Assembly: GCA_903880015.1 (NCBI GenBank) | Contig: CAIRNS010000001.1 | Coordinates: forward strand, 1 to 64,000 | Origin: an uncultured Elusimicrobia bacterium | Lineage (GTDB): Bacteria > Elusimicrobiota > Endomicrobiia > Endomicrobiales > CAIRNS01 | Reading direction: 5' to 3' | Length of the DNA stretch: 64,000 nt | Shown here: positions 1 to 64,000 of the stretch, one piece after another | How the letters are laid out: each line of letters starts with the position of its first letter | Numbering within the stretch: the first letter of the stretch is position 1 | Notes under the pieces: model-generated | Seen by the model: only the letters and a program-made list of their open reading frames with translations | Database searches by the model: none | Told to the model about the DNA's origin: nothing | Position numbers and translations under genes: made by a program

Positions 1-318
1 ATGCGTTTCATCGGTTCCAGCGGCAGCAGAACCGCCCATCTGCGCCACACCCTGGATATCTCAGAAAAAGGCTTGCTGAAACCGGTCACCGCCCTGGCTG
101 CAGTCGGCGGCATGAATGCCTTGAAGGAAGGGCTGGATGCGGTCATTAGCGCAAAATTTCCGGGAAAGACGGTTATTTTCCCGAACTGCCCGGATATGCC
201 GCTCACCCCGGTCAAAGATATTGCAAAATTAGCGCCGGGAATTGAAGCAACGCTGGACGAAAACGGATTTTACACCAGGAATACAGAACAGCAACTACTG
301 GAGGCCTACACCCGCTGA
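1..318 (+). CDS. Zinc-type (MDR family) alcohol/polyol dehydrogenase, C-terminal part only
   Basis: About 105 residues in frame from the window edge, so the 5' part of the gene is missing and the ATG at position 1 is probably internal. The segment RFIGSSGS near the start, followed by a helix and a GLDAVISAKFPGKTVIFP stretch, is typical of the C-terminal end of the medium-chain dehydrogenase group that includes sorbitol/threonine-type and sorbose-1-phosphate reductase-like enzymes. The zinc ligands and most of the Rossmann fold lie outside the window, so substrate cannot be judged. It ends with TGA at 316-318 and is separated from the next real gene by a degraded region. Family assignment is moderate; exact reaction unknown. 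Confidence 0.6.
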   Translation: MRFIGSSGSRTAHLRHTLDISEKGLLKPVTALAAVGGMNALKEGLDAVISAKFPGKTVIFPNCPDMPLTPVKDIAKLAPGIEATLDENGFYTRNTEQQLLEAYTR

Positions 319-421
319 TGATTTCACCGGCAGGCAATAAAACTGGAATTCGGTTAAAATTGCTTTTATGGCGTAATGTTTACAAAGATGGAATATCTAT
401 AATCATTAAGCAGGCACTGTC

Positions 422-513
422 ATGGCAGATATTTTTAAGGGTAGATCATGAACGACAGGATTTTATGGGAATACTTAGAGGAGTTGCTGGTGCAGGAGGC
501 GGCATGGTGCTAA
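422..513 (+). other. Two tiny overlapping reading frames in the 319-617 gene-poor stretch
   Basis: Between the dehydrogenase and the transposase remnant there are only short frames. One of 9 codons starts at 422. It overlaps by TCATGA a 21-codon frame at 448-513 that begins MNDRILWEYLEELL and is rich in acidic and leucine residues. The ATGA-type overlap resembles the start of a real operon pair, but both frames are too short to assign. They may be debris of a decayed gene. No terminator, RNA gene or terminal inverted repeat could be recognised in 319-617. The AT-rich patch around 526-545 contains TATAAT at 533-538 without a matching -35 box. Confidence 0.2.
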
Positions 514-617
514 GCATGTCCGCATAAATATTTATAATATAAATCTTGCATCATATTCTTTTCGAAGCTATCTTATCCGCCAAAGTACTTACGAGGTGTC
601 AAATAAAGATAATAAAG

Positions 618-1208
618 ATGGAATTGACTAAGGCGGATCGTACGGCCCTGGAATCTTTGCGGCGGAAATATAATGATTATCGCAGCGAACGAGCTCTGGC
701 GGTTTTGCATTGTTCCGCAGGCATGACTGCGACTAAAATTGCCGAATTATTACAGCGTACTGTCCAGACCGTGTGCAGTTGGCTGCACGCATATCAGAAA
801 GACGGTATCAATGGCTTATCCCGTGATTTTTCTCCCGGACGTCCAAATCTCCGTCATACCCGCCTGTTACCCAGGCTGGAAGAATATCTGCGCTGTTCTC
901 CGCGGGATTACGGTTGGGGCGAAGATGTGTGGAGCATGAAAGTAATGATTGCTCAGTTCCATAAGGAAACCGGCACTACAATTAGCGCCGACAGCGTCGA
1001 ACGTGCCTTGCATGATGCGGGCTATTCCTTCAAGCGCGCTAAGAAGGGAGTTCCTGTCAGAGCTCCAAGCAAAGAGGAAAAACTTGCCCGGATCAAAGAG
1101 ATCGCCAAAGAAATCACGTTGCTGAAGGCTGATCGCGATGTGGAAGTAATGTTCCTCGATGAATGTGACAGCGTTTCGACTATCGCTCGGAGGAGTATGA
1201 AATGGTAA
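618..1208 (+). pseudogene. Truncated IS630-family transposase
   Basis: From the ATG at 618 (frame open from 546) about 196 residues can be read. There is an N-terminal helix-turn-helix (motif AELLQRTVQTVCSWLHAYQ followed by GINGLSRD) and the winged-helix linker typical of IS630/Tc1-type transposases, which includes GWGEDVWSMK and AGYSFKRAKKG. The frame then enters the DDE catalytic domain at VMFLDE, which carries the first catalytic Asp, and ends about 15 codons later. The second and third catalytic residues are absent, so the protein cannot be an active transposase. The break lies immediately before xseB, whose ribosome binding site (GGAGGAG, about 1189-1195) is formed by the last codons of the remnant. 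Seen directly: truncation. Inferred: an old insertion followed by deletion. Confidence 0.8.
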
Positions 1209-1453
1209 AACCACAGAAATTTGAATCGGCGTTGAAACGACTTGAAGAGATTGTTGCCACCATGGAAAGTGGCGATTTGGAACTTGATAAGTCGCTGGCC
1301 CTGTTTGAAGAAGGGGTCAAACTGGTACGCTTTTGTTCGGGAAAGCTCGATGAGGCGAAGAAAAAAGTGGAGATACTGGTTGACAAAAAGGGGACGATGG
1401 TTGCAGAACCTTTTGCTGTCGATACGCATAGTTCACAGGATGACGCCGAATGA
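1202..1453 (+). CDS. xseB: Exodeoxyribonuclease VII small subunit
   Basis: 83 residues, normal length for XseB. The body FESALKRLEEIVATMESGDL followed by LDKSLALFEEGVKL is the family signature: a two-helix protein that binds the C-terminal region of XseA to form the single-strand-specific exonuclease VII. The start at 1202 is preceded by a good GGAGGAG box. The in-frame sequence is open upstream only to a TGA at 1166-1168. It overlaps ispA by ATGA. The large subunit gene xseA, usually just upstream, is not there; its place is taken by a transposase remnant. If xseA is missing from the genome, this subunit has no known partner. Confidence 0.93.
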   Translation: MVKPQKFESALKRLEEIVATMESGDLELDKSLALFEEGVKLVRFCSGKLDEAKKKVEILVDKKGTMVAEPFAVDTHSSQDDAE

Positions 1454-2343
1454 AATTGGTTGATTATCTCAAACAACAGGGCAGACTCATTGACCGCGCT
1501 CTTATAAAGTTTCTGCCAGCGGATAATTCTTTGATCGCTTGTGCAATGCGGTATTCAATTTGCGCCGGCGGCAAGCGGTTGCGTCCGATACTTGTCATTG
1601 AGGGCGCTCGTTTATGCGGCGGCACAGTGGCGCAGGTACTGCCTGCGGCCTGTGCGCTTGAGTTTATCCATACATACTCTTTGATTCATGATGATCTTCC
1701 GGCAATGGATAACGACGATCTACGGCGGGGAAAACCAACGAGCCATAAGAAATTCGGTGAAGCGGCTGCTATACTTGCCGGCGACGCCTTATTGACCGAT
1801 GCATTTCGACTAATGTCTGTATGTGCCGATAATAAGCGTAATCGCCCTGAACGAGTGGTTGAAGCAACTGCAGTTTTGTCCGTTGCAGCGGGCTACCGGG
1901 GTATGATCGGCGGTCAGGCAAAAGATACTATTGAACAGGGAACATGGCACAAGAAAAGCATTAGTCTGGCAAAAAGAGATATCGAATACATTCATCTCAC
2001 AAAAACAGCTGCTTTGATTCAGGCAAGCTTAGTCGTCGGTGCAACCCTGGCGGGAGCGACGAGTTTGCAGAAGACCGCCTTGAACAGCTATGGCCGGAAT
2101 ATCGGACTTGCTTTTCAGATAGCCGACGATATTCTTGATTTGACCGCTGATAAAAAACTACTGGGCAAACGGGGCAGTGACCGTGAAAACAATAAATTGA
2201 CTTACCCGGCACTATACGGCATTGAAGGCTCGAGGCAATTGTCGGAGAAATTAATTAAAGAAGCAAAGGGGAATATCCGCTTGTTTAAACAAGCCAGCAT
2301 GCTCGAGCAACTTGCTGATTATATCGTTGAACGAAAATATTAA
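1450..2343 (+). CDS. ispA: Polyprenyl (farnesyl/geranyl) diphosphate synthase
   Basis: 297 residues, matching the IspA type of all-trans short-chain prenyl transferase, which condenses isopentenyl diphosphate with dimethylallyl or geranyl diphosphate to farnesyl diphosphate in the cytosol. The first aspartate-rich motif is visible as IHDDLPAMDNDDLRRG, the second as FQIADDILD followed by KLLGKRGSDR. The motif GGKRLRP near residue 40 binds pyrophosphate. The gene overlaps xseB by 4 bases and is followed 50 bases later by dxs, so the products act in consecutive parts of isoprenoid synthesis. The order xseB-ispA-dxs-tlyA is widely conserved in bacteria. Confidence 0.94.
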   Translation: MKLVDYLKQQGRLIDRALIKFLPADNSLIACAMRYSICAGGKRLRPILVIEGARLCGGTVAQVLPAACALEFIHTYSLIHDDLPAMDNDDLRRGKPTSHKKFGEAAAILAGDALLTDAFRLMSVCADNKRNRPERVVEATAVLSVAAGYRGMIGGQAKDTIEQGTWHKKSISLAKRDIEYIHLTKTAALIQASLVVGATLAGATSLQKTALNSYGRNIGLAFQIADDILDLTADKKLLGKRGSDRENNKLTYPALYGIEGSRQLSEKLIKEAKGNIRLFKQASMLEQLADYIVERKY

Positions 2344-2393
2344 TGCATACATCGCTGGCTTGAATTACATATTTCTAATGAAAAGGATTAATT

Positions 2394-4238
2394 ATGTCTG
2401 TTCTTGAGAAAATTAACAGTCCGAGTGACTTACACATCATCAAAAAAGAATTGCTCAGCGAATTGGCAGTTGATATTCGTAATGAGATTATTCAGACGGT
2501 TTCACAAAACGGCGGACACATTGCTTCAAGTTTGGGGACGGTAGAACTCACCATTGCGTTACATTATGTTTTTAATATGCCTGCCGATAAAATTGTATGG
2601 GATGTGGGTCACCAGGCGTATGCCCATAAGATATTAACGGGCCGCCGTGACACTTTTTCCACCCTGCGCACCCATGGCGGGATCAGCGGGTTTCCCCGTA
2701 TGGAGGAATCGAAATATGATTCTTTCGGTGTTGGTCACTCATCCACCGCGATTTCAGCAGCGCTTGGTTTTGCGATAGCGCGTGACCTAAAGAACGAGAG
2801 CCATAAAGTTGTTGCCGTTATCGGCGACGGTTCTATGACGGGCGGTCTTTCTTTTGAAGGTTTGCAGAATGCAGGACATTTGGGCTCGGATATGCTGGTT
2901 ATACTTAACGATAATCAAATGTTTATATCACATCGTGTCGGCGCAGTGGCGGGATACTTAACGAAACTGATGACTGCCGGCATGCTTAAAAAGTTTGAAC
3001 AGAAAGTTGAAAAGTTCTTTAAACGGATGCATTTCTGGGGAGCGAGTGTGTTGCGGGTAGCAAAACGCTTTAAAGTTCTGCTGTTTCCGGGCATGCTTTT
3101 TGAGGAAATGGGGTTTTCTTATTTGGGGCCCATTGACGGGCATAATACGAACGACATAATTGAGATACTTTCAAAGATTCGTGATCTCAAGGGTCCCGTT
3201 CTGCTGCATGTGATTACTAAAAAGGGCAAAGGGTATGTGCCCGCTGAGAACAATCCGACACGGTTTCACGGCATTGGCAGATTCAATGTTATCACCGGAG
3301 AATCAGATGTTGCACCAGCTCTGCCAAGTTTTACCGAAATATTTTCTCAGACGCTTATTCGTTTAGCAAAGGAAGATGCGCGTATCGTGACCGTTTCCGC
3401 CGCCATGCCGGAAGGCACGGGAGTCGATGATTTTGCTGTGGCATTCCCAAAACGTTTTTTCGATGTAGGTATTGCCGAGGGACATGCGGTGACTTTTGCA
3501 GCCGGACTTGCGGCTGGGGGCATGAAACCAATTTGTGCCATTTATTCTACTTTTCTTCAACGGGGATTTGACCAAATAATCCATGATGTGGCTCTCCAAA
3601 AGTTGCCGGTAGTGTTTGCCATCGATCGGGCAGGACTTGTCGGCGAAGATGGGGCAACACATCACGGGAGTTTTGATCTTTCTTATTTGCGCCTGATTCC
3701 CAATATGACGATTATGTCGCCTGCCGATGAAAACGAACTTCAGCATATGCTCAAAACGGCATTCACCATCAATGGCCCGGTAGCTATTCGCTATCCGCGT
3801 GGTGCAAGCTTCGGGATATCAATGGACAAGGAACTTAAATCCCTGCCGGTGGGCAAAGCCGTTGTGCTCCGTGAAGGCGAGGATGTCTGTTTGCTTGCTA
3901 TTGGAACTGCCGTTAAGGCGGCCCTGGCTGCAGCCGATATCCTGGCGAGCAAGAATATTCGGGCCGGCGTAGTCAACATGAGATTTCTTAAACCAATTGA
4001 TGAGTCATTAATCAAAACCATTGCTTCAAAAACAAAAAAATTCATCACCATCGAGGAGAATACCTGTGTTGGCGGATTATTTGGTGCCGTCACCGAGATA
4101 GTTGCCCACAGCAATGTTTCAGTATATCCTATTGCTCTGCCGGATGCGTTTGTTGAACATGGCAGTCAGATGATTTTACGGGGAAAATATTGTTTAGACG
4201 CTGATACAATGGCGGCAGCAATTATGAAATGCTTGTAA
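2394..4238 (+). CDS. dxs: 1-deoxy-D-xylulose-5-phosphate synthase
   Basis: 614 residues, full length. This thiamine diphosphate enzyme makes DXP from pyruvate and glyceraldehyde 3-phosphate, the first step of the MEP isoprenoid pathway. The ThDP binding motif GDGSMTGG with the following LNDN is present at about residues 145-178. The N-terminal WDVGHQAYAHKILTGRRD and the transketolase-like pyrimidine-binding half (RFFDVGIAEGHAVTFAAGLA) are intact. The start at 2394 has an AAAAGGA box 8 bases upstream. Its last 10 bases overlap the start of tlyA. Confidence 0.96.
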   Translation: MSVLEKINSPSDLHIIKKELLSELAVDIRNEIIQTVSQNGGHIASSLGTVELTIALHYVFNMPADKIVWDVGHQAYAHKILTGRRDTFSTLRTHGGISGFPRMEESKYDSFGVGHSSTAISAALGFAIARDLKNESHKVVAVIGDGSMTGGLSFEGLQNAGHLGSDMLVILNDNQMFISHRVGAVAGYLTKLMTAGMLKKFEQKVEKFFKRMHFWGASVLRVAKRFKVLLFPGMLFEEMGFSYLGPIDGHNTNDIIEILSKIRDLKGPVLLHVITKKGKGYVPAENNPTRFHGIGRFNVITGESDVAPALPSFTEIFSQTLIRLAKEDARIVTVSAAMPEGTGVDDFAVAFPKRFFDVGIAEGHAVTFAAGLAAGGMKPICAIYSTFLQRGFDQIIHDVALQKLPVVFAIDRAGLVGEDGATHHGSFDLSYLRLIPNMTIMSPADENELQHMLKTAFTINGPVAIRYPRGASFGISMDKELKSLPVGKAVVLREGEDVCLLAIGTAVKAALAAADILASKNIRAGVVNMRFLKPIDESLIKTIASKTKKFITIEENTCVGGLFGAVTEIVAHSNVSVYPIALPDAFVEHGSQMILRGKYCLDADTMAAAIMKCL

Positions 4239-4960
4239 AACAACGCTTAGACATGCTGGTTGTTGAACGCGGACTTGCAGAATCCCGGAGCAAGGCGCAG
4301 GCCTTGATTCTTGCCGGGAGTATTTCAGTCAACGGCGTAGTTGCTGCCAAGGCCGGAACCCCGTTTGCCGCTGATGTTGTCATTACCCGCAAAGAATCTA
4401 ATCCGTATGTTTCCCGTGGCGGGCTTAAGCTGGCATCAGCACTGAGCATCTTTCCCTTGTCACCTGCACAAAAAATCTGCATGGACATCGGGGCTTCTAC
4501 CGGTGGATTTACCGACTACATGCTGCAGCATGGCGCCCTCAAAGTATATGCTGTAGATGTGGGGCACGGGCAATTACACTGGAAACTGCGCAATGATCCG
4601 CGGGTTGTCGTCATGGAAGGGGTTAATTTCCGCTATTTTTCGCCGAGCGAACTAACCGACCCCGTTTCATTTGTTACCATAGATGTCTCGTTTATTTCTC
4701 TTGATAAAATACTGCCGGTTATTCCCCGTTTCCTTGAACCCGGCGGACAAGTGCTGGCGATGGTAAAACCGCAGTTTGAGATGTCAGCGGCACAGGTAAA
4801 ACGCGGTGTTGTGCGCGACGATCAACTGCGCGCAACGGCAATAAATCGCATCAGGGATGTCGCCATTTCCTGCAAATTTGTTATAGCCGGCGGCGTTGAT
4901 TCCGCGGTAAAAGGCCCCAAAGGCAACACAGAGCATTTTCTATGGCTTCGCTACGAGTAG
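4229..4960 (+). CDS. tlyA: TlyA-family 16S/23S rRNA 2'-O-methyltransferase
   Basis: 243 residues. An N-terminal S4 RNA-binding domain (RLDMLVVERGLAESRSKAQA, then GSISVNGVV) is followed by an FtsJ/RrmJ-type methyltransferase domain with SAM motif CMDIGASTGGFTDYML and the VKPQFE motif. Known relatives methylate ribose 2'-hydroxyls in rRNA; some are also annotated as hemolysins, which the sequence here gives no reason to prefer. The start overlaps the dxs end. No terminator is visible after the TAG at 4958-4960; a new promoter-like region follows. Confidence 0.9.
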   Translation: MLVKQRLDMLVVERGLAESRSKAQALILAGSISVNGVVAAKAGTPFAADVVITRKESNPYVSRGGLKLASALSIFPLSPAQKICMDIGASTGGFTDYMLQHGALKVYAVDVGHGQLHWKLRNDPRVVVMEGVNFRYFSPSELTDPVSFVTIDVSFISLDKILPVIPRFLEPGGQVLAMVKPQFEMSAAQVKRGVVRDDQLRATAINRIRDVAISCKFVIAGGVDSAVKGPKGNTEHFLWLRYE

Positions 4961-5002
4961 CATTGCCCTGTTTTATGTGGTGACAGAAATCTTCAACCAA
5001 GC

Positions 5003-5031
5003 GGGACTAATACAGTTATTTTTGCTAAAAT
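5003..5031 (+). promoter_or_regulatory. Probable promoter of leuS operon (extended -10)
   Basis: The -10 box TAAAAT (5026-5031) is preceded by TGC (5023-5025), an extended -10 element. A weak -35 match, GGGACT (5003-5008), lies 17 bases upstream. The leuS start is 33 bases after the -10 box, with an AGGGGAATG ribosome site between. The weak -35 keeps confidence low. Confidence 0.4.
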
Positions 5032-5063
5032 AATACGATAAATCAATGTCTTTAGGGGAATGA

Positions 5064-7532
5064 ATGGCTGACTATACCTTCAGGGAAATCGAACACAAAT
5101 GGCAGGGGATTTGGGATACAAATAAATCCTTCGCAGCTGATGCAAGCTCCGCCAAAAAGAAATATTATTGCCTGGTCATGTTTCCGTACCCTTCCGGGAA
5201 CCTGCATATGGGGCATGTGCGCAACTACAGCATCGGCGATGTCTTTGCCCGGTTCCACCGGATGCGGGGCTATGAAGTCATTCATCCCATTGGTTGGGAC
5301 TCTTTTGGATTGCCGGCTGAAAACGCTGCGATAAAGAACAACATCCATCCGGAAGTGTGGACAAAAGAAAATATTCATCATATGGGGCTTCAGTTGAGGG
5401 CGCTGGGTATATCCTATGATTGGGATAGGGAACTGGCTACTTGCGACCCGCAGTATTATCGATGGAATCAATGGTTCTTTTTGAAAATGTGGGAAAAAGG
5501 ACTTGTTTTTCGCAAAAAAGCGAAAGTAAACTGGTGTCCTTCCTGCCAAACGGTTCTCGCCAATGAACAAGTCAATCAAGGTCTCTGCTGGCGGTGTGAT
5601 TCCGCTGTTTTGGATCGGGAGTTGGTGCAATGGTTTATTAAAATAACCGCATATGCCGAGGAGTTGCTGTCGGGTCACGAAAAGTTGCAGGGGCAGTGGC
5701 CTGAACAGGTACTGCTCATGCAAAAAAACTGGATAGGCAAATCGGTCGGTGCGGAGGTTGATTTTTCCATGGTTTCCGCCGACGGTGTGGTATTGTCAAC
5801 GGTACGCGTTTTCACGACAAGGCCGGATACGCTTTTCGGCGCCACTTTTATGGTTGTCGCGCCGGAACATGACATTATTGCTGCTGTTAACGATACGATT
5901 ACCAATAGCTCGGCGGTAGCGACCTATGCAGAACAATCCAAACGAAAAACAACCATTGAACGCACCGCCAATAAAGAAAAAACAGGACTGCAATTGCGGG
6001 GCGTGTTCGCTATAAATCCGGTCAACGGAAACAGGATTCCGGTTTTTACGGCGGATTATGTACTGACCGGATATGGGACCGGCGCGATCATGGCGGTCCC
6101 CGCGCACGATCAGCGGGACTGGGAATTTGCAAAAAAATATTCATTGCCTATAGTCGAAGTCATACACAGTTCCGGCAACGACATTTCACGTCAGGCGTAT
6201 GAAGGCGAGGGCGTGATGGTTAATTCCGGCCAATTTGATGGGACGCCGTCAGAAAACGGCGTGTCAGTCGTGACCGCCTGGCTTGAATCAAAACAACTCG
6301 GCAAGAAGGCTGTAAACTACCGCCTTAAAGAATGGCTCGTCTCGCGCCAGCGGTATTGGGGAACTCCGATACCGATGATACATTGTCCGGTGTGCGGCGT
6401 TGTTCCGGTCACTGAAAAAGACCTTCCGATAATACTCCCCAAAGATGTGCAATTCACCGGCGCAGGTCAATCTCCGCTGGCGACGAGTGAAGCATTCAAT
6501 GCTGTCAACTGTCCCCAATGCGGCATTTCCGCACGACGGGAAACCGACACCATGGATACGTTTGTTGATTCATCATGGTATTATGCACGGTATTGCGATG
6601 CAAAAAATGCTTCCCGCCCGTTTGATTCGGCGGCAGCCAATCATTGGCTTGCGGTTGATCAGTATGTCGGCGGCATAGAACATGCCTGCATGCATCTTAT
6701 CTATGCGCGGTTTTGGCATAAGTGTATGCGCGATCTCGGGTTAGTGACCACTGACGAACCTTTTTCCCGTTTGTTGACACAGGGCATGGTAACGCTGGGC
6801 GGCAGTGCAATGTCGAAATCAAAAGGCAATGTAGTGGCGCCCGACGCAATCATTGAACAATATGGCGCCGACACTGCCCGCTTGTTTATTCTTTTTGCCG
6901 CTCCGCCGCAGAAACAGCTTGACTGGTCTGATGACGGCGTTGAAGGCGCATGGCGGTTCTTAAATCGCGTCTGGCGTCTCCGAGAGCTCGTACAGGGCCC
7001 TTTTGCACCGGCAAAGGAACCCCTGGTTGCGCACGACGCACCAATTCTGAGTTTGCGCAAACGGATGAATAGAACTATTGCCGTTGTGACCAGCGATATT
7101 ATGCGTGAACAGCAGTTAAATACGGCCATTTCGCGTATCATGGAGCTGGTAAATGAGTTGTATGCATATCCATGCCACGGACATGATAATGGGGTATCGC
7201 GCGAGGCATATGAAACGGTATTAAAATTATTGTCGCCGTTTGTTCCTCATGTCACGGAAGAGATTTGGAGCGCTCTGGGACACCGCGAACATCTGGGTAT
7301 GAGCGCTTGGCCCGTTGCCGATGAGAAATATCTCCATGATGACACTATAGAGTTGCCGGTGCAGGTTAACGGAAAACTGCGGGGAAAAGTTTCAATTTCA
7401 GCGGATGCGTCTGCTGATGCTGTGCGTGATATTGCTGTCAACGATGAGAAATTGAAAATCTATTTTTCCGGAAAGAAAATAGTGAAGTTTATATATGTCC
7501 CCGGAAAAATTGTTACGATAGTTGTGCAATAA
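5064..7532 (+). CDS. leuS: Leucyl-tRNA synthetase
   Basis: 822 residues, the usual bacterial length. Class I signature HIGH appears as HMGH at residues 48-51 (context PYPSGNLHMGH). KMSKS appears as MSKSKGN near residue 582. The connective polypeptide editing domain (TTRPDTLFGATFMVVAPEH, later GYGTGAIMAVPAHDQRD) that hydrolyses mischarged tRNA is present. Two zinc-like Cys pairs (CPSC/CWRC and CPVC/CPQC) are visible. It heads leuS-lptE-holA, the same order as in E. coli. The ATG at 5064 follows a GGGGAATG box. Confidence 0.97.
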   Translation: MADYTFREIEHKWQGIWDTNKSFAADASSAKKKYYCLVMFPYPSGNLHMGHVRNYSIGDVFARFHRMRGYEVIHPIGWDSFGLPAENAAIKNNIHPEVWTKENIHHMGLQLRALGISYDWDRELATCDPQYYRWNQWFFLKMWEKGLVFRKKAKVNWCPSCQTVLANEQVNQGLCWRCDSAVLDRELVQWFIKITAYAEELLSGHEKLQGQWPEQVLLMQKNWIGKSVGAEVDFSMVSADGVVLSTVRVFTTRPDTLFGATFMVVAPEHDIIAAVNDTITNSSAVATYAEQSKRKTTIERTANKEKTGLQLRGVFAINPVNGNRIPVFTADYVLTGYGTGAIMAVPAHDQRDWEFAKKYSLPIVEVIHSSGNDISRQAYEGEGVMVNSGQFDGTPSENGVSVVTAWLESKQLGKKAVNYRLKEWLVSRQRYWGTPIPMIHCPVCGVVPVTEKDLPIILPKDVQFTGAGQSPLATSEAFNAVNCPQCGISARRETDTMDTFVDSSWYYARYCDAKNASRPFDSAAANHWLAVDQYVGGIEHACMHLIYARFWHKCMRDLGLVTTDEPFSRLLTQGMVTLGGSAMSKSKGNVVAPDAIIEQYGADTARLFILFAAPPQKQLDWSDDGVEGAWRFLNRVWRLRELVQGPFAPAKEPLVAHDAPILSLRKRMNRTIAVVTSDIMREQQLNTAISRIMELVNELYAYPCHGHDNGVSREAYETVLKLLSPFVPHVTEEIWSALGHREHLGMSAWPVADEKYLHDDTIELPVQVNGKLRGKVSISADASADAVRDIAVNDEKLKIYFSGKKIVKFIYVPGKIVTIVVQ

Positions 7533-7593
7533 GCACCCATTATTCTCGCGTATAGGAAATATAAAATAAAATGATAGGCAAAACGGGGGATTG

Positions 7594-8142
7594 ATGAAAA
7601 AAGTATTTTTGATTATTGCTGTGTGTGTTGCCGTATTGTCCGCATGCGCGGCGCCGTATACTCCTGCCATGCAGATTTTGCCGGCAAATGTGCGCAAAGT
7701 GTATATTAGACCGTTTATCAACAACACTACTCAATACGGGCTCGAGGACAAACTGACGCTTCAGGTCATTGATGAACTGATCCGCGACGGTCGTCTGGCG
7801 GTTGTCAATTCTGAAGAACAGGCCAACGGCGTCATTACGGGCGAGATATCAAAATATATTCTCCAGCCGCTCACCTACGATTCCAATAATGTAGCCGAAC
7901 AATATAAATTGTGGGTGCTGGTGACCGTCAGCTTTATCGATAAAGATCATAATGTGACCTTGTGGACCGAACCTAATCTGGAGGGAATCGAGATATATAC
8001 CGATGTTACCCGTCCCGGCGGCAGGGCGGAAGAAGATGTTCGCGCTGATATTTGGGATACCTTGTCGCGCGCCATTGTTAAACGGACTGTCGAGGGTTTT
8101 GGTTCGGTTACCGGCGTCTCCGAAAAAAAGGTTCCGCAATAA
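7594..8142 (+). CDS. lptE: LptE-family LPS-assembly lipoprotein
   Basis: 182 residues from the ATG at 7594, preceded by GGGGGA; a TTG three bases earlier is a less likely start. The signal peptide MKKVFLIIAVCVAVLSAC ends in a lipobox (LSAC), so the protein is lipidated, probably at the outer membrane. The body (VYIRPFINNTTQYGLEDKL, ADGRLAVV-like segment, then IEIYTDVTR) matches the LptE/RlpB family that plugs the LptD LPS translocon. The family diverges strongly, but the leuS-lptE-holA neighbourhood supports the call. LptD is not in the window. Confidence 0.85.
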   Translation: MKKVFLIIAVCVAVLSACAAPYTPAMQILPANVRKVYIRPFINNTTQYGLEDKLTLQVIDELIRDGRLAVVNSEEQANGVITGEISKYILQPLTYDSNNVAEQYKLWVLVTVSFIDKDHNVTLWTEPNLEGIEIYTDVTRPGGRAEEDVRADIWDTLSRAIVKRTVEGFGSVTGVSEKKVPQ

Positions 8143-8163
8143 CGGATAATTTCCCAAAATACT

Positions 8164-9180
8164 GTGCTAAAATCAACAGAATTATTGACTCATCTTTCGA
8201 GTAAAAAGCTGAAACCCATATATCTATTAATGGGTGAGGAGACATTTCTTCATCAGCAGGCACTTGAACAGATAGATGCTATTGTCGGCCCCAGTCCTTT
8301 TAATAAGGAATCATTTACTGTTCCCGAATCATCTGTGGATACAATACTTGTCGCGCTGCAGACCATTCCATTCCTCTCGGACACTCGTCTCATTACTGTC
8401 AAAGATTCTCACAAACTCAAACCGGCGGAACTTGAAGCGTTAACGGTGTTTCTTAAGAAACCTGTAATTTCAGGGTGTTTGGTTTTGTTGTGGCCGGAAA
8501 AACTTAAAAAAGACAGTAAAACCACCGCGCTAGTCGCCGCATGCGAAAAGAACGGCGTTGTTGCCGACTGCCATCCCCTGTATGACAATGAATTACCGGC
8601 TTGGATACAGAAGCGTTTCCAGTTGGCGGGCACAAAAGTTTCATCAGAGGTGATACAGGTTCTTATTCGTGAAACCGGAAACGCCCTCAATGATATCGTT
8701 AACGAGATAGATAAACTTATATTATATGCAGGAACAGGAAAAATCATTACAGCCGATGATGTGGAATTAGTCAGCGGGCACACTCGGCAAGCAAATTTAA
8801 ATCAACTATCCGAAGCCATTGAATCACGCAACAAGTTGGGTGCGCTCGTGATCATTGAAAAATTGATTAATGAAGGAGAAGTGCCTTTAAAAATTTTGGC
8901 GACAATTCACCGCGTAATCCGCCGGTGCACAGTTGCTAAGAGCATGCTCGAAGAGGAAGGGAAATCGTTCGATGATATCAGACAGGATTTGCGTCTGCAT
9001 TATTTTTTCGATAAATCTTTTTTTAACCGTCTTGCAAAACTTAGTCTCGAAGAATTATCTCAGGCGCTGCTGAAAATAGTTCAGGCCGATTACGAACTAA
9101 AAAGTTCCAATCGGCCTGAATCAATGATGTTTGAAGAGCTGGTGATGAATCTATTTAATTCCGGCAACCAGCTTCGATAA
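8164..9180 (+). CDS. holA: DNA polymerase III delta subunit
   Basis: 338 residues from a GTG at 8164. HolA is the clamp-loader subunit that opens the beta clamp. The N-terminal segment PIYLLMGEETFLHQQALEQI is typical of the family's degenerate AAA+ fold, as is the following LITVKDSHKL region. The third domain carries LKILATIHRVIRR. It ends by running 30 bases into the convergent rpsT gene, so the two transcripts overlap at their 3' ends. Follows lptE as in Enterobacteria. Confidence 0.92.
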   Translation: MLKSTELLTHLSSKKLKPIYLLMGEETFLHQQALEQIDAIVGPSPFNKESFTVPESSVDTILVALQTIPFLSDTRLITVKDSHKLKPAELEALTVFLKKPVISGCLVLLWPEKLKKDSKTTALVAACEKNGVVADCHPLYDNELPAWIQKRFQLAGTKVSSEVIQVLIRETGNALNDIVNEIDKLILYAGTGKIITADDVELVSGHTRQANLNQLSEAIESRNKLGALVIIEKLINEGEVPLKILATIHRVIRRCTVAKSMLEEEGKSFDDIRQDLRLHYFFDKSFFNRLAKLSLEELSQALLKIVQADYELKSSNRPESMMFEELVMNLFNSGNQLR

Positions 9181-9429
9181 CCGGGCTTTTTGGTTGGCGG
9201 CTGCATTGTCGTGAATGACATTGCGTTTGGATGCTTTATCCCAGGTGGAAAATGCCGCTTTCAGCATTTCTTTGGCGGTCGCGGCATCATTTTTCTTTAC
9301 CGCTTCTTCAACTTTCTTCGCCATCGTCTTTATCTTGCTTTTGATTGTTTTGTTGCGTACGGCGCGTTTGTTTGCTTTGCGATTTTCTTTGAGCGCCGAT
9401 GTGTGTCGTCCAGTCTTAAGTTTTGCCAT
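9151..9429 (-). CDS. rpsT: Ribosomal protein S20
   Basis: 92 residues, basic, all-helical S20 signature: MAKLKTGRHTSALKENRKAN followed by NKTIKSKIKT and a C-terminal HDNAAANQKARLSKLV. It binds 16S rRNA in the 30S subunit. Start at 9429 (reverse) with AGGAGA box. It is one of only two - strand genes in the window. Its coding end overlaps holA by 30 bases. It has a near-perfect promoter of its own (9474-9502). Confidence 0.97.
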   Translation of the reverse strand: MAKLKTGRHTSALKENRKANKRAVRNKTIKSKIKTMAKKVEEAVKKNDAATAKEMLKAAFSTWDKASKRNVIHDNAAANQKARLSKLVAGIK

Positions 9430-9473
9430 GAAAATATCTCCTTTTAGTGTGTGAGCGTATTGTAAGTTTGTTC

Positions 9474-9502
9474 ATTATATTGTTTTGGAGCACATATGTC
9501 AA
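9474..9502 (-). promoter_or_regulatory. Consensus sigma-70-type promoter of rpsT
   Basis: Read on the - strand: TTGACA (9502-9497), 17-base spacer, TATAAT (9479-9474), both boxes perfect. Expected start of transcription is near 9467, giving a leader of about 38 bases before the S20 start. The -35 box overlaps the ATG of the divergent murJ (9496-9498), so polymerase bound here would cover the murJ start. Confidence 0.85.
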
Positions 9503-11052
9503 CTGAACTGACAAAAAAGGCAGGGTTTATAGCCGTCGGTACAACCGTTTCGAGGATACTCGGTTATTTTCGGGACATGCTCGTTGCGCACGCATTCGGC
9601 GCGGGCCTTGCGGCTGACGCATTTTACGCCGCCTACCGGATACCGAACCTTTTGCGGCGACTGTTGGGCGAGGGGTCGCTCTCCGCTTCTTTTATTCCGG
9701 TCCTCAGTGATTATCTGCATACCAAGACCAAAGAGGAAACCCAGGAACTCATTTCCGTTGTATTCACCGCATTAACTATTCTCATGGCGATTCTGACGGT
9801 CCTGGGAGTGATCTTTTCCGACAAGCTTGTCTCGATAATCGCGTATGGCTTTACCAATGATCCGGATAAATTATCGCTGACGATATCATTGACCCGGTTG
9901 ATGTTCCCTTTCGTATTTTTTATCTGCCTAGCTGCTCTGCTACTCGGAATACTCAATACGCTTAGCGCATTTTTTATCCCTGCGGTGGCGCCGGCGTCAC
10001 TGAGCATCGCAGAGATCGGATTCATCATGGGCATAGCGCCGGCGCTATCGCCCGACAATCAAATTAAAGGCCTGGCCATCAGCGTAATAGTCGGTGGTAT
10101 CGGCCAGTTCCTGGTCCAGTGGCCCAAAATATGCGCTCTTGGCTGGCATCTGCGGTGGAAACTCAAATTTTCTCATCCCGGGCTTAAACAGATCGGGACG
10201 CTGATGATCCCGTCAATGATTGGCCTTTCGGTCGACCAGATTAACGCATTTGTCGATACTATGGCAGCATCATTCCTCGAGCTCGGCTCGATTACAGCCC
10301 TCTATTATTCTAACCGTGTCATGCAGCTACCGTTGGCAATTTTTGGGCTTGCACTTGCAAGCGTCGCTTTGCCGGCAATGTCCCGAGCTGCTGCGGAAAA
10401 GAACATGGAATCCCTTAAGGAGACATTGAATTTTTCCGTGCGGTTTATACTGTTTATCCTTATACCGTCAGCAGTTGGTTTGATGGTTTTGGGTATGCCG
10501 ATCATTCATGTGCTCTTTGAACGGGGAAATTTTTCTCATCAGGCAGCACTAATGACGAACAGCGCGCTGTTCTTTTATTCATTTGGACTGCCGGCTTACG
10601 CAATTGCGAAAGTGATGGCGATTGCATTTTATTCACAGAAGGAAACAAAAATTCCGGTACAAGTCGCTGCGGCGGCGATGGTGCTCAATGTAGTACTTAT
10701 TCTAATCCTTATGCCGTATCTCAAAGTGGGGGGGCTTGCTCTGGCAACCGCACTGGCGTCCTATTTTAACTTTAGCGTACTCGCATGGCTGCTGCGAAAA
10801 CGCATCGGCCCACTGGGCATCCGCCGCATTCTGCAAACGGCTACAAAAACAATGATTGCCGCAACAGTCATGGGGTTGGTTTCATATTTTATTGCTTTCC
10901 GGTGGTTGGTTGATTATCCCGCCGGCGGAATGGTTTTAGCCTTGGTGGGTGGTATGGCGGTTTTTTTCGGGACTGCGTATGTGATGAAACTCGAAGAACT
11001 CACCCCAGTGCTTTCAATGGTATTCAAAGATAAACCGACGGGGGGGGATTAG
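9496..11052 (+). CDS. murJ: Lipid II flippase MurJ
   Basis: 518 residues, polytopic inner-membrane protein of the MOP superfamily with about 14 hydrophobic segments. It moves lipid II to the periplasmic face for peptidoglycan synthesis. N-terminal signature SRILGYFRDMLVAHAFGAG and ADAFYAAYRIPNLLRRLLGEG is typical of MurJ, including the conserved arginines. ATG at 9496 with GGAG at 9487-9490. No strong + strand promoter was found in the 66 bases after rpsT; only a TATATT at 9476-9481. It may depend on read-through from leuS-holA. uvrC follows after 6 bases. Confidence 0.94.
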   Translation: MSTELTKKAGFIAVGTTVSRILGYFRDMLVAHAFGAGLAADAFYAAYRIPNLLRRLLGEGSLSASFIPVLSDYLHTKTKEETQELISVVFTALTILMAILTVLGVIFSDKLVSIIAYGFTNDPDKLSLTISLTRLMFPFVFFICLAALLLGILNTLSAFFIPAVAPASLSIAEIGFIMGIAPALSPDNQIKGLAISVIVGGIGQFLVQWPKICALGWHLRWKLKFSHPGLKQIGTLMIPSMIGLSVDQINAFVDTMAASFLELGSITALYYSNRVMQLPLAIFGLALASVALPAMSRAAAEKNMESLKETLNFSVRFILFILIPSAVGLMVLGMPIIHVLFERGNFSHQAALMTNSALFFYSFGLPAYAIAKVMAIAFYSQKETKIPVQVAAAAMVLNVVLILILMPYLKVGGLALATALASYFNFSVLAWLLRKRIGPLGIRRILQTATKTMIAATVMGLVSYFIAFRWLVDYPAGGMVLALVGGMAVFFGTAYVMKLEELTPVLSMVFKDKPTGGD

Positions 11053-11058
11053 TCATCG

Positions 11059-12357
11059 ATGGATTGCACCGAACAACGCAACCGTCTGCCCCGGACGCCC
11101 GGGGTGTATCTGATGCGGGACACTGCCGGAACGATTATTTATATTGGCAAAGCAAATAATCTCAAAGCGCGTGTTGCGTCATATTTTCGCACCGACCCCT
11201 CCTTTAAAACCGTAGGCATCATCGCTGCCCTGCGCCATATCGATTATGTTTTGTGCGCTTCAGAGCGCGAAGCATTGATTGTCGAGCGCCAACTCATCAA
11301 CCGCTACCAGCCCTTTTATAACGCAATGTGGAAGGACGATAAATCCTACCCCTACCTTAAAATAACTGTCAGGGAAGATTTTCCGCGCATTATGTTGACA
11401 CGGAGAAAGATTGATGACGGCAATCAGTACTTCGGACCGTTCCCTGAAGTTCAAAAAATGAAGCAATTGCTGTACTGGATGCAAAAGATATTCAAATGGC
11501 GCCCGTGCAAATTATCGTTTGATGCAACCCATTTACCGCCGCTAAGAACGGTTAAATCATGTCTGTATTTTCACACCAATCGCTGTCCCGGCCCGTGCCG
11601 AGGAGCTGTGACGGCGGAGGAATATAAGAAGTCATTGCGGTTCATCCAACTTTTCTTAAAGCGGGACTATCTTAAACTTGAATCTTTATGGCATAAAGAA
11701 ATGCAAGAAGCGAGCCGCGGGCTTGATTTTGAAAAAGCAGCTGAACTGCGCGACCGTATTTCCGCCGTTCGGCACATGGACCAGCCGGTTACCATGCGCG
11801 AAGTAAAAAATGAAGACCTTGTGGACTCGTTGGATATGTCGCGCTGCTTGGAACAGATGCGCGAAGAACTTTCTCTGCCGCGGTTGCCCGTGGTAATCGA
11901 AGGGTTCGATATTTCGTTATTGGCCGGCACTGCCGCTGTCGGTTCAATGGTGTTGTTCCACAATGGCAAACAATCTCCGGACCGTTACCGACGGTATAAG
12001 ATTAAAACAGTTTCCGGGACAGATGATTACGCCATGCTGGCGGAAGTCGTTACGCGCCGCTATCGGCGCCTTATGCGTGAGAAACTTCCTTTGCCTGACT
12101 TAATCCTTATTGATGGCGGAAAAGGCCAGCTGGCGGCCGCAGTTGCGGCTTTAAATCAGCTACAGCTATCCTTGCCAGTCATATCCCTTGCCAAGCAGCA
12201 GGAAGAGATATTTATTCCCGGAAGAGCCGCAGCACTACTGCTTCCCCGTCGTTCGCCGGTGCTCCGCCTTTTGCAGTCCGTTCGCGATGAATCACATCGC
12301 TTTGCCCTTGCGTATCATCGCACATTACGGAAAAGAGCGATGCATCATGTCAACTAA
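11059..12357 (+). CDS. uvrC: UvrC-type excinuclease subunit lacking the C-terminal HhH domain
   Basis: 432 residues, versus about 600 for normal UvrC. Domain order: GIY-YIG nuclease at about 14-100 (PGVYLMRDTAGTIIYIGKAN), Cys-rich linker, UVR motif around 200-240 that binds UvrB, then the RNase H-like 5' nuclease domain. Its acidic and histidine catalytic positions are visible as GFDIS, LIDGGKGQ and DESHRFA. The protein stops about 15 residues after the last motif, where other UvrC proteins continue into tandem helix-hairpin-helix DNA-binding motifs. The following DNA encodes Ogt in another frame, so no frameshifted HhH is present. 3' incision should be possible; 5' incision and DNA binding may be altered. 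Acts in nucleotide excision repair. Confidence 0.88.
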   Translation: MDCTEQRNRLPRTPGVYLMRDTAGTIIYIGKANNLKARVASYFRTDPSFKTVGIIAALRHIDYVLCASEREALIVERQLINRYQPFYNAMWKDDKSYPYLKITVREDFPRIMLTRRKIDDGNQYFGPFPEVQKMKQLLYWMQKIFKWRPCKLSFDATHLPPLRTVKSCLYFHTNRCPGPCRGAVTAEEYKKSLRFIQLFLKRDYLKLESLWHKEMQEASRGLDFEKAAELRDRISAVRHMDQPVTMREVKNEDLVDSLDMSRCLEQMREELSLPRLPVVIEGFDISLLAGTAAVGSMVLFHNGKQSPDRYRRYKIKTVSGTDDYAMLAEVVTRRYRRLMREKLPLPDLILIDGGKGQLAAAVAALNQLQLSLPVISLAKQQEEIFIPGRAAALLLPRRSPVLRLLQSVRDESHRFALAYHRTLRKRAMHHVN

Positions 12358-12664
12358 ACCCTCGTCTATGGTCGACATTAAACGGCCGATAAAAGCATAC
12401 CCTTTATTTTACCAGAAGGTTTGGCTGGCTTGTGCACGCATCCCTGCCGGAAAAACGATGACCTACAAACAGCTGGCTGCAGCTGCCGGTTATCCCGGCG
12501 CCGCACGGGCAGTGGGAACAGCGTTGTCACATAATCCTTTCGCGCCCGTCATTCCTTGTCACCGCGTCATCCGCAGTGACGGTGCTATGGGGGGATATTC
12601 GGGGCCGGGTGGCGTGAAACGAAAGAAACAATTATTGGAGCGGGAACAATGCCGTGGCGACTGA
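12347..12664 (+). CDS. ogt: Minimal methylated-DNA–protein-cysteine methyltransferase
   Basis: 105 residues from the ATG at 12347, overlapping the uvrC end by 11 bases. Only the catalytic/DNA-binding domain is present. It has the arginine finger (AARAVG, R54), the asparagine hinge (SHNPF) and the active site IPCHRVI with acceptor Cys71. The N-terminal domain of full-length Ogt/Ada-C proteins is missing. Because Cys71 is retained, it should remove alkyl groups from O6-alkylguanine rather than act as an alkyltransferase-like protein. A later ATG at 12368 is possible. Coupling to uvrC suggests a joint DNA-repair unit. Confidence 0.85.
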   Translation: MSTKPSSMVDIKRPIKAYPLFYQKVWLACARIPAGKTMTYKQLAAAAGYPGAARAVGTALSHNPFAPVIPCHRVIRSDGAMGGYSGPGGVKRKKQLLEREQCRGD

Positions 12665-13332
12665 TACTATCTCCCGCTTCTGACGGTCCGGCGAACATGG
12701 CCATGGACGAGGCACTCTTGACACGATGCGTCTCTGATGCGGCCGCAGCACCGATCATCCGTTTGTATTCGTGGACTGAGCCATGCATTACCATTGGTTA
12801 CTTCCAAATGTTTGCCGTTAATGGACAGGACAAGGTGCCGATTACTCGTCGTTTAACCGGCGGATTAACGGTAGTGCATGGGAATGATCTTTCGTATGCA
12901 ATGATTGCCAAGGAAACGGCATGGCCGTGGTTGTACGATCAAACAGAAACATATCGCCGTATGCATGCCGTCATAAAAAATATTTTGGCTGACAGAGGAT
13001 TGGGCATCGATTCCGCGATAACGACAGTTTCACCATCTGGCAATGCACGATGCGTTGAAACTATTTATACGCACGATGTTCTGCATAATGGCAGGAAAAT
13101 TGTAGGTTCCTGTATGCGCCGCCGGGGAAACACCATCTTGTTGCAAGGCTCAATTCACCTGCCGTCTATTGTCAATCAGATTAATGAGATAAGGAATGGT
13201 TTTGAAATGTACTTCCCGCGCATTGTTAACGATACTATGACCAGAAGTAAGCTTGTCAGAGAAGAACACACTATGCAGCGTGCTTTGATGGAAACTCGAT
13301 ATGCAACCAGTGAGTGGAACGAGAAATACTGA
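12649..13332 (+). CDS. Lipoate ligase/octanoyltransferase (LipM/LplA) family protein
   Basis: 227 residues of the biotin/lipoate protein ligase fold. The binding loop reads RRLTGGLTVVHG, where most relatives have RRxTGGGAVxH, so one glycine is replaced by leucine. Lys150 (GRKIVGS) matches the conserved lysine. C135 (ARCVETIYTHDV) lies where LipM octanoyltransferases have their catalytic cysteine, so transfer of octanoyl from acyl carrier protein to lipoyl domains is more likely than ATP-dependent ligation. The segment after the lysine, GSCMRRRGNTILLQGSIHL, matches the family's usual QRR-QHGS stretch only loosely. Start overlaps ogt by 16 bases with a TTGGAG box. No lipoyl-domain protein lies nearby. 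Confidence 0.75.
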   Translation: MPWRLILSPASDGPANMAMDEALLTRCVSDAAAAPIIRLYSWTEPCITIGYFQMFAVNGQDKVPITRRLTGGLTVVHGNDLSYAMIAKETAWPWLYDQTETYRRMHAVIKNILADRGLGIDSAITTVSPSGNARCVETIYTHDVLHNGRKIVGSCMRRRGNTILLQGSIHLPSIVNQINEIRNGFEMYFPRIVNDTMTRSKLVREEHTMQRALMETRYATSEWNEKY

Positions 13333-13366
13333 TTATGAAAATATCGGTGCAAATCCTGCTCGTGGT

Positions 13367-13396
13367 TTGGCAATAATATAAAGATTATGATATACT
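13367..13396 (+). promoter_or_regulatory. Promoter of secA
   Basis: TTGGCA (13367-13372), 18-base spacer, TATACT (13391-13396), with TGA directly before the -10 box (extended -10). The leader to the secA ATG at 13445 would be about 40 bases. Confidence 0.6.
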
Positions 13397-13444
13397 TCTA
13401 ATCTTGCATTTTTGTATCAGAATACACCTCATAAAGGATACCCT

Positions 13445-16048
13445 ATGTTAAAAAAGTTTTTTGGTGCAATTTTTGGAAGCCAAAACGAACGAGAACTAAA
13501 AAAAATACGCCCTATTATACACCGGATCAATGAGCTGGAGCCCTCGGTTGTTGCATTAAGTGACGATCAAATCCGAGAAAAGACCGTTGAATTCAGAAAT
13601 CGGCTTTCCGGTGGGGAAACAGTTGACGATCTCCTTCCTGAGGCCTTTGCATGCGCTCGCGAGGCGGCAAAACGGGCCATAGGTTTACGGCCTTTCGATG
13701 TGCAGTTAATGGGTGGATATTTTCTGCATAACGGACGCATTGCCGAAATGCGCACCGGAGAAGGAAAGACGCTGGTAGCTACTTTGCCGGTATATCTTAA
13801 CGCAATTTCAGGAAAAGGCGTTCATGTAGTGACCGTCAACGATTATTTGGCTCAACGCGACTGCGCGTGGATGGGGCCGGTTTACCAATTTTTGGGGCTT
13901 ACGGTGGGGTCTGTTCAGCACGACATGTCTAATGCGGACCGCCAGAAAGCGTATGCCTGCGATGTGACCTATGTGACCAACAACGAAATCGGATTTGATT
14001 ATTTGCGCGACAACATGGTGGTTTCCCGTGAAGACCGCGTATTGCGCAACCTGCATTATGCAATTGTCGACGAAGTCGATTCCATCCTTATAGACGAAGC
14101 ACGGACGCCGCTCATCATTTCCGGTCCTGCGGAAGAATCGACTGACAAATACTATGTTTGCAATCGCCTCATTCCCCACATGAAAGGCCGCACCGTAACT
14201 GAGGCCGAGGAGATTGCAGCAAAATATACACAAGAGGATCTTGCGGTCGGATACGACTTCATTGTCGATGAAAAAAATCACACTATAGTATTAACCGAAC
14301 AGGGCGTTTCGAAAGCCGAAAAACTGTTGGGCATCAAAAATATTTACGATGATGTTCAGTCAGAATGGGTACATCATCTGACGCAAGCCCTGCGGGCGCA
14401 TAGTTTGTATCACCGCGATGTTGATTATGTGGTAAAAGACGGCGAAGTTATCATTGTAGACGAGTTTACCGGACGATTGATGCCCGGAAGGCGTTGGTCA
14501 GAAGGTCTGCATCAGGCGGTTGAGGCAAAAGAGAGCTTACGGATTGCCGAAGAAAATCAGACCCTTGCCACCATAACTTTTCAGAATTTCTTTAAAATGT
14601 TCAGTAAGCTTGCCGGCATGACTGGTACCGCCATGACCGAGGCATCGGAATTTTGGGAGATTTACAAACGCGATGTCATCGATATCCCGACAAACAACTT
14701 GATGATACGAAAAGACACTGCGGATGTCATTTACCGGACTGAAAAAGAGAAATATGAAGCTATCGTCAATGAAATAGATACCTTGTGGCGCCGGGGGCAA
14801 CCGGTTCTGGTGGGTACTCGTTCCATCGAGAAATCAGAAAAGATAGCCGCATTTTTACGGCGAAAAGGGGTCCCTCATCAGGTTCTCAATGCGAAATATC
14901 ACGAGATGGAAGCGCAGATTATAGCCCAGGCGGGGCGCAAAGCGGCAGTTACGATAGCCACCAACATGGCCGGCCGCGGCACGGACATCATTTTGGGCGG
15001 TACGCCTGCTAATCAATCGGAAGCCGATATAGTCCGCTCCTTGGGTGGACTTCATATATTGGGGACAGAACGCCATGAATCGCGGCGTATAGACAACCAG
15101 CTACGCGGCCGGTCGGGACGACAGGGCGATCCCGGTTCATCGCGGTTTTTCCTGTCGCTGGAAGATGAACTGATGCGACTGTTCGGTTCCGAGCGGGTTT
15201 CGGTTTTGATGGAAAAGCTCGGGATGAAGGATGGCGAGGATATTCAACATCCGTGGATTAGCCGTACCATCGAAAACGCCCAGCGCAAAGTAGAAGCAAT
15301 GAACTTTGATATCCGCAAACAGTTGCTGGAGTATGACAATGTCATGAATAAACAGCGGGAATCCATCTACCGCATGCGCAACGAGATTCTTGACGGAGAA
15401 GATATATGTACAACGGTCGCCGACATGATCAGCGATTCAATAGATGAAAAACTGGAATTGTGGGCGCCGGCAAAGGAATACGCCGAGAAATGGGATTGGA
15501 CGAGCCTTGAAGCGTGGCTAACTCGCATATATTCCGTACACCTCCAGATGACGGAAGAGCAGTGTTCATATATGCAGCAAGTTGCATTGCGTGAGCTGGT
15601 TAGAGAGAAAATCGATGAACAGTATAAGATCAGAGAGGAACATCTGACTTCATCAGCCATGCGGACAATGGAACGCATGATTTTACTTCACATGATCGAT
15701 ACCGCATGGAAAGAACATCTGTATGACCTTGATCAAGTCAAAAAGGGAATCGGGTTGCGTGCATACGCTCAGAAAGACCCCAAGATTGAATATCAAAAAG
15801 AATCTTTTGCGATGTTTGAACTGATGATACGCCGCATTCGCGAGGCAACCCTGGAATATATTTTCAAAGTTCAAATAAGCGTTGAACAGCCCATTCGTCG
15901 ACAGGAACGCGTGGAAACAAGAGATGTTCCCGCGCTTCCCAACAAAAAACGGCCAACCGAACAAACGATTACTGTCGATAAAATTGGTCGCAACGATCCG
16001 TGCCCCTGCGGTAGTGGGAAGAAACATAAAAAGTGTTGCGGTTCATAA
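13445..16048 (+). CDS. secA: Preprotein translocase ATPase SecA
   Basis: 867 residues from the ATG at 13445 ([20 protein letters not shown]), chosen for the AAAGGA box and the canonical N terminus over an in-frame ATG 33 bases earlier. Walker A is [14 protein letters not shown], the DEAD-like box [17 protein letters not shown]. Motif [10 protein letters not shown] and the [13 protein letters not shown] arginine-finger region are intact. The C-terminal metal-binding tail [15 protein letters not shown], which binds zinc and SecB/ribosome, is complete. It drives export of unfolded proteins through SecYEG. It has its own promoter and is followed after 35 bases by the GAF-ANTAR gene. Confidence 0.97.
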
Positions 16049-16083
16049 TTTTTAGCGATTTTATCAACGAAAGGTAAAGAAAG

Positions 16084-17301
16084 ATGCCCCCAAAATTTAA
16101 TGTCAAGGACCTTAAGACGGAAATAATGATTCTGCATAAAATAATTCAAATCATAAGCACCTCCGCAAATCTTACTACCCTGCTGCATCAGATAGCTCGC
16201 ATCATCGCGGAAACCATGAAAACTGACAGCTGTCTGGTGTATCTGCATGAAACACCTTCGAAATCACTGGTGTTGTCGGGCGCATGGCCACCGCATCCCA
16301 ATCAGATTGGGAAAATTAAGCTTGGTTCCGGCGAAGGGTTAACCGGATGGGTCGCTTCACACAAGAAACCGCTGGCGATTTCAAAGAACGCCTATAAAGA
16401 TTCTCGTTTTAAATTATTTCTTAATCTGCCTGAGGACAAATTTGAGATGTTTCTTTCCGTTCCTATCCTTTTAAAGAACGAATTAATTGGTGTTTTGAAC
16501 CTTCAAAACCGCACTTCAAAAACGATTACCAAAGAACACTTGAAGTTGTTAAATTCAATAGCGTGCGAGTTATCGGGCGCCATTGAAAAATCACGATTAC
16601 TTTATACTGCTACCCTCAAATCACAACAACTTCAAACTATCACGCACTTATCCAACAGTATCGTGTCAAACGCCTACTTGCAAGAAATATTGCAGCTTAT
16701 TGTAACCATGACGGCACAGCTCATGGACTCAAAAATATGCTCATTGATGCTGCTCGACGAAAAAAATCAGGAATTGAGCATTGAAGCTACTCAAAGCCTG
16801 TCGGCAGAATACCGCAAGAAACCACCACTTAAGATTGGGATGTCGATATCTGGTCAGGCCATAAAAAACAAAAAACCGGTTGCAGTCCTGGATGTTACCC
16901 GCGAACCGGGGTACGGGTATCCCGCCATTGCAAAAAAAGAAGGGTTAAAATCTATGCTGGCGGTACCGATGCTGATTAAGGACAAACCTATCGGCGTTTT
17001 GAATTGCTATACGGCGACCGAACATGTGTTTTCTGAAGAAGAGATAAATATCATTCAAACCATTGCCAATCAATCGGCTGTGGCTATTGAAAATACGCGG
17101 TTGCTTAAAGAATCAAAAACAGCAATAGATGCGCTTGAAACCCGCAAATTTGTCGATCGAGCGAAAGGTATTTTGATGAAAGATAAAAAACTTACGGAAC
17201 CTGAGGCATTTCAGTTTATTCAGCGTCAGGCAATGAATCTGCGGCGTACCATGAAAGAAATCGCCGAAGCAATAATCCTTAATCAACAAATAGTCGTTTG
17301 A
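16084..17301 (+). CDS. GAF-GAF-ANTAR regulator (putative RNA-binding antiterminator)
   Basis: 405 residues with no transmembrane segment. Two GAF sensor domains at about 15-170 (SACLVYLHE-like start, GEGLTGWVASHKKPLAI, SVPILLKNELIGVLNLQ) and about 185-345 (GMSISGQAIKNKKPVAVLD, AVPMLIKDKPIGVLNCYT). They are followed by a C-terminal ANTAR domain (ALETRKFVDRAKGILMKDKK, with the conserved alanine-rich helix and LRRTMKEIAEAI). ANTAR domains of known proteins (AmiR, NasR, EutV) bind paired small hairpins in nascent RNA and stop transcription termination. Ligand and RNA target are unknown. The gene overlaps the lnt start, so it is co-transcribed with envelope-export genes. Confidence 0.85.
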   Translation: MPPKFNVKDLKTEIMILHKIIQIISTSANLTTLLHQIARIIAETMKTDSCLVYLHETPSKSLVLSGAWPPHPNQIGKIKLGSGEGLTGWVASHKKPLAISKNAYKDSRFKLFLNLPEDKFEMFLSVPILLKNELIGVLNLQNRTSKTITKEHLKLLNSIACELSGAIEKSRLLYTATLKSQQLQTITHLSNSIVSNAYLQEILQLIVTMTAQLMDSKICSLMLLDEKNQELSIEATQSLSAEYRKKPPLKIGMSISGQAIKNKKPVAVLDVTREPGYGYPAIAKKEGLKSMLAVPMLIKDKPIGVLNCYTATEHVFSEEEINIIQTIANQSAVAIENTRLLKESKTAIDALETRKFVDRAKGILMKDKKLTEPEAFQFIQRQAMNLRRTMKEIAEAIILNQQIVV

Positions 17302-18812
17302 TCGGTTACCGTATGTCTCTTCTGTTATCCATCCTCAGCGGTTTGTTGCTGATCCCTATTTTCCCTGCAGGCAATATCGATATGCTTGCGTGGTTTGCGC
17401 TGATTCCGCTCATGCATGTGATTAATGACAAAAATGCCCCATGGGCGGCTCTGTATGCCTTTGTTGCCGGCTTTACAGCTTATGCCGGTATTCTGTACTG
17501 GATATTTCCACTCGTCAAATCTAATACCGGTTCAGTCATTCAGTCAGTTGCTTGTCTTGTTTCACTCTCGATGTATCTTGCCCTGTTTGTCGCAGTTTGG
17601 GCCGGCATCGTGGTTTTTTGCCGCCGGCAGTCGTTGCCGGTATACATGCTTATTGTGGGTGCAACATGGGTAGCGCTTGAATATGCACGAACATATCTGT
17701 TTACGGGTTTTCCCTGGGCATTGATCGGCTATTCTCAATACCGTGCATTCTGGTTGTTGCCGATCGTGCGGGATACCGGCGTGTATGGCGTATCTTTTCT
17801 GGTGATATCCGTCAACGCTCTGCTCTACAAATTATTATTATTTCGCCAAACGCGCAATAGTTTATTCACCGCTTTCGCGATTTTCTCTGTACTGATTGCA
17901 TTGCGATTCATAGGTCCAATACCGTCCATATCCCCTGGTGTATCCAGTGGACAGATTGTTGTTGGCGTCATTCAGCCGTGCATCGAACAGGTAAAGAAGT
18001 GGGACAAACAATTTCAAAATGAGATTCTGACAACATATGAATCTCTTGCTGATGCGATTTCCACTCTCAGTCCCCGGTTCATCGTTTGGCCGGAAACAAT
18101 CGTTCCGGGATTTCTGCCGACTGATACATATTCCACCGACTGGGCCATTTCTCTGGTAAAGCGCACCAAGACGGCGAATGTAATCGGGACTCCCTATGCT
18201 GACCCCAACGGCGCATTCTATAATGCTTCAGTTGTTGTAAACAAAGAAGGAACAGCGTTAGGCGTCCATCGAAAAACGCATTTAGTCCCGTTTGGAGAGT
18301 TCGTTCCGTTTCGCTCCATCCTGCAACCGTTTTTCGGAATCCTTGGTATGATGGGAGATTTTAACCGAGGGACTGAATATCTGCCGATCAACATTGATTC
18401 GCTTAAACTGGGAATAAGCATCTGTTCTGAAAATATGTTTGGCGATTGCGCCCGAAAACTGACAAAGAACGGATCGACGATACTGATCAATCAGACCAAC
18501 GATGCGTGGTTTTTTGACACCGCCGCTCCTGAACAGCATTTTGTTATGAATGTTTTTCGCGCAGTTGAAAATAACCGGCCGGTTATCGTAGCGGGCAATA
18601 CGGGCGTTTCAGGAATAATATCGCCCCAGGGTTTAATCACAAAGCGTACCGCTGTTTTTACAAAAACAATGTTTGTCGCGGCGGTCACACCGCAGACTGC
18701 ATTGACATTTTACACTGCATACGGTGATGTCTTTGCGGTAAGCTGCTGTCTGATTGTGCTGCTGTTTATTCTCTGGAGGATTATATGCTTAATCAAATGC
18801 AAAAAAAGTTGA
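17298..18812 (+). CDS. lnt: Apolipoprotein N-acyltransferase
   Basis: 504 residues. About six hydrophobic N-terminal segments are followed by a periplasmic nitrilase-like domain (residues about 215-475). The catalytic glutamate region is IVWPETIVPG, the lysine lies in HRKTHLVPFGEF, and the cysteine in GISICSENMFG. It adds the third acyl chain to the N-terminal cysteine of lipoproteins, such as the LptE and PilP products here. The start is either TTG at 17298, overlapping the upstream stop, or ATG at 17313 (MSLLLSILSG). Its last 28 bases overlap the prfB start. Confidence 0.93.
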   Translation: MIGYRMSLLLSILSGLLLIPIFPAGNIDMLAWFALIPLMHVINDKNAPWAALYAFVAGFTAYAGILYWIFPLVKSNTGSVIQSVACLVSLSMYLALFVAVWAGIVVFCRRQSLPVYMLIVGATWVALEYARTYLFTGFPWALIGYSQYRAFWLLPIVRDTGVYGVSFLVISVNALLYKLLLFRQTRNSLFTAFAIFSVLIALRFIGPIPSISPGVSSGQIVVGVIQPCIEQVKKWDKQFQNEILTTYESLADAISTLSPRFIVWPETIVPGFLPTDTYSTDWAISLVKRTKTANVIGTPYADPNGAFYNASVVVNKEGTALGVHRKTHLVPFGEFVPFRSILQPFFGILGMMGDFNRGTEYLPINIDSLKLGISICSENMFGDCARKLTKNGSTILINQTNDAWFFDTAAPEQHFVMNVFRAVENNRPVIVAGNTGVSGIISPQGLITKRTAVFTKTMFVAAVTPQTALTFYTAYGDVFAVSCCLIVLLFILWRIICLIKCKKS

Positions 18813-19880
18813 CACAACTTAGGGGGTCACTTTGATGTGGACCGCAAAATTGCCGATATAACCATTCTTGAGGAACAGGCGGCACAAACCGATATCTGGA
18901 ATAATCCATCACGTGCCAAAGAGATACTGGGTCGGTTGAACGCATTAAAAAAATCGGTAGCTCACTGGGAAAAACTTACCAAAGAAGTGAACGATCTTAA
19001 AGATCTTGAGACGCTGGCGGTACAGGAAAAAGATGAAGCTATTATTAAAGATATCGAGATAAGCACTCAAAATATTGCCCGGGAGATTCAACAACTGGAA
19101 ATAGCGACAAAGCTCTCTGGTGAACATGACATCAATAATGCCATAATGGAGATTCATGCCGGCGCGGGAGGGACGGAATCCTGCGATTGGGCGGAAATGC
19201 TGCTTCGTTTGTATATGCGCTGGGCAGAAAAAAAAGGTTTTCAGACAGAAGTTGTCGATATTCTCGATGGTGAGGAAGCAGGCGTTAAAAGCGTAACGCT
19301 GATGATAAAAGGCGAGTACGCCTACGGTCTTTTGCAGTCAGAAGTCGGCGTGCACCGTCTGGTTCGCATTTCACCGTTTGATTCTAACAAACGCCGTCAC
19401 ACTTCGTTTTCTTCCGTTGATGTCATGCCGGAATTGGAAGATGACGCTGAAATTGAAATAGAGGATAAAGACATTCGCATAGACACCTATCGCGCTTCCG
19501 GACATGGCGGACAGTATCTAAATAAAACCGATTCCGCGGTGAGGATTACCCATTTACCGACAAACATCGTAGTCCAATCCCAGAACGAACGGTCACAACT
19601 AAAAAACCGTGTCACGGCCCTGAAACTCCTAAAATCAAGGCTTTATGAGCTTCAGCAGGAAAAACAACGTCAATCAATTGAGAAACACTATGACGAAAAA
19701 GGCACCATTGCCTGGGGCAGCCAGATACGCTCGTATGTATTTATGCCCTACCAGCTTGTCAAGGATCATCGCACCGCTTGTGAAATTCCACAGGTTGATT
19801 TGGTCATGGATGGGGAAATTGATCCCTTTATAGCGGCATATCTTGGTTGGAAGCTGCAAAAAAAACAACAAAAAAGTTAA
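18785..19880 (+). CDS. prfB: Peptide chain release factor 2, with programmed +1 frameshift
   Basis: Zero-frame reading from the ATG at 18785 gives a 16-codon leader ending LTQLRGSL, then an in-frame TGA at 18833-18835. Skipping T18833 joins the leader to the long frame beginning DVDRKIADI and gives about 364 residues, as in E. coli RF2. The GGQ motif that triggers peptidyl-tRNA hydrolysis is present (GHGGQ), as is the stop-codon-reading SPF motif (ISPFDS). The leader overlaps the lnt end. Low RF2 lets ribosomes slip at CTT TGA and make more RF2, so the protein controls its own synthesis. Annotating a GTG start at 18837 would lose the first 17 residues. Confidence 0.96.
18821..18836 (+). promoter_or_regulatory. 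RF2 programmed frameshift signal
   Basis: The sequence AGGGGGTCACTTTGAT carries all classic parts. An internal Shine-Dalgarno-like AGGGGG (18821-18826) comes first. After a 3-base gap and the slippery CTT codon (18830-18832) comes the TGA stop (18833-18835). The spacing equals that of E. coli prfB; the only internal difference is TCA for TAT before CTT. Confidence 0.95.
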
Positions 19881-19975
19881 TATTATGATTCCCTGTCCTT
19901 GTTGAGATTGAATATCTGTCATACCCCTTGAATCCTACCCATTCTGCTTGCTCATCAAATCGCCTATACATTGTT

Positions 19976-20004
19976 TTGACAATCACTTTCTATTGGTATA
20001 TAAT
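19976..20004 (+). promoter_or_regulatory. Consensus promoter before the response regulator operon
   Basis: TTGACA (19976-19981), 17-base spacer, TATAAT (19999-20004): a perfect sigma-70-type promoter. The start of transcription would be near 20011, about 24 bases before the ATG at 20035, with AGGAG at 20024-20028. The 95 bases between prfB and this promoter hold no recognisable terminator. Confidence 0.87.
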
Positions 20005-20034
20005 AATAGAAATATTCTATTTTAGGAGCCTTCT

Positions 20035-20418
20035 ATGGCCAAGGTTATGATTGTTGATGATGACAAAGATGTTATCGAGCTGCTGAGTTTTGTCCTGGAA
20101 AAGGATGGATATACTGTTTTTCGCGCATTCAACGGTCGGGATGCGCTTGAGCAATTAGGTGTATTGCCGAGTGCGCAAATGGTGGTCAAACCTGATGTCG
20201 TTATCTTAGATATTATGATGCCCGAAATTGACGGGTATACAGTGCAGAATAGGATGTCAGAACACGATGAAACGCGTTCAATTCCGATTATAATTCTGAC
20301 CGCTAAAGGATTGATGCGCGACCTGTTTGGATTAGCATCCAATGTCGCAGCCTACATCGACAAACCGTTTGATCCCTCAATGCTTCGCGAGAAAATAAAG
20401 GAATTGGTAAAATCATGA
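20035..20418 (+). CDS. Receiver-only (CheY-like) response regulator
   Basis: 127 residues, one receiver domain and no output domain. Acidic pocket D8-D9-D10, phosphoacceptor D59 (VVILDIMMP), T89 (IILTA) and K110 (IDKPF) are all present, so it should be phosphorylated. Such proteins relay signals by protein contact, for example to flagellar, pilus or kinase partners. No histidine kinase lies in the window. It is the first gene after a consensus promoter and overlaps lysS by ATGA, so it is translated together with a housekeeping tRNA synthetase. Function unknown; a role in twitching motility is possible because pilus genes lie about 30 kb away, but nothing links them directly. Confidence 0.85.
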
Positions 20419-21872
20419 TTGAACCAGTTACGGTCCCGTTAGACCAGATTGTTGAACTACGAAAAGAAAAACTGCAAAAGCTCATTGCGGTGGGTATCAA
20501 TGCTTATCCGACAGCGTTTGCCATCGATTCTCAGATTAGCGGCGTTCATGAACGCTTTGCGAACCTGGAAACGGGAGTGATTGGCGAAGGTGTTGTAACT
20601 GTCGCCGGACGCTTGATATCGCGGCGAGAAATGGGAAAAGCGGCTTTTGCTGATATCAGTGATGTTTCGGGAAAAATTCAGTTGTATTTCAAAACCGACA
20701 AACTGGGCGCTGATTCGTTTAAGTTATTTAAAGAACTTATTGATATTTCTGATTTTCTCGGCGTAACCGGAAGCCCGTTCCGCACAAGAACCGGGGAACT
20801 CAGCATTATGGTGGAAAAATGGACGCTACTCACCAAATCATTGCGCCCTTTGCCGGAGAAATGGCATGGATTAAAGGATACTGAAACCAGATACCGCCAA
20901 CGCTACTTGGATTTGATAGCAAATGCTGAAGTAAAAGCAGTTTTTATAAAGCGTTCTCAAATTGTCTCCGCGATTCGTGCCGAACTTGAATCGCGAGGAT
21001 TTTTGGAAGTGGAGACGCCGGTCATGCAGGTTCTTGCCGGAGGTGCGGCGGCGAAGCCCTTTGTTACGCATCATAACGCCTTGAATATGGATTTGTTTCT
21101 GCGCATCGCTCCTGAACTGTATCTAAAGCGACTGGTTGTGGGTGGCATTGACCGGGTATTTGAGATCGGTCGTAATTTCCGCAATGAAGGCATTGACCGC
21201 AATCATAACCCGGAATTCACGATGCTTGAGTTGTATCAAGCGTATGTAGATTACCATGAAATGATGAACATATGCGAAACGCTTATTGTGGCTGCAGCGC
21301 GACGAATCGGCGCCGATATTGCAGTTCCTTTCCGGCGCGCGCGATTGTTCGATTTGCTCAAGGATGCGACCGGCATAGACATGAAGCCGATGGTGGGGAC
21401 CGGTGAGCTCACAAAACTGATTCCACAATTCAAGCTTGATTTGCCGATGAATGCACCCGAGAAAAAGATTTTGGACCATCTGTTTGATGAAACGGTTGTT
21501 AAAGGGCTAACCTCACCGACTTTTGTCATGGACTATCCGGCCGTTTTTTCGCCTTTGGCTAAAGCAAAGCCCGATGACCCGTCTATAGCCGAACGCTTCG
21601 AACTCTACATAAACGGCATGGAAATTGCCAATGCCTATTCCGAGCTCAACGACCCTCAAGAGCAACGCAAACGCTTTGAACAGCAGATGGACGCAAAAAA
21701 GCACGGTGATGACGAAACGGAACCTTTTGATGAGGATTTTGTGACCGCATTGGAGCATGGGTTGCCACCGACCGGCGGACTGGGTATTGGTATTGACCGA
21801 CTGGTGATGGTGCTGGCAAATGTCGATTCAGTACGGGAAGTTATTCTTTTCCCGATAATGCGACCTGAATAA
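20415..21872 (+). CDS. lysS: Lysyl-tRNA synthetase (class II)
   Basis: 485 residues, full length. The N-terminal OB-fold anticodon domain ([19 protein letters not shown]) is followed by the class II core: motif 1 near [13 protein letters not shown], motif 2 [20 protein letters not shown], motif 3 [14 protein letters not shown]. The ATGA overlap with the response regulator gives translational coupling. In E. coli prfB and lysS are also neighbours; here the regulator gene sits between them. lolC/E begins directly after the stop codon. Confidence 0.97.
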
Positions 21873-23075
21873 ATGAATACAGAACTATTTATTGCCTGGC
21901 GGTACCTCAAAGCGCGCCGCAAAGGTTTTTTCTCAGTGTTAACAACGCTTATTGCCGTAGGTGGCATAACGCTGGGAGTAGCGGCTTTAATTATCACCCT
22001 TGCGGTGATGACTGGATTTCACCGAGATATTCGCGAAAAGATTTTGGGTATTCAACCGCATATTGTGGTCACTAAAGACCAGCAGTTTCCGCTGTATAGT
22101 TATGACGCTCTTAGCCGGCAAATCGCCGGGACCCCGGATATAATCGCAACGGCACCGTTTGTGTATGGTCAGATTATTCTCAGACACAAACAAAATGTAG
22201 TAGGGGCGGTTATAAAAGGCATTGATCTTGATGCGGAAGACCGCCTGGTTCAGCTTCGTAAGACCTTTTTAGGTCCCGGTGCTGTCGATCTCACTGCTAG
22301 GACTATTGTAATCGGCGAGGAACTCGCACGAACATTGGGGGTTCGCCCGGGAGATGATGTTATATTAATGTCACCGGGGCAGTTTACCGCAATTCCGAAA
22401 ATGTATCAATTCACCGTTTTAAAACTCTTTCATTCGGGGATGTTCGAATATGATGCGACGCTGGCGTTTGTGCCCCTCCTCGACGCCCAGGAACTCTTCG
22501 GTATTACCGGCGGGGTATCCGGCATCGGTGTTGCCGTCAGCGACAGCGACCACGCCGCAGATGTAGCACAACGACTCCAGAAAGATCTTTCTTACCCCTA
22601 TATGGTCCGTTCTTGGGACCGGATGAACAAAAATCTTTTTGCGGCGCTCAAACTGGAAAAAACAATGATGTTCATAATATTAACGCTTATCATCGTAGTT
22701 GCGGCGTTTAATATCGTTTCCAATCTTTTGTTGATGACCATCGAAAAATCGCGCGAGATGGGGATTCTTTCTGCAATGGGATATGACAGAGGGCGGATTG
22801 CCCGGATATTTATGTTTGAGGGCTTGATGCTCGGGATAAGCGGCATTATCACCGGAACGGTGCTGGGGACAGGGCTCAGCTTGATTCTGAAGAAATATCA
22901 ATTTATCCATTTGCCTCCAGATGTATACTATCTCGACGCTTTGCCGGTACGGATAGTTCCGGGCGATATCAGTATGATTGTTGTCGCTGCGTTGATTATA
23001 ACGGTTGCTGCCGCTGTTTATCCCGCATATCAAGTTATGAAACTCGACCCGGTTGAGGCAATCCGCTATGGATAA
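21873..23075 (+). CDS. lolE: Lipoprotein-releasing ABC transporter permease (LolC/LolE type)
   Basis: 400 residues. FtsX-like permease with four membrane segments: one after residue 20 (VGGITLGVAALIITLAV), then a large periplasmic domain, then three near the C terminus. The motif SLEKTMMFIILTLIIVVAAF-like stretch and the ending MKLDPVEAIRYG are typical of LolC/E. With LolD it extracts outer-membrane lipoproteins from the inner membrane. Only one permease gene is present, so it may form a homodimer or serve both LolC and LolE roles. The start codon directly follows the lysS stop. Confidence 0.9.
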   Translation: MNTELFIAWRYLKARRKGFFSVLTTLIAVGGITLGVAALIITLAVMTGFHRDIREKILGIQPHIVVTKDQQFPLYSYDALSRQIAGTPDIIATAPFVYGQIILRHKQNVVGAVIKGIDLDAEDRLVQLRKTFLGPGAVDLTARTIVIGEELARTLGVRPGDDVILMSPGQFTAIPKMYQFTVLKLFHSGMFEYDATLAFVPLLDAQELFGITGGVSGIGVAVSDSDHAADVAQRLQKDLSYPYMVRSWDRMNKNLFAALKLEKTMMFIILTLIIVVAAFNIVSNLLLMTIEKSREMGILSAMGYDRGRIARIFMFEGLMLGISGIITGTVLGTGLSLILKKYQFIHLPPDVYYLDALPVRIVPGDISMIVVAALIITVAAAVYPAYQVMKLDPVEAIRYG

Positions 23076-23077
23076 CC

Positions 23078-23764
23078 ATGAAAATTACGCTTGAGAAAGT
23101 TACTAAGTCATATCAGCCGGCTGCCGGAGCTGAAGTAAATGCGTTGACTGCCGTGACAACCTCTTTTGACGCCGGCGCGGTTACCGCCATTGTCGGTCCG
23201 TCGGGTGCGGGGAAAAGCACCCTTTTACACATCATTGGGCTTATGGACCGCCCGACACAGGGTGGCGTTTATTTTGATTCAGTCGATTGTTCCGGGCTGG
23301 GTGAATTTCGCAAAGCAGAATTGCGCCGCGAGAAAATCGGATTTTTATTCCAGATGCACTATTTACTCCCGGATTTCACTGTATATGAAAATGTATTGCT
23401 CCCTTTGTGGGACGAGAAACACAAGCATTTTGAGCGGGCGGAATCATTGCTCTCTCAATTGGGTATACACGGTCGCAAGAACCATCTTCCGCACGAACTT
23501 TCCGGCGGAGAACAACAACGCGCGGCGCTTGCCCGGGCATTGATCAACGAGCCGTCACTGCTCCTTGCGGACGAACCGACCGGAAACCTAGACACCGTGA
23601 CCGGCGCCCGGGTGCAGGATATTATGTTTGAAGAGTGCCGCAAACGACACATGACAGTTATTTTGGTGACCCATCAAGAATCGCTGGCTAAAAAAGCTGA
23701 CCGTATCATCACCCTGCGGGATGGTATAATAACGGAGGATACAGAGAATGAAAATTTATCTTGA
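23078..23764 (+). CDS. lolD: Lipoprotein-releasing ABC transporter ATPase
   Basis: 228 residues. Walker A GPSGAGKST at 40-48, Q-loop FLFQMHYLLPDFT, signature LSGGEQQRAALARAL, Walker B LLLADEPTG, H-loop VTHQ. The LHHLLPDF-type Q-loop is typical of the LolD/MacB branch. It follows the permease by two bases and overlaps the aminotransferase gene by 17 bases. Confidence 0.93.
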   Translation: MKITLEKVTKSYQPAAGAEVNALTAVTTSFDAGAVTAIVGPSGAGKSTLLHIIGLMDRPTQGGVYFDSVDCSGLGEFRKAELRREKIGFLFQMHYLLPDFTVYENVLLPLWDEKHKHFERAESLLSQLGIHGRKNHLPHELSGGEQQRAALARALINEPSLLLADEPTGNLDTVTGARVQDIMFEECRKRHMTVILVTHQESLAKKADRIITLRDGIITEDTENENLS

Positions 23765-24626
23765 CGGAAAAATGCTCGAAAAGGAAGATGCCAAAATATC
23801 GGTCTTCGATCATGGTCTTCTCTATGGCGATGGTGTTTTTGAAGGAATCAGGGCGTATAACGGGAGAGTATTCCGCTTGCGTGAACATATTGACCGCATA
23901 TATAACTCTGCCCGTGCAATCGATCTTGTTGTTCCTTTATCGAAAAAAGACATTGGCATAGCCGTTCTTGATACTTTGCGGGCCAACAAACTTAAAGATG
24001 GTTACATCCGCTTAGTGGTAACTCGCGGAGCGGGAGATTTAGGCCTTGACCCACAAAAATGCGAAAAGGCAACAATATTTATTATTGCCGATAAAATTAA
24101 ACTGTATCCTGAAGAGTTCTACACCAACGGGTTATCCGTAGTGACTACATCGGTCCGCCGGACAATGCCGGATGCTTTAAGCCCCTGCATCAAGTCGCTT
24201 AATTATCTCAATAATATCATGGCAAAACTTGACGCTATCCGTGCGGGAGTCCCTGAAGCGATTATGCTTAACTCTGCTGGCTATGTTGCCGAATGCACTG
24301 GCGACAATATCTTTATCCTTAAAGAGAATACCCTGTTTACACCCCCGTCATGGGTTGGGGCTCTTGAGGGGATTACCCGCGGCGCTGTCATGGAAATCGC
24401 CCGCAACAAGCTAAAATTGGCAATTAAAGAGGATGTCTTTACCCAATATCATGTATACACCGCTGACGAATGTTTTCTGACGGGGACTGCAGCGGAAGTT
24501 GTCCCTGTGGTCAAAGTAGACGGCAGAATAATCGGCGATGGAAATCCGGGAAAAACGACACTGCGCCTTATCAAAGAGTTCAAAGAACTTACCCGCCTTA
24601 CCGGCGTGCCCATTTATGAAAAATAA
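23748..24626 (+). CDS. ilvE: Branched-chain amino acid aminotransferase (class IV)
   Basis: 292 residues of fold-type IV PLP enzymes. Signature GLLYGDGVFEGIRAYNGRVF near the N terminus and PLP lysine K149 (IKSLNYLNN). The substrate loop ECTGDNIFILK and the C-terminal FLTGTAAEVVPV are also present. The EGIRAY form favours branched-chain aminotransferase over D-amino-acid transaminase or aminodeoxychorismate lyase, but these are hard to separate by eye. ATG at 23748 is preceded by ACGGAGGAT. No other branched-chain pathway genes are near. Confidence 0.83.
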   Translation: MKIYLDGKMLEKEDAKISVFDHGLLYGDGVFEGIRAYNGRVFRLREHIDRIYNSARAIDLVVPLSKKDIGIAVLDTLRANKLKDGYIRLVVTRGAGDLGLDPQKCEKATIFIIADKIKLYPEEFYTNGLSVVTTSVRRTMPDALSPCIKSLNYLNNIMAKLDAIRAGVPEAIMLNSAGYVAECTGDNIFILKENTLFTPPSWVGALEGITRGAVMEIARNKLKLAIKEDVFTQYHVYTADECFLTGTAAEVVPVVKVDGRIIGDGNPGKTTLRLIKEFKELTRLTGVPIYEK

Positions 24627-25797
24627 TGTATTAAAACCGAACAAACTAAAAGGCGTTAATCTCGGCGGCTGGTTGCTGATGGAGGGGTATATCCTTCGCG
24701 GCAGGAATATTGCCGAACAGGTATTTAAAAAACAGTTTACGCAGATTAATGGCGATCGCGCATTAAAAGTGTTTGAACGGAAATTCAGAGATGCTTTTAT
24801 TACGCAAAAGGATTTTTCTCGTATCGCCGCAATGGGTGCTACTGTTGTGCGGGTGCCGTTCAACTGCCGGTTAATAGAAACATCCCCGTATCATTTTTCA
24901 TCAGCCGGGCTTTCTTATTTGATTCGTGCTCTTGATTGGGCACGCGACAACAAACTAAAGATAATCCTTGATCTCCATGCCGCCGCGGGGTCGCAAAACG
25001 CTGATTGGCATGGCGATAGCTTGGGAAAAGCCCTTTTGTGGGAGAATGCTTCTTTTCGTGAAAGAACATATGCACTGTGGGAGTACATCGTTGCCGGTGT
25101 AAAGGATCATCCCGCTTTGCACGGATATGATGTCTTAAATGAGCCGGTTTTGGATAAAAAGAATATCTCCCGGTTGACCGGATTTTACCGTGAAGCAGTC
25201 AGACGCATTAAGGCAATCGATAATACTCATGTGATTTACCTTGAAGGGAACACCTGGGCTCAGCAGATCGATTTTCTCGCCGATATTATAGACGACGGTG
25301 TAGCGGTCAGCATCCATGCCTATCAGCCACTAACATACACTTTTAACTATACGCCGGGCGTTCTGTATCCGGGAAAGATCGAAAACGAGCGCTGGCGCAG
25401 CTCTAAAATAGCGGCATACATGGAGCCGTATGCGAAATTCTCACAAAAGCACAATGTTGAGATTTTCGTGGGGGAATTTGGCATTAACTGGCGCGGTGGG
25501 CATTTTGGAGAGCTTAACTGGGTTGACGATATTCTTTCTGCATTTGATGATTTTGGATTTAGCTATACCTATTGGACCTACAAAGCGGTCGCGAACAATG
25601 TTTTCCCTGACGGCATATATCAATATATGCCTAATAGTCCCTTTGTTCGCCGCGAGGGACCGGTTTATGGCTGGGAGACCTATCCTACCGCATGGAAAAA
25701 GAACCATGCAGCTATTATCGACGCTCTTAAAACGGACACATATACAAAGAACGCTGCTTTGGTGCAACTGCTAAAAAAACATTTTACCCTGAGATAA
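24616..25797 (+). CDS. Glycoside hydrolase family 5 protein without signal peptide
   Basis: 393 residues from the ATG at 24616, overlapping the aminotransferase by 11 bases; the frame is open 78 bases further upstream but lies inside the previous gene. Start KGVNLGGWLLMEG resembles exo-beta-1,3-glucanase and cellulase members. Acid/base E176 (YDVLNEPV) and nucleophile E287 (IFVGEFGINW) are present, with HAYQPL and the WTYKA segments completing a TIM barrel. There is no signal peptide or membrane anchor, so the enzyme should be cytoplasmic, unlike most GH5 enzymes. A role in turnover of an internal or imported beta-glucan is possible. Substrate unknown. Confidence 0.85.
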   Translation: MKNNVLKPNKLKGVNLGGWLLMEGYILRGRNIAEQVFKKQFTQINGDRALKVFERKFRDAFITQKDFSRIAAMGATVVRVPFNCRLIETSPYHFSSAGLSYLIRALDWARDNKLKIILDLHAAAGSQNADWHGDSLGKALLWENASFRERTYALWEYIVAGVKDHPALHGYDVLNEPVLDKKNISRLTGFYREAVRRIKAIDNTHVIYLEGNTWAQQIDFLADIIDDGVAVSIHAYQPLTYTFNYTPGVLYPGKIENERWRSSKIAAYMEPYAKFSQKHNVEIFVGEFGINWRGGHFGELNWVDDILSAFDDFGFSYTYWTYKAVANNVFPDGIYQYMPNSPFVRREGPVYGWETYPTAWKKNHAAIIDALKTDTYTKNAALVQLLKKHFTLR

Positions 25798-25835
25798 GGA
25801 TACGATGCTTCCTAATCGGGGAAATTGAGGTAAAC

Positions 25836-28316
25836 ATGTCGAACCGATTTTCTGAGCATGTTCAGCGGGTCATCATTATCGCACAGGACGAATCAAAGCG
25901 TCTCAATCACGATTATGTGGGCACGGAACATATACTTCTGGGACTTATTGCACTGGGCGAAGGGGTGGCCGCTAAAGTACTGGGCTCTTTGGGCGTTGAT
26001 GTAGGAAAAGTCCGCGTTGAAGTTGAGAAACTTGTCGGTACCGGTGACAATGTTATGCTCTTGGGGGAAATCCCGTTTACGCCGCGCGCAAAGAAAGTGC
26101 TTGAACTGGCAGTTGACGAAGCGCAAACACTGAGGCATGCGTATGTAGGGACGGAGCATATTTTGCTGGGCATCCTCAGAGAAGAGGAAGGCATTGCTGC
26201 CCGTGTGCTTGAAAATCTTGGCGTTCACCTCGCCGATGTCCGCGAAGAAGTTGTCAATCTTTTGTCTGAGGAAGCTGTTTCTGTAGATGAAAAAACCTCA
26301 GATCAGCCCCGGGGAAAATCAAAAACCCCTAATCTCGACGAATTCGGGCGGGACCTTACCTCATTTGCCCGCAATGATAAACTTGATCCCGTCATTGGGC
26401 GGGACGAGGAAATAGAGCGATTGGTGCAGATACTTACCCGCCGTACAAAGAACAATCCCGTACTTATCGGCGATCCCGGCGTCGGAAAAACAGCGATAGT
26501 TGAAGGTTTGGCTCAGAGAATTGCATCCGGCGATGTGCCTGAGATACTGGCCGGCAAGCGCGTTATGACGCTGGATTTACCCGCGGTTATTGCGGGAACG
26601 AAATACCGCGGTGAGTTTGAACAGCGCATAAAAAACATCATGGAAGAAATCCGGCGGGCAAAAAATCAAATCATTTTGTTTATTGACGAACTCCATACCG
26701 TCATCGGCGCCGGAGCTGCGGAAGGCGCGATTGATGCATCAAATATGCTTAAACCAGCACTGTCGCGGGGAGAACTGCAGTGTATCGGGGCGACGACCAT
26801 TGATGAATATCGCAAACATATTGAACACGATGCTGCTCTTGAACGGCGTTTTCAACCTATCGTCGTAGAACCGCCGAGTGTTTCAGAAACAATTGCCATA
26901 TTGAGCGGGCTTAAAGAGCGCTATGAAGCTCATCATAAGGTTACCTACACCGAAGCTGCGCTCATCGCCGCCGCGCAATTGTCCGACCGCTATATCTCAG
27001 ACCGGAACCTTCCTGACAAAGCCATTGATTTGATCGATGAAGCCGGGGCAAAAATGCGCCTTTATTCGACGCGTATTCCGCAGGACATAAAACTAAAAGA
27101 AGAACACCTCACTGCGCTTGTTGCCGATAAAGAGCGCTGCATTGCCGACCAGGACTACGAGAAGGCAGCACGGTTGCGCGATACTGAGAAGGAACTAAAA
27201 AAGACCATTGATAATGAGAAGAAGCAATGGCGGGTGACCCGTGACGAAGTGTGGCCTGAAATTCATCCCGAAGATATTGCGCAGGTAGTGAGCACATGGA
27301 CCAAAGTCCCCTTGACCCGACTGACTGAGACAGAATCAGAGAAGCTTCTGCATATGGAAGAAGAATTGCGCAAACGCATTGTCGGGCAGGATGAAGCGAT
27401 TAAAGCCGTTTCACAGGCGATTCGACGCAGCCGCACGGGACTTAAGGATCCGTTCAAGCCCATAGGCAGCTTTATTTTTCTCGGCCCGACCGGTGTGGGA
27501 AAAACTGAACTTGCGCGCGCTCTTGCAGAGTTTCTTTTCAGCGATCCGAGTGCTTTAATCCGCGTTGACATGTCGGAATTCATGGAAAAGTTTTCTGTCT
27601 CCCGCTTAATCGGCGCCCCCCCTGGATATGTTGGATACGAAGAAGGGGGACAATTGACCGAACAGGTCCGCCGTAAACCGTATTCTGTCGTTTTACTCGA
27701 TGAAATAGAAAAAGCCAATCCCGATGTATTTAATATCCTATTGCAAATCATGGATGCCGGCGTGTTGACTGATAATCTTGGGCACAAGGTTAGTTTTAAG
27801 AATACCATCATTATCATGACATCCAATGTCGGCGCGCGCCTTATATCAAAAGGAAAGTCGCTCGGTTTTCTCGTCCAGGAAGATATGCAGGGTGATTATT
27901 CTACAATGAAAGATACAGTTACAGAAGAGGTAAAAAAGGCGTTTAATCCTGAGTTTATGAATCGGATTGATGAATTGATCGTATTTCATCCGCTGGGCCG
28001 TCCTGAAATGAGCAAGATACTCGAACTTATGGTAGAACGCCACAGAGAAAAAATTGCTGCGCTGGGATTTTCAGTTGTATTAAGCGATGAGGCAAAAGAA
28101 TTTCTTCTCGAAAAAGGATTTGATCCTCAGTACGGAGCGCGGCCTCTGGCACGCGTTTTGCAGAGGTATCTCGACGACGCGCTGGCGGAAGAAATATTAT
28201 CTAAACGCTTTAGCTCGTTGCGGCAAAACGGGTTAATCTGTCTGGAAGTGCATCTAGACCCTGTTACCAAGGGGTTTGAATTTCGCCAGAAAGATGCGAC
28301 TGAAGTTGCGTTCTGA
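25836..28316 (+). CDS. clpC: ATP-dependent Clp protease ATP-binding subunit ClpC
   Basis: 826 residues. Two N-terminal Clp repeats ([18 protein letters not shown] and [18 protein letters not shown]), the first AAA+ module ([15 protein letters not shown]), then a UVR-type middle region ([20 protein letters not shown]). The second AAA+ module follows ([18 protein letters not shown]) and the C-terminal domain. The short middle region marks it as ClpC rather than ClpB. It unfolds substrates for ClpP. ClpP and McsAB are not in the window. Its stop overlaps the tamB start by one base. Confidence 0.94.
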
Positions 28317-31300
28317 TGAAACGACGTGTGCAATTATTTATCCTGCTTTTCATCGCAGGACTTGTGTTTTTCAGTACACAGACAATCCGTATTCGGTTTG
28401 CCGAGCAACCCGTACGCGCTTTTCTTGAGCATTACACAAAACTCCCGGTCAGTTATTCCGCCATTGCCTACCAATTCCCTTTTCGCTTTAAGCTCACCGA
28501 CATTGTCATCGGTGATTCAGTGTCCTGTCATGGCATAACAATACGCATTAATCCTTTTAGTTATTTATTGCCGCGGATACTGCATTCATCGCTGATGACG
28601 CATATCGATTGTGATGAACCGCTGGTAACATATTCACCGGAATTTAAACGCCTGCTGGCAACCCTCACCGAAAAACCTCAAACCTCTGCCCCGCGGTATG
28701 AAATTGCCTGGACAAAAGCATCACTGCTTAAAGATGAGTTGAGAGTACAATCACCATCGGGATTTGTCCGCCGTGATGGTCTTGTTTCCGGCAATATAAT
28801 TATCGCCATGCTGGGACACGTGATCGATACAAATTTCTCAGCGAATCCCGCTGAGAATGGATCAACCGCCGTTAAGGCGACTATTGCGGTCTCCGGCAGC
28901 GCAGTATCGGGGTCAGGCATGATGAACGGCCGTTATTCTGCAGCGGGGGCCGTCGCAATGTCCATTAACATTAAGTCCGCCAATGTGGGCAAATATGCAA
29001 TAAAAAATGGGATTTTTACACTTTCTATTGATGGCGACGACATCCATGCCGGATTACGGGCCCCCGGCATTCAGCTTGCTTTTGATAATAGCGGTAAAAC
29101 CGGTGCACTGTCTTCACAAATCGATTTTTCATCAATCCTAAAGAATGCAACCGGAACCTGTATATTTGATATCCAAAAAAGCTCTGCAGGAATTACCGGG
29201 ACAGTGCATACACGCGATGCCTATCTACCGTCAATATTATGCGGGAATTCCGATGTGTATTTTGCGCGAACTTCATCAGGATCTTTCACTGCCCGAGGAC
29301 TTCTCTCGCCGGCGGCTTACACTATGAAGACACGCTATGACCCCGCAAACGGCTTACTGGTTATCTTGGGCAACAAAAAGGGTGGAACCGCCACTTTTTC
29401 GGGAACCATTTTTCCTCTCAAGATCAGTGCTGACATAAGTGACTGGGATTTAACTGACAATCCGGTTACTACATCACTCTATCCGGGATTAACGGGCACC
29501 GTGAGCGTGCGGGGGATATTTAGTTCGGCACATTCAATCGCTCACCTTACCGCAAAACAGTGGCAGATTCCCGGCGCGCGCCCGCAGTCATTTACTGCCG
29601 ATTGCCAATCATACAATGGCAATTGGTTTTATTCTTTAGATACATCACGGAAGGATATTCGCGTACGGGGTACTTTACTGACTGACGGATTTACAACCGC
29701 AAAAAGTAGTTTTAATGGATTTCCCATAAGCGATATTCTTCCCTGGCTTAAAAGCACCATTCCTATCACTGGCACCATTAATGGATCTGCCGAGTATTCC
29801 TCACGAGGATATGGATCTGCTGTGGTTACTGGTAGTGACACACGCTGGGGTTCAGTTCTTGCCGGCGGAACAGCCATCGATGTACGATGGAATCCCGAAC
29901 AATGCGACATTCGCGATATTTCGCTTAAAACATCTTCCGGATCGGTTATTGTGTCCGGTCTTATTCCCTTGAACCTTGAGAGTAAATCCCCGTCATTGTT
30001 TGTCTCATTCCACCAATTTGCAGTGCCCCATCTGCGTATTGACGGTCGGTTGTCATTTACCGGGGGGATCGACATAATCCGCAGGGATTTTTCCGGACTT
30101 ATTACCGGCGCTAAGATCCATGTCAATGATCAGATATTTCAATCCGTTCGCATACCTTTTCGCGTGGGACGGGTTCGCATCGAGATCATTGATGCGGCAA
30201 TTGACGCAATAGCCAAAGGAACCTTTTTCTTCGACAGGATTAAACGCCAAGTGGGAGGAACGGCCGCGTATGCCAATTTCCCCGCAAGCATTGTTCTCCC
30301 GGACGTCAAAGGGAAAGCATCAGGAACGATTGGCATTGATGGACCAGCGCTAAAACCGCATATCGTTTTGAACGGTAATATAAACAACGGTTGGTACAAA
30401 TCATTGCCTTTCACCGCCACCGGTGCTTTACATTACCTTAATAACACAGTTCTAACCGACACGATAAAGTTCACGTCAGGAAGCGGACAACTTGTGGTTT
30501 CGGGAAAACTGTGGCCGCAAACCTACGCCTCTGTGCGTGCGACCTCAATACCGTTATATGCGATAGCCGCTGTCACTGGCAGCGGGACAGCTCAGATACA
30601 CAACAAAAGTGGACTCATTAACGGACACGGGACCATTACTTCCAAAGGGTTATATATTAACGAAGCTGTAGCCAGGATTGCAGACAGTGAATTGAGGTTC
30701 TCTAAAGGCAGTGCATTGCTTTTTGATTCCCGTTCTTTCGAAATTTTCACTGAATTACGCAATGTTCACGCCGCTGGAACAGATATTTTTGGCAAAGTGA
30801 AGGCCAAGGGTACATGGGATGTCACGTCCACCCATGCCGATGTGAGCGCGGTCTGCACAGGAAGCAATTTATGGATTAACCAGCTCATGGTCCCCAATCT
30901 TACTCTACCTCTGCATATTCGTGATTCCGTGATACAGTTTCGCCCCGATAAAAAACAGATTGTGAAAGTATCAGGAACTATCGATCTTGCCGACCGTTCC
31001 CGGATAGCTTGCAATAAACTCTCTGTATCGTCAGGCGAACAAAGCGTAATTATTAACGGATCGGTCGGCGATGGTTCCATTAATATGCGCATTAAAGGTA
31101 CAGCTGTTGATGGAACTATATTGTCAGAGCTGGCAAATCTTCCGGTTATTGTTACCGGTAAGGTATTTTTTGAATATACGGCAAAAGGGGAGATTGAGCA
31201 ACCTGATATGGAGGGCAGTGTATCGATAAATAAAGGATTAATTAACGAGCTGGCTTTTGATTCCTTGAGCGCCAAGATATTCGTACAGCATGATGTGTTG

Positions 31301-32899
31301 ACTTTTGAAAGAGCACGCCTGGAGAAATCACACCAATTTACCGTTTCTGCGACTGGTCTCATGCCTTTTTCAATGACTGAAGCTGGCCGAAAGAGAACAA
31401 CAAAACAACCAATGAATTTGTCCGTGAATCTCGAAAACGGTGATATGTCCGTATTGTCCAGTTTAACCCAAGACATTGCATCTGCCAAAGGATCCGTCAG
31501 CTCTCAATTGCGCATAACCGGGACGCCGAGCAAACCGGTGTTTGATGGGTTTATCAAAATGACTGACGGCTCAGTATATGAAAAACGATATTTCGGTCAA
31601 TTAAAGGATATAGCCGTAGACATCAACATGAAGAACAGCTTAGTTACCATTAACAATTTTCGGGCAAGATCCGGCAGCGGGACCATGCGTTTAAAGGGAA
31701 CGGTTGCTCTTTCCGGAATGTCCCCGGACATGTATGCGCTTTCGCTCTATACCGAAGGTGACCGGGGGATACCTTTGGTTATTCCCGAACTTCCCATACC
31801 GACTCCTTTGATAAAAAATGATGACTGGCGCGTTTTCTCAAATCTGTCGCATACGGTGCCGACCTTCTCGGTTCAGTTGAAAGGCCCAGCAGCGCGACCG
31901 ATGCTTTCAGGATGGGTTGAACTGGAAAACACTCGCTTTACCTATCCATCCATAATCAAGCCAACTTCTGAGCGGGAAGGCGGTGATTTTCAATCCCGTT
32001 TATTGCTGGACCTTGAATTGCGTGCCGGAAAAAATATCTGGTATGATAATGAACTTGCCAGTGTTAATATCCGCGGCGGCATACGCCTCACCGGTCCGTA
32101 TATGTCTCCGCTTGTGGCGGGAACCATTGAAGCAGTTCACGGGACAATTTCGTATTTTGGCACTGAGTTTGAGATCACGCACGCATCTATTGAGCTGCTC
32201 AAAAAAACCGCTTTTATCGAAGGGGAGGCGACCACTGAAGTGTATGGCAGCACTGCCTCGGAGAACGACACAATCGTTATGGTCGTTGACAAATCCGATC
32301 TGGCGAATGTCAAACCGCGCTTTATTTCTCGGCTCAACGCAATGCTTCCCTCTGAAAAAGCACTTGGCAAAGCGACCAATACAAACCCTGATTCCTTTAG
32401 TAACCCTGACCAGGACTATGCGATGCGGCAGCAATTGCTGCGGCTATTTGACACTACCTTAACCACGCCGTTAGCCCGAAGTATTCTGCGCAGAAGCGGT
32501 ATCGCTGATTCTTTCAAGGTTCAGTATCTCAATCAGTTGCCGATAAAGCCGGTGCAGTCAGGCAGCCCGACTATGGCTGAATTATTGTATGGAACAAAAT
32601 ATTCGATGGGTAAAAATCTGACAAATCAGCTTTTGTTGGGTTATTCCGTTATTTTCGATGAATTCAACAATAAACTTGATCTGCGCCATGAATTAGAAAT
32701 GTCGTATAAACTGCAGAAGAATACGCTCCTTAAAGGGGTATATGAACTTGATACTCATAATCCGTTCCGCCAATACGATAAACGCATAACGCTCGAACAG
32801 CAGTGGCGTTTTAATTTATTCGGTTCACAATCAGGCAAGAAAACTAAACATACAGAAACACCTGCCGCAGGCAATTCAGATACTCTTCCTGTTAAATAA
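28316..32899 (+). CDS. tamB: TamB-type translocation/AsmA-like inter-membrane protein
   Basis: 1527 residues. One N-terminal membrane anchor (RRVQLFILLFIAGLVFFSTQ), then a very long beta-rich body of repeated short strands of the AsmA/TamB repeating groove type. The C-terminal TamB (DUF490) domain runs from about residue 1220 (LELRAGKNIWYDNELASV, GTISYFGTEFEI) to the end. Known relatives span the periplasm, help outer-membrane protein assembly with TamA or BamA, and carry phospholipids to the outer membrane. It overlaps clpC and lies 192 bases before bamA, with no TamA gene seen. Confidence 0.88.
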   Translation: MKRRVQLFILLFIAGLVFFSTQTIRIRFAEQPVRAFLEHYTKLPVSYSAIAYQFPFRFKLTDIVIGDSVSCHGITIRINPFSYLLPRILHSSLMTHIDCDEPLVTYSPEFKRLLATLTEKPQTSAPRYEIAWTKASLLKDELRVQSPSGFVRRDGLVSGNIIIAMLGHVIDTNFSANPAENGSTAVKATIAVSGSAVSGSGMMNGRYSAAGAVAMSINIKSANVGKYAIKNGIFTLSIDGDDIHAGLRAPGIQLAFDNSGKTGALSSQIDFSSILKNATGTCIFDIQKSSAGITGTVHTRDAYLPSILCGNSDVYFARTSSGSFTARGLLSPAAYTMKTRYDPANGLLVILGNKKGGTATFSGTIFPLKISADISDWDLTDNPVTTSLYPGLTGTVSVRGIFSSAHSIAHLTAKQWQIPGARPQSFTADCQSYNGNWFYSLDTSRKDIRVRGTLLTDGFTTAKSSFNGFPISDILPWLKSTIPITGTINGSAEYSSRGYGSAVVTGSDTRWGSVLAGGTAIDVRWNPEQCDIRDISLKTSSGSVIVSGLIPLNLESKSPSLFVSFHQFAVPHLRIDGRLSFTGGIDIIRRDFSGLITGAKIHVNDQIFQSVRIPFRVGRVRIEIIDAAIDAIAKGTFFFDRIKRQVGGTAAYANFPASIVLPDVKGKASGTIGIDGPALKPHIVLNGNINNGWYKSLPFTATGALHYLNNTVLTDTIKFTSGSGQLVVSGKLWPQTYASVRATSIPLYAIAAVTGSGTAQIHNKSGLINGHGTITSKGLYINEAVARIADSELRFSKGSALLFDSRSFEIFTELRNVHAAGTDIFGKVKAKGTWDVTSTHADVSAVCTGSNLWINQLMVPNLTLPLHIRDSVIQFRPDKKQIVKVSGTIDLADRSRIACNKLSVSSGEQSVIINGSVGDGSINMRIKGTAVDGTILSELANLPVIVTGKVFFEYTAKGEIEQPDMEGSVSINKGLINELAFDSLSAKIFVQHDVLTFERARLEKSHQFTVSATGLMPFSMTEAGRKRTTKQPMNLSVNLENGDMSVLSSLTQDIASAKGSVSSQLRITGTPSKPVFDGFIKMTDGSVYEKRYFGQLKDIAVDINMKNSLVTINNFRARSGSGTMRLKGTVALSGMSPDMYALSLYTEGDRGIPLVIPELPIPTPLIKNDDWRVFSNLSHTVPTFSVQLKGPAARPMLSGWVELENTRFTYPSIIKPTSEREGGDFQSRLLLDLELRAGKNIWYDNELASVNIRGGIRLTGPYMSPLVAGTIEAVHGTISYFGTEFEITHASIELLKKTAFIEGEATTEVYGSTASENDTIVMVVDKSDLANVKPRFISRLNAMLPSEKALGKATNTNPDSFSNPDQDYAMRQQLLRLFDTTLTTPLARSILRRSGIADSFKVQYLNQLPIKPVQSGSPTMAELLYGTKYSMGKNLTNQLLLGYSVIFDEFNNKLDLRHELEMSYKLQKNTLLKGVYELDTHNPFRQYDKRITLEQQWRFNLFGSQSGKKTKHTETPAAGNSDTLPVK

Positions 32900-33020
32900 T
32901 TAACCCCCAGTTCACACCCGCATCATAGAAAAAAACCTTTAAAATTTCATTTTCAATGCGCGAAACTATTGTGGTGTTCAATTTGTCTAAAGCGTAGAAG
33001 TCCAACGCAGAGGTGGGTCA

Positions 33021-33060
33021 TACCCAAAGGGTAGAATAATTGAATGATTTTTGGTATACT
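33021..33060 (+). promoter_or_regulatory. Extended -10 promoter of bamA with adjoining inverted repeat
   Basis: TGGTATACT (33052-33060) is an extended -10 element; the expected -35 position (33032-33037, TAGAAT) is a poor match. The inverted repeat TACCC-AAA-GGGTA (33021-33033) covers the -35 side, placing it where a regulator could bind. The remaining part of the tamB-bamA interval (32900-33020) shows no terminator or gene. Confidence 0.45.
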
Positions 33061-33091
33061 ACTGTAATCACAAAGAAAGACAGAGGTTCAC

Positions 33092-35374
33092 ATGAAGAAA
33101 TTGATTTTAATTATCGGATTATTGGTGTGCATACAGGCTATAAGTGCAGCGGAAAATCATAAACTTACCGGGGTTGCCATTCAAGGCCTCTTTAATGTTA
33201 AGGAAAAAGCGGTCAGGTCTGAAATTAAATCCAAGGTAAAGAAATCGTATTCAGAGGCGATCGTTAAAAGCGATATTCAGGCGATTTTGGGAACCGGTTT
33301 TTTTGATAATGTCGAAGTTGAGATAGATACTACTACATGGCGGCTCGTTTTCGTAGTTAAAGAGAAACCTTTGATTAAAAAGATAGAAATAAAGGGAAAC
33401 AAGCAGTTTTCCCGTGGACGGCTAAAGGACGAAATAACTTTAAAAGAAAAAGAATATTACGATGTTGCCAAACTTACCGAATCAAAATCAAAACTTCTTA
33501 CGCTCTATGCTGACAAAGGGTATCCGGATCGGACCATTGAAGTCTATCCGACTATTGACGATGTAACCCATTGGATGACGATTACTTTCCTGGTAACGGA
33601 AGGCAATAAGATTCTTGTGGGCGAAGTGTCAATTACGGGCACCAAGGCGTATAAGTCAAAGAAAATAATGGGTTTAATCAAAACAAAGAAGAAAAAAGTG
33701 TACAAAGAAGAAACTATGCAGGAGGATGTTAAGGAAATAGAAAAATTCTATAAAAACAACGGCTACCGGGATATGAAAGTCGGTGCGCCGGTCATTACCT
33801 ACAATGATAAACGAACTTTGATGAATATCACCATCCCGCTTACGGAAGGCCCAAAATTTAAGATCGGAAAAATAACCGTCAGCGGCAACACGGTATATAC
33901 GACATCTGAATTAATGAAGGCGCTTTCAGTCAAATCAGGCGAATTGTACAATGAAGACAAAATGGTGGAAAGCCGGCAAATTCTCAGAGAGCTTTATTCG
34001 GACAAAGGGTATCTCCACAGTGACGCTGAGCCCGTTTACAATGAAATTCCCGAGAAAGATATAATGGATGTCAATTTCGACATAGCCGAAGGTTCACTGG
34101 TCTATTTGGGCAATGTGTATGTTGACGGGCTGCTGAGCACTAAGGAATATGTAATCCGCAGGGAAGTTACACTTAAAGAAGGTGATGTTTTTTCAGCGAC
34201 TAAAGTACGCCGGAGCGTTGAAAAGATATACAACCTTGGTTTTATCGATTCAGTTGAACCCCAGATACAGCCGACCCCTAAACCTGATGTTATGGATCTC
34301 GTGCTGGGTGTAACCGAAGGGAAACCGGGTATGCTTTCCGCAGGAGCCGGGTATTCATCGGTTGATCAGCTTGTCGGAACATTGCAGGTACAGCATATTA
34401 ATCTATTCGGACGGGCAGAACGATTAAACCTTATGTGGGAATTCGGCGCCCGCAAGCAAAATTATCAAATAGATTTTACTGAGCCATGGTTCTTGGGTAA
34501 ACCGATGAGCTTGGGGCTCAGCGTATTTAACACGCAAAGAATTTATGATTACAGCGTTGCCGCTACTTCCAGCACTGCATCAACGGTGGTGACCAGCGCA
34601 TATACTGAAAGTGATCGCGGCGGTTCGGTTACGATTGGCCCTCGGTTGAGCGATCGGCTCAGTTTGCAGTTTACTTATCGATACGATGAAGTAGATATAT
34701 TTGATATCGCTCCATCAGTTCTACCGAGCCTAATTGCCGCCAATGTGACCAACGGTGTCACCTCAAGCGTATCTTCACAAATCGTCTGGGATACCCGCGA
34801 CAACATTTTTGATCCTTCCCGCGGGAATCGACAGTCTCTGCTTGTCCAGTATGCCGGCGGCCTATTAGGCGGCACAAACAACTTTATTAAACCCATTGCC
34901 AAGAGCACCTTGTTTATCCCGACCTTTTGGAAATTCGTTCTTTCACTGAACGCTTCAGCCGGCATGATTGAAAGCTTTGATCCGTCAACTGATGTGCCGA
35001 TTTACGAAAAGTTTTATGTGGGCGGCGCCGATACGATTCGCGGGTATCAATACCGCAGCGAGATCGGACCGACAAATGGTGGAAAGTTTATGACCGTGTT
35101 CAATGTTGAATATAAATTCCCTATTGTTCAGGAAAAGAAACGATCCATCATGGTCGGCGCGTTCTTTTGTGATGTCGGCGGTGCATGGAACAGCGTCAAT
35201 GATTTTTCCTGGCATACCGGGACCGCAGATAATGATATGCGTGCCGGAGCTGGATTTGGGATACGCTTTACGACCCCAGTATTTCCGTTGCGGCTCGACT
35301 GGGGTTTTGGTTTAAATCATAAGGCAAATGAGGCGCCTAACCAATTCTACTTCACTATAGGAAACATTTTCTAA
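33092..35374 (+). CDS. bamA: Outer membrane protein assembly factor BamA
   Basis: 760 residues. Signal peptide MKKLILIIGLLVCIQAISA, then five POTRA-like repeats to about residue 410 (recognisable by GNKQFSRGRL, GTKAYKSKKI, GNTVYTTSEL, GLLSTKEYVI). The C-terminal 16-strand beta barrel carries the conserved IRGYQYRSEIG loop and ends in an aromatic residue (NIF), the outer-membrane insertion signal. It inserts beta-barrel proteins into the outer membrane. It overlaps skp by one base and starts the lipid A and envelope cluster. Confidence 0.96.
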   Translation: MKKLILIIGLLVCIQAISAAENHKLTGVAIQGLFNVKEKAVRSEIKSKVKKSYSEAIVKSDIQAILGTGFFDNVEVEIDTTTWRLVFVVKEKPLIKKIEIKGNKQFSRGRLKDEITLKEKEYYDVAKLTESKSKLLTLYADKGYPDRTIEVYPTIDDVTHWMTITFLVTEGNKILVGEVSITGTKAYKSKKIMGLIKTKKKKVYKEETMQEDVKEIEKFYKNNGYRDMKVGAPVITYNDKRTLMNITIPLTEGPKFKIGKITVSGNTVYTTSELMKALSVKSGELYNEDKMVESRQILRELYSDKGYLHSDAEPVYNEIPEKDIMDVNFDIAEGSLVYLGNVYVDGLLSTKEYVIRREVTLKEGDVFSATKVRRSVEKIYNLGFIDSVEPQIQPTPKPDVMDLVLGVTEGKPGMLSAGAGYSSVDQLVGTLQVQHINLFGRAERLNLMWEFGARKQNYQIDFTEPWFLGKPMSLGLSVFNTQRIYDYSVAATSSTASTVVTSAYTESDRGGSVTIGPRLSDRLSLQFTYRYDEVDIFDIAPSVLPSLIAANVTNGVTSSVSSQIVWDTRDNIFDPSRGNRQSLLVQYAGGLLGGTNNFIKPIAKSTLFIPTFWKFVLSLNASAGMIESFDPSTDVPIYEKFYVGGADTIRGYQYRSEIGPTNGGKFMTVFNVEYKFPIVQEKKRSIMVGAFFCDVGGAWNSVNDFSWHTGTADNDMRAGAGFGIRFTTPVFPLRLDWGFGLNHKANEAPNQFYFTIGNIF

Positions 35375-36123
35375 TGATTATTAAATCTTCTTTTGTCCCA
35401 TCAGTCCTCCTTGTTCTTGCCATTGGTTCGTCTTCAGGTATGGCAGTAGACATTTCACTAGACCCTGCCGGCGGAACAAGCGCGGTCAATGGCCAATCTC
35501 CGGCGGTTTCAATCGGATATGTTGATATGGATGCGGTGTTTGCGCAGCATCCCATGACTAAACGGTTAAAAGAAGAGTTTCTTGCGGAAGTCGATAAAAG
35601 GAAAAGGGAAATCGGGACACTGCAAGCCGCGGCAGATGCACTGCATCAAGTAATAATTTCCTCGCAAACGGATATAAATCAAGAGAAATCAGCTGTCGCT
35701 CTTATGCGGGCAACAGTGGGAGCGAACGCGGCCGGCAGTGGGACTGTTGTTGTTTCTACCGCAGTCCCTGCGCAGCAGCCACCACTCACGCTGGGGGTAA
35801 GCACCCAGCCCGTTACCTCCGCTGAAACCATCGCCGCAAAAGAGAAGATCATCAAAGACAACGAGACAACGGTTGCCGCAATACAACAAGATTACGAAAA
35901 GCAGATTCAGGACATTTCTAAAAGAATTAAACAAAACAAGGAAGATCTGATAAAGCTTGAGGAAAAAAACACAGCCGCGGTTTTATCGGACTTATACGCC
36001 ATAGTGCAGAAAATGGCGGATGCTGAGGGAATGGGAGTCATATTTGACAAAAATAGCATGCTCTGTGGACAAACATGCAAAGACATGACTCCCAAAGTTC
36101 TGGAACGATTAAAAGGCAGATAA
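35374..36123 (+). CDS. skp: Periplasmic chaperone of the OmpH/Skp family
   Basis: 249 residues. N-terminal signal peptide (hydrophobic core FVPSVLLVLAIGSSSGMA). The strand VSIGYVDMDAVFAQHPMTK and a long coiled-coil hairpin are typical of Skp. Here the two helical arms are separated by a Val/Thr/Ala/Pro-rich segment at about residues 115-150, which E. coli Skp (about 160 residues) lacks; the protein is correspondingly longer. It holds unfolded outer-membrane proteins for BamA. Translation is coupled to bamA by TAATG. Confidence 0.85.
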   Translation: MIIKSSFVPSVLLVLAIGSSSGMAVDISLDPAGGTSAVNGQSPAVSIGYVDMDAVFAQHPMTKRLKEEFLAEVDKRKREIGTLQAAADALHQVIISSQTDINQEKSAVALMRATVGANAAGSGTVVVSTAVPAQQPPLTLGVSTQPVTSAETIAAKEKIIKDNETTVAAIQQDYEKQIQDISKRIKQNKEDLIKLEEKNTAAVLSDLYAIVQKMADAEGMGVIFDKNSMLCGQTCKDMTPKVLERLKGR

Positions 36124-36158
36124 ACGATACACACGGATAATCAGCTCAATGAATATTT

Positions 36159-36189
36159 AGGAGGAGAGCCGGGGCACTGTTACGGCAGC
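36159..36189 (+). promoter_or_regulatory. Distant ribosome binding site before lpxD
   Basis: A perfect AGGAGGAG (36159-36166) lies 23 bases before the lpxD ATG at 36190, too far for normal initiation. No ATG, GTG or TTG lies at the proper distance in any frame. GCCG (36168-36171) and CGGC (36183-36186) can pair. The hairpin would shorten the effective gap to about 4 bases. Inference from sequence only. Confidence 0.4.
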
Positions 36190-37197
36190 ATGAAGATTAC
36201 TTCTTACGACATCGCTAAAATAGTTGAAGGGCAATTGATCGGTAATCCCGCGGTAGTAATAACCGGAGCAGCCGGGTTAGCGGATGCCGGTTGTGCAGAT
36301 GTGTCTTTTTTAGGCAATGCCAAATATACCGCCCTGCTGGAAACCACAAAAGCAGGTCTTTTGCTTTTGCGTGCCAATGACAACGCTTTCGGAAAACCGC
36401 ATATCCTTGTCCCAGACCCCCAACTTGCTTTTGCCAAGATCTTAGGTGAGATTTCCAATGAGATACCGTCAGTGACCGCCGGGGTTCATCCGACTGCCGT
36501 TATTTCTCCGCGAGCGACAATAGGTCAGCGGGTAGCCATCGGCGCGCTGGTCGTTATTGAGGATGGCGCAGTAATAGGGGATGGAACGGTGATATTTGCT
36601 CACGGGTATATTGGCCGAGATACGCAGATCGGGGCTGATTGCATTATCTATCCGCAGGTTACTGTTCGCGAGTCGTGTATTATCGGTAAACGGGTTATTA
36701 TTCATGCCGGAGCCGTTGTTGGCGCTGACGGGTTCGGATTTGTTCCGACAAAAACGGGACTCTATAAAATTCCTCAGATTGGGACCGTGATAATCGGAGA
36801 TGATGTTGAGATTGGCGCAAACACCACTATTGACAGGGGTACCACCGGTGCCACAATAATCGGTAAAGGCACCAAAATCGACAATCTGGTTCAAATTGCG
36901 CATAATGTTCACATCGGCAATAATTGTATTCTTGTTTCGCAGGTGGGTATTGCCGGCTCAGCCATAATCGGTAACGGCGTAACCTTTGGCGGGCAGTCAG
37001 GCACTGTTGGACACAATACCATAGGCGATGGCGCCGTCATAGCAGCGCGTGGCGGCGTTTTCGGTGATGTTAAGGCAAAAGAGGTTGTTTCAGGATATCC
37101 GGCCCGCCCGCATCGAGAAGCCCTTAAAATTCAAGCCATATTATCTAAGCTCCCGACTCTCTATAAAGAGATAAAAGAAGCTCTCAAAAAGGAATAG
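36190..37197 (+). CDS. lpxD: UDP-3-O-(3-hydroxyacyl)glucosamine N-acyltransferase
   Basis: 335 residues. An N-terminal uridine-binding domain ([20 protein letters not shown]) is followed by a left-handed beta helix of hexapeptide repeats (residues about 100-310) containing [12 protein letters not shown] with the catalytic histidine, and a C-terminal helix. It adds the second acyl chain in lipid A synthesis. If the substrate is a 3-amino sugar, as the gnnA/gnnB genes suggest, the resulting product would be fully amide-linked. It lies two bases before lpxC-fabZ. Confidence 0.95.
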
Positions 37198-37199
37198 TC

Positions 37200-38543
37200 A
37201 TGCAACGACAAACAACTATCAATAAAGAAGTGACACTAGAAGGAATCGGACTGCATACCGGAAATATAAGCCGGGTCACATTTAAGCCAGCTCCAGCAGG
37301 CAACGGCATTACTTTTACCCGCGACGACATAGCAGGAAAACCGACCATCCCGGCTTCATATAAAAAAGTGTTGGGGACGTCAGTCAGGGGAACAACTATC
37401 GGGAACGAACCTGCCTGCGTTCATACCGTTGAACACATTCTCGCCGCAGCGCACGGCTTGCAGATTGATAATCTGATTATTCACATCACTAATAACGAAC
37501 CACCCATACTCGACGGCAGCGCTAAGCCGTTTGCAGACGCATTAGTATCCGCCGGGATTGTTGAACTGGACGCCGAACGGGAATATATTACCCTTAATCA
37601 ACCGGTCACCTATGTGTCCGGCAGCACAAAGTTAACCGCCTATCCCAGTGATACTTTGAAAATAGATATTACTGTCGGCTATGATCACCCCTATCTAAAA
37701 CATCAGGCAATTGTGTTGTCGATAACGCCGGAGACCTTTTTACGCGATATCGCCCCCGCGAGAACTTTTTGTTTTGATTATGAAATTGAAGCGCTGAAAA
37801 AAAACGGATTGGCAAAAGGCGGCGACATGTCAAACGCCTTAGTAGTCGGCTTAAACGGTATTCATAACAGCAGCCCATTGCGTTTTTCGGATGAATTTGT
37901 CAGACACAAACTTTTGGACCTTATTGGCGATTTGTATTTGCTGGGCAAACCGATAAAAGCGCATATTGTTGCCGAACGCTGTGGACATAACCACAATGTC
38001 GCTTTTGTGAAGGAAATAGTTTCTCAAGGAATTATCATATCTACTGCGGAGGGGAAAACCATGGATGCACCTGTGCCTGCTTCTTCCAACGGCGTCATTT
38101 ACGACATTAACGCCATCAAGAGGATTATACCTCATCGCTATCCTTTTTTGATGATTGACCGAGTTAAAGTAGTCGAAGAGTATTTGAAGGGCATTGGCTA
38201 TAAATGCGTCAGCGGTAACGAAAATTTTTTCCAGGGACACTTTCCCGGCCAGCCGGTCATGCCCGGCGTATTGATCGTTGAGGCGATGGCGCAGACATCG
38301 TGCGTGCTGCTCTTGGTCAAACCGGCATTTCATGGGAAATTAGCGTATTTTATGTCCATCGACAATGTAAAATTCCGCCGCCCGGTCGTCCCCGGTGACA
38401 TGCTTGACCTGCACATTGAAGTGCTTCGCGCCCGTGAACGGGGCGGGAAGGTGCGCGGAGAAGCGTTTGTTGACGGCGTATTGGTTGCAGAAGCTGATTT
38501 CATGTTTGCGGTTATGGAAGATCAATCAAAGGAAAAAATATGA
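37200..38543 (+). CDS. lpxC-fabZ: Bifunctional UDP-3-O-acyl-N-acetylglucosamine deacetylase / 3-hydroxyacyl-ACP dehydratase
   Basis: 447 residues, a natural fusion. Residues 1 to about 285 are LpxC: zinc ligands in [12 protein letters not shown] (H79) and [14 protein letters not shown], and the catalytic His in CGHNHNVAF. Residues from about 300 on are Fab[15 protein letters not shown] and the active-site loop [20 protein letters not shown]. LpxC makes the committed step of lipid A synthesis; FabZ dehydrates 3-hydroxyacyl-ACP, so the two compete for or share the hydroxyacyl-ACP pool. The fusion is known in Bacteroidetes and several PVC-type and candidate phyla. Confidence 0.96.
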
Positions 38544-39331
38544 TCCACGCAACTGCCATTATACATCCCACGGCAAAATTAGCTAATACTGTCGATATCG
38601 GTCCTTATGCGGTTATCGGTGAAAACTCTATTATCGGAGCGGGTACTTCCATTGGTGCGCATGCAATAGTGGAATTCGCGGAAATCGGCACAAACTGCAA
38701 AATTTTCAGTCATGCCGCTGTGGGGACTGCCCCTCAGGACCTTAAATATAAAAATGAATCAACAAAAATAATTATCGGCAATAATTGTATGATTCGGGAA
38801 TTTACCACACTCAACCGCGGCACCAGCGCGACCGGCAAGACCGTCATTGGTTCTGATTGCCTGTTTATGGCGTATTCTCATGTTGCTCATGATTGCCATA
38901 TCGGCAACGGCGTCGTTATAGCCAATGTCGGAACCATAGCGGGACATGTTGAGATTGGCGACGGAGCATTTATGGGCGGCATCGTGGCAATTCATCAGTT
39001 TACCCGCATCGGAAAGCTTGCGATGCTTGCCGGTGGTTCAATGATATCTCAGGATATTCTTCCTTTTTGCCAGGCGCAGGGAAATCGCGCTCGGTTAGTC
39101 GGACTTAATCTGGTGGGGATGAAACGCCGGGGATTTTCTAAAGAGATTATGGAAGAGATTAAATCCGCCTACCGGACGCTTTTCCTTTCCGGAATTCAGA
39201 TGGAAGAAGCATTGGATCAGATTGACGAAACCAGCCCGTGTGTCGAAGTTAAAGAAATGCTAGATTTTGTACATGCATCAAAACGTGGGATTGCCCGGCC
39301 ATCGCGCAAAGAACAGGAAGAAGAAATTTAA
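38540..39331 (+). CDS. lpxA: UDP-GlcNAc (or UDP-GlcNAc3N) acyltransferase
   Basis: 263 residues of left-handed beta helix plus C-terminal helices (RRGFSKEIMEEIKSAYRTLF). The catalytic H117 (SHVAHD) aligns with E. coli H125. The position equivalent to E. coli G173, the acyl-chain ruler, is Gly165, which in E. coli gives 14-carbon selectivity. The position equivalent to E. coli E200 is Val192. With GnnA/GnnB encoded nearby it may use UDP-GlcNAc3N, as reported for enzymes of Leptospira and Acidithiobacillus; this cannot be proved from sequence. ATGA overlap with lpxC-fabZ. Confidence 0.94.
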   Translation: MIHATAIIHPTAKLANTVDIGPYAVIGENSIIGAGTSIGAHAIVEFAEIGTNCKIFSHAAVGTAPQDLKYKNESTKIIIGNNCMIREFTTLNRGTSATGKTVIGSDCLFMAYSHVAHDCHIGNGVVIANVGTIAGHVEIGDGAFMGGIVAIHQFTRIGKLAMLAGGSMISQDILPFCQAQGNRARLVGLNLVGMKRRGFSKEIMEEIKSAYRTLFLSGIQMEEALDQIDETSPCVEVKEMLDFVHASKRGIARPSRKEQEEEI

Positions 39332-39342
39332 GAGGTACATTC

Positions 39343-40143
39343 GTGCAGAGAATCGGATTAATAGCGGGCAACGGACGATTCCCGTTTTTGGTTGCTGAGC
39401 AGATAAAAAAGAATGGTGACCAGGTTGTTGTGCTGGCTATCAAAGAAGAAACTGATCCTGCCATTGAAAAGATTGCCGATACGATACACTGGCTGAATTT
39501 GGGACAGTTACAGAAACTCATTGACCTTTTGCATGCTGAAAAAGCCAACACCGTTATCATGTCGGGGCAAGTAAAGCATGTTCAGATATTTAAAGACCTT
39601 TCGCTTGACTGGCGCGCCATTAAACTTATGGGAGCGCTCATCAACAAGAAAACGGATACCATCCTCGGCAGAATCGCCGATGAACTGGCAAAAGAAGGCA
39701 TTACCTTGTTGCCGTCGCATACATATCTCACTGATCTTATGGCAGATAAAGGGATCATGGCTGGGATTAAACCTTCAAAAACCGAACTCGCAGACATAGA
39801 GTTTGGTTTTCGTATTGCTAAAGAGATTGCACGGCTTGATATCGGGCAAACAGTCGTTGTCAAAGACCGATCGATTGTCGCTGTTGAGTCGGTTGAAGGC
39901 ACCAATGAATGCATTAAACGGGCGGCTGGACTCGCCGGCGACAATGTTATCGCAATCAAGGTTGCTAAACCGAACCAGGACTGGCGTTTTGATGTGCCGG
40001 TAATAGGCATGGATACGATAACATTGCTTTCAGAAACCCATTCACGGTTGATTGCTGTTGAGGCGGGCGCGACATTGATGCTTGATAAACAGAACATGAT
40101 TGAGCAGGCAAAAGCGATGTCTGTCACCATAGTCGGCGTATAA
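39343..40143 (+). CDS. lpxI: UDP-2,3-diacylglucosamine pyrophosphatase LpxI
   Basis: 266 residues from a GTG at 39343 (MQRIGLIAGNGRFPFLVAEQ). This N-terminal signature and the C-terminal DWRFDVPVIGMDTI are typical of LpxI, which hydrolyses UDP-2,3-diacylglucosamine to lipid X by attack on the alpha phosphate. LpxI replaces the unrelated LpxH in alpha-proteobacteria and various other phyla. It sits in the expected place after lpxA. Confidence 0.93.
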   Translation: MQRIGLIAGNGRFPFLVAEQIKKNGDQVVVLAIKEETDPAIEKIADTIHWLNLGQLQKLIDLLHAEKANTVIMSGQVKHVQIFKDLSLDWRAIKLMGALINKKTDTILGRIADELAKEGITLLPSHTYLTDLMADKGIMAGIKPSKTELADIEFGFRIAKEIARLDIGQTVVVKDRSIVAVESVEGTNECIKRAAGLAGDNVIAIKVAKPNQDWRFDVPVIGMDTITLLSETHSRLIAVEAGATLMLDKQNMIEQAKAMSVTIVGV

Positions 40144-40158
40144 TATAGAGGGGATTGC

Positions 40159-41304
40159 ATGAAGAAAACTTTGACCAGAAAACATACTGATACTCCCCAG
40201 AACCGTAGGATTATACCTCTGGTTCATCCCGTACTTGGGAAAGAAGAAAAGAATATTGTTGCGAAGATTATTGATTCCGGCATTATCGCCAGCGGTTCAT
40301 ATGTGGAGACATTTGAAACACAGTTTGCCCGTTATTGTGGCGCTGCGCACGGCATTGCCGTTTCCAATGGCACGACGGCGTTGCATGCCGCTCTGTTAGC
40401 TTGCAGTGTTAAGCCCGGCGACAAAGTGTTGACGACGCCCTTTAGTTTTATTGCTACGGCGAACAGCATTCTGCATTGCGGTGCCATTCCCGTGTTCGCT
40501 GACATTGACCCTGCCACTTACAATCTTTCACCCGCGGACGCTGAACGGGTATTGCGCCGTGAAAAAAATATTAAAGCCATTATGGTTGTGCATCTCTATG
40601 GATTGCCGGCAGATATGGATGCATTTACTAAACTTAGCAAAAAGCACGGTTGTGCACTGATAGAAGATTGCGCACAGGCGCACGGAGCGCAATGGCGGAA
40701 ACGAACAGTCGGCTCAATCGGGGATGCTGCGGCATTTTCGTTTTACGCGACAAAAAATGCGACCACGGGTGAAGGTGGAGTAGTGTTAACCAACGACAAT
40801 GCGATTGCCGCACGAGTCCGCCAAATAATAAATCACGGCCGCGACGGACATGCAACGCACACTATCCTCGGATTTAATTATCGATTGACCAATATAGCCG
40901 CCGGCATCGGTATTGCCCAGATTAAGCAGTTGCCCCGCTGGACACAGAAACGCCGTGCGAACGCCCGCTTCCTGACTAATCAACTCAAGGGTATTTCAAC
41001 TCTTATTACTCCGGTTGAACCGCCGAACACAACGCCTGCCTATCATCAATACACTGTACGGGTGCCTGCCGGCGTCCGTGATGCATTCATGACACATCTG
41101 CATTCCCGCGGCATCGGATGCGGAGTTTATTATGCTACGCCTATTCATCAGCAACCGCTGTATGCGGGATTAGGGTATAAAGCAGGGATATGCCCGGTAG
41201 CCGAGCAAGCGGCACGAGAGGTTGTTTCTTTACCCGTCCATCCCTTACTGACCGCGCGTGATTTGCGCGCAATCGTCGCTGCCGTTAATGAATTTTTTAA
41301 ATAA
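40159..41304 (+). CDS. gnnB: DegT/DnrJ/EryC1-family sugar aminotransferase, probable GnnB
   Basis: 381 residues, PLP fold type I. PLP lysine K199 (SFYATKNATTGEGG), PLP-binding D170 (IEDCAQAHGA) and the N-terminal SGSYVETFETQFARYCG are all family hallmarks. Sugar nucleotide aminotransferases of this type work on 3- or 4-keto sugars. The gene lies between lpxI and lpxB next to a Gfo/Idh/MocA dehydrogenase. This is the arrangement of gnnA/gnnB in Acidithiobacillus, whose products make UDP-2,3-diamino-2,3-dideoxyglucose. The gnnB name is inferred from context; QdtB- or WlbC-type roles are alternatives. Confidence 0.75.
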   Translation: MKKTLTRKHTDTPQNRRIIPLVHPVLGKEEKNIVAKIIDSGIIASGSYVETFETQFARYCGAAHGIAVSNGTTALHAALLACSVKPGDKVLTTPFSFIATANSILHCGAIPVFADIDPATYNLSPADAERVLRREKNIKAIMVVHLYGLPADMDAFTKLSKKHGCALIEDCAQAHGAQWRKRTVGSIGDAAAFSFYATKNATTGEGGVVLTNDNAIAARVRQIINHGRDGHATHTILGFNYRLTNIAAGIGIAQIKQLPRWTQKRRANARFLTNQLKGISTLITPVEPPNTTPAYHQYTVRVPAGVRDAFMTHLHSRGIGCGVYYATPIHQQPLYAGLGYKAGICPVAEQAAREVVSLPVHPLLTARDLRAIVAAVNEFFK

Positions 41305-42236
41305 TGAACAAAATTAAGACCGTTGTCATCGGCGTTGGATCCCTGGGTCAGCATCATGCGCGGATCATGGCAACACATCCCAATTCTGAACTGGTGGGGA
41401 TAGTTGATCCTGATGCAAAACGGCGTGATAAAATAGCTGCCCCGTATCATATTCCTACTTTCGGTACCGCCCACGAAATTATAGGTTTAACGCAAGCCGC
41501 CATCATTGCAGTCCCGACGCCTCTTCATTATCCTATTGCAAAAGAACTCCTTCAAGCGGGCATCCATTGTCTCGTTGAAAAACCATTTACCTCGACCGTG
41601 TCTGAAGCGGAAGAGCTTATTGTCATTGCGCGCGACAACAATCTGGTGCTTCAGGTAGGGCATGTTGAACGCTTTAATCCTGCGGTTACCGCCGCAGTCC
41701 CGTTTATATCAAATCCCCTGTTTATTGAAGTTAACCGTCTCGGACCCTACGACCCCCGGACAAGTCACATTGGCGTCGTTCTGGATTTAATGATACATGA
41801 TTTGGATATACTGCTGGCGCTGGTAAATGATACCGTAGTCGGGCTTGAAGCACACGGCGCAAAAGTGCTGTCTGAACACGAAGATATTGTGAAAGTCCGT
41901 ATAAAATTCGCCAAGGGGTGTGTTGCGGATGTTTCAGCGTCCCGGGTTTCTCTGGAAAAATACCGCAAGATACGCATTTTCCAAAACGATTGTTATATAT
42001 CGGTTGATTATGCGGGTAAAAGCCTCAAAGTTTATCGCAAGAAAACTCCTGTGGTAAAAGGATTAAATGATATCGAAATTATTAAACCAAAGCTCCGCGA
42101 TGTTGAACCGCTTTATGGAGAAGCGGAGCATTTTCTGCATTGTATATCTGAAGGCAAAAAACCGATGGTGTCGGGTGAACACGGGCGAGATGCCATCGAA
42201 CTGGCTTTTGAAATATTACGCAGTTTGAACTTATGA
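41304..42236 (+). CDS. gnnA: Gfo/Idh/MocA-family sugar nucleotide dehydrogenase, probable GnnA
   Basis: 310 residues. N-terminal NAD-binding Rossmann motif (VGVGSLGQHHARIM), the family E92-K93-P94 motif (VEKPFTSTVSEA), and GHVERFNPAV. In Acidithiobacillus ferrooxidans GnnA oxidises the 3-hydroxyl of UDP-GlcNAc to a ketone that GnnB then aminates. It shares one base with gnnB and overlaps lpxB by 4 bases, so it belongs to the lipid A operon. Role inferred from context plus family. Confidence 0.75.
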   Translation: MNKIKTVVIGVGSLGQHHARIMATHPNSELVGIVDPDAKRRDKIAAPYHIPTFGTAHEIIGLTQAAIIAVPTPLHYPIAKELLQAGIHCLVEKPFTSTVSEAEELIVIARDNNLVLQVGHVERFNPAVTAAVPFISNPLFIEVNRLGPYDPRTSHIGVVLDLMIHDLDILLALVNDTVVGLEAHGAKVLSEHEDIVKVRIKFAKGCVADVSASRVSLEKYRKIRIFQNDCYISVDYAGKSLKVYRKKTPVVKGLNDIEIIKPKLRDVEPLYGEAEHFLHCISEGKKPMVSGEHGRDAIELAFEILRSLNL

Positions 42237-43324
42237 GCAAGCATATCTGCATTGTTGCAGGCGACATGTCGGGTGATACCCACGCGGCCGCTGTATCGAC
42301 AGCTCTAAAAAAGGCCGACAATCAGGTGATTATCAGTGCGCTGGGGGGCACCCGCCTTGCAGTGGCGGCTGACGATTTTCTCGGCAACATAGTAGAACTC
42401 AACGCCTTCGGATTTTTTGCACCGGTTAAGCTATTTTTTACACTGCGCCGGATATTTAACACCGTTCTTTTAAAACACTGGTCAGCGGTCAAACCGGATG
42501 CGGTTATATTGGTCGACTACTATGGATTTAATATCCATGTCGCCCGTGCCGCTCACGAACGGAATATCCCGGTATATTATTACATCAGTCCGCAGGTTTG
42601 GGCGTCACGGCCGGGCCGTATTGCTCAACTAAAGAAATATGTGACGCGCATGCTGGTTATCCTTCCATTTGAGAAGGCGCTCTACGAGTCGCATGGCATA
42701 CCCGTAACCTGCATGGGACATCCTCTGCTTGATTCGATTCCCCTGCCTGATTCATTACCGACTGATCCTCCGGTCATCGGGCTTTTTCCGGGTAGTCGCC
42801 GTTCTTATTTTATGCGTCATGTCCCGATATTGCTGGCAGCAACCGAGTTGATAAAACAGCATATCCCGAATGCAAAATTCATGTTTTTTGTAGTACCGTC
42901 GCTGGTCAACCAATGTCAAAAACTGCCTTTTCCCGTTATCTCAGAGGACGGGGAATTTATCGAACGAAGGAAGTTGACGGTTGCGATAACTACATCAGGA
43001 ACAGTCAGTTTGGAAAATACGTTACTGGGTATTCCCATGGTTGTTCTGTACCGCTTGTCCTGGTTTAACTATGTCATTGCCAGGATGCTGGTGAAAATTC
43101 CATATATCACGATGGCGAATATTCTGGCTCAGCGGGAAATTGTGCCGGAATACATACAACGCCGGGCGACCCCTGAGAATATCGCCGACGGCGTGATTAC
43201 TCTTTTAAGCGATGGAAAAGCTTTGAGTCGATCGAGGGAGTCATTGCTTACTGTCCGTCAACAACTAGGGCAACCGGGCGTATCAGTCCGCGTTGCACAA
43301 CTTATTGTGGAGAATATTTCATGA
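42233..43324 (+). CDS. lpxB: Lipid A disaccharide synthase
   Basis: 363 residues, GT-B fold (family GT19). N-terminal VAGDMSGDTHAA and the middle YYISPQVWASRPGRI motif are the LpxB hallmarks, followed by GHPLLD and a C-terminal nucleotide-binding half (LFPGSRRSYF, TTSGTVSLENTL). It joins UDP-diacylglucosamine with lipid X. It overlaps gnnA and msbA by four bases each. The lipid A kinase (lpxK) and Kdo transferase (waaA) are not in this window. Confidence 0.95.
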   Translation: MSKHICIVAGDMSGDTHAAAVSTALKKADNQVIISALGGTRLAVAADDFLGNIVELNAFGFFAPVKLFFTLRRIFNTVLLKHWSAVKPDAVILVDYYGFNIHVARAAHERNIPVYYYISPQVWASRPGRIAQLKKYVTRMLVILPFEKALYESHGIPVTCMGHPLLDSIPLPDSLPTDPPVIGLFPGSRRSYFMRHVPILLAATELIKQHIPNAKFMFFVVPSLVNQCQKLPFPVISEDGEFIERRKLTVAITTSGTVSLENTLLGIPMVVLYRLSWFNYVIARMLVKIPYITMANILAQREIVPEYIQRRATPENIADGVITLLSDGKALSRSRESLLTVRQQLGQPGVSVRVAQLIVENIS

Positions 43325-45039
43325 ACATATACACCCGCCTTATAATGTATCTTAAACCGCATAAAAAGCGTTTTGCCCTTGCTATGCTCTGTATGGCTAT
43401 ATTTTCCGCGCTGACCGGCGCCACCATGTGGCTGATTAAAAATATTTTCGACAAGATATTTATCGCCCGCGACATGCATATGCTCTATATCGTCACGCTC
43501 ATTATACCGGTCTTTTTTCTGATTAAAGGCATTGCCGGATACGGACAGAACTATTTGTTGTCCTATATTACACAGAATGTTGTCCGCAAAATCCGCAACG
43601 AATTATATGAGAAGCTCATCGGACTTTCACATGTGTTTTATGTTAACAATTCGACCGCGCGACTTATGGCACGGGTAACCAACGATGTCATGGCGCTCCA
43701 AAACGCCCTGTTTCGCGTACCGCCCAGCATTATCCGCGACGGATTGACGGTAATCGTCATGATCGGCGTGCTGTTCTACCTGCACTGGAAATTCGCTTTT
43801 ATTGCACTGGTTATGTTCCCTCTGGCAAGTTTACCGTTAATACAATTTGCGCGTAAAATGCGCAGTGCCTCGCGGGAGGGACAAAAACAGATGGGTGAAG
43901 TATATGCGTCCCTCCAGGAAACATTATCAGGATTCAGCATTATCAAAGCGTTTATGCAGGAAGAAACTGAAATCGGGCGATTCCACAAAGAAAATGACAA
44001 GTATTATGAGACACAGCAAAGATTCATCAGAGTTGATGCGCGTTCCAGCCCAATCATGGAATTTATGGGGTCGCTTGCAGTAGCTTTTATACTCTGGTAC
44101 GGCGGCAAGGATGTCATTAACGGCGTATGGACATCGGGTTCATTTGTCGCATTTTTGACTGCGGCATTTTCCTTATATCAACCGATAAAGAACTTTTCAC
44201 AAACAAATTCATTGATTCAGCAGGCATTAGCGGGAACAGAACGGATATTTGAGATACTCGACGAAAAACCAAGCATCGTTGACCGCGCTTCTGCTGTCTC
44301 CCTGCAGCAATTCAAGCATACAATCGTTTATAACGATGTTTCTTTCCATTATCCCGAAAAGGTCAACGTTCTGTTGCATATATCGCTTGCCATCAAGGCG
44401 GGGGATATTGTTGCGTTTGTCGGGCCTTCCGGTTCCGGGAAGACATCCATGGCTAACCTCTTACTGCGGTTTTACGATGTGAACGAGGGAACCATTACCA
44501 TCGACGGTGTTGATATCCGTGATGTGCATTTGCAATCGCTGCGGTCACTCATCGGAATTGTTCCGCAAGAGACCGTTTTGTTTAATGAAACGGTAAAGTA
44601 TAACATTGCCTACGGCATGCGTTCGGCTACTGACGCGGAGATTATTGCCGCCGCAACAGCTGCCAACGCCCATCAGTTCATCAGCCGCATGCCGCAGGGG
44701 TATGACACGATGATCGGTGAACGGGGCATGAAGCTCTCAGGCGGGGAACGCCAACGCCTCTCCATAGCCAGAGCTATCTTAAAGAATCCACCTATTCTTA
44801 TACTCGATGAAGCAACCAGCGCGTTGGATGCCGAATCAGAGCAGTTAGTGCAATCAGCCATCGAAAATTTGATGGTCAACCGCACGGTTCTTATGATAGC
44901 GCATCGTTTGGCGACAGTTCGCAAAGCTGACCGTATTATTGTCTTGGACCGCGGTCAGATCATTGAGCAGGGGACACACAAGGATTTGGTCGGCCAAGAA
45001 GGCATATACAGCCGCTTACACAATCTGCAGCTGTTGTAA
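43321..45039 (+). CDS. msbA: Lipid A/lipid exporting ABC transporter MsbA
   Basis: 572 residues, a half-size ABC exporter with six membrane helices (residues about 15-300) and an ATPase domain. Walker A GPSGSGKTS, Q-loop GIVPQETVLFNETV, signature LSGGERQRLSIARA, Walker B ILILDEATSALD, H-loop IAHRLATV. It flips lipid A-core across the inner membrane. Its place right after lpxB supports the substrate. Other half-size exporters look alike, but the context is decisive. Confidence 0.93.
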   Translation: MNIYTRLIMYLKPHKKRFALAMLCMAIFSALTGATMWLIKNIFDKIFIARDMHMLYIVTLIIPVFFLIKGIAGYGQNYLLSYITQNVVRKIRNELYEKLIGLSHVFYVNNSTARLMARVTNDVMALQNALFRVPPSIIRDGLTVIVMIGVLFYLHWKFAFIALVMFPLASLPLIQFARKMRSASREGQKQMGEVYASLQETLSGFSIIKAFMQEETEIGRFHKENDKYYETQQRFIRVDARSSPIMEFMGSLAVAFILWYGGKDVINGVWTSGSFVAFLTAAFSLYQPIKNFSQTNSLIQQALAGTERIFEILDEKPSIVDRASAVSLQQFKHTIVYNDVSFHYPEKVNVLLHISLAIKAGDIVAFVGPSGSGKTSMANLLLRFYDVNEGTITIDGVDIRDVHLQSLRSLIGIVPQETVLFNETVKYNIAYGMRSATDAEIIAAATAANAHQFISRMPQGYDTMIGERGMKLSGGERQRLSIARAILKNPPILILDEATSALDAESEQLVQSAIENLMVNRTVLMIAHRLATVRKADRIIVLDRGQIIEQGTHKDLVGQEGIYSRLHNLQLL

Positions 45040-45109
45040 CGCTTCTTTTTTCTATATTGGTGTCTGTCTTGATAGTGCTTGTCAATAAATGCCCAATAAG
45101 GATTTCTTA

Positions 45110-46141
45110 ATGAAAAAATGTTTATTGCTGGGTATCTGTTTGATTGGGTTTTCCATCTATGCTGACGGTGAAACTGCACCAACGAGATTTGATGCGTATA
45201 ACGGGATGGTGCCAGATGCGCGCGCTATAGCTATGGGGGAGTCGTTTGTTGCTGTGGGCAATACGCCCTCGATGGCTGTTTATAATCCGGCAGGGTTGGC
45301 CGGGATAACCGCCAATTTGTTCAGTATTACGCTTGAGGCAACGCGTCAGAGCGAATTGACTACTGATCAGATATTCAGCGGAGAAGCACTGCGTAACCGC
45401 AGTGTCCAGTTTTTAGCGCTCACCGGTCCGAAAGGTTCTTTATCATGGCGGCCGGTAAGCAATGAAACAACAAAAACGATGAATGGGGTTGATTGGATTG
45501 AAAATGAAGTGAAAATCAGTGCGCTGACCATCGCTGCCGCCCAGCAAAACTCGCCTTCAGCGGCAACTGGATTATCGTTATCATACCTGACGGGGACCAT
45601 CGCGCAGTCAAGTTTGACCGGTGGCGTTCCATTCATGAATCTTGCAGATGGTAGCGGAGCAAGCGCTGATTTTGGTTTTTTATGGACAATTTCTCCGCAG
45701 TTGCGCGCCGGATTGAATCTTAACAATATATTCGGCATGATGTGGTGGGATGATTACGGCAGTGAACAGTTACCTTTCAGCATTCGCGCCGGGTTTTCAT
45801 TTCAAGTCGCAGATTTCCTAATTTTCTCATCAGACTGGGAAAAGCGTTATTATCGCAAAGACCCCGATACTAATATCGGAAGAACGCCGGAAATCATCCA
45901 TTTCGGCATAGAACAATGGCTGGGGAAAATTCTGGCGTTGCGCGCAGGAACATTCAGTACCGACCTTAACAACAAAGAAGCCGTCCATGTCACGGCGGGA
46001 CTGGGATATTCTAGCGCTGGATATGCATTATCTCTTGCCGGCGAAAAATACCGGGTATCTCAAGCCGATGTGTATCGTTATGTATTTAGCTTAGATGCCC
46101 CGTTCGGGACAACCACTTCCGATCAAACTAATGCTCAATGA
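45110..46141 (+). CDS. PorV/FadL-like outer-membrane beta-barrel protein
   Basis: 343 residues from the ATG at 45110 (AAGGA box at 45097-45101); an in-frame ATG 21 bases earlier is less likely. Signal peptide MKKCLLLGICLIGFSIYAD. The motif ARAIAMGESFVAVGNTPSMA, then VYNPAGLAGI, is the start of the PorV/UPF0164/FadL-like barrel group found in Bacteroidetes, Spirochaetes and candidate phyla. The rest alternates polar and hydrophobic strands, ending YVFSLDAPF. Substrate unknown. The last 11 bases overlap rel. Confidence 0.7.
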   Translation: MKKCLLLGICLIGFSIYADGETAPTRFDAYNGMVPDARAIAMGESFVAVGNTPSMAVYNPAGLAGITANLFSITLEATRQSELTTDQIFSGEALRNRSVQFLALTGPKGSLSWRPVSNETTKTMNGVDWIENEVKISALTIAAAQQNSPSAATGLSLSYLTGTIAQSSLTGGVPFMNLADGSGASADFGFLWTISPQLRAGLNLNNIFGMMWWDDYGSEQLPFSIRAGFSFQVADFLIFSSDWEKRYYRKDPDTNIGRTPEIIHFGIEQWLGKILALRAGTFSTDLNNKEAVHVTAGLGYSSAGYALSLAGEKYRVSQADVYRYVFSLDAPFGTTTSDQTNAQ

Positions 46142-47588
46142 ATTGATTGACGCTATTCATGCCTATCTGCCCGATGAAGATTGTACCCTTATAGAAAAAG
46201 CCTACCGATTTTCTTCACTGGCCCATACCAATCAGAAACGCGCATCCGGCGATACTTTTTTCACGCACTGTTTGTCCGTTGCCGAGATACTTGCCGGGAT
46301 TAAGATAGATACCGCAACTATCGCGGCAGCGCTATTACATGATGTGCTTGAAGACACCGCCATAACTCCCGCCCAGTTGACCGATGAATTCGGAACGGAA
46401 ATTACAACGCTGGTACAAGGCGTCACCAAAATCAGTTCGTATCATTTTGTCGACCAGGAAATGGCGCAGGCCGAGAACTGGCGCAAAATGCTCTTAGCAG
46501 TCACCCGCGACATACGCATCATATTAATAAAATTAGCCGACCGATTAAACAACATGAGAACCATCTCGTTTTTGCCGCCTGATAAGCAGAAACGCATCGC
46601 ACTGGAATCCATGAATCTCTATGCCCCTTTTGCCCAGCGACTGGGGATGTATCGCTGGAAAAGCGAACTGGAAGACCTGTCGTTTAATGTACTGCAACCG
46701 GATGAATACCGCTGTCTTCACGATGCATGGGAACAGCGGGAGGAGAGTCATGAACATCATCTTAAAGATTGGATTAAACTCCTCGAAGATGTTTTATCGC
46801 CCTACGAGATACCGTTTCGGCTTTCGGCGCGCCCTAAAAGCTTATACGGAATTTATAAAAAAATGGAACGACAGCACAAGGCATTTCCTGAGATACAGGA
46901 TTTGATCGGACTGCGTTTGATAACCGATACCGTCGCCAATTGTTACGCTTTACTGGGCCTGGTTCACACGCATTGGTCTCCGGTGGAAAATACATTTACG
47001 GATTATATAAGCGTTCCCAAAATTAATATGTACCAGTCCCTGCATACAAGCATCACGGGCCCGGGAAAAGTTCTTGCTGAAATTCAGATCAGGACGGAAG
47101 AAATGCACAAACGCTGCGAATACGGCATCGCGGCGCATTGGCGGTATAAAAACCACGGCGCGAAGATTGTCTCAGGGGTAACGACTGCTGAAGAAATCGA
47201 CCAAAAGCTTGACTGGCTTCGGCAAGTCCTGGAGTGGCAGGATGAATTGAAGGATCCCCAGGAATTCCTATCGGCAATAAAAACGGAATGCACTTTTGAA
47301 CAAGTCTTTGTATTTACACCGCAAGGGAAGGTAATTAAGCTGCCGGAGGGAGCTACCCCCGTTGATTTTGCCTACGCGGTCCACAGCGATATTGGTGATC
47401 ACTGTTTTGGGGCAAAAGTGGGGGACAAACTCGTCCCGCTTGACTATCATTTTCACAGCGGAGAAATCTGCGAGATTTTAACGCGCAAGAATGTTCACCC
47501 GACTAAGCACTGGCTTGAATTCGCCATTACCGCACAGGCACGCTCAAGGATTCGCAGGTTTTTAAGAGAGAATGAAGCGAAGGGATAA
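46131..47588 (+). CDS. rel: (p)ppGpp synthetase/hydrolase (Rel/SpoT), HD-synthetase-TGS form
   Basis: 485 residues from the ATG at 46131. The hydrolase HD domain keeps H46, H70-D71 and the E74-D75 pair (LLHDVLEDT) and KLADRLNNMRT. The synthetase domain (RPKSLYGIYKKM, YQSLHTSITGPGKVLAEIQI with the catalytic Glu) and a TGS domain (VFVFTPQGKVIKLPEGATPV) follow. The protein then ends, without the helical, zinc-finger/CC and ACT regions of full-length Rel/SpoT (over 700 residues). Both activities appear intact; the C-terminal regulatory part that senses the ribosome is missing. Overlaps the upstream gene by 11 bases. Confidence 0.92.
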   Translation: MLNELIDAIHAYLPDEDCTLIEKAYRFSSLAHTNQKRASGDTFFTHCLSVAEILAGIKIDTATIAAALLHDVLEDTAITPAQLTDEFGTEITTLVQGVTKISSYHFVDQEMAQAENWRKMLLAVTRDIRIILIKLADRLNNMRTISFLPPDKQKRIALESMNLYAPFAQRLGMYRWKSELEDLSFNVLQPDEYRCLHDAWEQREESHEHHLKDWIKLLEDVLSPYEIPFRLSARPKSLYGIYKKMERQHKAFPEIQDLIGLRLITDTVANCYALLGLVHTHWSPVENTFTDYISVPKINMYQSLHTSITGPGKVLAEIQIRTEEMHKRCEYGIAAHWRYKNHGAKIVSGVTTAEEIDQKLDWLRQVLEWQDELKDPQEFLSAIKTECTFEQVFVFTPQGKVIKLPEGATPVDFAYAVHSDIGDHCFGAKVGDKLVPLDYHFHSGEICEILTRKNVHPTKHWLEFAITAQARSRIRRFLRENEAKG

Positions 47589-47606
47589 TGATGGCATGTC
47601 AACGAT

Positions 47607-47626
47607 TCCCCGTGGTTACGCGGGGA
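47607..47626 (+). terminator. Possible weak terminator after rel
   Basis: CCCCGTG (47608-47614), loop GTTA, CGCGGGG (47619-47625), with an outer T-A pair: an eight-pair stem. The tail ATTGTTCG has only few T residues, so rho-independent termination is doubtful. The rest of 47589-47705 has no recognisable feature. Confidence 0.3.
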
Positions 47627-47705
47627 TTGTTCGCTACGATAATGACCATAACGCATCCAAAGGCGGAACTGAGAATATCGCGCAGGGGTTTAGAAAAAAA
47701 TGATA

Positions 47706-47897
47706 TTAAGAAGGACGGACAACTTTGCCGGATTTGATACAGCCGGTGCACACATACGCACGCTTGGCAACGCCTTCGACAAGTATTCTCTGCCGTTGAA
47801 GATTGGGCAAGAAACGGCGGTTAGTCGTTTTATGTGAATGACTGACAGATCTTCCGGCAACTGGGGCTTTGCCGCACAACGAACATTTAAATGACAT
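47706..47897 (-). CDS. rpmB: Ribosomal protein L28
   Basis: 63 residues. [19 protein letters not shown] and NRRFLPNLQ match L28; CSLC near the N terminus and CTGC near residue 51 form the four-cysteine zinc version. Start at 47897 (reverse) with a perfect AGGAGG box at 47906-47911. It is the second - strand gene, divergent from recG, whose start codon overlaps the -35 box of the rpmB promoter. It binds 23S rRNA in the 50S subunit. Confidence 0.95.
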
Positions 47898-47925
47898 AGG
47901 TTAATCCTCCTGAAATAGTTCGTTA

Positions 47926-47954
47926 TTTTTAGCACATTTGGTGAGAAAATGCAA
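47926..47954 (-). promoter_or_regulatory. Probable promoter of rpmB
   Basis: On the - strand: TTGCAT (47954-47949), 17-base spacer, TAAAAA (47931-47926), with TGC before the -10 box (extended -10). The start of transcription would be near 47919 and the ribosome site follows at 47911. The -35 box covers the recG ATG (47949-47951). Confidence 0.5.
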
Positions 47955-50054
47955 ATAAGCGATCCTGTACAGTACCTTAAAGGTGTCGGCCCCCAGCGCG
48001 CGAAACTGCTTGCCCGGCTCGGCATAACGACGATTGGGGATTTGTTGAATCATTATCCCCGCGAATACGAAGACCGTTCGATTCCTCGTGCCATTGCGCA
48101 CATCGGCGACGGTGAACGGGTAACGATCAAAGGGCAAGTGATTGCCGTTGACCTTATCAAACCGGCGATGAAGATCAATATCCTTAAAGTTGCCGTCCGC
48201 GATGGCACCGGGATTGTCTATGCGGTATTCTTTCGTGTCGTCAACCCCTACAGCCGCTTTGATGTATTAGGAACGCTGAAAAAACAATTAGTCCCGGGAA
48301 CCATAGCCTATTTTAGCGGAACAGCGGAAAACAATCCGGGCGGCAAACAAATTCGTGTCGATGAATACGAACCACTGATTTCAGATACAGGCGAGAAAAG
48401 CGTCCCCATTCATTTCGAACGCATTGTGCCGCTGTATCCGTTGTGCGAGGGTATCACCCAGAAATGGCTGAGAACTATCCTGTTTCATTTGGTAATCACG
48501 CAAAAGATTCGTCACCCTGATTTTTTGCCGAATGACATGCGCCGAAATAATTCATTGCTCACGGCCGAAGAAGCACTCGAGTATATACATTTCCCTCAAT
48601 CATTTATTGTAGCTGAACAAGCCCGCCGTCGCCTCGCGTTCGATGAATTCTTTTTGCTTGAGCTGGCTTTGGCAATGGTGAGAAAGAGTAAAAAAAACAC
48701 GGAGAAACAATATCGCTACACGGTGCTCAAAAAATTTCTCTCGCCTTTCAAAGAACGCCTTGGTTTTACTTTTACCGCTGATCAGAAAAAAGTCATTAAT
48801 GAGATCTTTAAAGACATGGCGCGCCCAATACCGTTGCGTCGATTGCTCATGGGCGATGTGGGATCGGGAAAAACTGTCGTTGCAGTTGCGGCAATGCTGC
48901 TGGCGGTAGAAAACGGTTACCAAACAACGCTTCTTGCTCCGACAGAGATTCTTGCAGGACAGCACTATCTCACCATAAAAAAGTTACTGGATGGATTGCC
49001 GGTCAGAATCGCTTTGGTGACTTCACAGCTCAGTTCCCGCAAAGCGGAACGGACGCGCCTGCATGCTTCTATTGCGGCCGGCGAGATTGATATTGTAATC
49101 GGAACTCATGCGGTCATAGACCGTCATGTTTCGTTTAAAAACCTCTCCCTGATTGTCATTGACGAACAGCACCGCTTCGGCGTTCTTCAGCGCGCAGCTC
49201 TGCAAATGAAAACAAATGATCCCGATGTTCTGCTGATGACCGCAACCCCGATACCCCGCACGCTGGCAATGACCATTTACGGCGACATGGATGTGTCGGT
49301 TATCGAACATGTGCCGCCCGGCCGCATGCCGATAGAAACGCTGCATCTTGACAGCGACAAGGCATACGAAATCGTCAAACGCGAGATTGCGTTAAAGCAT
49401 CAAGCGTATATCGTGTACCCACTCGTTGAGGAATCAGATAAAACCGAACTTAAGGCCGCGGTCTCCGAAGCATCTCTTTTAGCATCGTCGGTGTTTCACG
49501 GATACCGGGTGGGCCTTATTCATGGGCAGATGAAACTTGAGGAAAAAGATACAGCCATGAGGAAATTTCGTTCCGGCGAATATGATATATTGATTGCTAC
49601 TACCGTCATTGAAGTAGGGATTGATGTGCCTAATGCAACAGTTATGGTCATAGAACATGCCGATCGTTTCGGTCTGGCTACTTTGCATCAGCTGCGGGGA
49701 AGAGTGGGGCGCGGCACAGAAAAGTCATATTGCATACTGCGCGGATTTCCTGTCAGCGACAATGCCCGCCGCCGCATTAAGGCAATGCTCACTATTTCAA
49801 GCGGGTTCCGTCTTGCCGAGGAAGATTTGTCGTTACGCGGCCCGGGTGAGTTTTTCGGCACGGCCCAGCACGGTATCCCCGCTTTAAAAGCCGGAAACTT
49901 AATTCACGATATTGATATTATACAAAAAGCTCGATCCGCCGCAGAATCGCTGTCTGGCGGAGACCCGCATCTTTGGGCGCCGTCAAATCAGCCTTTAAAG
50001 ATAGCGCTATTAAGTGCGTATTCTGGCCGGTTATCCCTGTTAAATATCGGATGA
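47949..50054 (+). CDS. recG: ATP-dependent DNA helicase RecG
   Basis: 701 residues. An N-terminal wedge/OB domain that recognises branched DNA (VQYLKGVGPQRAKLLARLGI, LNHYPREYEDRS) is followed by helicase motifs I (LMGDVGSGKTVVA), II (VIDEQHR), III (LLMTATPIPRTLAM) and VI (QLRGRVGRG). It reverses stalled forks. No strong promoter was found on the + strand; weak boxes TTAATC (47901-47906) and TATTTT (47924-47929) are 17 bases apart. Confidence 0.95.
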   Translation: MQISDPVQYLKGVGPQRAKLLARLGITTIGDLLNHYPREYEDRSIPRAIAHIGDGERVTIKGQVIAVDLIKPAMKINILKVAVRDGTGIVYAVFFRVVNPYSRFDVLGTLKKQLVPGTIAYFSGTAENNPGGKQIRVDEYEPLISDTGEKSVPIHFERIVPLYPLCEGITQKWLRTILFHLVITQKIRHPDFLPNDMRRNNSLLTAEEALEYIHFPQSFIVAEQARRRLAFDEFFLLELALAMVRKSKKNTEKQYRYTVLKKFLSPFKERLGFTFTADQKKVINEIFKDMARPIPLRRLLMGDVGSGKTVVAVAAMLLAVENGYQTTLLAPTEILAGQHYLTIKKLLDGLPVRIALVTSQLSSRKAERTRLHASIAAGEIDIVIGTHAVIDRHVSFKNLSLIVIDEQHRFGVLQRAALQMKTNDPDVLLMTATPIPRTLAMTIYGDMDVSVIEHVPPGRMPIETLHLDSDKAYEIVKREIALKHQAYIVYPLVEESDKTELKAAVSEASLLASSVFHGYRVGLIHGQMKLEEKDTAMRKFRSGEYDILIATTVIEVGIDVPNATVMVIEHADRFGLATLHQLRGRVGRGTEKSYCILRGFPVSDNARRRIKAMLTISSGFRLAEEDLSLRGPGEFFGTAQHGIPALKAGNLIHDIDIIQKARSAAESLSGGDPHLWAPSNQPLKIALLSAYSGRLSLLNIG

Positions 50055-50094
50055 AATTGATACTCGACGGGGGATTTTCTATTTTTAAAATACA

Positions 50095-50123
50095 TTGACA
50101 AATCTTGGCAAATATACTAAAAA
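50095..50123 (+). promoter_or_regulatory. Possible promoter before coaD
   Basis: A perfect TTGACA (50095-50100), a 17-base spacer and TAAAAA (50118-50123); a better TATACT (50113-50118) is only 12 bases from the -35. Either choice puts transcription start within about 10 bases of the ATG at 50133, and no Shine-Dalgarno box is visible. Confidence 0.4.
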
Positions 50124-50132
50124 CTGATATAT

Positions 50133-50636
50133 ATGAATCAACAATGTGCAGTATATCCAGGAAGTTTTGATCCGCCGACAAACGGGCATCTTGATATTCT
50201 GTTGCGTGCTACCCAGCTTTTTCCGAAGGTCATAGTTGCTGTTACCGACAATCAGAACAAAAATCCTTCATTTACCCTCGAAGAGCGCTTGACGATGCTT
50301 CGCACAACTACTAGCAAAATGCACAACATTAAGGTTGACTCCTTTTCCGGACTTCTGGTTGACTATGTTCAGCAATCACGGGCATCGGTTATCATACGCG
50401 GATTGCGCGCTGTTTCTGATTTTGAATACGAATTCCAAATGGCGCTGATGAACCGCCGGCTTAACCGTAGTGTCATTACCGTTTTTCTTATGCCGGATGA
50501 ATCATACACATACCTTTCATCAAGTGTAGTCAGGGAAGTTGCCCGTCATGGCGGGTCGTTACGGGGATTGGTTCATCCGTCTGTAGAAAAGAAATTAAAG
50601 AAATTGTACCGTATACCATCGCATCCCATAGGTTGA
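50133..50636 (+). CDS. coaD: Phosphopantetheine adenylyltransferase
   Basis: 167 residues, full length. Nucleotidyltransferase signature GSFDPPTNGHLDILLRA (TxGH-type motif), IIRGLRAVSDFEYEFQMALMN and the C-terminal SSSVVREVARHGGSLRGLV are all conserved. It makes dephospho-CoA in coenzyme A synthesis. It stands between recG and the pilus genes. Upstream sequence lacks a ribosome binding site. Confidence 0.96.
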   Translation: MNQQCAVYPGSFDPPTNGHLDILLRATQLFPKVIVAVTDNQNKNPSFTLEERLTMLRTTTSKMHNIKVDSFSGLLVDYVQQSRASVIIRGLRAVSDFEYEFQMALMNRRLNRSVITVFLMPDESYTYLSSSVVREVARHGGSLRGLVHPSVEKKLKKLYRIPSHPIG

Positions 50637-50672
50637 CGAGGCATTGATGTTTGACGGGAATTGGAGGTCATC

Positions 50673-51746
50673 ATGCTCAATATGCAGGATTTGCTGATGT
50701 TGATGGTCCACAAAAACGCCTCAGACCTTCATATCACTGCCGGCATCTCTCCGGTGCTGAGAATTGACGGAGAAGTTGTACAAACCGATTACGAGAAACT
50801 GACCCCCGACCATTGTCAACGATTAATCTATTCGCTTTTAACCGATACCCAAAAAGAGAAATTTGAGTCAACGAACGAACTTGATTTGTCCTTTGGCATC
50901 AAAGGTGTCGGTAGAGTGAGGATGAATGTGTACCGCCAGCGTGGTTCTGTAGGAGCGGCATTGCGTTCTATATCGCAGAAGATAATGACTTTTGAAGAAC
51001 TCCGGTTACCTCCTGTTGTACACGAAATCATGAAACTGCATAAAGGATTGGTATTGGTAACCGGACCTACCGGTTCGGGAAAATCAACGACACTTGCTTC
51101 ATTAATTAATCATCTCAACGAAACCCGAGCGGGACACATTGTTACCATTGAGGATCCCATCGAGTATGTGCATATTCACAAAAAATCAATAGTCAATCAG
51201 CGGGAAATCGGCTCCGACAGTTTTACCTTTGAAGCAGCGTTAAAATATGTTTTGCGTCAGGATCCGAATATTATTTTACTCGGAGAAATGCGCGACCTTG
51301 TGACCATTGCTTCAGCATTGACACTTGCTGAAACCGGACATCTGGTATTTGCCACACTCCATACGACTGATGCAGCTTCTTCGATTAACCGTATTATTGA
51401 TGTTTTTCCACCCTATCAACAGTCACAGATTCGCGCCCAATTATCGATGACGCTGCAGGCAGTTTTCGCTCAGCAGCTGCTGCCGCGCGCATCCGGTTCC
51501 GGGCGTGTGCTGGCGTGTGAAGTGATGATGATGACTCCGGGCATCAGGAACATGGTCCGTGAAATGAAGATTGAACAAATATATTTGGCTATGCAGACCG
51601 GCGCAAAATACGGTATGCAGACCATGAATCAGTCACTCTATGACCTTTACTCCCGCAGGGAAATACCCTACCAAACCGCGCTTGATGCCAGCACGGATGT
51701 TGACGATATGAAGCGCATCATGCAGAAAACACCCCTCAATAAGTAA
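50673..51746 (+). CDS. pilT: Type IV pilus retraction ATPase PilT
   Basis: 357 residues from the ATG at 50673 with GGAGGT at 50663-50668; an in-frame TTG at 50661 overlaps the ribosome site and is unlikely. Walker A GPTGSGKSTT near 131-140, Asp box and Walker B RQDPNIILLGEMRD, and the His box LVFATLHTTDAASS. The GIRNMVRE motif corresponds to the PilT retraction signature AIRNLIRE. It powers pilus disassembly and twitching. The extension ATPase PilB is not in the window. Confidence 0.94.
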   Translation: MLNMQDLLMLMVHKNASDLHITAGISPVLRIDGEVVQTDYEKLTPDHCQRLIYSLLTDTQKEKFESTNELDLSFGIKGVGRVRMNVYRQRGSVGAALRSISQKIMTFEELRLPPVVHEIMKLHKGLVLVTGPTGSGKSTTLASLINHLNETRAGHIVTIEDPIEYVHIHKKSIVNQREIGSDSFTFEAALKYVLRQDPNIILLGEMRDLVTIASALTLAETGHLVFATLHTTDAASSINRIIDVFPPYQQSQIRAQLSMTLQAVFAQQLLPRASGSGRVLACEVMMMTPGIRNMVREMKIEQIYLAMQTGAKYGMQTMNQSLYDLYSRREIPYQTALDASTDVDDMKRIMQKTPLNK

Positions 51747-51761
51747 CATAAAGGAAACAAC

Positions 51762-52991
51762 ATGCCATTGTTTCGGTATCATGCACGAACTTCGTCAGGA
51801 AATATAGTAACCGCCACCGTAGAAGCACCAGATAAACGCGGTGTGAGCGAGAAATTGCATAGCCAGAAATTGATACTCATCAATGCGAGCATTGTTACGG
51901 CAAACCCTTTCGTTGCATTTTTAAAAAAAATCAATCCATTAAAACCAAAAGTATCAGCACGAGAACTGGTGTTGTTTTCTCGGCAGTTCTCTACGCTCGT
52001 TACCGCAGGCATTCCCATCGTCCAAGGTTTGACTATATTGATGGATCAGGCGGAAACGCCGCTGTTCAAAAAAGTAATCGCTGCTTTACGCGCAGATATC
52101 GAACAGGGAATTTCAATCACCGACGCCATGAAAAAGCACCCCGAAGCATTTTCCGAGCTCTATGTATCGATGATACGGGCAGGGGAATTGGGCGGCATAT
52201 TGGATGCAATAATGGATCGGGTTTCCGCATACCTTGAATCAACGGAAGAACTCAAAGGAAAAGTTAAGGGAGCGATGGTTTATCCTGCCGTGATTTCTTG
52301 CGTAGCAGGAGCGGTTACACTTTTTCTTCTCGTTTTCATTATCCCGACTTTTGCTGGTATTTTTTCCGGATTCGGCGCTCAGTTGCCACTGCCTACACGA
52401 CTCATGATCGGATTATCAAATATACTGCGTCATTATTTCCCTGCATTAATCGTTTTTTCAATCGCTACATATTTTGGCATGAAAAAATTCCGTTCAACAG
52501 AAAAAGGAAAATTTTTGACAGACACATACCTATTAAAACTTCCGATCTTCGGGTTGTTATTGAAAAAAGTAGCCGTTGCAAAATTCAGCCGAACATTGGG
52601 GACATTGATAAAATCGGGGGTTCCCATACTCCAGGCGCTTGATACGGTTGGTAAAACCAGCGGCAACCGCGTCATTGAACAGGCTATTGATACTGCCCGT
52701 AAATCGGTTAAAGACGGAGAACGCATGGCGGAACCGCTGCGCAGAACTGCTGTTTTCCCGCCCATGGTTATTCAGATGATTGCTATCGGCGAAGAAACAG
52801 GCACACTTGACACCATGCTTAACAAGATAGCTGATTTTTATGACCAGCAAGTCGATGTATCCGTAAAAGCGTTAACGAGCATGATTGAACCGTTGATCAT
52901 GGTAGTTATGGGTGTTGTCGTCGGAGCTATTGTCATGTCGATGTTTCTGCCTATGTTTGAGCTGGGGGAATTGGCAAGCAGAGCAGGATAG
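51762..52991 (+). CDS. pilC: Type IV pilus inner-membrane platform protein PilC
   Basis: 409 residues. Two T2SF domains, each with the conserved FSRQFSTLVTAGIPIVQGL and FSRTLGTLIKSGVPILQAL stretches, and three membrane helices (the last near MIEPLIMVVMGVVVGAIVMS). It is the cytoplasmic membrane platform that contacts PilB/PilT. Lies 15 bases after pilT, as usual. Confidence 0.94.
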   Translation: MPLFRYHARTSSGNIVTATVEAPDKRGVSEKLHSQKLILINASIVTANPFVAFLKKINPLKPKVSARELVLFSRQFSTLVTAGIPIVQGLTILMDQAETPLFKKVIAALRADIEQGISITDAMKKHPEAFSELYVSMIRAGELGGILDAIMDRVSAYLESTEELKGKVKGAMVYPAVISCVAGAVTLFLLVFIIPTFAGIFSGFGAQLPLPTRLMIGLSNILRHYFPALIVFSIATYFGMKKFRSTEKGKFLTDTYLLKLPIFGLLLKKVAVAKFSRTLGTLIKSGVPILQALDTVGKTSGNRVIEQAIDTARKSVKDGERMAEPLRRTAVFPPMVIQMIAIGEETGTLDTMLNKIADFYDQQVDVSVKALTSMIEPLIMVVMGVVVGAIVMSMFLPMFELGELASRAG

Positions 52992-53004
52992 GGTACCACA
53001 GTCA

Positions 53005-53033
53005 TTGACACAATTGAAATGAATTGATAAAAT
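53005..53033 (+). promoter_or_regulatory. Strong promoter of the pilin gene
   Basis: Perfect TTGACA (53005-53010), 17-base spacer, TAAAAT (53028-53033) preceded by TGA (extended -10). The leader is about 33 bases and carries a strong AAGGGGGTGA ribosome site. Three ATTGA copies at 53004, 53013 and 53023 are spaced about one helical turn apart. Confidence 0.85.
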
Positions 53034-53072
53034 TCTATAAAGACAATACTAAAAGCAAGGGGGTGAAACACA

Positions 53073-53558
53073 ATGAAGAAAGCAAAAGGTTTTACGCTGA
53101 TTGAACTGATGATAGTTGTTGCAATTATCGGTATTCTTTCAGCAATTGCTATACCTAAGTTCGCTGATCTCATTCGTAAATCAAACGAAGGATCCACGAA
53201 AGGCAATTTAGGCGCCATTCGCAGTTCTGTTTCCATTTATTACGGAGAACAGGAGGGATGGTTCCCTGTGCCGTCAGCAGGTGGTCAAGCGAGCGTTGCC
53301 GGATCACTGGGTGCGATACTGACTATGGAGAACGGAAAGTACTTAAAGGATCTTCCGCCCTCCTATTGTCCGCCGTATCATCCTAAATCTGCGGCAATGG
53401 CGACCGTTACCATATCCAGCGCCAGCGAGGCTAATGCGGCTGATGCAGGACTATGGGGATACAAAAATGTTAATGACGGAATCGGAAGACAGTGGGGAGA
53501 TGTATGGGTGAATTGCACCGATACTGATTCACGGTCTACCGTGTGGGGCGGGTACTAG
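53073..53558 (+). CDS. pilA: Type IV pilin (major pilin candidate)
   Basis: 161 residues. Short leader MKKAKG followed by FTLIELMIVVAIIGILSAIA is a class III signal: cleavage after Gly6, N-methylation of Phe7, and Glu at mature position 5. A hydrophobic helix forms the pilus core. The C-terminal globular part is of the short GspG-like sort and has two cysteines (PPSYCPPYHP and VNCTDTD) that could form a disulfide. Strong promoter, strong ribosome site and following terminator show high, separate expression. It is the only pilin in the window; whether it is the major pilin is inferred from these expression signals. Confidence 0.9.
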   Translation: MKKAKGFTLIELMIVVAIIGILSAIAIPKFADLIRKSNEGSTKGNLGAIRSSVSIYYGEQEGWFPVPSAGGQASVAGSLGAILTMENGKYLKDLPPSYCPPYHPKSAAMATVTISSASEANAADAGLWGYKNVNDGIGRQWGDVWVNCTDTDSRSTVWGGY

Positions 53559-53564
53559 TTTCCC

Positions 53565-54404
53565 GTGGAATTATTTAACGGGGGCCTTCTTGATGTACTC
53601 AAGGAGGCCCCTGTTTTTTTTACGATTATTTATTTACTTGCCGTATTCATTTTTGGCTGTTTGATTGGAAGTTTTACCAATGTCTGCATGTATCGCATCC
53701 CGTTAGACCAATCTATCTGCCACCCGCGTTCACACTGTACATCATGTAACACCTTGATTTCATGGTACGACAATGTCCCGATTTTCAGCTATATAGTGCT
53801 CGGCAGAAAATGCCGCCATTGCGGCTCGCCTATTTCATGGCGCTATCCTTTCGTTGAATTCCTGACGGGAACTGCATTTTTTTTAATTGCATACTACTAT
53901 TCTTTGCAAATGATCGTACCCTTTTTTCTCTATTATTCTTTTGTCATGATTTGTATTTCCGGCATTGATATATCTTCTCAGATAATTCCCGATGTATTTT
54001 CACTTTCCCTGATTGCTGTCGGCATCGGCAGCAGTATATTCAACCCATTACTGGGGAACGGTCCCGGTGAACGGATTTTCAATTCATTGTTGGGAATGGG
54101 AGCCGGTGGGGGAATATTACTTCTTCTCGGCATTTTAGGAACATGGATGTTTAAAAAAGATGCAATGGGCGGCGGCGATTTAAAACTGCTTGCGGGAATA
54201 GGTGCATTTATCGGTTGGCATAAGGTATTTTCAACCCTTTTTATTGCATCGGTATTGGGAACAATTATTGGAGTTTACCTGATACTTTCCAAGAAAATTG
54301 AACGCCGCGGCTATATACCGTTCGGTCCTTTTTTGGCTCTGGCTGGCTATATAAATCTGTTTATTCCTGACCCCTTGATAATTCTATCCCAGCTTTGGTT
54401 TTAG
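53565..54404 (+). CDS. pilD: Prepilin peptidase / N-methyltransferase
   Basis: 279 residues from the GTG at 53565. Membrane protein with about 7-8 helices. The cytosolic loop has two CxxC pairs (CTSC, CRHC), the methyltransferase/zinc loop. The aspartyl protease aspartates lie in SGIDISSQIIPD and in MGGGDLKLLAGIGAFIGW. It cuts and methylates the prepilin. The GTG start is the only plausible one: the frame is closed by the pilin TAG at 53556 and no later start keeps the first helix (about 16-38). It begins six bases after the pilin stop, in the same frame. Confidence 0.9.
   Translation: MELFNGGLLDVLKEAPVFFTIIYLLAVFIFGCLIGSFTNVCMYRIPLDQSICHPRSHCTSCNTLISWYDNVPIFSYIVLGRKCRHCGSPISWRYPFVEFLTGTAFFLIAYYYSLQMIVPFFLYYSFVMICISGIDISSQIIPDVFSLSLIAVGIGSSIFNPLLGNGPGERIFNSLLGMGAGGGILLLLGILGTWMFKKDAMGGGDLKLLAGIGAFIGWHKVFSTLFIASVLGTIIGVYLILSKKIERRGYIPFGPFLALAGYINLFIPDPLIILSQLWF
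53581..53621 (+). terminator. Strong intrinsic terminator inside the 5' end of pilD
   Basis: A 13-pair stem formed by GGGGCCTTCTTGA (53581-53593) and TCAAGGAGGCCCC (53599-53611), with one G-U pair and the five-base loop TGTAC. It is followed by TG and eight T residues (53614-53621). It ends pilin transcripts, yet lies within codons 6 to 19 of pilD when pilD starts at the GTG 53565. Some polymerases must read through to express pilD. Confidence 0.9.
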
Positions 54405-54431
54405 CTTCCTGTCAACCCTTCGTAAAAACCC

Positions 54432-54460
54432 TTGACGAAACAGCAAATAACTGTTATAAA
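54432..54460 (+). promoter_or_regulatory. Promoter of the pilMNOPQ operon
   Basis: TTGACG (54432-54437), 17-base spacer, TATAAA (54455-54460), with TGT before the -10 box (extended -10). The pilM ATG is at 54472, so the transcript would have a leader of about 5 bases or none. The bases before it (54405-54431) contain the repeated ACCCTT motif but no terminator. Confidence 0.7.
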
Positions 54461-54471
54461 TACTGTATAAA

Positions 54472-55602
54472 ATGGGTTTTACTATTTCAACCTTTTCATT
54501 ACCCCATCTTCCCTTCTTAAAACCTCGCGACACATTCGCTATAGATATAGGAACATCCTCGATAAAAGTACTTTATTTAAAAAAATCTGGCAGCCGTTAT
54601 GTGATACAATCGTGGGGAATACTGCCAATTCTTGACTCCGGATCTGAGTTATCTCCACAGGACCGGAAAGGGATGATTGTTGCACGGCTTGCCGAATTTA
54701 TCGCCAGGGAAAAAATTACCACTAAAAATATAGTAAGTTCTGTTTCAGGTAATCAAGTGGTTGTGCGGTATGTAAAGTTTCCCGCACATTCCCGTGAAGT
54801 ACTGATGCGAACCATTCAGTTTGAAGCTGAACCCTATATACCCTTCGATATAAATGATGTTGATCTGGGCATTCACATCATTGGCAACATGGTTGAGGAC
54901 GGTCAAAAAAAATTCGATTCAATCTTAGTTGCCGCTAAAAAAGATATCGCACAATCGCGGCTCGAAATATTTTCCGATTTAAATTTACGCCCAATAATCA
55001 TTGATGTTGACGCATTTGCCTTAGCCAATGCGTATGAACTTTCCTCGGACCCCTCCATTATTGAAACTGTCCTCTTGGTCAATATAGGGGCGGCGATTAC
55101 TAATCTTGCTCTTATTGACAATCACATCCCGCGCGTAGTGCGGGATATTTTTATCGCGGGGAATTCTTTCACCAAATCAATCCAAAAGAATATTTCCGGA
55201 GATTTTGTGTCAGCTGAAATAGGAAAGGCCCGCTGTGGACTGCTGATTTCTGTTGAGGACAAAGAGCGAATGCTGGCTGATGACCAAAGAGAAGCGCTTC
55301 AGGTTTCATCCGCATTAATCCCCGTTGCCCGTGAACTGATATCTGAAATACAAAAATTGATAGATTTTTATGTTGGTCAAAATTCCGACAAAGTGGTCAG
55401 CAAATTACTGTTATCCGGCGGATCAGCAGCACTCCCAAACCTGGATACCTATATTCAGCAGGAGTTGAAGATTCCGGTAATCAAATTTAATCCGGTTGCT
55501 TCTTTGTCGGGCGGTGATCGTATTGACAATGACGACGCGATCCGCATGGCTGTCGTTGCCGGGCTTGCAATCCGGCAGGAAAACGATTCAATAAAGCAAT
55601 AA
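54472..55602 (+). CDS. pilM: Type IV pilus assembly protein PilM
   Basis: 376 residues, actin-like ATPase fold: DIGTSSIKVLYLKKSG phosphate-1 motif, VSGNQVVVRYVKFP, LVNIGAAITNLALI and the C-terminal LLSGGSAALPNL. It is cytoplasmic and binds the N-terminal tail of PilN to link the alignment complex to the motor. First gene of pilMNOPQ, all spaced 1-38 bases apart. No Shine-Dalgarno box precedes it, and the promoter lies very close. Confidence 0.92.
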   Translation: MGFTISTFSLPHLPFLKPRDTFAIDIGTSSIKVLYLKKSGSRYVIQSWGILPILDSGSELSPQDRKGMIVARLAEFIAREKITTKNIVSSVSGNQVVVRYVKFPAHSREVLMRTIQFEAEPYIPFDINDVDLGIHIIGNMVEDGQKKFDSILVAAKKDIAQSRLEIFSDLNLRPIIIDVDAFALANAYELSSDPSIIETVLLVNIGAAITNLALIDNHIPRVVRDIFIAGNSFTKSIQKNISGDFVSAEIGKARCGLLISVEDKERMLADDQREALQVSSALIPVARELISEIQKLIDFYVGQNSDKVVSKLLLSGGSAALPNLDTYIQQELKIPVIKFNPVASLSGGDRIDNDDAIRMAVVAGLAIRQENDSIKQ

Positions 55603-55604
55603 TT

Positions 55605-56168
55605 ATGATTATTAAAATCAACATTTTGCCGGCAGATAGAATACCTAAAGAGGAGCGAACGGAATATCTTATCGCGGGATATGCCTTCTTTGCACTACTT
55701 GTGGTGATAGCGCTATCTCATTATGCGGTTATTTCCCATTCATATAATAAACTCCATGCGAGGATGGAAATTGCCGAGGGGCAGTTAAAGAGTTTTCAAA
55801 CTATCGTCAACAAAGTTGACATCCTGCAATCGACAAAGATTGCACTCGAGACAAAAAGCATCCTTATCAACTCATTGCTCACCGGCGGCGTTTTGTATCC
55901 CCGATTCATGGAATCCCTCGCCAAGAGAACACCGCAGGGGATTGAGATACAAAGCTTGAACACCGTTTCTCGTGGGGATGGCGGCATTGACGCTGTGCTC
56001 CTCGCTGTGGCGCTCGACAATTATTCTATTGCCGATTTTATCAGCACACTGATGTCAGATCCGGATTTTTCACTCATTGAATTGGGTGCAATTTCTTCTA
56101 CCGGCGGCTCACTATCACCAGGGGCAACTTTTCGACTGACATTTTCGTACAATAGGAAAAAGACTTAA
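55605..56168 (+). CDS. pilN: Type IV pilus assembly protein PilN
   Basis: 187 residues. Starts IIKINILPADRIPKEERTE, where the INxLP motif is the PilM-binding peptide. One membrane helix follows (AGYAFFALLVVIALSHYAVI), then a periplasmic coiled-coil and a ferredoxin-like domain. It forms the PilNO alignment complex. It follows pilM by 2 bases. Confidence 0.88.
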   Translation: MIIKINILPADRIPKEERTEYLIAGYAFFALLVVIALSHYAVISHSYNKLHARMEIAEGQLKSFQTIVNKVDILQSTKIALETKSILINSLLTGGVLYPRFMESLAKRTPQGIEIQSLNTVSRGDGGIDAVLLAVALDNYSIADFISTLMSDPDFSLIELGAISSTGGSLSPGATFRLTFSYNRKKT

Positions 56169-56171
56169 TTT

Positions 56172-56717
56172 ATGACAAAAAGAATAATTCAAAACATCAT
56201 ATTGATGCTGCTGATTTGCGGAGGGTTATCCTATGTTTTTTTTAGATTTATGATACTCCCTCTTAACACAAAATATGCGGCGGCAAAAGAGAATCTCATA
56301 AAAGCTGAAACAAAAGTTGCTGAAATGAAACAGCGGGCAGTTGAATTACCCCGCTTGGAAGCTGACATGAAGCTGCTGCAGCAGCGAGTTTCAGATCTTG
56401 AAAAGTTACTTCCCCGAGAGAAAGAAATCCCACAATTATTGCGAACAATAACAAGAACCGCGCAGAAATATCAAATTAAGGTTAATCAAATTACACCACA
56501 GCCTATTGTACCCCTGCAGAACTACAGTGAAATTCCCTTTCAATTCACGGTTCAAGGAAGTTATCATGCTATTGCTTTATTTTTAACTGATATGGGGCAA
56601 GGTCCTCGCGTCATGAGCGCTCGAAATATCGTCTTTTCACCGGCTCCTTCGGTAAAGGGTTCGCCTGTCACGATTAACGCCACTTTTGTACTGGTGACAT
56701 ATACATTTAAAGGATAA
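56172..56717 (+). CDS. pilO: Type IV pilus assembly protein PilO
   Basis: 181 residues. One N-terminal helix (IIQNIILMLLICGGLSYVFF), a long coiled-coil (about 40-90, KAETKVAEMKQRAVELPRLE) and a C-terminal ferredoxin-like fold with YSEIPFQFTVQGSYHAIALF. It pairs with PilN in the periplasm. Three bases separate it from pilN. Confidence 0.88.
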   Translation: MTKRIIQNIILMLLICGGLSYVFFRFMILPLNTKYAAAKENLIKAETKVAEMKQRAVELPRLEADMKLLQQRVSDLEKLLPREKEIPQLLRTITRTAQKYQIKVNQITPQPIVPLQNYSEIPFQFTVQGSYHAIALFLTDMGQGPRVMSARNIVFSPAPSVKGSPVTINATFVLVTYTFKG

Positions 56718-56718
56718 C

Positions 56719-57177
56719 ATGCAATTAAAACTTGTTATGATACTTTGTGGTGCACTTTTTTTGACGGGATGCGGGCAGGAAGATGTTCCGATAACGCCTA
56801 ATCAGATAATTAAATTGCCGGCAATTAATTTAAAAGTTACTGCCGGCAAGAGCATTGGTGAACGTTACGAATATGCGGGAGACATATACCGCGATCCGTT
56901 CATGTCGATCAACAGAGAAGGGATGTCTGTCTCAGGCACCGATGAGATTGTTATTCCCAATATTGGCTCGCTAAAGCTCAAGGGGTTAATGTCTGAAGGA
57001 AAACAAAAGATTGCCATTTTATCTAACGGTGTTTTTGGGTATGTATTGAAAGAGAAGTTGCTTTACGATAGTCGCCAGCGCCTTATTCCCGGATTTACGG
57101 GTATTTTCAAAGAAGGAAGCGTCATTATTGTTGCACCCGACAAATCGACAAAGGAAATCCATCTGCGTGAACGGTAG
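56719..57177 (+). CDS. pilP: Type IV pilus lipoprotein PilP
   Basis: 152 residues. Signal peptide ending in a lipobox (LFLTGC), then a disordered stretch and a small beta domain (YRDPFMSI, then LKLKGLMSEGKQKIAILSNG) that contacts PilN/PilO and the secretin. Typical short PilP. It overlaps nothing and follows pilO by one base. Confidence 0.86.
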   Translation: MQLKLVMILCGALFLTGCGQEDVPITPNQIIKLPAINLKVTAGKSIGERYEYAGDIYRDPFMSINREGMSVSGTDEIVIPNIGSLKLKGLMSEGKQKIAILSNGVFGYVLKEKLLYDSRQRLIPGFTGIFKEGSVIIVAPDKSTKEIHLRER

Positions 57178-57215
57178 TTTTTATTACTGTTCACCTATTC
57201 CCGTGGAGGCATCAC

Positions 57216-59156
57216 ATGAATAAATTATTAATCAGTTTTATTGTAGGGGGGGTAATGCTCTCCACATGCCCTGTAGCTATTGCAGCTAACCCGTGGGTAA
57301 CTCTTAATAAGGTCAGTATTGAATCCAATACCATTACCGTACATCTTACCGGTGCACCGAAATACCATTCATTTACCGTATCCAACCCTGCACGGGTTGT
57401 CGTTGAATTTGCTGATACGCTTAATGATTGCAGACAGAAAGAAATTATGGTAACCGGAGATCTCATTAAACGGATACGCATCGGACAATTTAAGAATGAT
57501 CCATTAAAAATATCCCGTGTGGTAATCGATGTGACTAAACTCGGAGAATTTGAAGTAAAATCTGTCGGCAATACCGTATTAATACTATTCAAAACGGATG
57601 CTGAACAGACAATTGCAGTACCTGAAAATAAAGTTATAACGGAAAAATCGGCCGAAGTCCCCAAGAGCAAAGCTCAGCCGATTGCGAAAGATCCTGGGTA
57701 TGAGCAGGCAACAGCCGTAGCGGCACAAACAAAAACTATCCCAACGGTATATGCGGAACCGGTTTCAACATCCGTCCCGTTTGCTTTATCAACTACACCC
57801 GCCAGCACCGTAAAAAAAGTATCGCCAATCAAAGAAACACCTCAGACAACGACTGCCATTAAAACTCAATCCGCAGAACAATCGTCATTAAAAACGGTCT
57901 TATCTAAGAAACTGATTACCTTTGACTTTGAAGAAGCGGATATTCGTGATGTTTTCAGAATACTGGCTGTTAAAAGCGGCATAAACATTATTTATGGACC
58001 GGATGTAGCAGGAACACTCAGTTTGCGCCTGGACAATGTCGCTTTTGACAAAGCGTTTTCCACGATATTGGCGATTAAAGGATTGGTCAGCATAGACGAG
58101 GGGCCGGGCATTTTACGGGTGGTGACAACTCAAAAATTGTCTGAAGAACGCGCACAAGCGGTTACATTTACTAAAATATTCCCTTTAAACTATGCTAAAG
58201 CTGATGAAATTAAATCCAACCTTGATTCGATCCGCAGCGCTGAGGGACGACGTGGAAGCATTTCCGTTGATCCCCGGACGAACAGCTTGATTGTCACGGA
58301 CACCCCAGAAGGTTTTATTTCTCTGACGGCAATAATCGGAGAACTTGACAGAAAACCAGCACAAGTCATCATTGAGGCAAAAATTGTTGAAGTAGTGCTC
58401 AACAAGAGCTTGGACATGGGGATTCAGTGGCAGTATGCAAATACCGTAAAAAATGATTCAAACATACAAATTTACAATGGCGGCTCACAAGCAGCTACCT
58501 CTAACAATGCTCAAGGTCCCAATGCCGTACAAGGAGCAAATATCGTTACACCACTTTCAACAATTCAAGGGGGGACAGGTGTAACTTTTCCCGCATCTGC
58601 GGTTTCAGGACAGATATCCTCGATTGCTTTTGGGCTGGTTGCTAACGAAACGCGCTTAACGGGTATTTTAACCGCACTGGCACAGAAAGGGCTTTCAAAG
58701 CTTCTTTCAAGCCCCAAAGTGACAACCATCAACAATCAGGAAGCCAAGATAATGGTTGGCCAGAAAATTCCTTATACTACAACGACCGTCAGCGTTAGTG
58801 GAACAACTCAGCAAACTAACTTTCTTGACGTCGGCATTAAACTTACGGTGACGCCGACCATCAACAGTGATCAGAAAATTACACTCAATGTGCATCCCGA
58901 AGTAAGTTTATACGTGAGATCTGACCCCGCAGGACCAGTCATCGGCACTCGGGAAGCGATAACAACGGTCATAGTCAACAATGGAGAAACAGTAGTCATC
59001 GGCGGATTAATTACTGATGAAGACCGCAAATCGGCAACCATGGTCCCCCTACTGGGGGATTTACCTATAATCGGGCATTTGTTTCGCCAAGATATAAAAT
59101 CAAAAGACCGCACTGAATTGCTGGTATTCATAACACCTCAAATCATAAACAATTAA
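57216..59156 (+). CDS. pilQ: Type IV pilus secretin PilQ
   Basis: 646 residues. Signal peptide (LLISFIVGGVMLSTCPVAIA). One AMIN domain (about 28-130) binds peptidoglycan. A Pro/Thr/Ala-rich linker follows. The STN domain (FDFEEADIRDVFRILAVKSG), secretin N-terminal domain (SISVDPRTNSLIVTDTPE) and C-terminal secretin barrel (ITTVIVNNGETVVIGGLI, ending LVFITPQIINN) complete the gated outer-membrane channel. It closes the pilMNOPQ operon. Confidence 0.94.
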   Translation: MNKLLISFIVGGVMLSTCPVAIAANPWVTLNKVSIESNTITVHLTGAPKYHSFTVSNPARVVVEFADTLNDCRQKEIMVTGDLIKRIRIGQFKNDPLKISRVVIDVTKLGEFEVKSVGNTVLILFKTDAEQTIAVPENKVITEKSAEVPKSKAQPIAKDPGYEQATAVAAQTKTIPTVYAEPVSTSVPFALSTTPASTVKKVSPIKETPQTTTAIKTQSAEQSSLKTVLSKKLITFDFEEADIRDVFRILAVKSGINIIYGPDVAGTLSLRLDNVAFDKAFSTILAIKGLVSIDEGPGILRVVTTQKLSEERAQAVTFTKIFPLNYAKADEIKSNLDSIRSAEGRRGSISVDPRTNSLIVTDTPEGFISLTAIIGELDRKPAQVIIEAKIVEVVLNKSLDMGIQWQYANTVKNDSNIQIYNGGSQAATSNNAQGPNAVQGANIVTPLSTIQGGTGVTFPASAVSGQISSIAFGLVANETRLTGILTALAQKGLSKLLSSPKVTTINNQEAKIMVGQKIPYTTTTVSVSGTTQQTNFLDVGIKLTVTPTINSDQKITLNVHPEVSLYVRSDPAGPVIGTREAITTVIVNNGETVVIGGLITDEDRKSATMVPLLGDLPIIGHLFRQDIKSKDRTELLVFITPQIINN

Positions 59157-59200
59157 CAATAATCTACAAAGCATGATGTTTTTCCGAGTGAGCTACATAC

Positions 59201-60643
59201 ATGAAGACTAGTATACCTCTATTTAAAACCCATTTTTCTCGTGGGCTTTTTTATTTTATTGTTGCCGCTCTGGCGGTGTCAGTTATTTTGCGTTTTGCGT
59301 GGAATACTCCGTACATGCACCTGTTTACTGCTTCGATTATTGCGGCTTTTATTGCGACAATAGCGAGTCAACAAGTTTACTTTTCGTGGAAACATGAAGG
59401 CATAGAGATAGCTTGTCTTACAACCTGTTGCATATCCGCCTTCGGTGTGTTTAAGTCGTCTGCTGTTCACGGCGGACTCCTTGTCCTTCTCAACGCTGCC
59501 CTTCTCGGTTATCTTGTCAGGTTTGTACTTCGTGACGACCGTAAGAACATCGATACAGCCATAGTCTTCATCGGGCTGCTGGTCGCTATAGAGATGATCG
59601 CGTACTCAGTATTGCCGAATATGTACCTACCAATCATTATCAACCCCAACATCTGCGCTGGGTACCTTATCCTTTGTTACCTTCTTGCTGTTCCCCGATT
59701 AAGAGATACAACCTTCCGCGTCGTTGCAATAGTACTAATAACCGGACTTTTACTGACAAAATCGCGCGCTGCTATTGCCATAGTATCATTGTGTACCGCC
59801 GGCTATTGGTGGCAATCAATGAAATCATCGGTTCGGTTGGCAATACTCGGATTGATGACGGCTGGTGCTGTAATCGCTCTTTCAACAGCAACCATAGATG
59901 TATCGTTGCTGAATCGCATTGCATGGTGGCAAACAGCGACGCGCATGTTTCTTACTCATCCTTTGACAGGTATTGGATGGGGCAATTTTGGAAGCGAATA
60001 TTTATTGTGGAGAACCGTGGTGACTGAGAATTCATTGTATGCACATAATGTAGTACTGCAAGTTCTTGCTGAATCAGGCATTGTGGGATTCACCGGTTGC
60101 CTGGCTTTTTTTATTGTTCGGATGAAGAATATTCCATTGCGTTCTCCCCATGTGCTTGCTGTAGGGGGATTTCTTCTCTACAATCTCTTCGATTACTCAC
60201 TCTACATCCCTTCACATTTATTTACTGTTTTTGTTTTACTGTACAGCGCTGATATTACCCAGGATACTGAGCCACAAAAAGCTACAAAACCTCTATCTCT
60301 ATTCGGAAAAACAGCCATTTTGACTGTGGTATTATTGTGTGCGGGTTTTTTGACTACAAACAGCATTACGCAAGGAAAACAGTGTGCCACCCGAGCACAA
60401 TCATATTATAAGACCTATACCACAAACGGGGATAAGTATCTTCTTGCACAGGCAATCGAACAACAGGAGCTAGCTGTACGCGCGTCTCCCGGTTCGGCTC
60501 CTTTGCGGTCCGATCTGGCATGGCTGTATATGGTTGGGGGCAATAAGAAAACGGCAAAACATGAAATTATGGAAGCAATACAGCGTGACCCTCTCAACAG
60601 CGGATATCAGAGTTCATTACGCCAATTTATGAATCAAAAATGA
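59201..60643 (+). CDS. O-antigen ligase / O-oligosaccharyltransferase family membrane protein
   Basis: 480 residues, about 11 membrane helices. The conserved large periplasmic loop of the Wzy_C/O-antigen ligase family is visible around HPLTGIGWGNFGSEYL and AHNVVLQVLAESGIVGFTGC, with the LTKSRAAIAIV segment before it. The C-terminal 90 residues look like a TPR-type helical tail (TNGDKYLLAQAIEQQELAVR, LRSDLAWLYMVGGNKKTAKH). Known members join lipid-linked glycans to lipid A or to protein (PglL and PilO-type enzymes glycosylate pilin). Its place just after pilQ suggests pilin glycosylation, but cell-surface polysaccharide is equally possible. ATGA overlap with the next gene. Confidence 0.75.
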   Translation: MKTSIPLFKTHFSRGLFYFIVAALAVSVILRFAWNTPYMHLFTASIIAAFIATIASQQVYFSWKHEGIEIACLTTCCISAFGVFKSSAVHGGLLVLLNAALLGYLVRFVLRDDRKNIDTAIVFIGLLVAIEMIAYSVLPNMYLPIIINPNICAGYLILCYLLAVPRLRDTTFRVVAIVLITGLLLTKSRAAIAIVSLCTAGYWWQSMKSSVRLAILGLMTAGAVIALSTATIDVSLLNRIAWWQTATRMFLTHPLTGIGWGNFGSEYLLWRTVVTENSLYAHNVVLQVLAESGIVGFTGCLAFFIVRMKNIPLRSPHVLAVGGFLLYNLFDYSLYIPSHLFTVFVLLYSADITQDTEPQKATKPLSLFGKTAILTVVLLCAGFLTTNSITQGKQCATRAQSYYKTYTTNGDKYLLAQAIEQQELAVRASPGSAPLRSDLAWLYMVGGNKKTAKHEIMEAIQRDPLNSGYQSSLRQFMNQK

Positions 60644-62322
60644 AACGCGAATATACCCCGCTGATTATCCTGATACTTGCCATACTCGTTTTTTTGAGCC
60701 CCGTACTCTTTACCAGCTCAACTTATTTTCTTCGTGACCTAACCTATATATTTCACCCATGGAGAACCTTTACGGCGGAACTCGTCCAGAGGGGGGAGAT
60801 GCCTCTCTGGAACCCGTATATTCATTGCGGTATGCCACTGCTGGCAAACTGGCAGTCCGCCGTTTTCTACCCGCTCAGCTTGCCGTTCTATTTCTTTTCT
60901 TTTGTGACGGGATTGAAACTCTTTCAGGTCGGGCATCTGCTCATTGCCGGCATTTTTGCCTATTTATGGGGACGATCTGTACCATTAAATCGCTGGGCGT
61001 CAGCCGGTGTTATGATTGTATGGGTATTCAACGGATATATGATTACTCGTCTTGAATTTCTCAGTCATTACGGTGTTGATGTGTGGTTATTTGCGGCGCT
61101 ATTATTGAGCCGCAATCCGCTATTATTAGCACTATCCCTTGCTATCGCTTTTTTTGCTGGACATTACATAATCGGGCTGGTCGCCGCGGTGGCTATTATA
61201 TATCGGACACTACACAACCCAGTATGGTTACGAGCGACCATGAAGTATTGGTTAATATTTTGCACAATTTTTTTCAGCATTATTGCCTGTCAATTTCTGC
61301 CAACCATTGGACTTATCCTTCAAACATCCCGATTTAAGGAAGGATATTCTATAGCCATTGCAATGGCATATTCAGTTACTTTCTCCGACATAGTGCATCT
61401 GATTAATCCGTTTCTTTCAACTTCATCGATTCCTGCTATCGTTGGAGAGAAGTTTTCTTGGGCGACATCTTTTCATATCGGATTTTGCGCCTTTCTTTGC
61501 GGCATCTTGGGATTCGTGCGTTCTAAAATGACGACATTGAAAGTTTTTTCCGGCATTTTATTTTTAGCGGGCATACTGCTTGCGCTAGGGAATCACTCAT
61601 TTTTTTATCCGTGGTTGTATCGTACCGTTCCCATTATATCCACCATCCGCTATCCGACACAATTCTTGCTGCTGACTATAATCGGAAGCGCAATAGTAAC
61701 TGGACTTGGGTTACAGCAATTACGAAGGGCAAAGTTTTTTGTTGTGGTTATACTCATTGAACTCATCGTTGTATCATGGAATTTTCAAATAACGGCCCCG
61801 CATGCATATTTTTATTCATCATCACCATTGGTAAAATATCTTCAGGAACATAGTAATCAGGGGACAAACCGCTTTATCCTGAGCCCTGGTACCGAAACTG
61901 ATCGTAATTTTGTCGGAACCACTGCCCAAGATGCATGGCAATCAGCTCGCGGCATGCTGTATAATCTTTCCTGTATGCCGTATCATATTGCCAATGCGTA
62001 TGGTTCAGGAGAACCATTAACAAATAATTTGTTAGAAACATCAATCGACACAGCATACCGCGCATCAAGCGCCACTGAAGCAATGCCATTGTACCGCCGT
62101 CTCGGAATACGCTATTTAGTATGCAAGAATATCCTTCCTCCGAGAACCGGCTATATCCCCATTATGCCTCATCTCTATGAATTGCCGGGGCCGACTGCAA
62201 CTGAGAACTATCAGATATATCGACCACCTAGTTTTCGCGCAGGGGCAGCGATAACCATAATGATGCTTATTATGTTAAGCTTCATTGCTTTTCGCTTCTT
62301 AACTCGCTCAAAAATCACATGA
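60640..62322 (+). CDS. YfhO-like GT-C membrane protein (paralogue 1)
   Basis: 560 residues, about 12 membrane helices. The first periplasmic loop reads FLRDLTYIFHPWRTFT and then RGEMPLWNPYIHCGMPLLAN, a YfhO/GT-C-type signature with D33 as the possible catalytic aspartate. The C-terminal soluble part is about 150 residues. YfhO relatives are thought to transfer sugars from polyprenyl-phosphate carriers. It overlaps both neighbours by four bases and shares its first-loop sequence with the next gene, so the two arose by duplication or a family expansion. Confidence 0.7.
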   Translation: MKREYTPLIILILAILVFLSPVLFTSSTYFLRDLTYIFHPWRTFTAELVQRGEMPLWNPYIHCGMPLLANWQSAVFYPLSLPFYFFSFVTGLKLFQVGHLLIAGIFAYLWGRSVPLNRWASAGVMIVWVFNGYMITRLEFLSHYGVDVWLFAALLLSRNPLLLALSLAIAFFAGHYIIGLVAAVAIIYRTLHNPVWLRATMKYWLIFCTIFFSIIACQFLPTIGLILQTSRFKEGYSIAIAMAYSVTFSDIVHLINPFLSTSSIPAIVGEKFSWATSFHIGFCAFLCGILGFVRSKMTTLKVFSGILFLAGILLALGNHSFFYPWLYRTVPIISTIRYPTQFLLLTIIGSAIVTGLGLQQLRRAKFFVVVILIELIVVSWNFQITAPHAYFYSSSPLVKYLQEHSNQGTNRFILSPGTETDRNFVGTTAQDAWQSARGMLYNLSCMPYHIANAYGSGEPLTNNLLETSIDTAYRASSATEAMPLYRRLGIRYLVCKNILPPRTGYIPIMPHLYELPGPTATENYQIYRPPSFRAGAAITIMMLIMLSFIAFRFLTRSKIT

Positions 62323-64000
62323 AACGATTACCTCTGTTCATTACGATCTTATTCGTCATCATTGTCATGCTTTTTTTTCCTATTTTGCGCTCCCCGGGTA
62401 AGGGAGTAGGCAATTTCGGTGATATATACTTGCATTATTATCCGCTGAAACATTTGGTTAAAGAACAACTTATAGCCGGGAAAATGCCGTTGTGGAACCC
62501 ATATATTTTTGCCGGCGAACCGCTTATGGCTAACCCCCAATCCGCTGTTGCTTACCCATTTTCGATACTATTTGATATTTTTCCATTAGCAACTGGGTTT
62601 ACTCTTTTCTTCATGATACACCTATTATTGGGCGGCATTGGTATGTATCTGCTACTGGCACATACGCGGCTTTCGGCAACTGCATGTATAGTGGGTGCCC
62701 TTAGTTACGCGTGTTCTTCTTTTCTGATATCAAAAACTGCGGCGGGGCATCCGGTGGCGCTATCAGGATATATATGGCTGCCTTTTATTGTACTGGGTGT
62801 TTTGAGGATCAAGACCTCTTTATTATCAGCTGAATCATGTCTATTTGTCATGAGCTTATCGTATCAAGTTCTTTCAGGACATACATTCCCTGTCTATATT
62901 TCATTGATTGTTTTGGCAATGATGTTGGTGAGTTATAAAAGATCACATCTCAAAGAAACCATGGTGTTATGCGGCGCTGTGTTTCTTCTTTGTGCATTTC
63001 AACTGCTCCAGACTTTTGAACTCTCCCGATTAATTGAGAGGGGAAACTGGATACAATTGGCTCAACAATATTCTTTGTCAATAAAGGATTTTATTACTGT
63101 AGTTATGCCTAATTTCTTCGGCAATAGCATAGACGGAACATATATATTTCCCGATCATCCGTCTTACTATTTTGAGAAGAATACCCTCTATTTCGGCCTT
63201 ATTGCTTTTCTACTTTCGATGATGGGACTATTCAACTCCTTGCGCCGCCGTGCATGGGGACTGCCCGGGCTTCTTCTGTTAGGGATCATACTGGGACTGG
63301 GATTCCATACAGCTCTATATCGATTACTATATATTGCTGTTCCCGGCATTGACTTTCTTCGGGTACCCGCGCGCTTTATGGCCATAGGCATATTTTCTCT
63401 TGTTATTTTGGCGGCCCAAGGGTGGGATCAGTGGTTCAAAAAAAGTGCTCACTGGTTTAAAGGATTGTTGCTAATACTGGTTATAGCTGATTGCATGTGT
63501 GTGAACGCTAAATTTCTATATCCCGGCGTATTTGACCGTTATCAGAAGAAGAATGAACTGCTCACTACGCTTGACCCGCTACACCGAATAATCACAAATT
63601 CCGACACTATCGCGGCAAACAAATCAATGCTCTATCACCATTACAATCTAAACGGCTATGAAGCGATATTTCTTGAAGATTTTGTCCGTTATATGGGTTT
63701 GCAGGAAAGAAGAATATTTTCTTCGACCGGATTAGCACGGACAAATATTTCTTCCGCTCTCTCCCGGGGATTTTCGGTATCGACGACGATTAATACAGAG
63801 GAAGGGAAATTAGTGGTCACTTCTTTGCCCAACGCTTTACTGCGTATCTTTGTTGCACAGAAACTAAAAACTTCAGCAGAGATGAGCATTGCCGAGCAAC
63901 TTACATGGCTACAAACCGCTGATAAAGCCCCCAATCAGGAGTTATTGGTATCATCAGTGCCCAAAGATTTCCCGTTAGTCAGCTCACCGGCAGACATACT
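62319..64000 (+). CDS. YfhO-like GT-C membrane protein (paralogue 2), cut by window end
   Basis: Read from the ATG at 62319, the frame is open to the window end (560 residues seen, stop not reached). Starts MKRLPLFITILFVIIVMLFF. The first loop NFGDIYLHYYPLKHLV and GKMPLWNPYIFAGEPLMAN match paralogue 1 at the PLWNPYI and G-PL-AN positions, with D35 where paralogue 1 has D33. Multi-helix body, then a C-terminal soluble part as in paralogue 1. Membrane glycosyltransferase of unknown donor and acceptor. It begins by ATGA overlap with paralogue 1. Confidence 0.7.
   Translation, partial: MKRLPLFITILFVIIVMLFFPILRSPGKGVGNFGDIYLHYYPLKHLVKEQLIAGKMPLWNPYIFAGEPLMANPQSAVAYPFSILFDIFPLATGFTLFFMIHLLLGGIGMYLLLAHTRLSATACIVGALSYACSSFLISKTAAGHPVALSGYIWLPFIVLGVLRIKTSLLSAESCLFVMSLSYQVLSGHTFPVYISLIVLAMMLVSYKRSHLKETMVLCGAVFLLCAFQLLQTFELSRLIERGNWIQLAQQYSLSIKDFITVVMPNFFGNSIDGTYIFPDHPSYYFEKNTLYFGLIAFLLSMMGLFNSLRRRAWGLPGLLLLGIILGLGFHTALYRLLYIAVPGIDFLRVPARFMAIGIFSLVILAAQGWDQWFKKSAHWFKGLLLILVIADCMCVNAKFLYPGVFDRYQKKNELLTTLDPLHRIITNSDTIAANKSMLYHHYNLNGYEAIFLEDFVRYMGLQERRIFSSTGLARTNISSALSRGFSVSTTINTEEGKLVVTSLPNALLRIFVAQKLKTSAEMSIAEQLTWLQTADKAPNQELLVSSVPKDFPLVSSPADI

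Follow-up and report, generated by a model that had tools for sequence, protein, structure and literature searches.

A strong predicted intrinsic terminator between the pilin and prepilin peptidase genes of an Elusimicrobiota genome, kept by position among relatives and probably read through to pilD

Intrinsic terminators inside operons set a high-to-low ratio between neighbouring genes (PMC9045158), for example after the binding-protein genes of ABC transporters, where a strong hairpin follows the gene for the excess product and a catalytic or low-number partner downstream is reached by read-through. In E. coli, terminators at 17–18 bp from a stop codon have an efficiency of about 0.12 or 0.8, depending on sequence, and efficiency is maximal above about 27–30 bp (PMC4824070). 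The ribosome is unable to catch RNA polymerase within the first 100 bp, so that a terminator placed 30 bp into an ORF escapes repression, and construct W48 yields non-stop complexes and mRNA of reduced stability (PMC4824070). Closely spaced terminator–promoter pairs, at which a polymerase that has just terminated may be used again, have also been described (PMC6978380, PMC6978322).

The junction considered here lies in a window of 64,000 nt, the whole stretch of DNA that was analysed, from an Elusimicrobiota genome of 1.8 Mb scored as 99.9% complete with 0.35% contamination. The best-matching named loci for the region in the public set are Elusimicrobia, and the nearest relatives compared with this genome belong to other families of the same order. 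The window carries a type IV pilus cluster in the order PilT-like ATPase, PilC-like T2SSF protein, pilin, PilD, and then PilM, PilN and PilO, with a predicted terminator just past the pilin stop codon (Table 1). As in the operons of PMC9045158, a strong hairpin follows the gene for an excess product, and a catalytic partner downstream is predicted to be reached by read-through; that partner also lacks a promoter of its own, as expected of a stoichiometry-setting terminator and as judged by computation for one promoter type. The pilin terminator differs from those examples, which have U-poor tracts, in its full eight-T tract and in adjoining or overlapping the beginning of pilD. It can also be compared with the pyrBI attenuator and the tR2 constructs, in which terminators lie near or within ORFs (PMC4824070): its hairpin begins 18 nt past the pilin stop, a distance at which ribosomes partly repress termination, and about 12 nt past the candidate GTG start, a placement comparable to that in W48, but no leader peptide, sensed nucleotide or pause site was found at the junction. 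The systems of PMC6978380 and PMC6978322 resemble five relatives, which carry a −10 element directly after the T-tract, but not the window, which is without a promoter there. A literature search returned no report of the pilin–pilD junction in Elusimicrobiota. The parts and the principle have been described before; the novelty, of modest interest, lies in a series of such junctions within one bacterial class.

Table 1. Features of the pilin–pilD junction, in window coordinates
Feature	Position	Strand	Basis
Predicted sigma-70 type pilin promoter, TTGACA-17-TAAAAT	53005..53033	+	11/12 consensus matches
Type IV pilin gene, 161 aa, stop TAG 53556–53558	53073..53558	+	ORF list; Pfam N_methyl E=3e-10
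pilD, prepilin peptidase	53565..54404	+	Pfam PF01478 (Peptidase_A24) E=1e-17, PF06750 (A24_N_bact) E=5e-33
GTG, candidate PilD start	53565..53567	+	Only ATG/GTG/TTG in frame upstream of conserved first helix
Intrinsic terminator hairpin, 17 pairs (two G-U), loop TGTAC (5 nt)	53577..53615	+	Folding, hairpin scan
Eight-T tract of terminator	53614..53621	+	Sequence
ACG codon aligned with relatives' initiator ATG, 15 residues before GSF	53622..53624	+	Frame and sequence comparison

Folding analysis gave the hairpin an energy of −29.7 kcal/mol, and the folding energy of the local stretch lay well below that of dinucleotide shuffles (z = −7.5), none of the 200 being as stable. A scan of the 64 kb for hairpins followed by a T-tract ranked this structure first, with the runner-up at −17.4, and the same scan of four Markov-shuffled windows produced best values of only −14.8 to −19.4. 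In 770 kb of the 1.8 Mb genome, the part covered by a wider ranking, it was the second strongest terminator. The junction thus shows both features that define an intrinsic terminator, a stable G+C-rich stem-loop and, on the coding strand, a run of T immediately behind it; an Rfam search returned no match above the gathering score, only a chance-level one with E=0.62 at 53005–53101. A preliminary description of this DNA had placed a strong terminator with eight T early in the pilD frame, and it is indeed present there; the eight T were correct, whereas the stem, given as 13 pairs, is longer, and hairpin and T-run together span codons 5–19 of the GTG-started frame, where codons 6–19 had been stated.

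The predicted pilin promoter was the top promoter-like site within 50000–57000 (7 kb), and the anti-SD duplex of the pilin gene (−12.2) was the strongest among 34 genes tested. By contrast with this site, none of the sigma-70 type in 53440–53660 scored above 7/12, the lowest class among 221-nt bins; this includes the interval between 53621 and the first PilD helix, where a promoter would have spoken against dependence on read-through. A private promoter and terminator for pilin, as had been proposed, are thus well supported as predictions, by the 11/12 site and by the strongest hairpin of the 64 kb, and the proposed dependence of pilD on read-through is supported as a prediction. Since pilD gave a single match in its own genome, it is presumably expressed; from a strong terminator, the absence of a recognizable promoter and one needed gene, we infer read-through into pilD. 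A further promoter-like site, TTGACG-17-TATAAA, lies at 54431–54459 (+), directly before pilM (ATG 54472), so that the genes from pilM onward probably have their own promoter and pilD probably stands transcriptionally alone between two promoters.

Pilin–pilD junctions were compared across the order and class, in a set of 15 that omits the main sister family. A stem at this place in relatives had been put forward as a check on the terminator, and 11 of the 15 proved to have one between the pilin stop and pilD, with energies from −17.6 to −23.6 kcal/mol. These hairpins share their position, but their sequences are mutually unrelated and not alignable base by base, which points to a pilin terminator conserved by position and not by sequence. 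No hairpin is present in f6, the largest family: at its loci, L003, L004 and L006 among them, the pilD start lies within a few bases of the pilin stop or overlaps it, e.g. GAGTTATAATGACG in L006, which suggests translational coupling in place of separation.

Five relatives were found to carry a promoter fused to the terminator, with 10–11 of 12 consensus matches: G004, G006, G003 and G002 of the same order and G084 of the same class (loci L002, L013, L015, L017 and L091, respectively). The −35 element lies within the hairpin and TATAAT 1–5 nt past it, at a spacing of 17–18 bp, and pilD begins with an ATG downstream of the hairpin. At L015 this ATG is only ~7 nt beyond TATAAT, and the pilD mRNA may thus be leaderless or nearly so. 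The 13-mer TTTTTTGTATAAT occurs just 2–4 times in each of G002, G003 and G006, once at the pilin–pilD junction in all three. No genome-wide excess of a T-tract followed by TATAAT was detected, the counts resembling those of the reversed control, and 3 of 30 sampled sites had a hairpin, two of these being the pilin–pilD junction itself. Because the looser motif is not enriched and the sample yielded one other hairpin, the comparison indicates that the terminator–promoter fusion is specific to this junction and no general habit of these genomes. The fused promoter was not seen in G087, G088, G092, G093 and two others, which suggests that the fusion may be derived and that the window may never have had a pilD promoter. 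In family f10 (G092 and G093), which is without it, the hairpin ends 11–13 nt before the pilD ATG and is as far from the GSF motif as in the window (49 versus 51 nt).

The position of the PilD start bears directly on whether the hairpin is coding. The GTG at 53565 lies 6 nt from the pilin stop, upstream of the hairpin and 36 codons before GSF; its anti-SD duplex (−7.8) is better than that of 28 of the 34 genes compared, and its spacing from GGGCGGG, 12 nt, is long for an SD. In the order relatives with the terminator (G002, G003, G004 and G006), the initiator Met is found exactly 15 residues before GSF, and in the window this position is occupied by Thr (ACG 53622), directly after the T-run, with ATT codons next at 53625 and 53628. 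The conserved part of PilD begins at about 53622: residues 1–16 of the GTG frame showed no conservation within the order, similarity starting at residues 17–25, and none of the phylum relatives compared has a PilD beginning before the hairpin, so the GTG start is not shared. Alignment of the ACG with the relatives' Met says, by homology, that the hairpin lay outside the ancestral pilD gene. In 5 of 12 hairpin-bearing relatives (G002, G003, G006, G084 and the BRZ locus) the frame likewise happens to run uninterrupted across the hairpin, although each has a proper ATG downstream; from this comparison, an open frame is no evidence of coding. The preliminary description had assigned part of the PilD N terminus to the stem, a claim left unsupported by the lack of conservation of the peptide in the order, the position of the relatives' ATG after the hairpin and the ACG at the Met position; coding by the stem is possible but unproven.

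ACG and ATT start codons are rare in bacteria, and on these general grounds GTG 53565 is the more likely of the usable starts, its use being somewhat more probable than not. Initiation at a non-AUG codon after the T-run is clearly less probable, and the small remainder falls to a sequence error or another cause of the start-codon problem. The N-terminal extension was considered as a conserved PilD helix and rejected: it is weakly like two Gemmatimonadetes loci and one deltaproteobacterial locus, with shuffle fractions of 0.01–0.03 before correction for 20 comparisons, and is unconvincing after it. AAGGAGG in the 3' arm (53601–53607) was likewise rejected as a working ribosome site, as no start codon lies at a useful distance.

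We consider it likely that the hairpin is an ordinary pilin terminator, kept by position in the class, and that pilD is reached mostly by low-level read-through. In the mechanism that we infer, which covers termination, read-through, the loss of promoter and ATG, and the start codon, the terminator would stop most pilin transcription shortly after the stop codon, so that the pilin mRNA is short and abundant and carries a stable hairpin at its 3' end, while little peptidase mRNA is made. In several sister families the hairpin also holds the −35 of a separate predicted pilD promoter, so that pilD would be restarted behind the terminator from its own ATG. The window lineage would have lost the −10 and leader after the T-tract, with ACG at the ATG position, the missing promoter and ATG of this family being those of one genome, and transcription of its pilD would most likely depend on a low level of read-through at the pilin terminator. 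This leak may be aided by trailing pilin ribosomes, because 18 nt falls within the partial-repression range of E. coli; for the same reason they would be a simpler source of it than ribosomes starting pilD. Translation of PilD would then begin either at GTG 53565, which would make the hairpin coding by accident, or at a rare non-AUG codon directly after the T-run.

A more elaborate account gives the hairpin a double role. PilD would start at GTG 53565, the hairpin would serve both as terminator and as code, and ribosomes initiating pilD would open it and so promote read-through. This is the only canonical start, its distance from the pilin stop would permit re-initiation, and its anti-SD duplex is fair; the extension has its weak likeness to PilD loci of other phyla, intrinsic terminators are known to be repressed by translation across them (PMC5021804), and pyrBI is an example of translation over a terminator (PMC4824070). 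Against these points stand the absence of any phylum relative with PilD starting before the hairpin, the long spacing to GGGCGGG, and the E. coli terminator 30 bp inside an ORF that escapes repression by the ribosome (PMC4824070). Terminated pilin mRNAs would moreover contain a start without a stop, at the expected cost of non-stop complexes and reduced stability of the message, as in the comparable W48 construct (PMC4824070). From the unrepressed terminator and this cost we argue that pilD ribosomes do not control the terminator and that initiation at GTG 53565, if it occurs, is weak. Antitermination by ribosomes that open the hairpin at pilD may conceivably occur, but the account as a whole is distinctly improbable. 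Its evolutionary version, in which promoter and ATG were lost, the upstream GTG was recruited, the terminator became coding, and ribosomes coming off pilin open the hairpin as they start pilD, is very improbable; if true, peptidase synthesis would gate its own read-through and follow pilin translation.

The hairpin may instead be purely intergenic, PilD starting at ACG 53622, ATT 53625 or ATT 53628, with the GTG frame a chance extension and AAGGAGG possibly a hidden ribosome site. The exact alignment with the relatives' Met position favours such a start, as do the chance-open frames in relatives and the placement of the hairpin in G092 and G093, relative to both the pilD ATG and GSF; the rarity of ACG and ATT starts speaks against it, and AAGGAGG is 14–17 nt from these codons, too distant for a normal SD, and buried in the stem. 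We hold this to be possible but doubtful. Were base 53623 an assembly error, the true ATG would directly follow the T-run, which would make the junction like that of G092 and G093, and only this one base (C 53623) separates ACG from ATG at the expected place; the completeness and contamination of the genome, and the rest of the region, which is without signs of damage, leave a slim chance of such an error. Alternatively, pilD could have its own promoter, weak or recognized by a different sigma factor, which lies within the pilin gene or overlaps the hairpin, and the terminator would then only insulate pilin. Five relatives have a hairpin-fused promoter, and TTGATG at 53590, within the window hairpin, is possibly the remnant of a −35 element; yet at a spacing of 17–18 nt downstream of it there is almost only T and no −10, and 53440–53660 belongs to the lowest class of bins. 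A weak or non-sigma-70 promoter inside the pilin gene is possible, but we regard a promoter of this kind for pilD as unlikely.

Three arrangements thus occur in one class: a terminator with a fused promoter, a terminator right next to the start codon, and pilin and pilD genes that almost touch, with no terminator between them. The pilin-to-peptidase ratio thereby becomes a testable trait. The junction illustrates cleanly how the genes for a structural protein and for the enzyme that processes it are held apart by a terminator that persists in position while its sequence turns over, and it offers a caution, in that a structure may seem to lie 'inside' a gene only because the frame was taken too long.

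PilD itself varies among the relatives: in genus g6 (L019–L030) it is short, about 210–230 aa, and its similarity begins only near residue 90, so that it seems to lack the cytoplasmic CxxC loop domain (A24_N_bact). In the window (1–64000), the single strong intrinsic terminator stands amid almost entirely plus-strand genes, and intrinsic terminators look sparse in this genome. Recurring palindromes were also observed there, CCCCCTTTGACAAAGGGGG and TAGGGGCGGGCCTTGCGTCCGCCC (L106:15253-15294 and L111:2737-2778; L116:15397-15433 and L128:6940-6976), which are probably small mobile or REP-like repeats that mimic terminators in scans.

Follow-up and report, generated by a model that had tools for sequence, protein, structure and literature searches.

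The window, a stretch of 64,000 nucleotides from the contig of an uncultured Elusimicrobia bacterium, ends in a run of type IV pilus genes followed by a trio of further genes (Table 1). All three reading frames of the trio are open and lie on the plus strand. Neighbours overlap by 4 bp, and the first gene starts 44 bp after pilQ, which confirms the three-gene overlapping operon directly after pilMNOPQ that had been proposed in the original prediction. The last gene leaves the window: reading of contig positions 59001-79000 placed its stop at contig position 64328, 328 bp past the window end. Terminator-like sites at 59229 and 59260, inside the start of the first gene, were judged to be chance (19 sites found against 13.3 ± 4.0 expected). 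The pilP product had no Pfam PilP match in the scans of the window proteins. In alignments, the pilin shows a Ser/Ala/Gly-rich stretch after YYGEQEGWFP. This insert was considered as a marker of genomes with the trio and was rejected, as its length is variable and a short version occurs in the trio-less genome G006; the second pilin alignment covered 10 of the 21 intended pilins.

Table 1 Pilus genes and the trio behind pilQ, with the matches or residues on which each assignment is based
Feature	Coordinates	Strand	Evidence
PilT-type retraction ATPase	50661..51746	+	Pfam T2SSE, 144 bits
PilC inner-membrane platform protein	51762..52991	+	Pfam T2SSF, 230 bits
Type IV pilin, candidate acceptor	53073..53558	+	Pfam N_methyl
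PilD prepilin peptidase	53565..54404	+	Pfam A24_N_bact, Peptidase_A24
pilM	54472-55602	+	Pfam PilM_2
pilN	55605-56168	+	Pfam PilN
pilO	56172-56717	+	Pfam PilO
pilP	56719-57177	+	By position only
PilQ secretin with AMIN domain	57216..59156	+	Pfam Secretin (167 bits), Secretin_N, AMIN
Wzy_C-TPR protein, putative pilin/pilus O-oligosaccharyltransferase	59201..60643	+	480 aa; Pfam Wzy_C; R239 and H282 at the positions of the catalytic Arg and His
YfhO1, GT-C-type membrane glycosyltransferase of the YfhO/PgfM kind	60640..62322	+	560 aa; first-loop Asp33; PLWNPYI
YfhO2, second GT-C-type paralogue	62319..64328 (window end 64000)	+	669 aa; first-loop Asp35; PLWNPYI

We compared this arrangement with that of relatives. 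From the window's class, 16 pilQ loci were sampled, of which 3 end at a contig edge. Wzy_C adjoins pilQ in all 13 loci with a continuing contig, and the YfhO pair lies behind Wzy_C in 7 of them. Outside the class, the sample comprises 40 pilQ loci, i.e., all 40 genera with a match, one genome each. Here, the start of Wzy_C is at most about 1.1 kb from pilQ in 31/40 loci and 3.8-6.5 kb away in 4/40, and no Wzy_C was seen in the stretch read in 5/40. Wzy_C is followed by two YfhO types in 10/40, and YfhO1 is present in 13/40, with no YfhO1 in the stretch read at the other 27. The trio thus does not lie in pilus-free polysaccharide clusters in most relatives, the outcome by which the original prediction would have been refuted; the pilQ-Wzy_C order is kept in most loci read across the phylum, often together with the YfhO pair. 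Judged by this gene order, a pilus link of Wzy_C and the trio is strongly supported.

The YfhO genes vary in place. YfhO1 lies away from the pil genes in 7 of the 15 class genomes with a YfhO1 homologue, genome G007 has Wzy_C without the YfhO pair, and in family f7 (one class genome) YfhO1 is located inside the pil operon, between pilD and pilM. Tandem second Wzy_C genes occur in several families among the out-of-class loci. The window genome has five further Wzy_C genes, none with a recognised pil gene nearby, and a second pil-like secretin locus had no Wzy_C match in 2/2 genomes. At the Omnitrophota secretin loci L007-L013, whose ORF lists were read by eye and without a profile, no Wzy_C was noticed behind the secretin; as these secretins are 27-33% identical and maybe not orthologous, they are weak controls.

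The first protein of the trio matches Pfam Wzy_C PF04932 with 51.2 bits, above the curated cut-off of 31.7, and 15/15 members of the family alignment match the same model at E ≤ 1. The O-antigen ligase-like assignment that had been made earlier therefore stands, while the TPR-like tail proposed with it scores 16 bits with TPR_19 in the window protein, short of the cut-off of 25, and is clear in the relatives (TPR_2 and TPR_8, each 10/15 at E ≤ 1). Among PDB sequences, the family profile matches 9rmk, annotated "Oligosaccharyltransferase" (E = 1.9e-11), with an alignment extending into the TPR part, and 7tpg, annotated "polysaccharide polymerase/ligase" (E = 2.5e-7), which we take to be WaaL. 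Aligned to both, R239 and H282 of the window protein occupy the places of the catalytic Arg and His. The published pairs are R288/H338 in WaaL and R298/H349 in PglL (PMC3643930, in part). Outside the class (35 loci of the 40-genus set), R239 and H282 are invariant in 34/34 readable Wzy_C genes. A third Arg is reported to matter in WaaL/PglL; its counterpart here would at best be R189, which is present in only 6/35 out-of-class genes. One of the residue checks covered ORFs of at least 250 aa and left out the split or fragmentary L198 and L203.

The PglL_A motif PF15864 was matched neither by the window protein (E ≤ 0.1) nor by the 15 family members (E ≤ 1), and the protein is therefore not PglL proper. 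Hence, of the proposed PglL/PilO-type oligosaccharyltransferase, the enzyme type and the catalytic residues fit, but the PglL-specific motif is missing. Structure prediction for the protein alone gave no usable model (pLDDT 42.7). For a Wzy_C tree (midpoint root; read from the branches listed), two duplicates and one spurious hit were removed; L155 and the paralogues from the genomes of L004 and L005, for which no ORF was obtained, were left out. The genes of f1-f5 and f6 group together within the window's order, and one f6 duplicate clade of 7 genes was not seen at pilD. As the deeper branches (f9-f11) are not resolved, we do not claim a single Wzy_C orthologous group for the class.

YfhO1 and YfhO2 are 28% identical and carry PLWNPYI exactly, in agreement with the first-loop motif that had been described for both. 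For window YfhO1, neither Pfam (PF09586 included) nor NCBIfam gave a meaningful match, probably because the C-terminal part of the protein is short; its relatives are about 40-130 residues longer, and the gap lies in that part. In the YfhO1 family, 5/8 members match PF09586 at the lax threshold of E ≤ 10. On a rescan at E ≤ 0.01, f7 (70 bits) and f11 (30 bits) exceeded the cut-off of 28.5, mainly through the C-terminal part, and f3 gave no match. The description "YfhO-like" thus holds for the wider family but not for a match of window YfhO1 itself. In the YfhO2 family, 1/5 members matches PF09586 (19.7 bits, below the cut-off), and window YfhO2 matches PTPS_related with 24 bits, also below the cut-off. 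The one f18 YfhO-type pair that was scanned had no YfhO Pfam match. Weaker YfhO matches were also seen in f6 genomes.

The NCBIfam models PgfM2 and PgfM1 are matched by 3/8 and 2/8 YfhO1 relatives, respectively (alignment scan at E ≤ 0.01, not at curated cut-offs; best 1.4e-7), and window YfhO1 matched neither in the same scan. The first-loop Asp is conserved in both paralogues: D33 of YfhO1 in 8/8 family members and 13/13 readable genes of the 40-genus set, D35 of YfhO2 in 5/5 and 10/10. From the sequence, this acidic residue is predicted to lie in the first extracellular loop, as in the GT-C fold. Neither family profile had an informative match among PDB sequences, and structure prediction from an alignment of YfhO1 and the part of YfhO2 inside the window gave no usable model (pLDDT 37.5).

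Directly behind YfhO2 and convergent to it lies a GT2 gene, whose product is an ArnC/PgfS-like polyprenyl-phosphate-sugar synthase. It matches the solved ArnC structure (E 5e-55) and NCBIfam PgfS (148 bits, below the model's cut-off). Beyond 64000 there are asnB, GT4, UDP-sugar dehydrogenase and WecA-like genes, with the WecA-like and cytoplasmic glycosyltransferase genes about 4-13 kb downstream of YfhO2. The genes past 64000 would fit a surface polysaccharide just as well. No GtrA-type flippase was found among the window-cluster proteins scanned with Pfam. An LPG_synthase_TM (AglD-like) membrane protein is encoded near the trio genes in relatives.

In family f6, pilMNOPQ is absent here, and Wzy_C lies behind pilD in 31 of the 44 fetched loci. 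As 15 of these 31 pilD-linked genes have lost both R239 and H282, a Wzy_C gene can be retained in this family even when the usual catalysis is gone. Its place behind pilD could be passive inheritance via the loss of pilMNOPQ. Of the other 13 loci, six showed neither pilD nor a pilin gene next to Wzy_C (L165, L169, L171, L179, with only 0.5 kb upstream readable, L181, and L185), five are cut by a contig end (L182, L186, L199, L200, and L201), L203 is fragmentary, and L206 is a weak unrelated match. In L165, a PilT-type gene lies divergent beside Wzy_C. Naming f6 via locus L014 was rejected at only about 32% identity. In a RecG tree, the genome of L014 (partial RecG, 418 columns) is placed inside the window's phylum, with a support of 0.993 for a clade shared with four phylum members and apart from four Omnitrophota; it therefore belongs to Elusimicrobiota. 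We infer that f6 represents Endomicrobiaceae. Why Endomicrobium of termite guts retain pilD and pilins although they lack a full pilus is a published puzzle (PMC8809381, in part), and if f6 is Endomicrobiaceae, the module bears on it.

We interpret the trio as the membrane half of a glycosylation module dedicated to the type IV pilus, most likely acting on the pilin, and give this reading a probability of about 55%. At the level of sequence, the gene families, the conserved catalytic residues, the overlapping genes behind pilMNOPQ and the place kept in much of the phylum are established; the overall interpretation of the original prediction is partly supported. As in pilin O-glycosylation systems, the transferase gene is near pilin or other pil genes, in the class, out-of-class and f6 loci alike. 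For comparison, 21 of 31 pglL genes are adjacent or close to pilin genes (PMC3643930, in part).

In the proposed mechanism, the WecA-like enzyme and the cytoplasmic glycosyltransferases would assemble a polyprenyl-linked glycan, which would then be flipped. The ArnC/PgfS-like GT2 would make polyprenyl-phosphate sugars. With these, YfhO1 and YfhO2, whose first-loop Asp would be catalytic, would lengthen or decorate the glycan at the outer face of the membrane, while it is still bound to the lipid or once it is attached to the protein. Through its putative Arg239/His282 site, the Wzy_C-TPR protein would transfer the glycan onto Ser/Thr of the pilin, the presumed acceptor, or of another pilus subunit leaving the membrane. 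The TPR tail of this protein may bind the acceptor or the PilMNOP platform. This split of labour among Wzy_C, YfhO1 and YfhO2 is a proposal.

The module resembles several known systems in part. With PglL and PilO (TfpO), the trio shares the Wzy_C domain, the conserved Arg and His, a gene among pil genes, and the profile match to a solved oligosaccharyltransferase, but it has a TPR tail and lacks PF15864, and it lies behind pilQ (in f6, behind pilD), often with two YfhO-type GT-C enzymes. Like Pgf of Streptococcus mutans (PgfS, PgfM1, PgfM2), it combines one ArnC/PgfS-like GT2 with two related GT-C-type membrane proteins, some YfhO1 relatives match the PgfM models, and the Pgf acceptor is a surface adhesin. 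In contrast to Pgf, the window genome has a type IV pilus secretin, a Wzy_C gene joins the set, the GT2 gene is convergent and outside the trio operon, and window YfhO1 is not matched by the models. In S. mutans, the adhesin Cnm carries a modification, likely a glycan, that is altered or missing when PgfM1/PgfM2 are lost (PMC5856776, in part). CsbB/GtcA/YfhO glycosylation of teichoic acids likewise uses a GT-A enzyme making C55-P-sugar and a YfhO-family GT-C (PMC8035078, in part), but differs in the acceptor; no GtrA-type flippase was found among the window-cluster proteins scanned, and relatives have the AglD-like protein nearby. TfpW, the pilin arabinosyltransferase of Pseudomonas, is likewise a membrane glycosyltransferase encoded beside pilin genes, but it is a single GT-C enzyme and is not known to have a Wzy_C partner.

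The downstream genes also allow a reading as a surface-glycan locus, in which Wzy_C ligates or polymerises an LPS-like or exopolysaccharide glycan, with the YfhO proteins adding decorations to this polymer. Proximity to pil genes would then stem from co-regulation, as pilus and exopolysaccharide cooperate, or from inheritance, and the pilin would be sugar-free. The WecA-initiated pathway downstream, the match to 7tpg and the tandem second Wzy_C genes, which resemble a polymerase plus a ligase, are consistent with this, as is the decoration of teichoic acids by YfhO and CsbB in Gram-positives (PMC8035078, in part). We nevertheless consider it rather unlikely, because the place is kept behind pilQ over many families and behind pilD in f6, YfhO1 of f7 sits within the pil operon, and the five other Wzy_C genes of the genome have no recognised pil neighbour.

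Alternatively, the YfhO pair and the PgfS-like GT2 alone might glycosylate a pilus protein stepwise, with single sugars donated by polyprenyl phosphate, as in Pgf, with Wzy_C serving another glycan or being a non-catalytic part of pilus assembly. The PgfS and PgfM matches, YfhO1 inside the f7 pil operon and the f6 Wzy_C genes kept in the operon without both catalytic residues would fit. This is quite improbable, since the pilQ link is wider for Wzy_C (31/40) than for YfhO1 (13/40) and R239/H282 are kept in every readable out-of-class gene. Chance neighbourhood in this genome, for which nothing speaks beyond the general abundance of glycosyltransferases, is refuted, as only about 0.2% of gene ends would be expected to have a same-strand Wzy_C start no more than 1.1 kb away (a rough estimate from 6 Wzy_C genes in 1.8 Mb, with relatedness ignored) against 31/40 and 13/13 observed.

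The pilus-dedicated module may be extended to a more tentative and rather doubtful idea, namely a hybrid machine across Elusimicrobiota in which a Wzy_C-TPR en bloc oligosaccharyltransferase and a Pgf-type YfhO pair have one pilus protein as their common target and are encoded as a continuation of pilMNOPQ; in f6, the transferase would be partly catalytically dead and still kept in the pilin-pilD operon. If this is true, f6 gives a lead on why lineages keep pilins without the full pilus machine.

Most known cases of pilin glycosylation come from a few proteobacteria, in which it alters the binding of phages, adhesion and recognition by the immune system. In much of the phylum studied here, the pilus operon appears to be regularly extended by a glycosylation module that pairs two enzyme classes from separate systems, a Wzy_C transferase and Pgf/YfhO GT-C enzymes. 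The trio is a concrete candidate for testing, and these bacteria may sugar-coat their pili by a machinery not yet described in the phylum.

The Wzy_C-TPR gene and the two GT-C-type paralogues YfhO1 and YfhO2 lie directly behind pilQ as overlapping genes, and the coordinates agree with the original prediction in this respect. Neighboring trio genes overlap by 4 bp each, and 44 bp separate the end of pilQ from the Wzy_C gene start; therefore, the trio is likely cotranscribed with pilMNOPQ. The genes 5' of the trio encode a PilT-type ATPase, PilC, a pilin, PilD, and PilM-Q, with PilP assigned by position. Promoter-like sites in the region number 23, no more than the 29.0 expected by chance; one precedes the pilin gene. 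The motif PLWNPYI, proposed to be common to both paralogues, is indeed present in YfhO1 and YfhO2, which share 28% identity. YfhO1 of the window is ~40-130 residues shorter than its relatives, and the absent part is C-terminal and bears a PGWK-like motif in the relatives.

Features of the trio region, with the genes behind YfhO2 in order, and of the solitary YfhO-type gene. L036 (contig 59001-79000) and L041 are fetched loci
Feature	Coordinates	Strand	Remarks
Promoter-like site	53005-53033		just 5' of pilin gene; TTGACA, 17, TAAAAT, with TG; 11/12
Wzy_C-TPR gene	59201-60643	+	TPR-like tail
YfhO1	60640-62322	+	
YfhO2	62319-64328	+	3' end read from L036, beyond the window
GT2 neighbor			320 aa
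Radical SAM protein			
Asparagine-synthase-like amidotransferase			
GT4			
UDP-sugar dehydrogenase			
GT2 (second)			
673-aa protein			no match in Pfam
WecA-like transferase			
FAD protein			
GT4-like protein	L036 17514-18671		
Solitary YfhO-type gene	L041 8012-10381		789 aa; own genome, contig C19

Reading past 64000 for glycosyltransferases, as had been suggested, yielded a GT2, a GT4, a second GT2, and a GT4-like protein. The first GT2 is convergent with YfhO2 and overlaps its end. It matches the solved ArnC at E 5e-55 (9hwj) and sll0501, the glycosyltransferase GtrB, at E 1e-24 (5eke). Against NCBIfam, it scores 206 bits with the ArnC-like model PRK10714 and 148 bits with PgfS, both under the model cut-offs.

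Within the class, family-profile searches over 95 genomes recovered 16 PilQ orthologues scoring above 390 bits; from ten genomes of family f6, they recovered shorter secretins only (195-236 bits). Three of the 16 pilQ loci stop at a contig edge (G060, G065, G066), and in the other 13/13 the next gene is Wzy_C. In G001, Wzy_C begins on the last part of contig C54 and continues on C88; the reading frame is broken in G061 and G068, and the G093 gene has a Pfam score of 31.6 (cut-off 31.7). A proposed check was whether the trio follows pilQ in relatives: Wzy_C does, and the YfhO pair comes behind it in seven class loci (G000-G004, G093, G094), with an asnB gene separating the two YfhO genes in G003 and G004. 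G007 has Wzy_C and no YfhO1 match, and in G059, YfhO1 sits between pilD and pilM. YfhO1 homologues (E <= 1e-30) occur in 15 class genomes, at pil genes in eight and elsewhere in seven (families f9, f10).

Across the phylum, PilQ orthologues (E <= 1e-90) were found in 88/247 genomes; those outside the class number 72 and represent 40 genera. We read one locus per genus, for all 40 genera, in six frames downstream of pilQ. Wzy_C follows on the same strand, starting within ~1.1 kb of pilQ, in 31/40 loci. In four others, three of f12 and one of f15, it lies 3.8-6.5 kb away; the remaining five (two f20, one f21, two f22) showed no Wzy_C in the stretch read. The YfhO1 type occurs in at least 13/40 loci, two YfhO types in at least 11/40, and Wzy_C together with two YfhO types in at least 10/40, with other genes intervening in some; these pair counts are minima because reading stopped short in some loci, at a contig end or a chosen limit. 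Pfam Wzy_C is above the cut-off in 6/6 profile-hit genes scanned; the ORF behind pilQ in locus L282 has no Pfam match, and Pfam YfhO matches neither YfhO-type gene of L269. A CsbB/ArnC-like GT2 (241-274 bits) is an early pilQ neighbor in f19 (3/3), f20 (2/2), and f17 (1/2). In f16 (L258-L266), profile hits place two different tandem Wzy_C genes behind pilQ in 9/9 genera, possibly a polymerase plus a ligase, or two transferases.

The main rival is a surface glycan that is co-conserved with the pilus genes rather than attached to the pilus; we regard it as plausible, though less likely than pilus glycosylation. A trio lying in polysaccharide clusters without pil genes in most relatives would have spoken against a pilus role; instead, Wzy_C is at pilQ in the majority of pilQ loci read inside and outside the class. 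The own genome has six Wzy_C genes, and no pil gene was recognized around the five others. No Wzy_C gene is present at the second pil-like locus of either genome (L085, own genome C10:1-12000; L086, G004:C28), where pilin-like genes and a PilM-like gene accompany a secretin of ~425-431 aa. The chance of such adjacency at one locus is roughly 0.2%; we do not turn this into an exact probability, since the loci share ancestry. Around the solitary third YfhO-type gene, no pil or query glycan gene was recognized.

R239 and H282: These Wzy_C catalytic residues (numbered as in the window protein) are kept in 34/34 readable genes among the 35 out-of-class ones, and Arg189 in 6/35. The family profile matches PDB 9rmk, an "Oligosaccharyltransferase" (E 1.9e-11, profile 160-507), and the polymerase/ligase 7tpg (E 2.5e-7, profile 191-321 only). 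With the TPR part removed, the values are closer (1.6e-6 and 7.4e-5); hence, 9rmk is favored only modestly, in part owing to the TPR-like repeats, which also hit a large number of unrelated TPR proteins. The trio Wzy_C resembles the proposed PglL/PilO type in the two residues and the 9rmk match, but it is no PglL member by the PF15864 test. Pseudomonas PilO likewise lacks the PglL motifs, and pglL is beside pilin genes in 21/31 cases, according to PMC3643930.

First-loop Asp: This residue is invariant in YfhO1 (13/13) and YfhO2 (10/10). Five of eight YfhO1 relatives match PF09586 at E <= 10 (f7 and f11 above the cut-off, f3 not), and 3/8 match PgfM2 and 2/8 PgfM1 (E <= 0.01). In PMC5856776, Cnm is shown to be modified by PgfS, PgfM1, PgfE, and PgfM2.

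Family f6: These genomes have no pilMNOPQ at the trio's place, and Wzy_C is directly behind pilD in 31/44 fetched f6 Wzy_C loci. The fullest order is coaD-pilT-pilin-pilD-Wzy_C-AglD-like-GT2b-WecA-like, in which the WecA-like gene and GT2b have close relatives in the window's own downstream cluster, with GT2b scoring 354-362 bits in five loci. Among the 31 pilD-linked genes, 13 kept both R239 and H282, 15 lost both, and two lost only His; the remaining one is split and was left out of the alignment. Genera g6, g12, g13, and g21 account for the double losses, while g10, g11, g14, and g17 retain both residues, except the His of one g10 gene. Both are retained in four of six readable loci without pilD. 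The double-loss genes (L168, L180, L183, L184, L187-L195, L197, L202) carry mostly K and D/E/G as substitutes and are still within the pilin-pilD operon. In several small g6 genomes, Wzy_C is split or fragmentary (L198, L193, L203), which suggests decay.

Among the matches listed from the open-licence literature, no title or abstract start concerned pilin glycosylation in Elusimicrobiota. The authors of PMC8809381 find it puzzling that pilD and pilins are kept, and their paper does not contain the term "glycosyl". Pilins are the sole appendages of Endomicrobiaceae according to PMC11257099.

The gene families, conserved residues, and genomic place of the trio are established at the sequence level; for pilus glycosylation, we infer which molecule is the acceptor, how the glycan is transferred at each step, and that a flippase takes part. 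Compared with known systems, the trio would work as a combination of PglL/PilO pilin glycosylation and the Pgf system. In the reading that we favor, a WecA-initiated pathway would build a lipid-linked glycan, the GT2 neighbor would supply polyprenyl-phosphate sugars, and YfhO1 and YfhO2 would decorate the glycan at the outer face. The Wzy_C-TPR enzyme would then transfer it to the pilin or another pilus protein.
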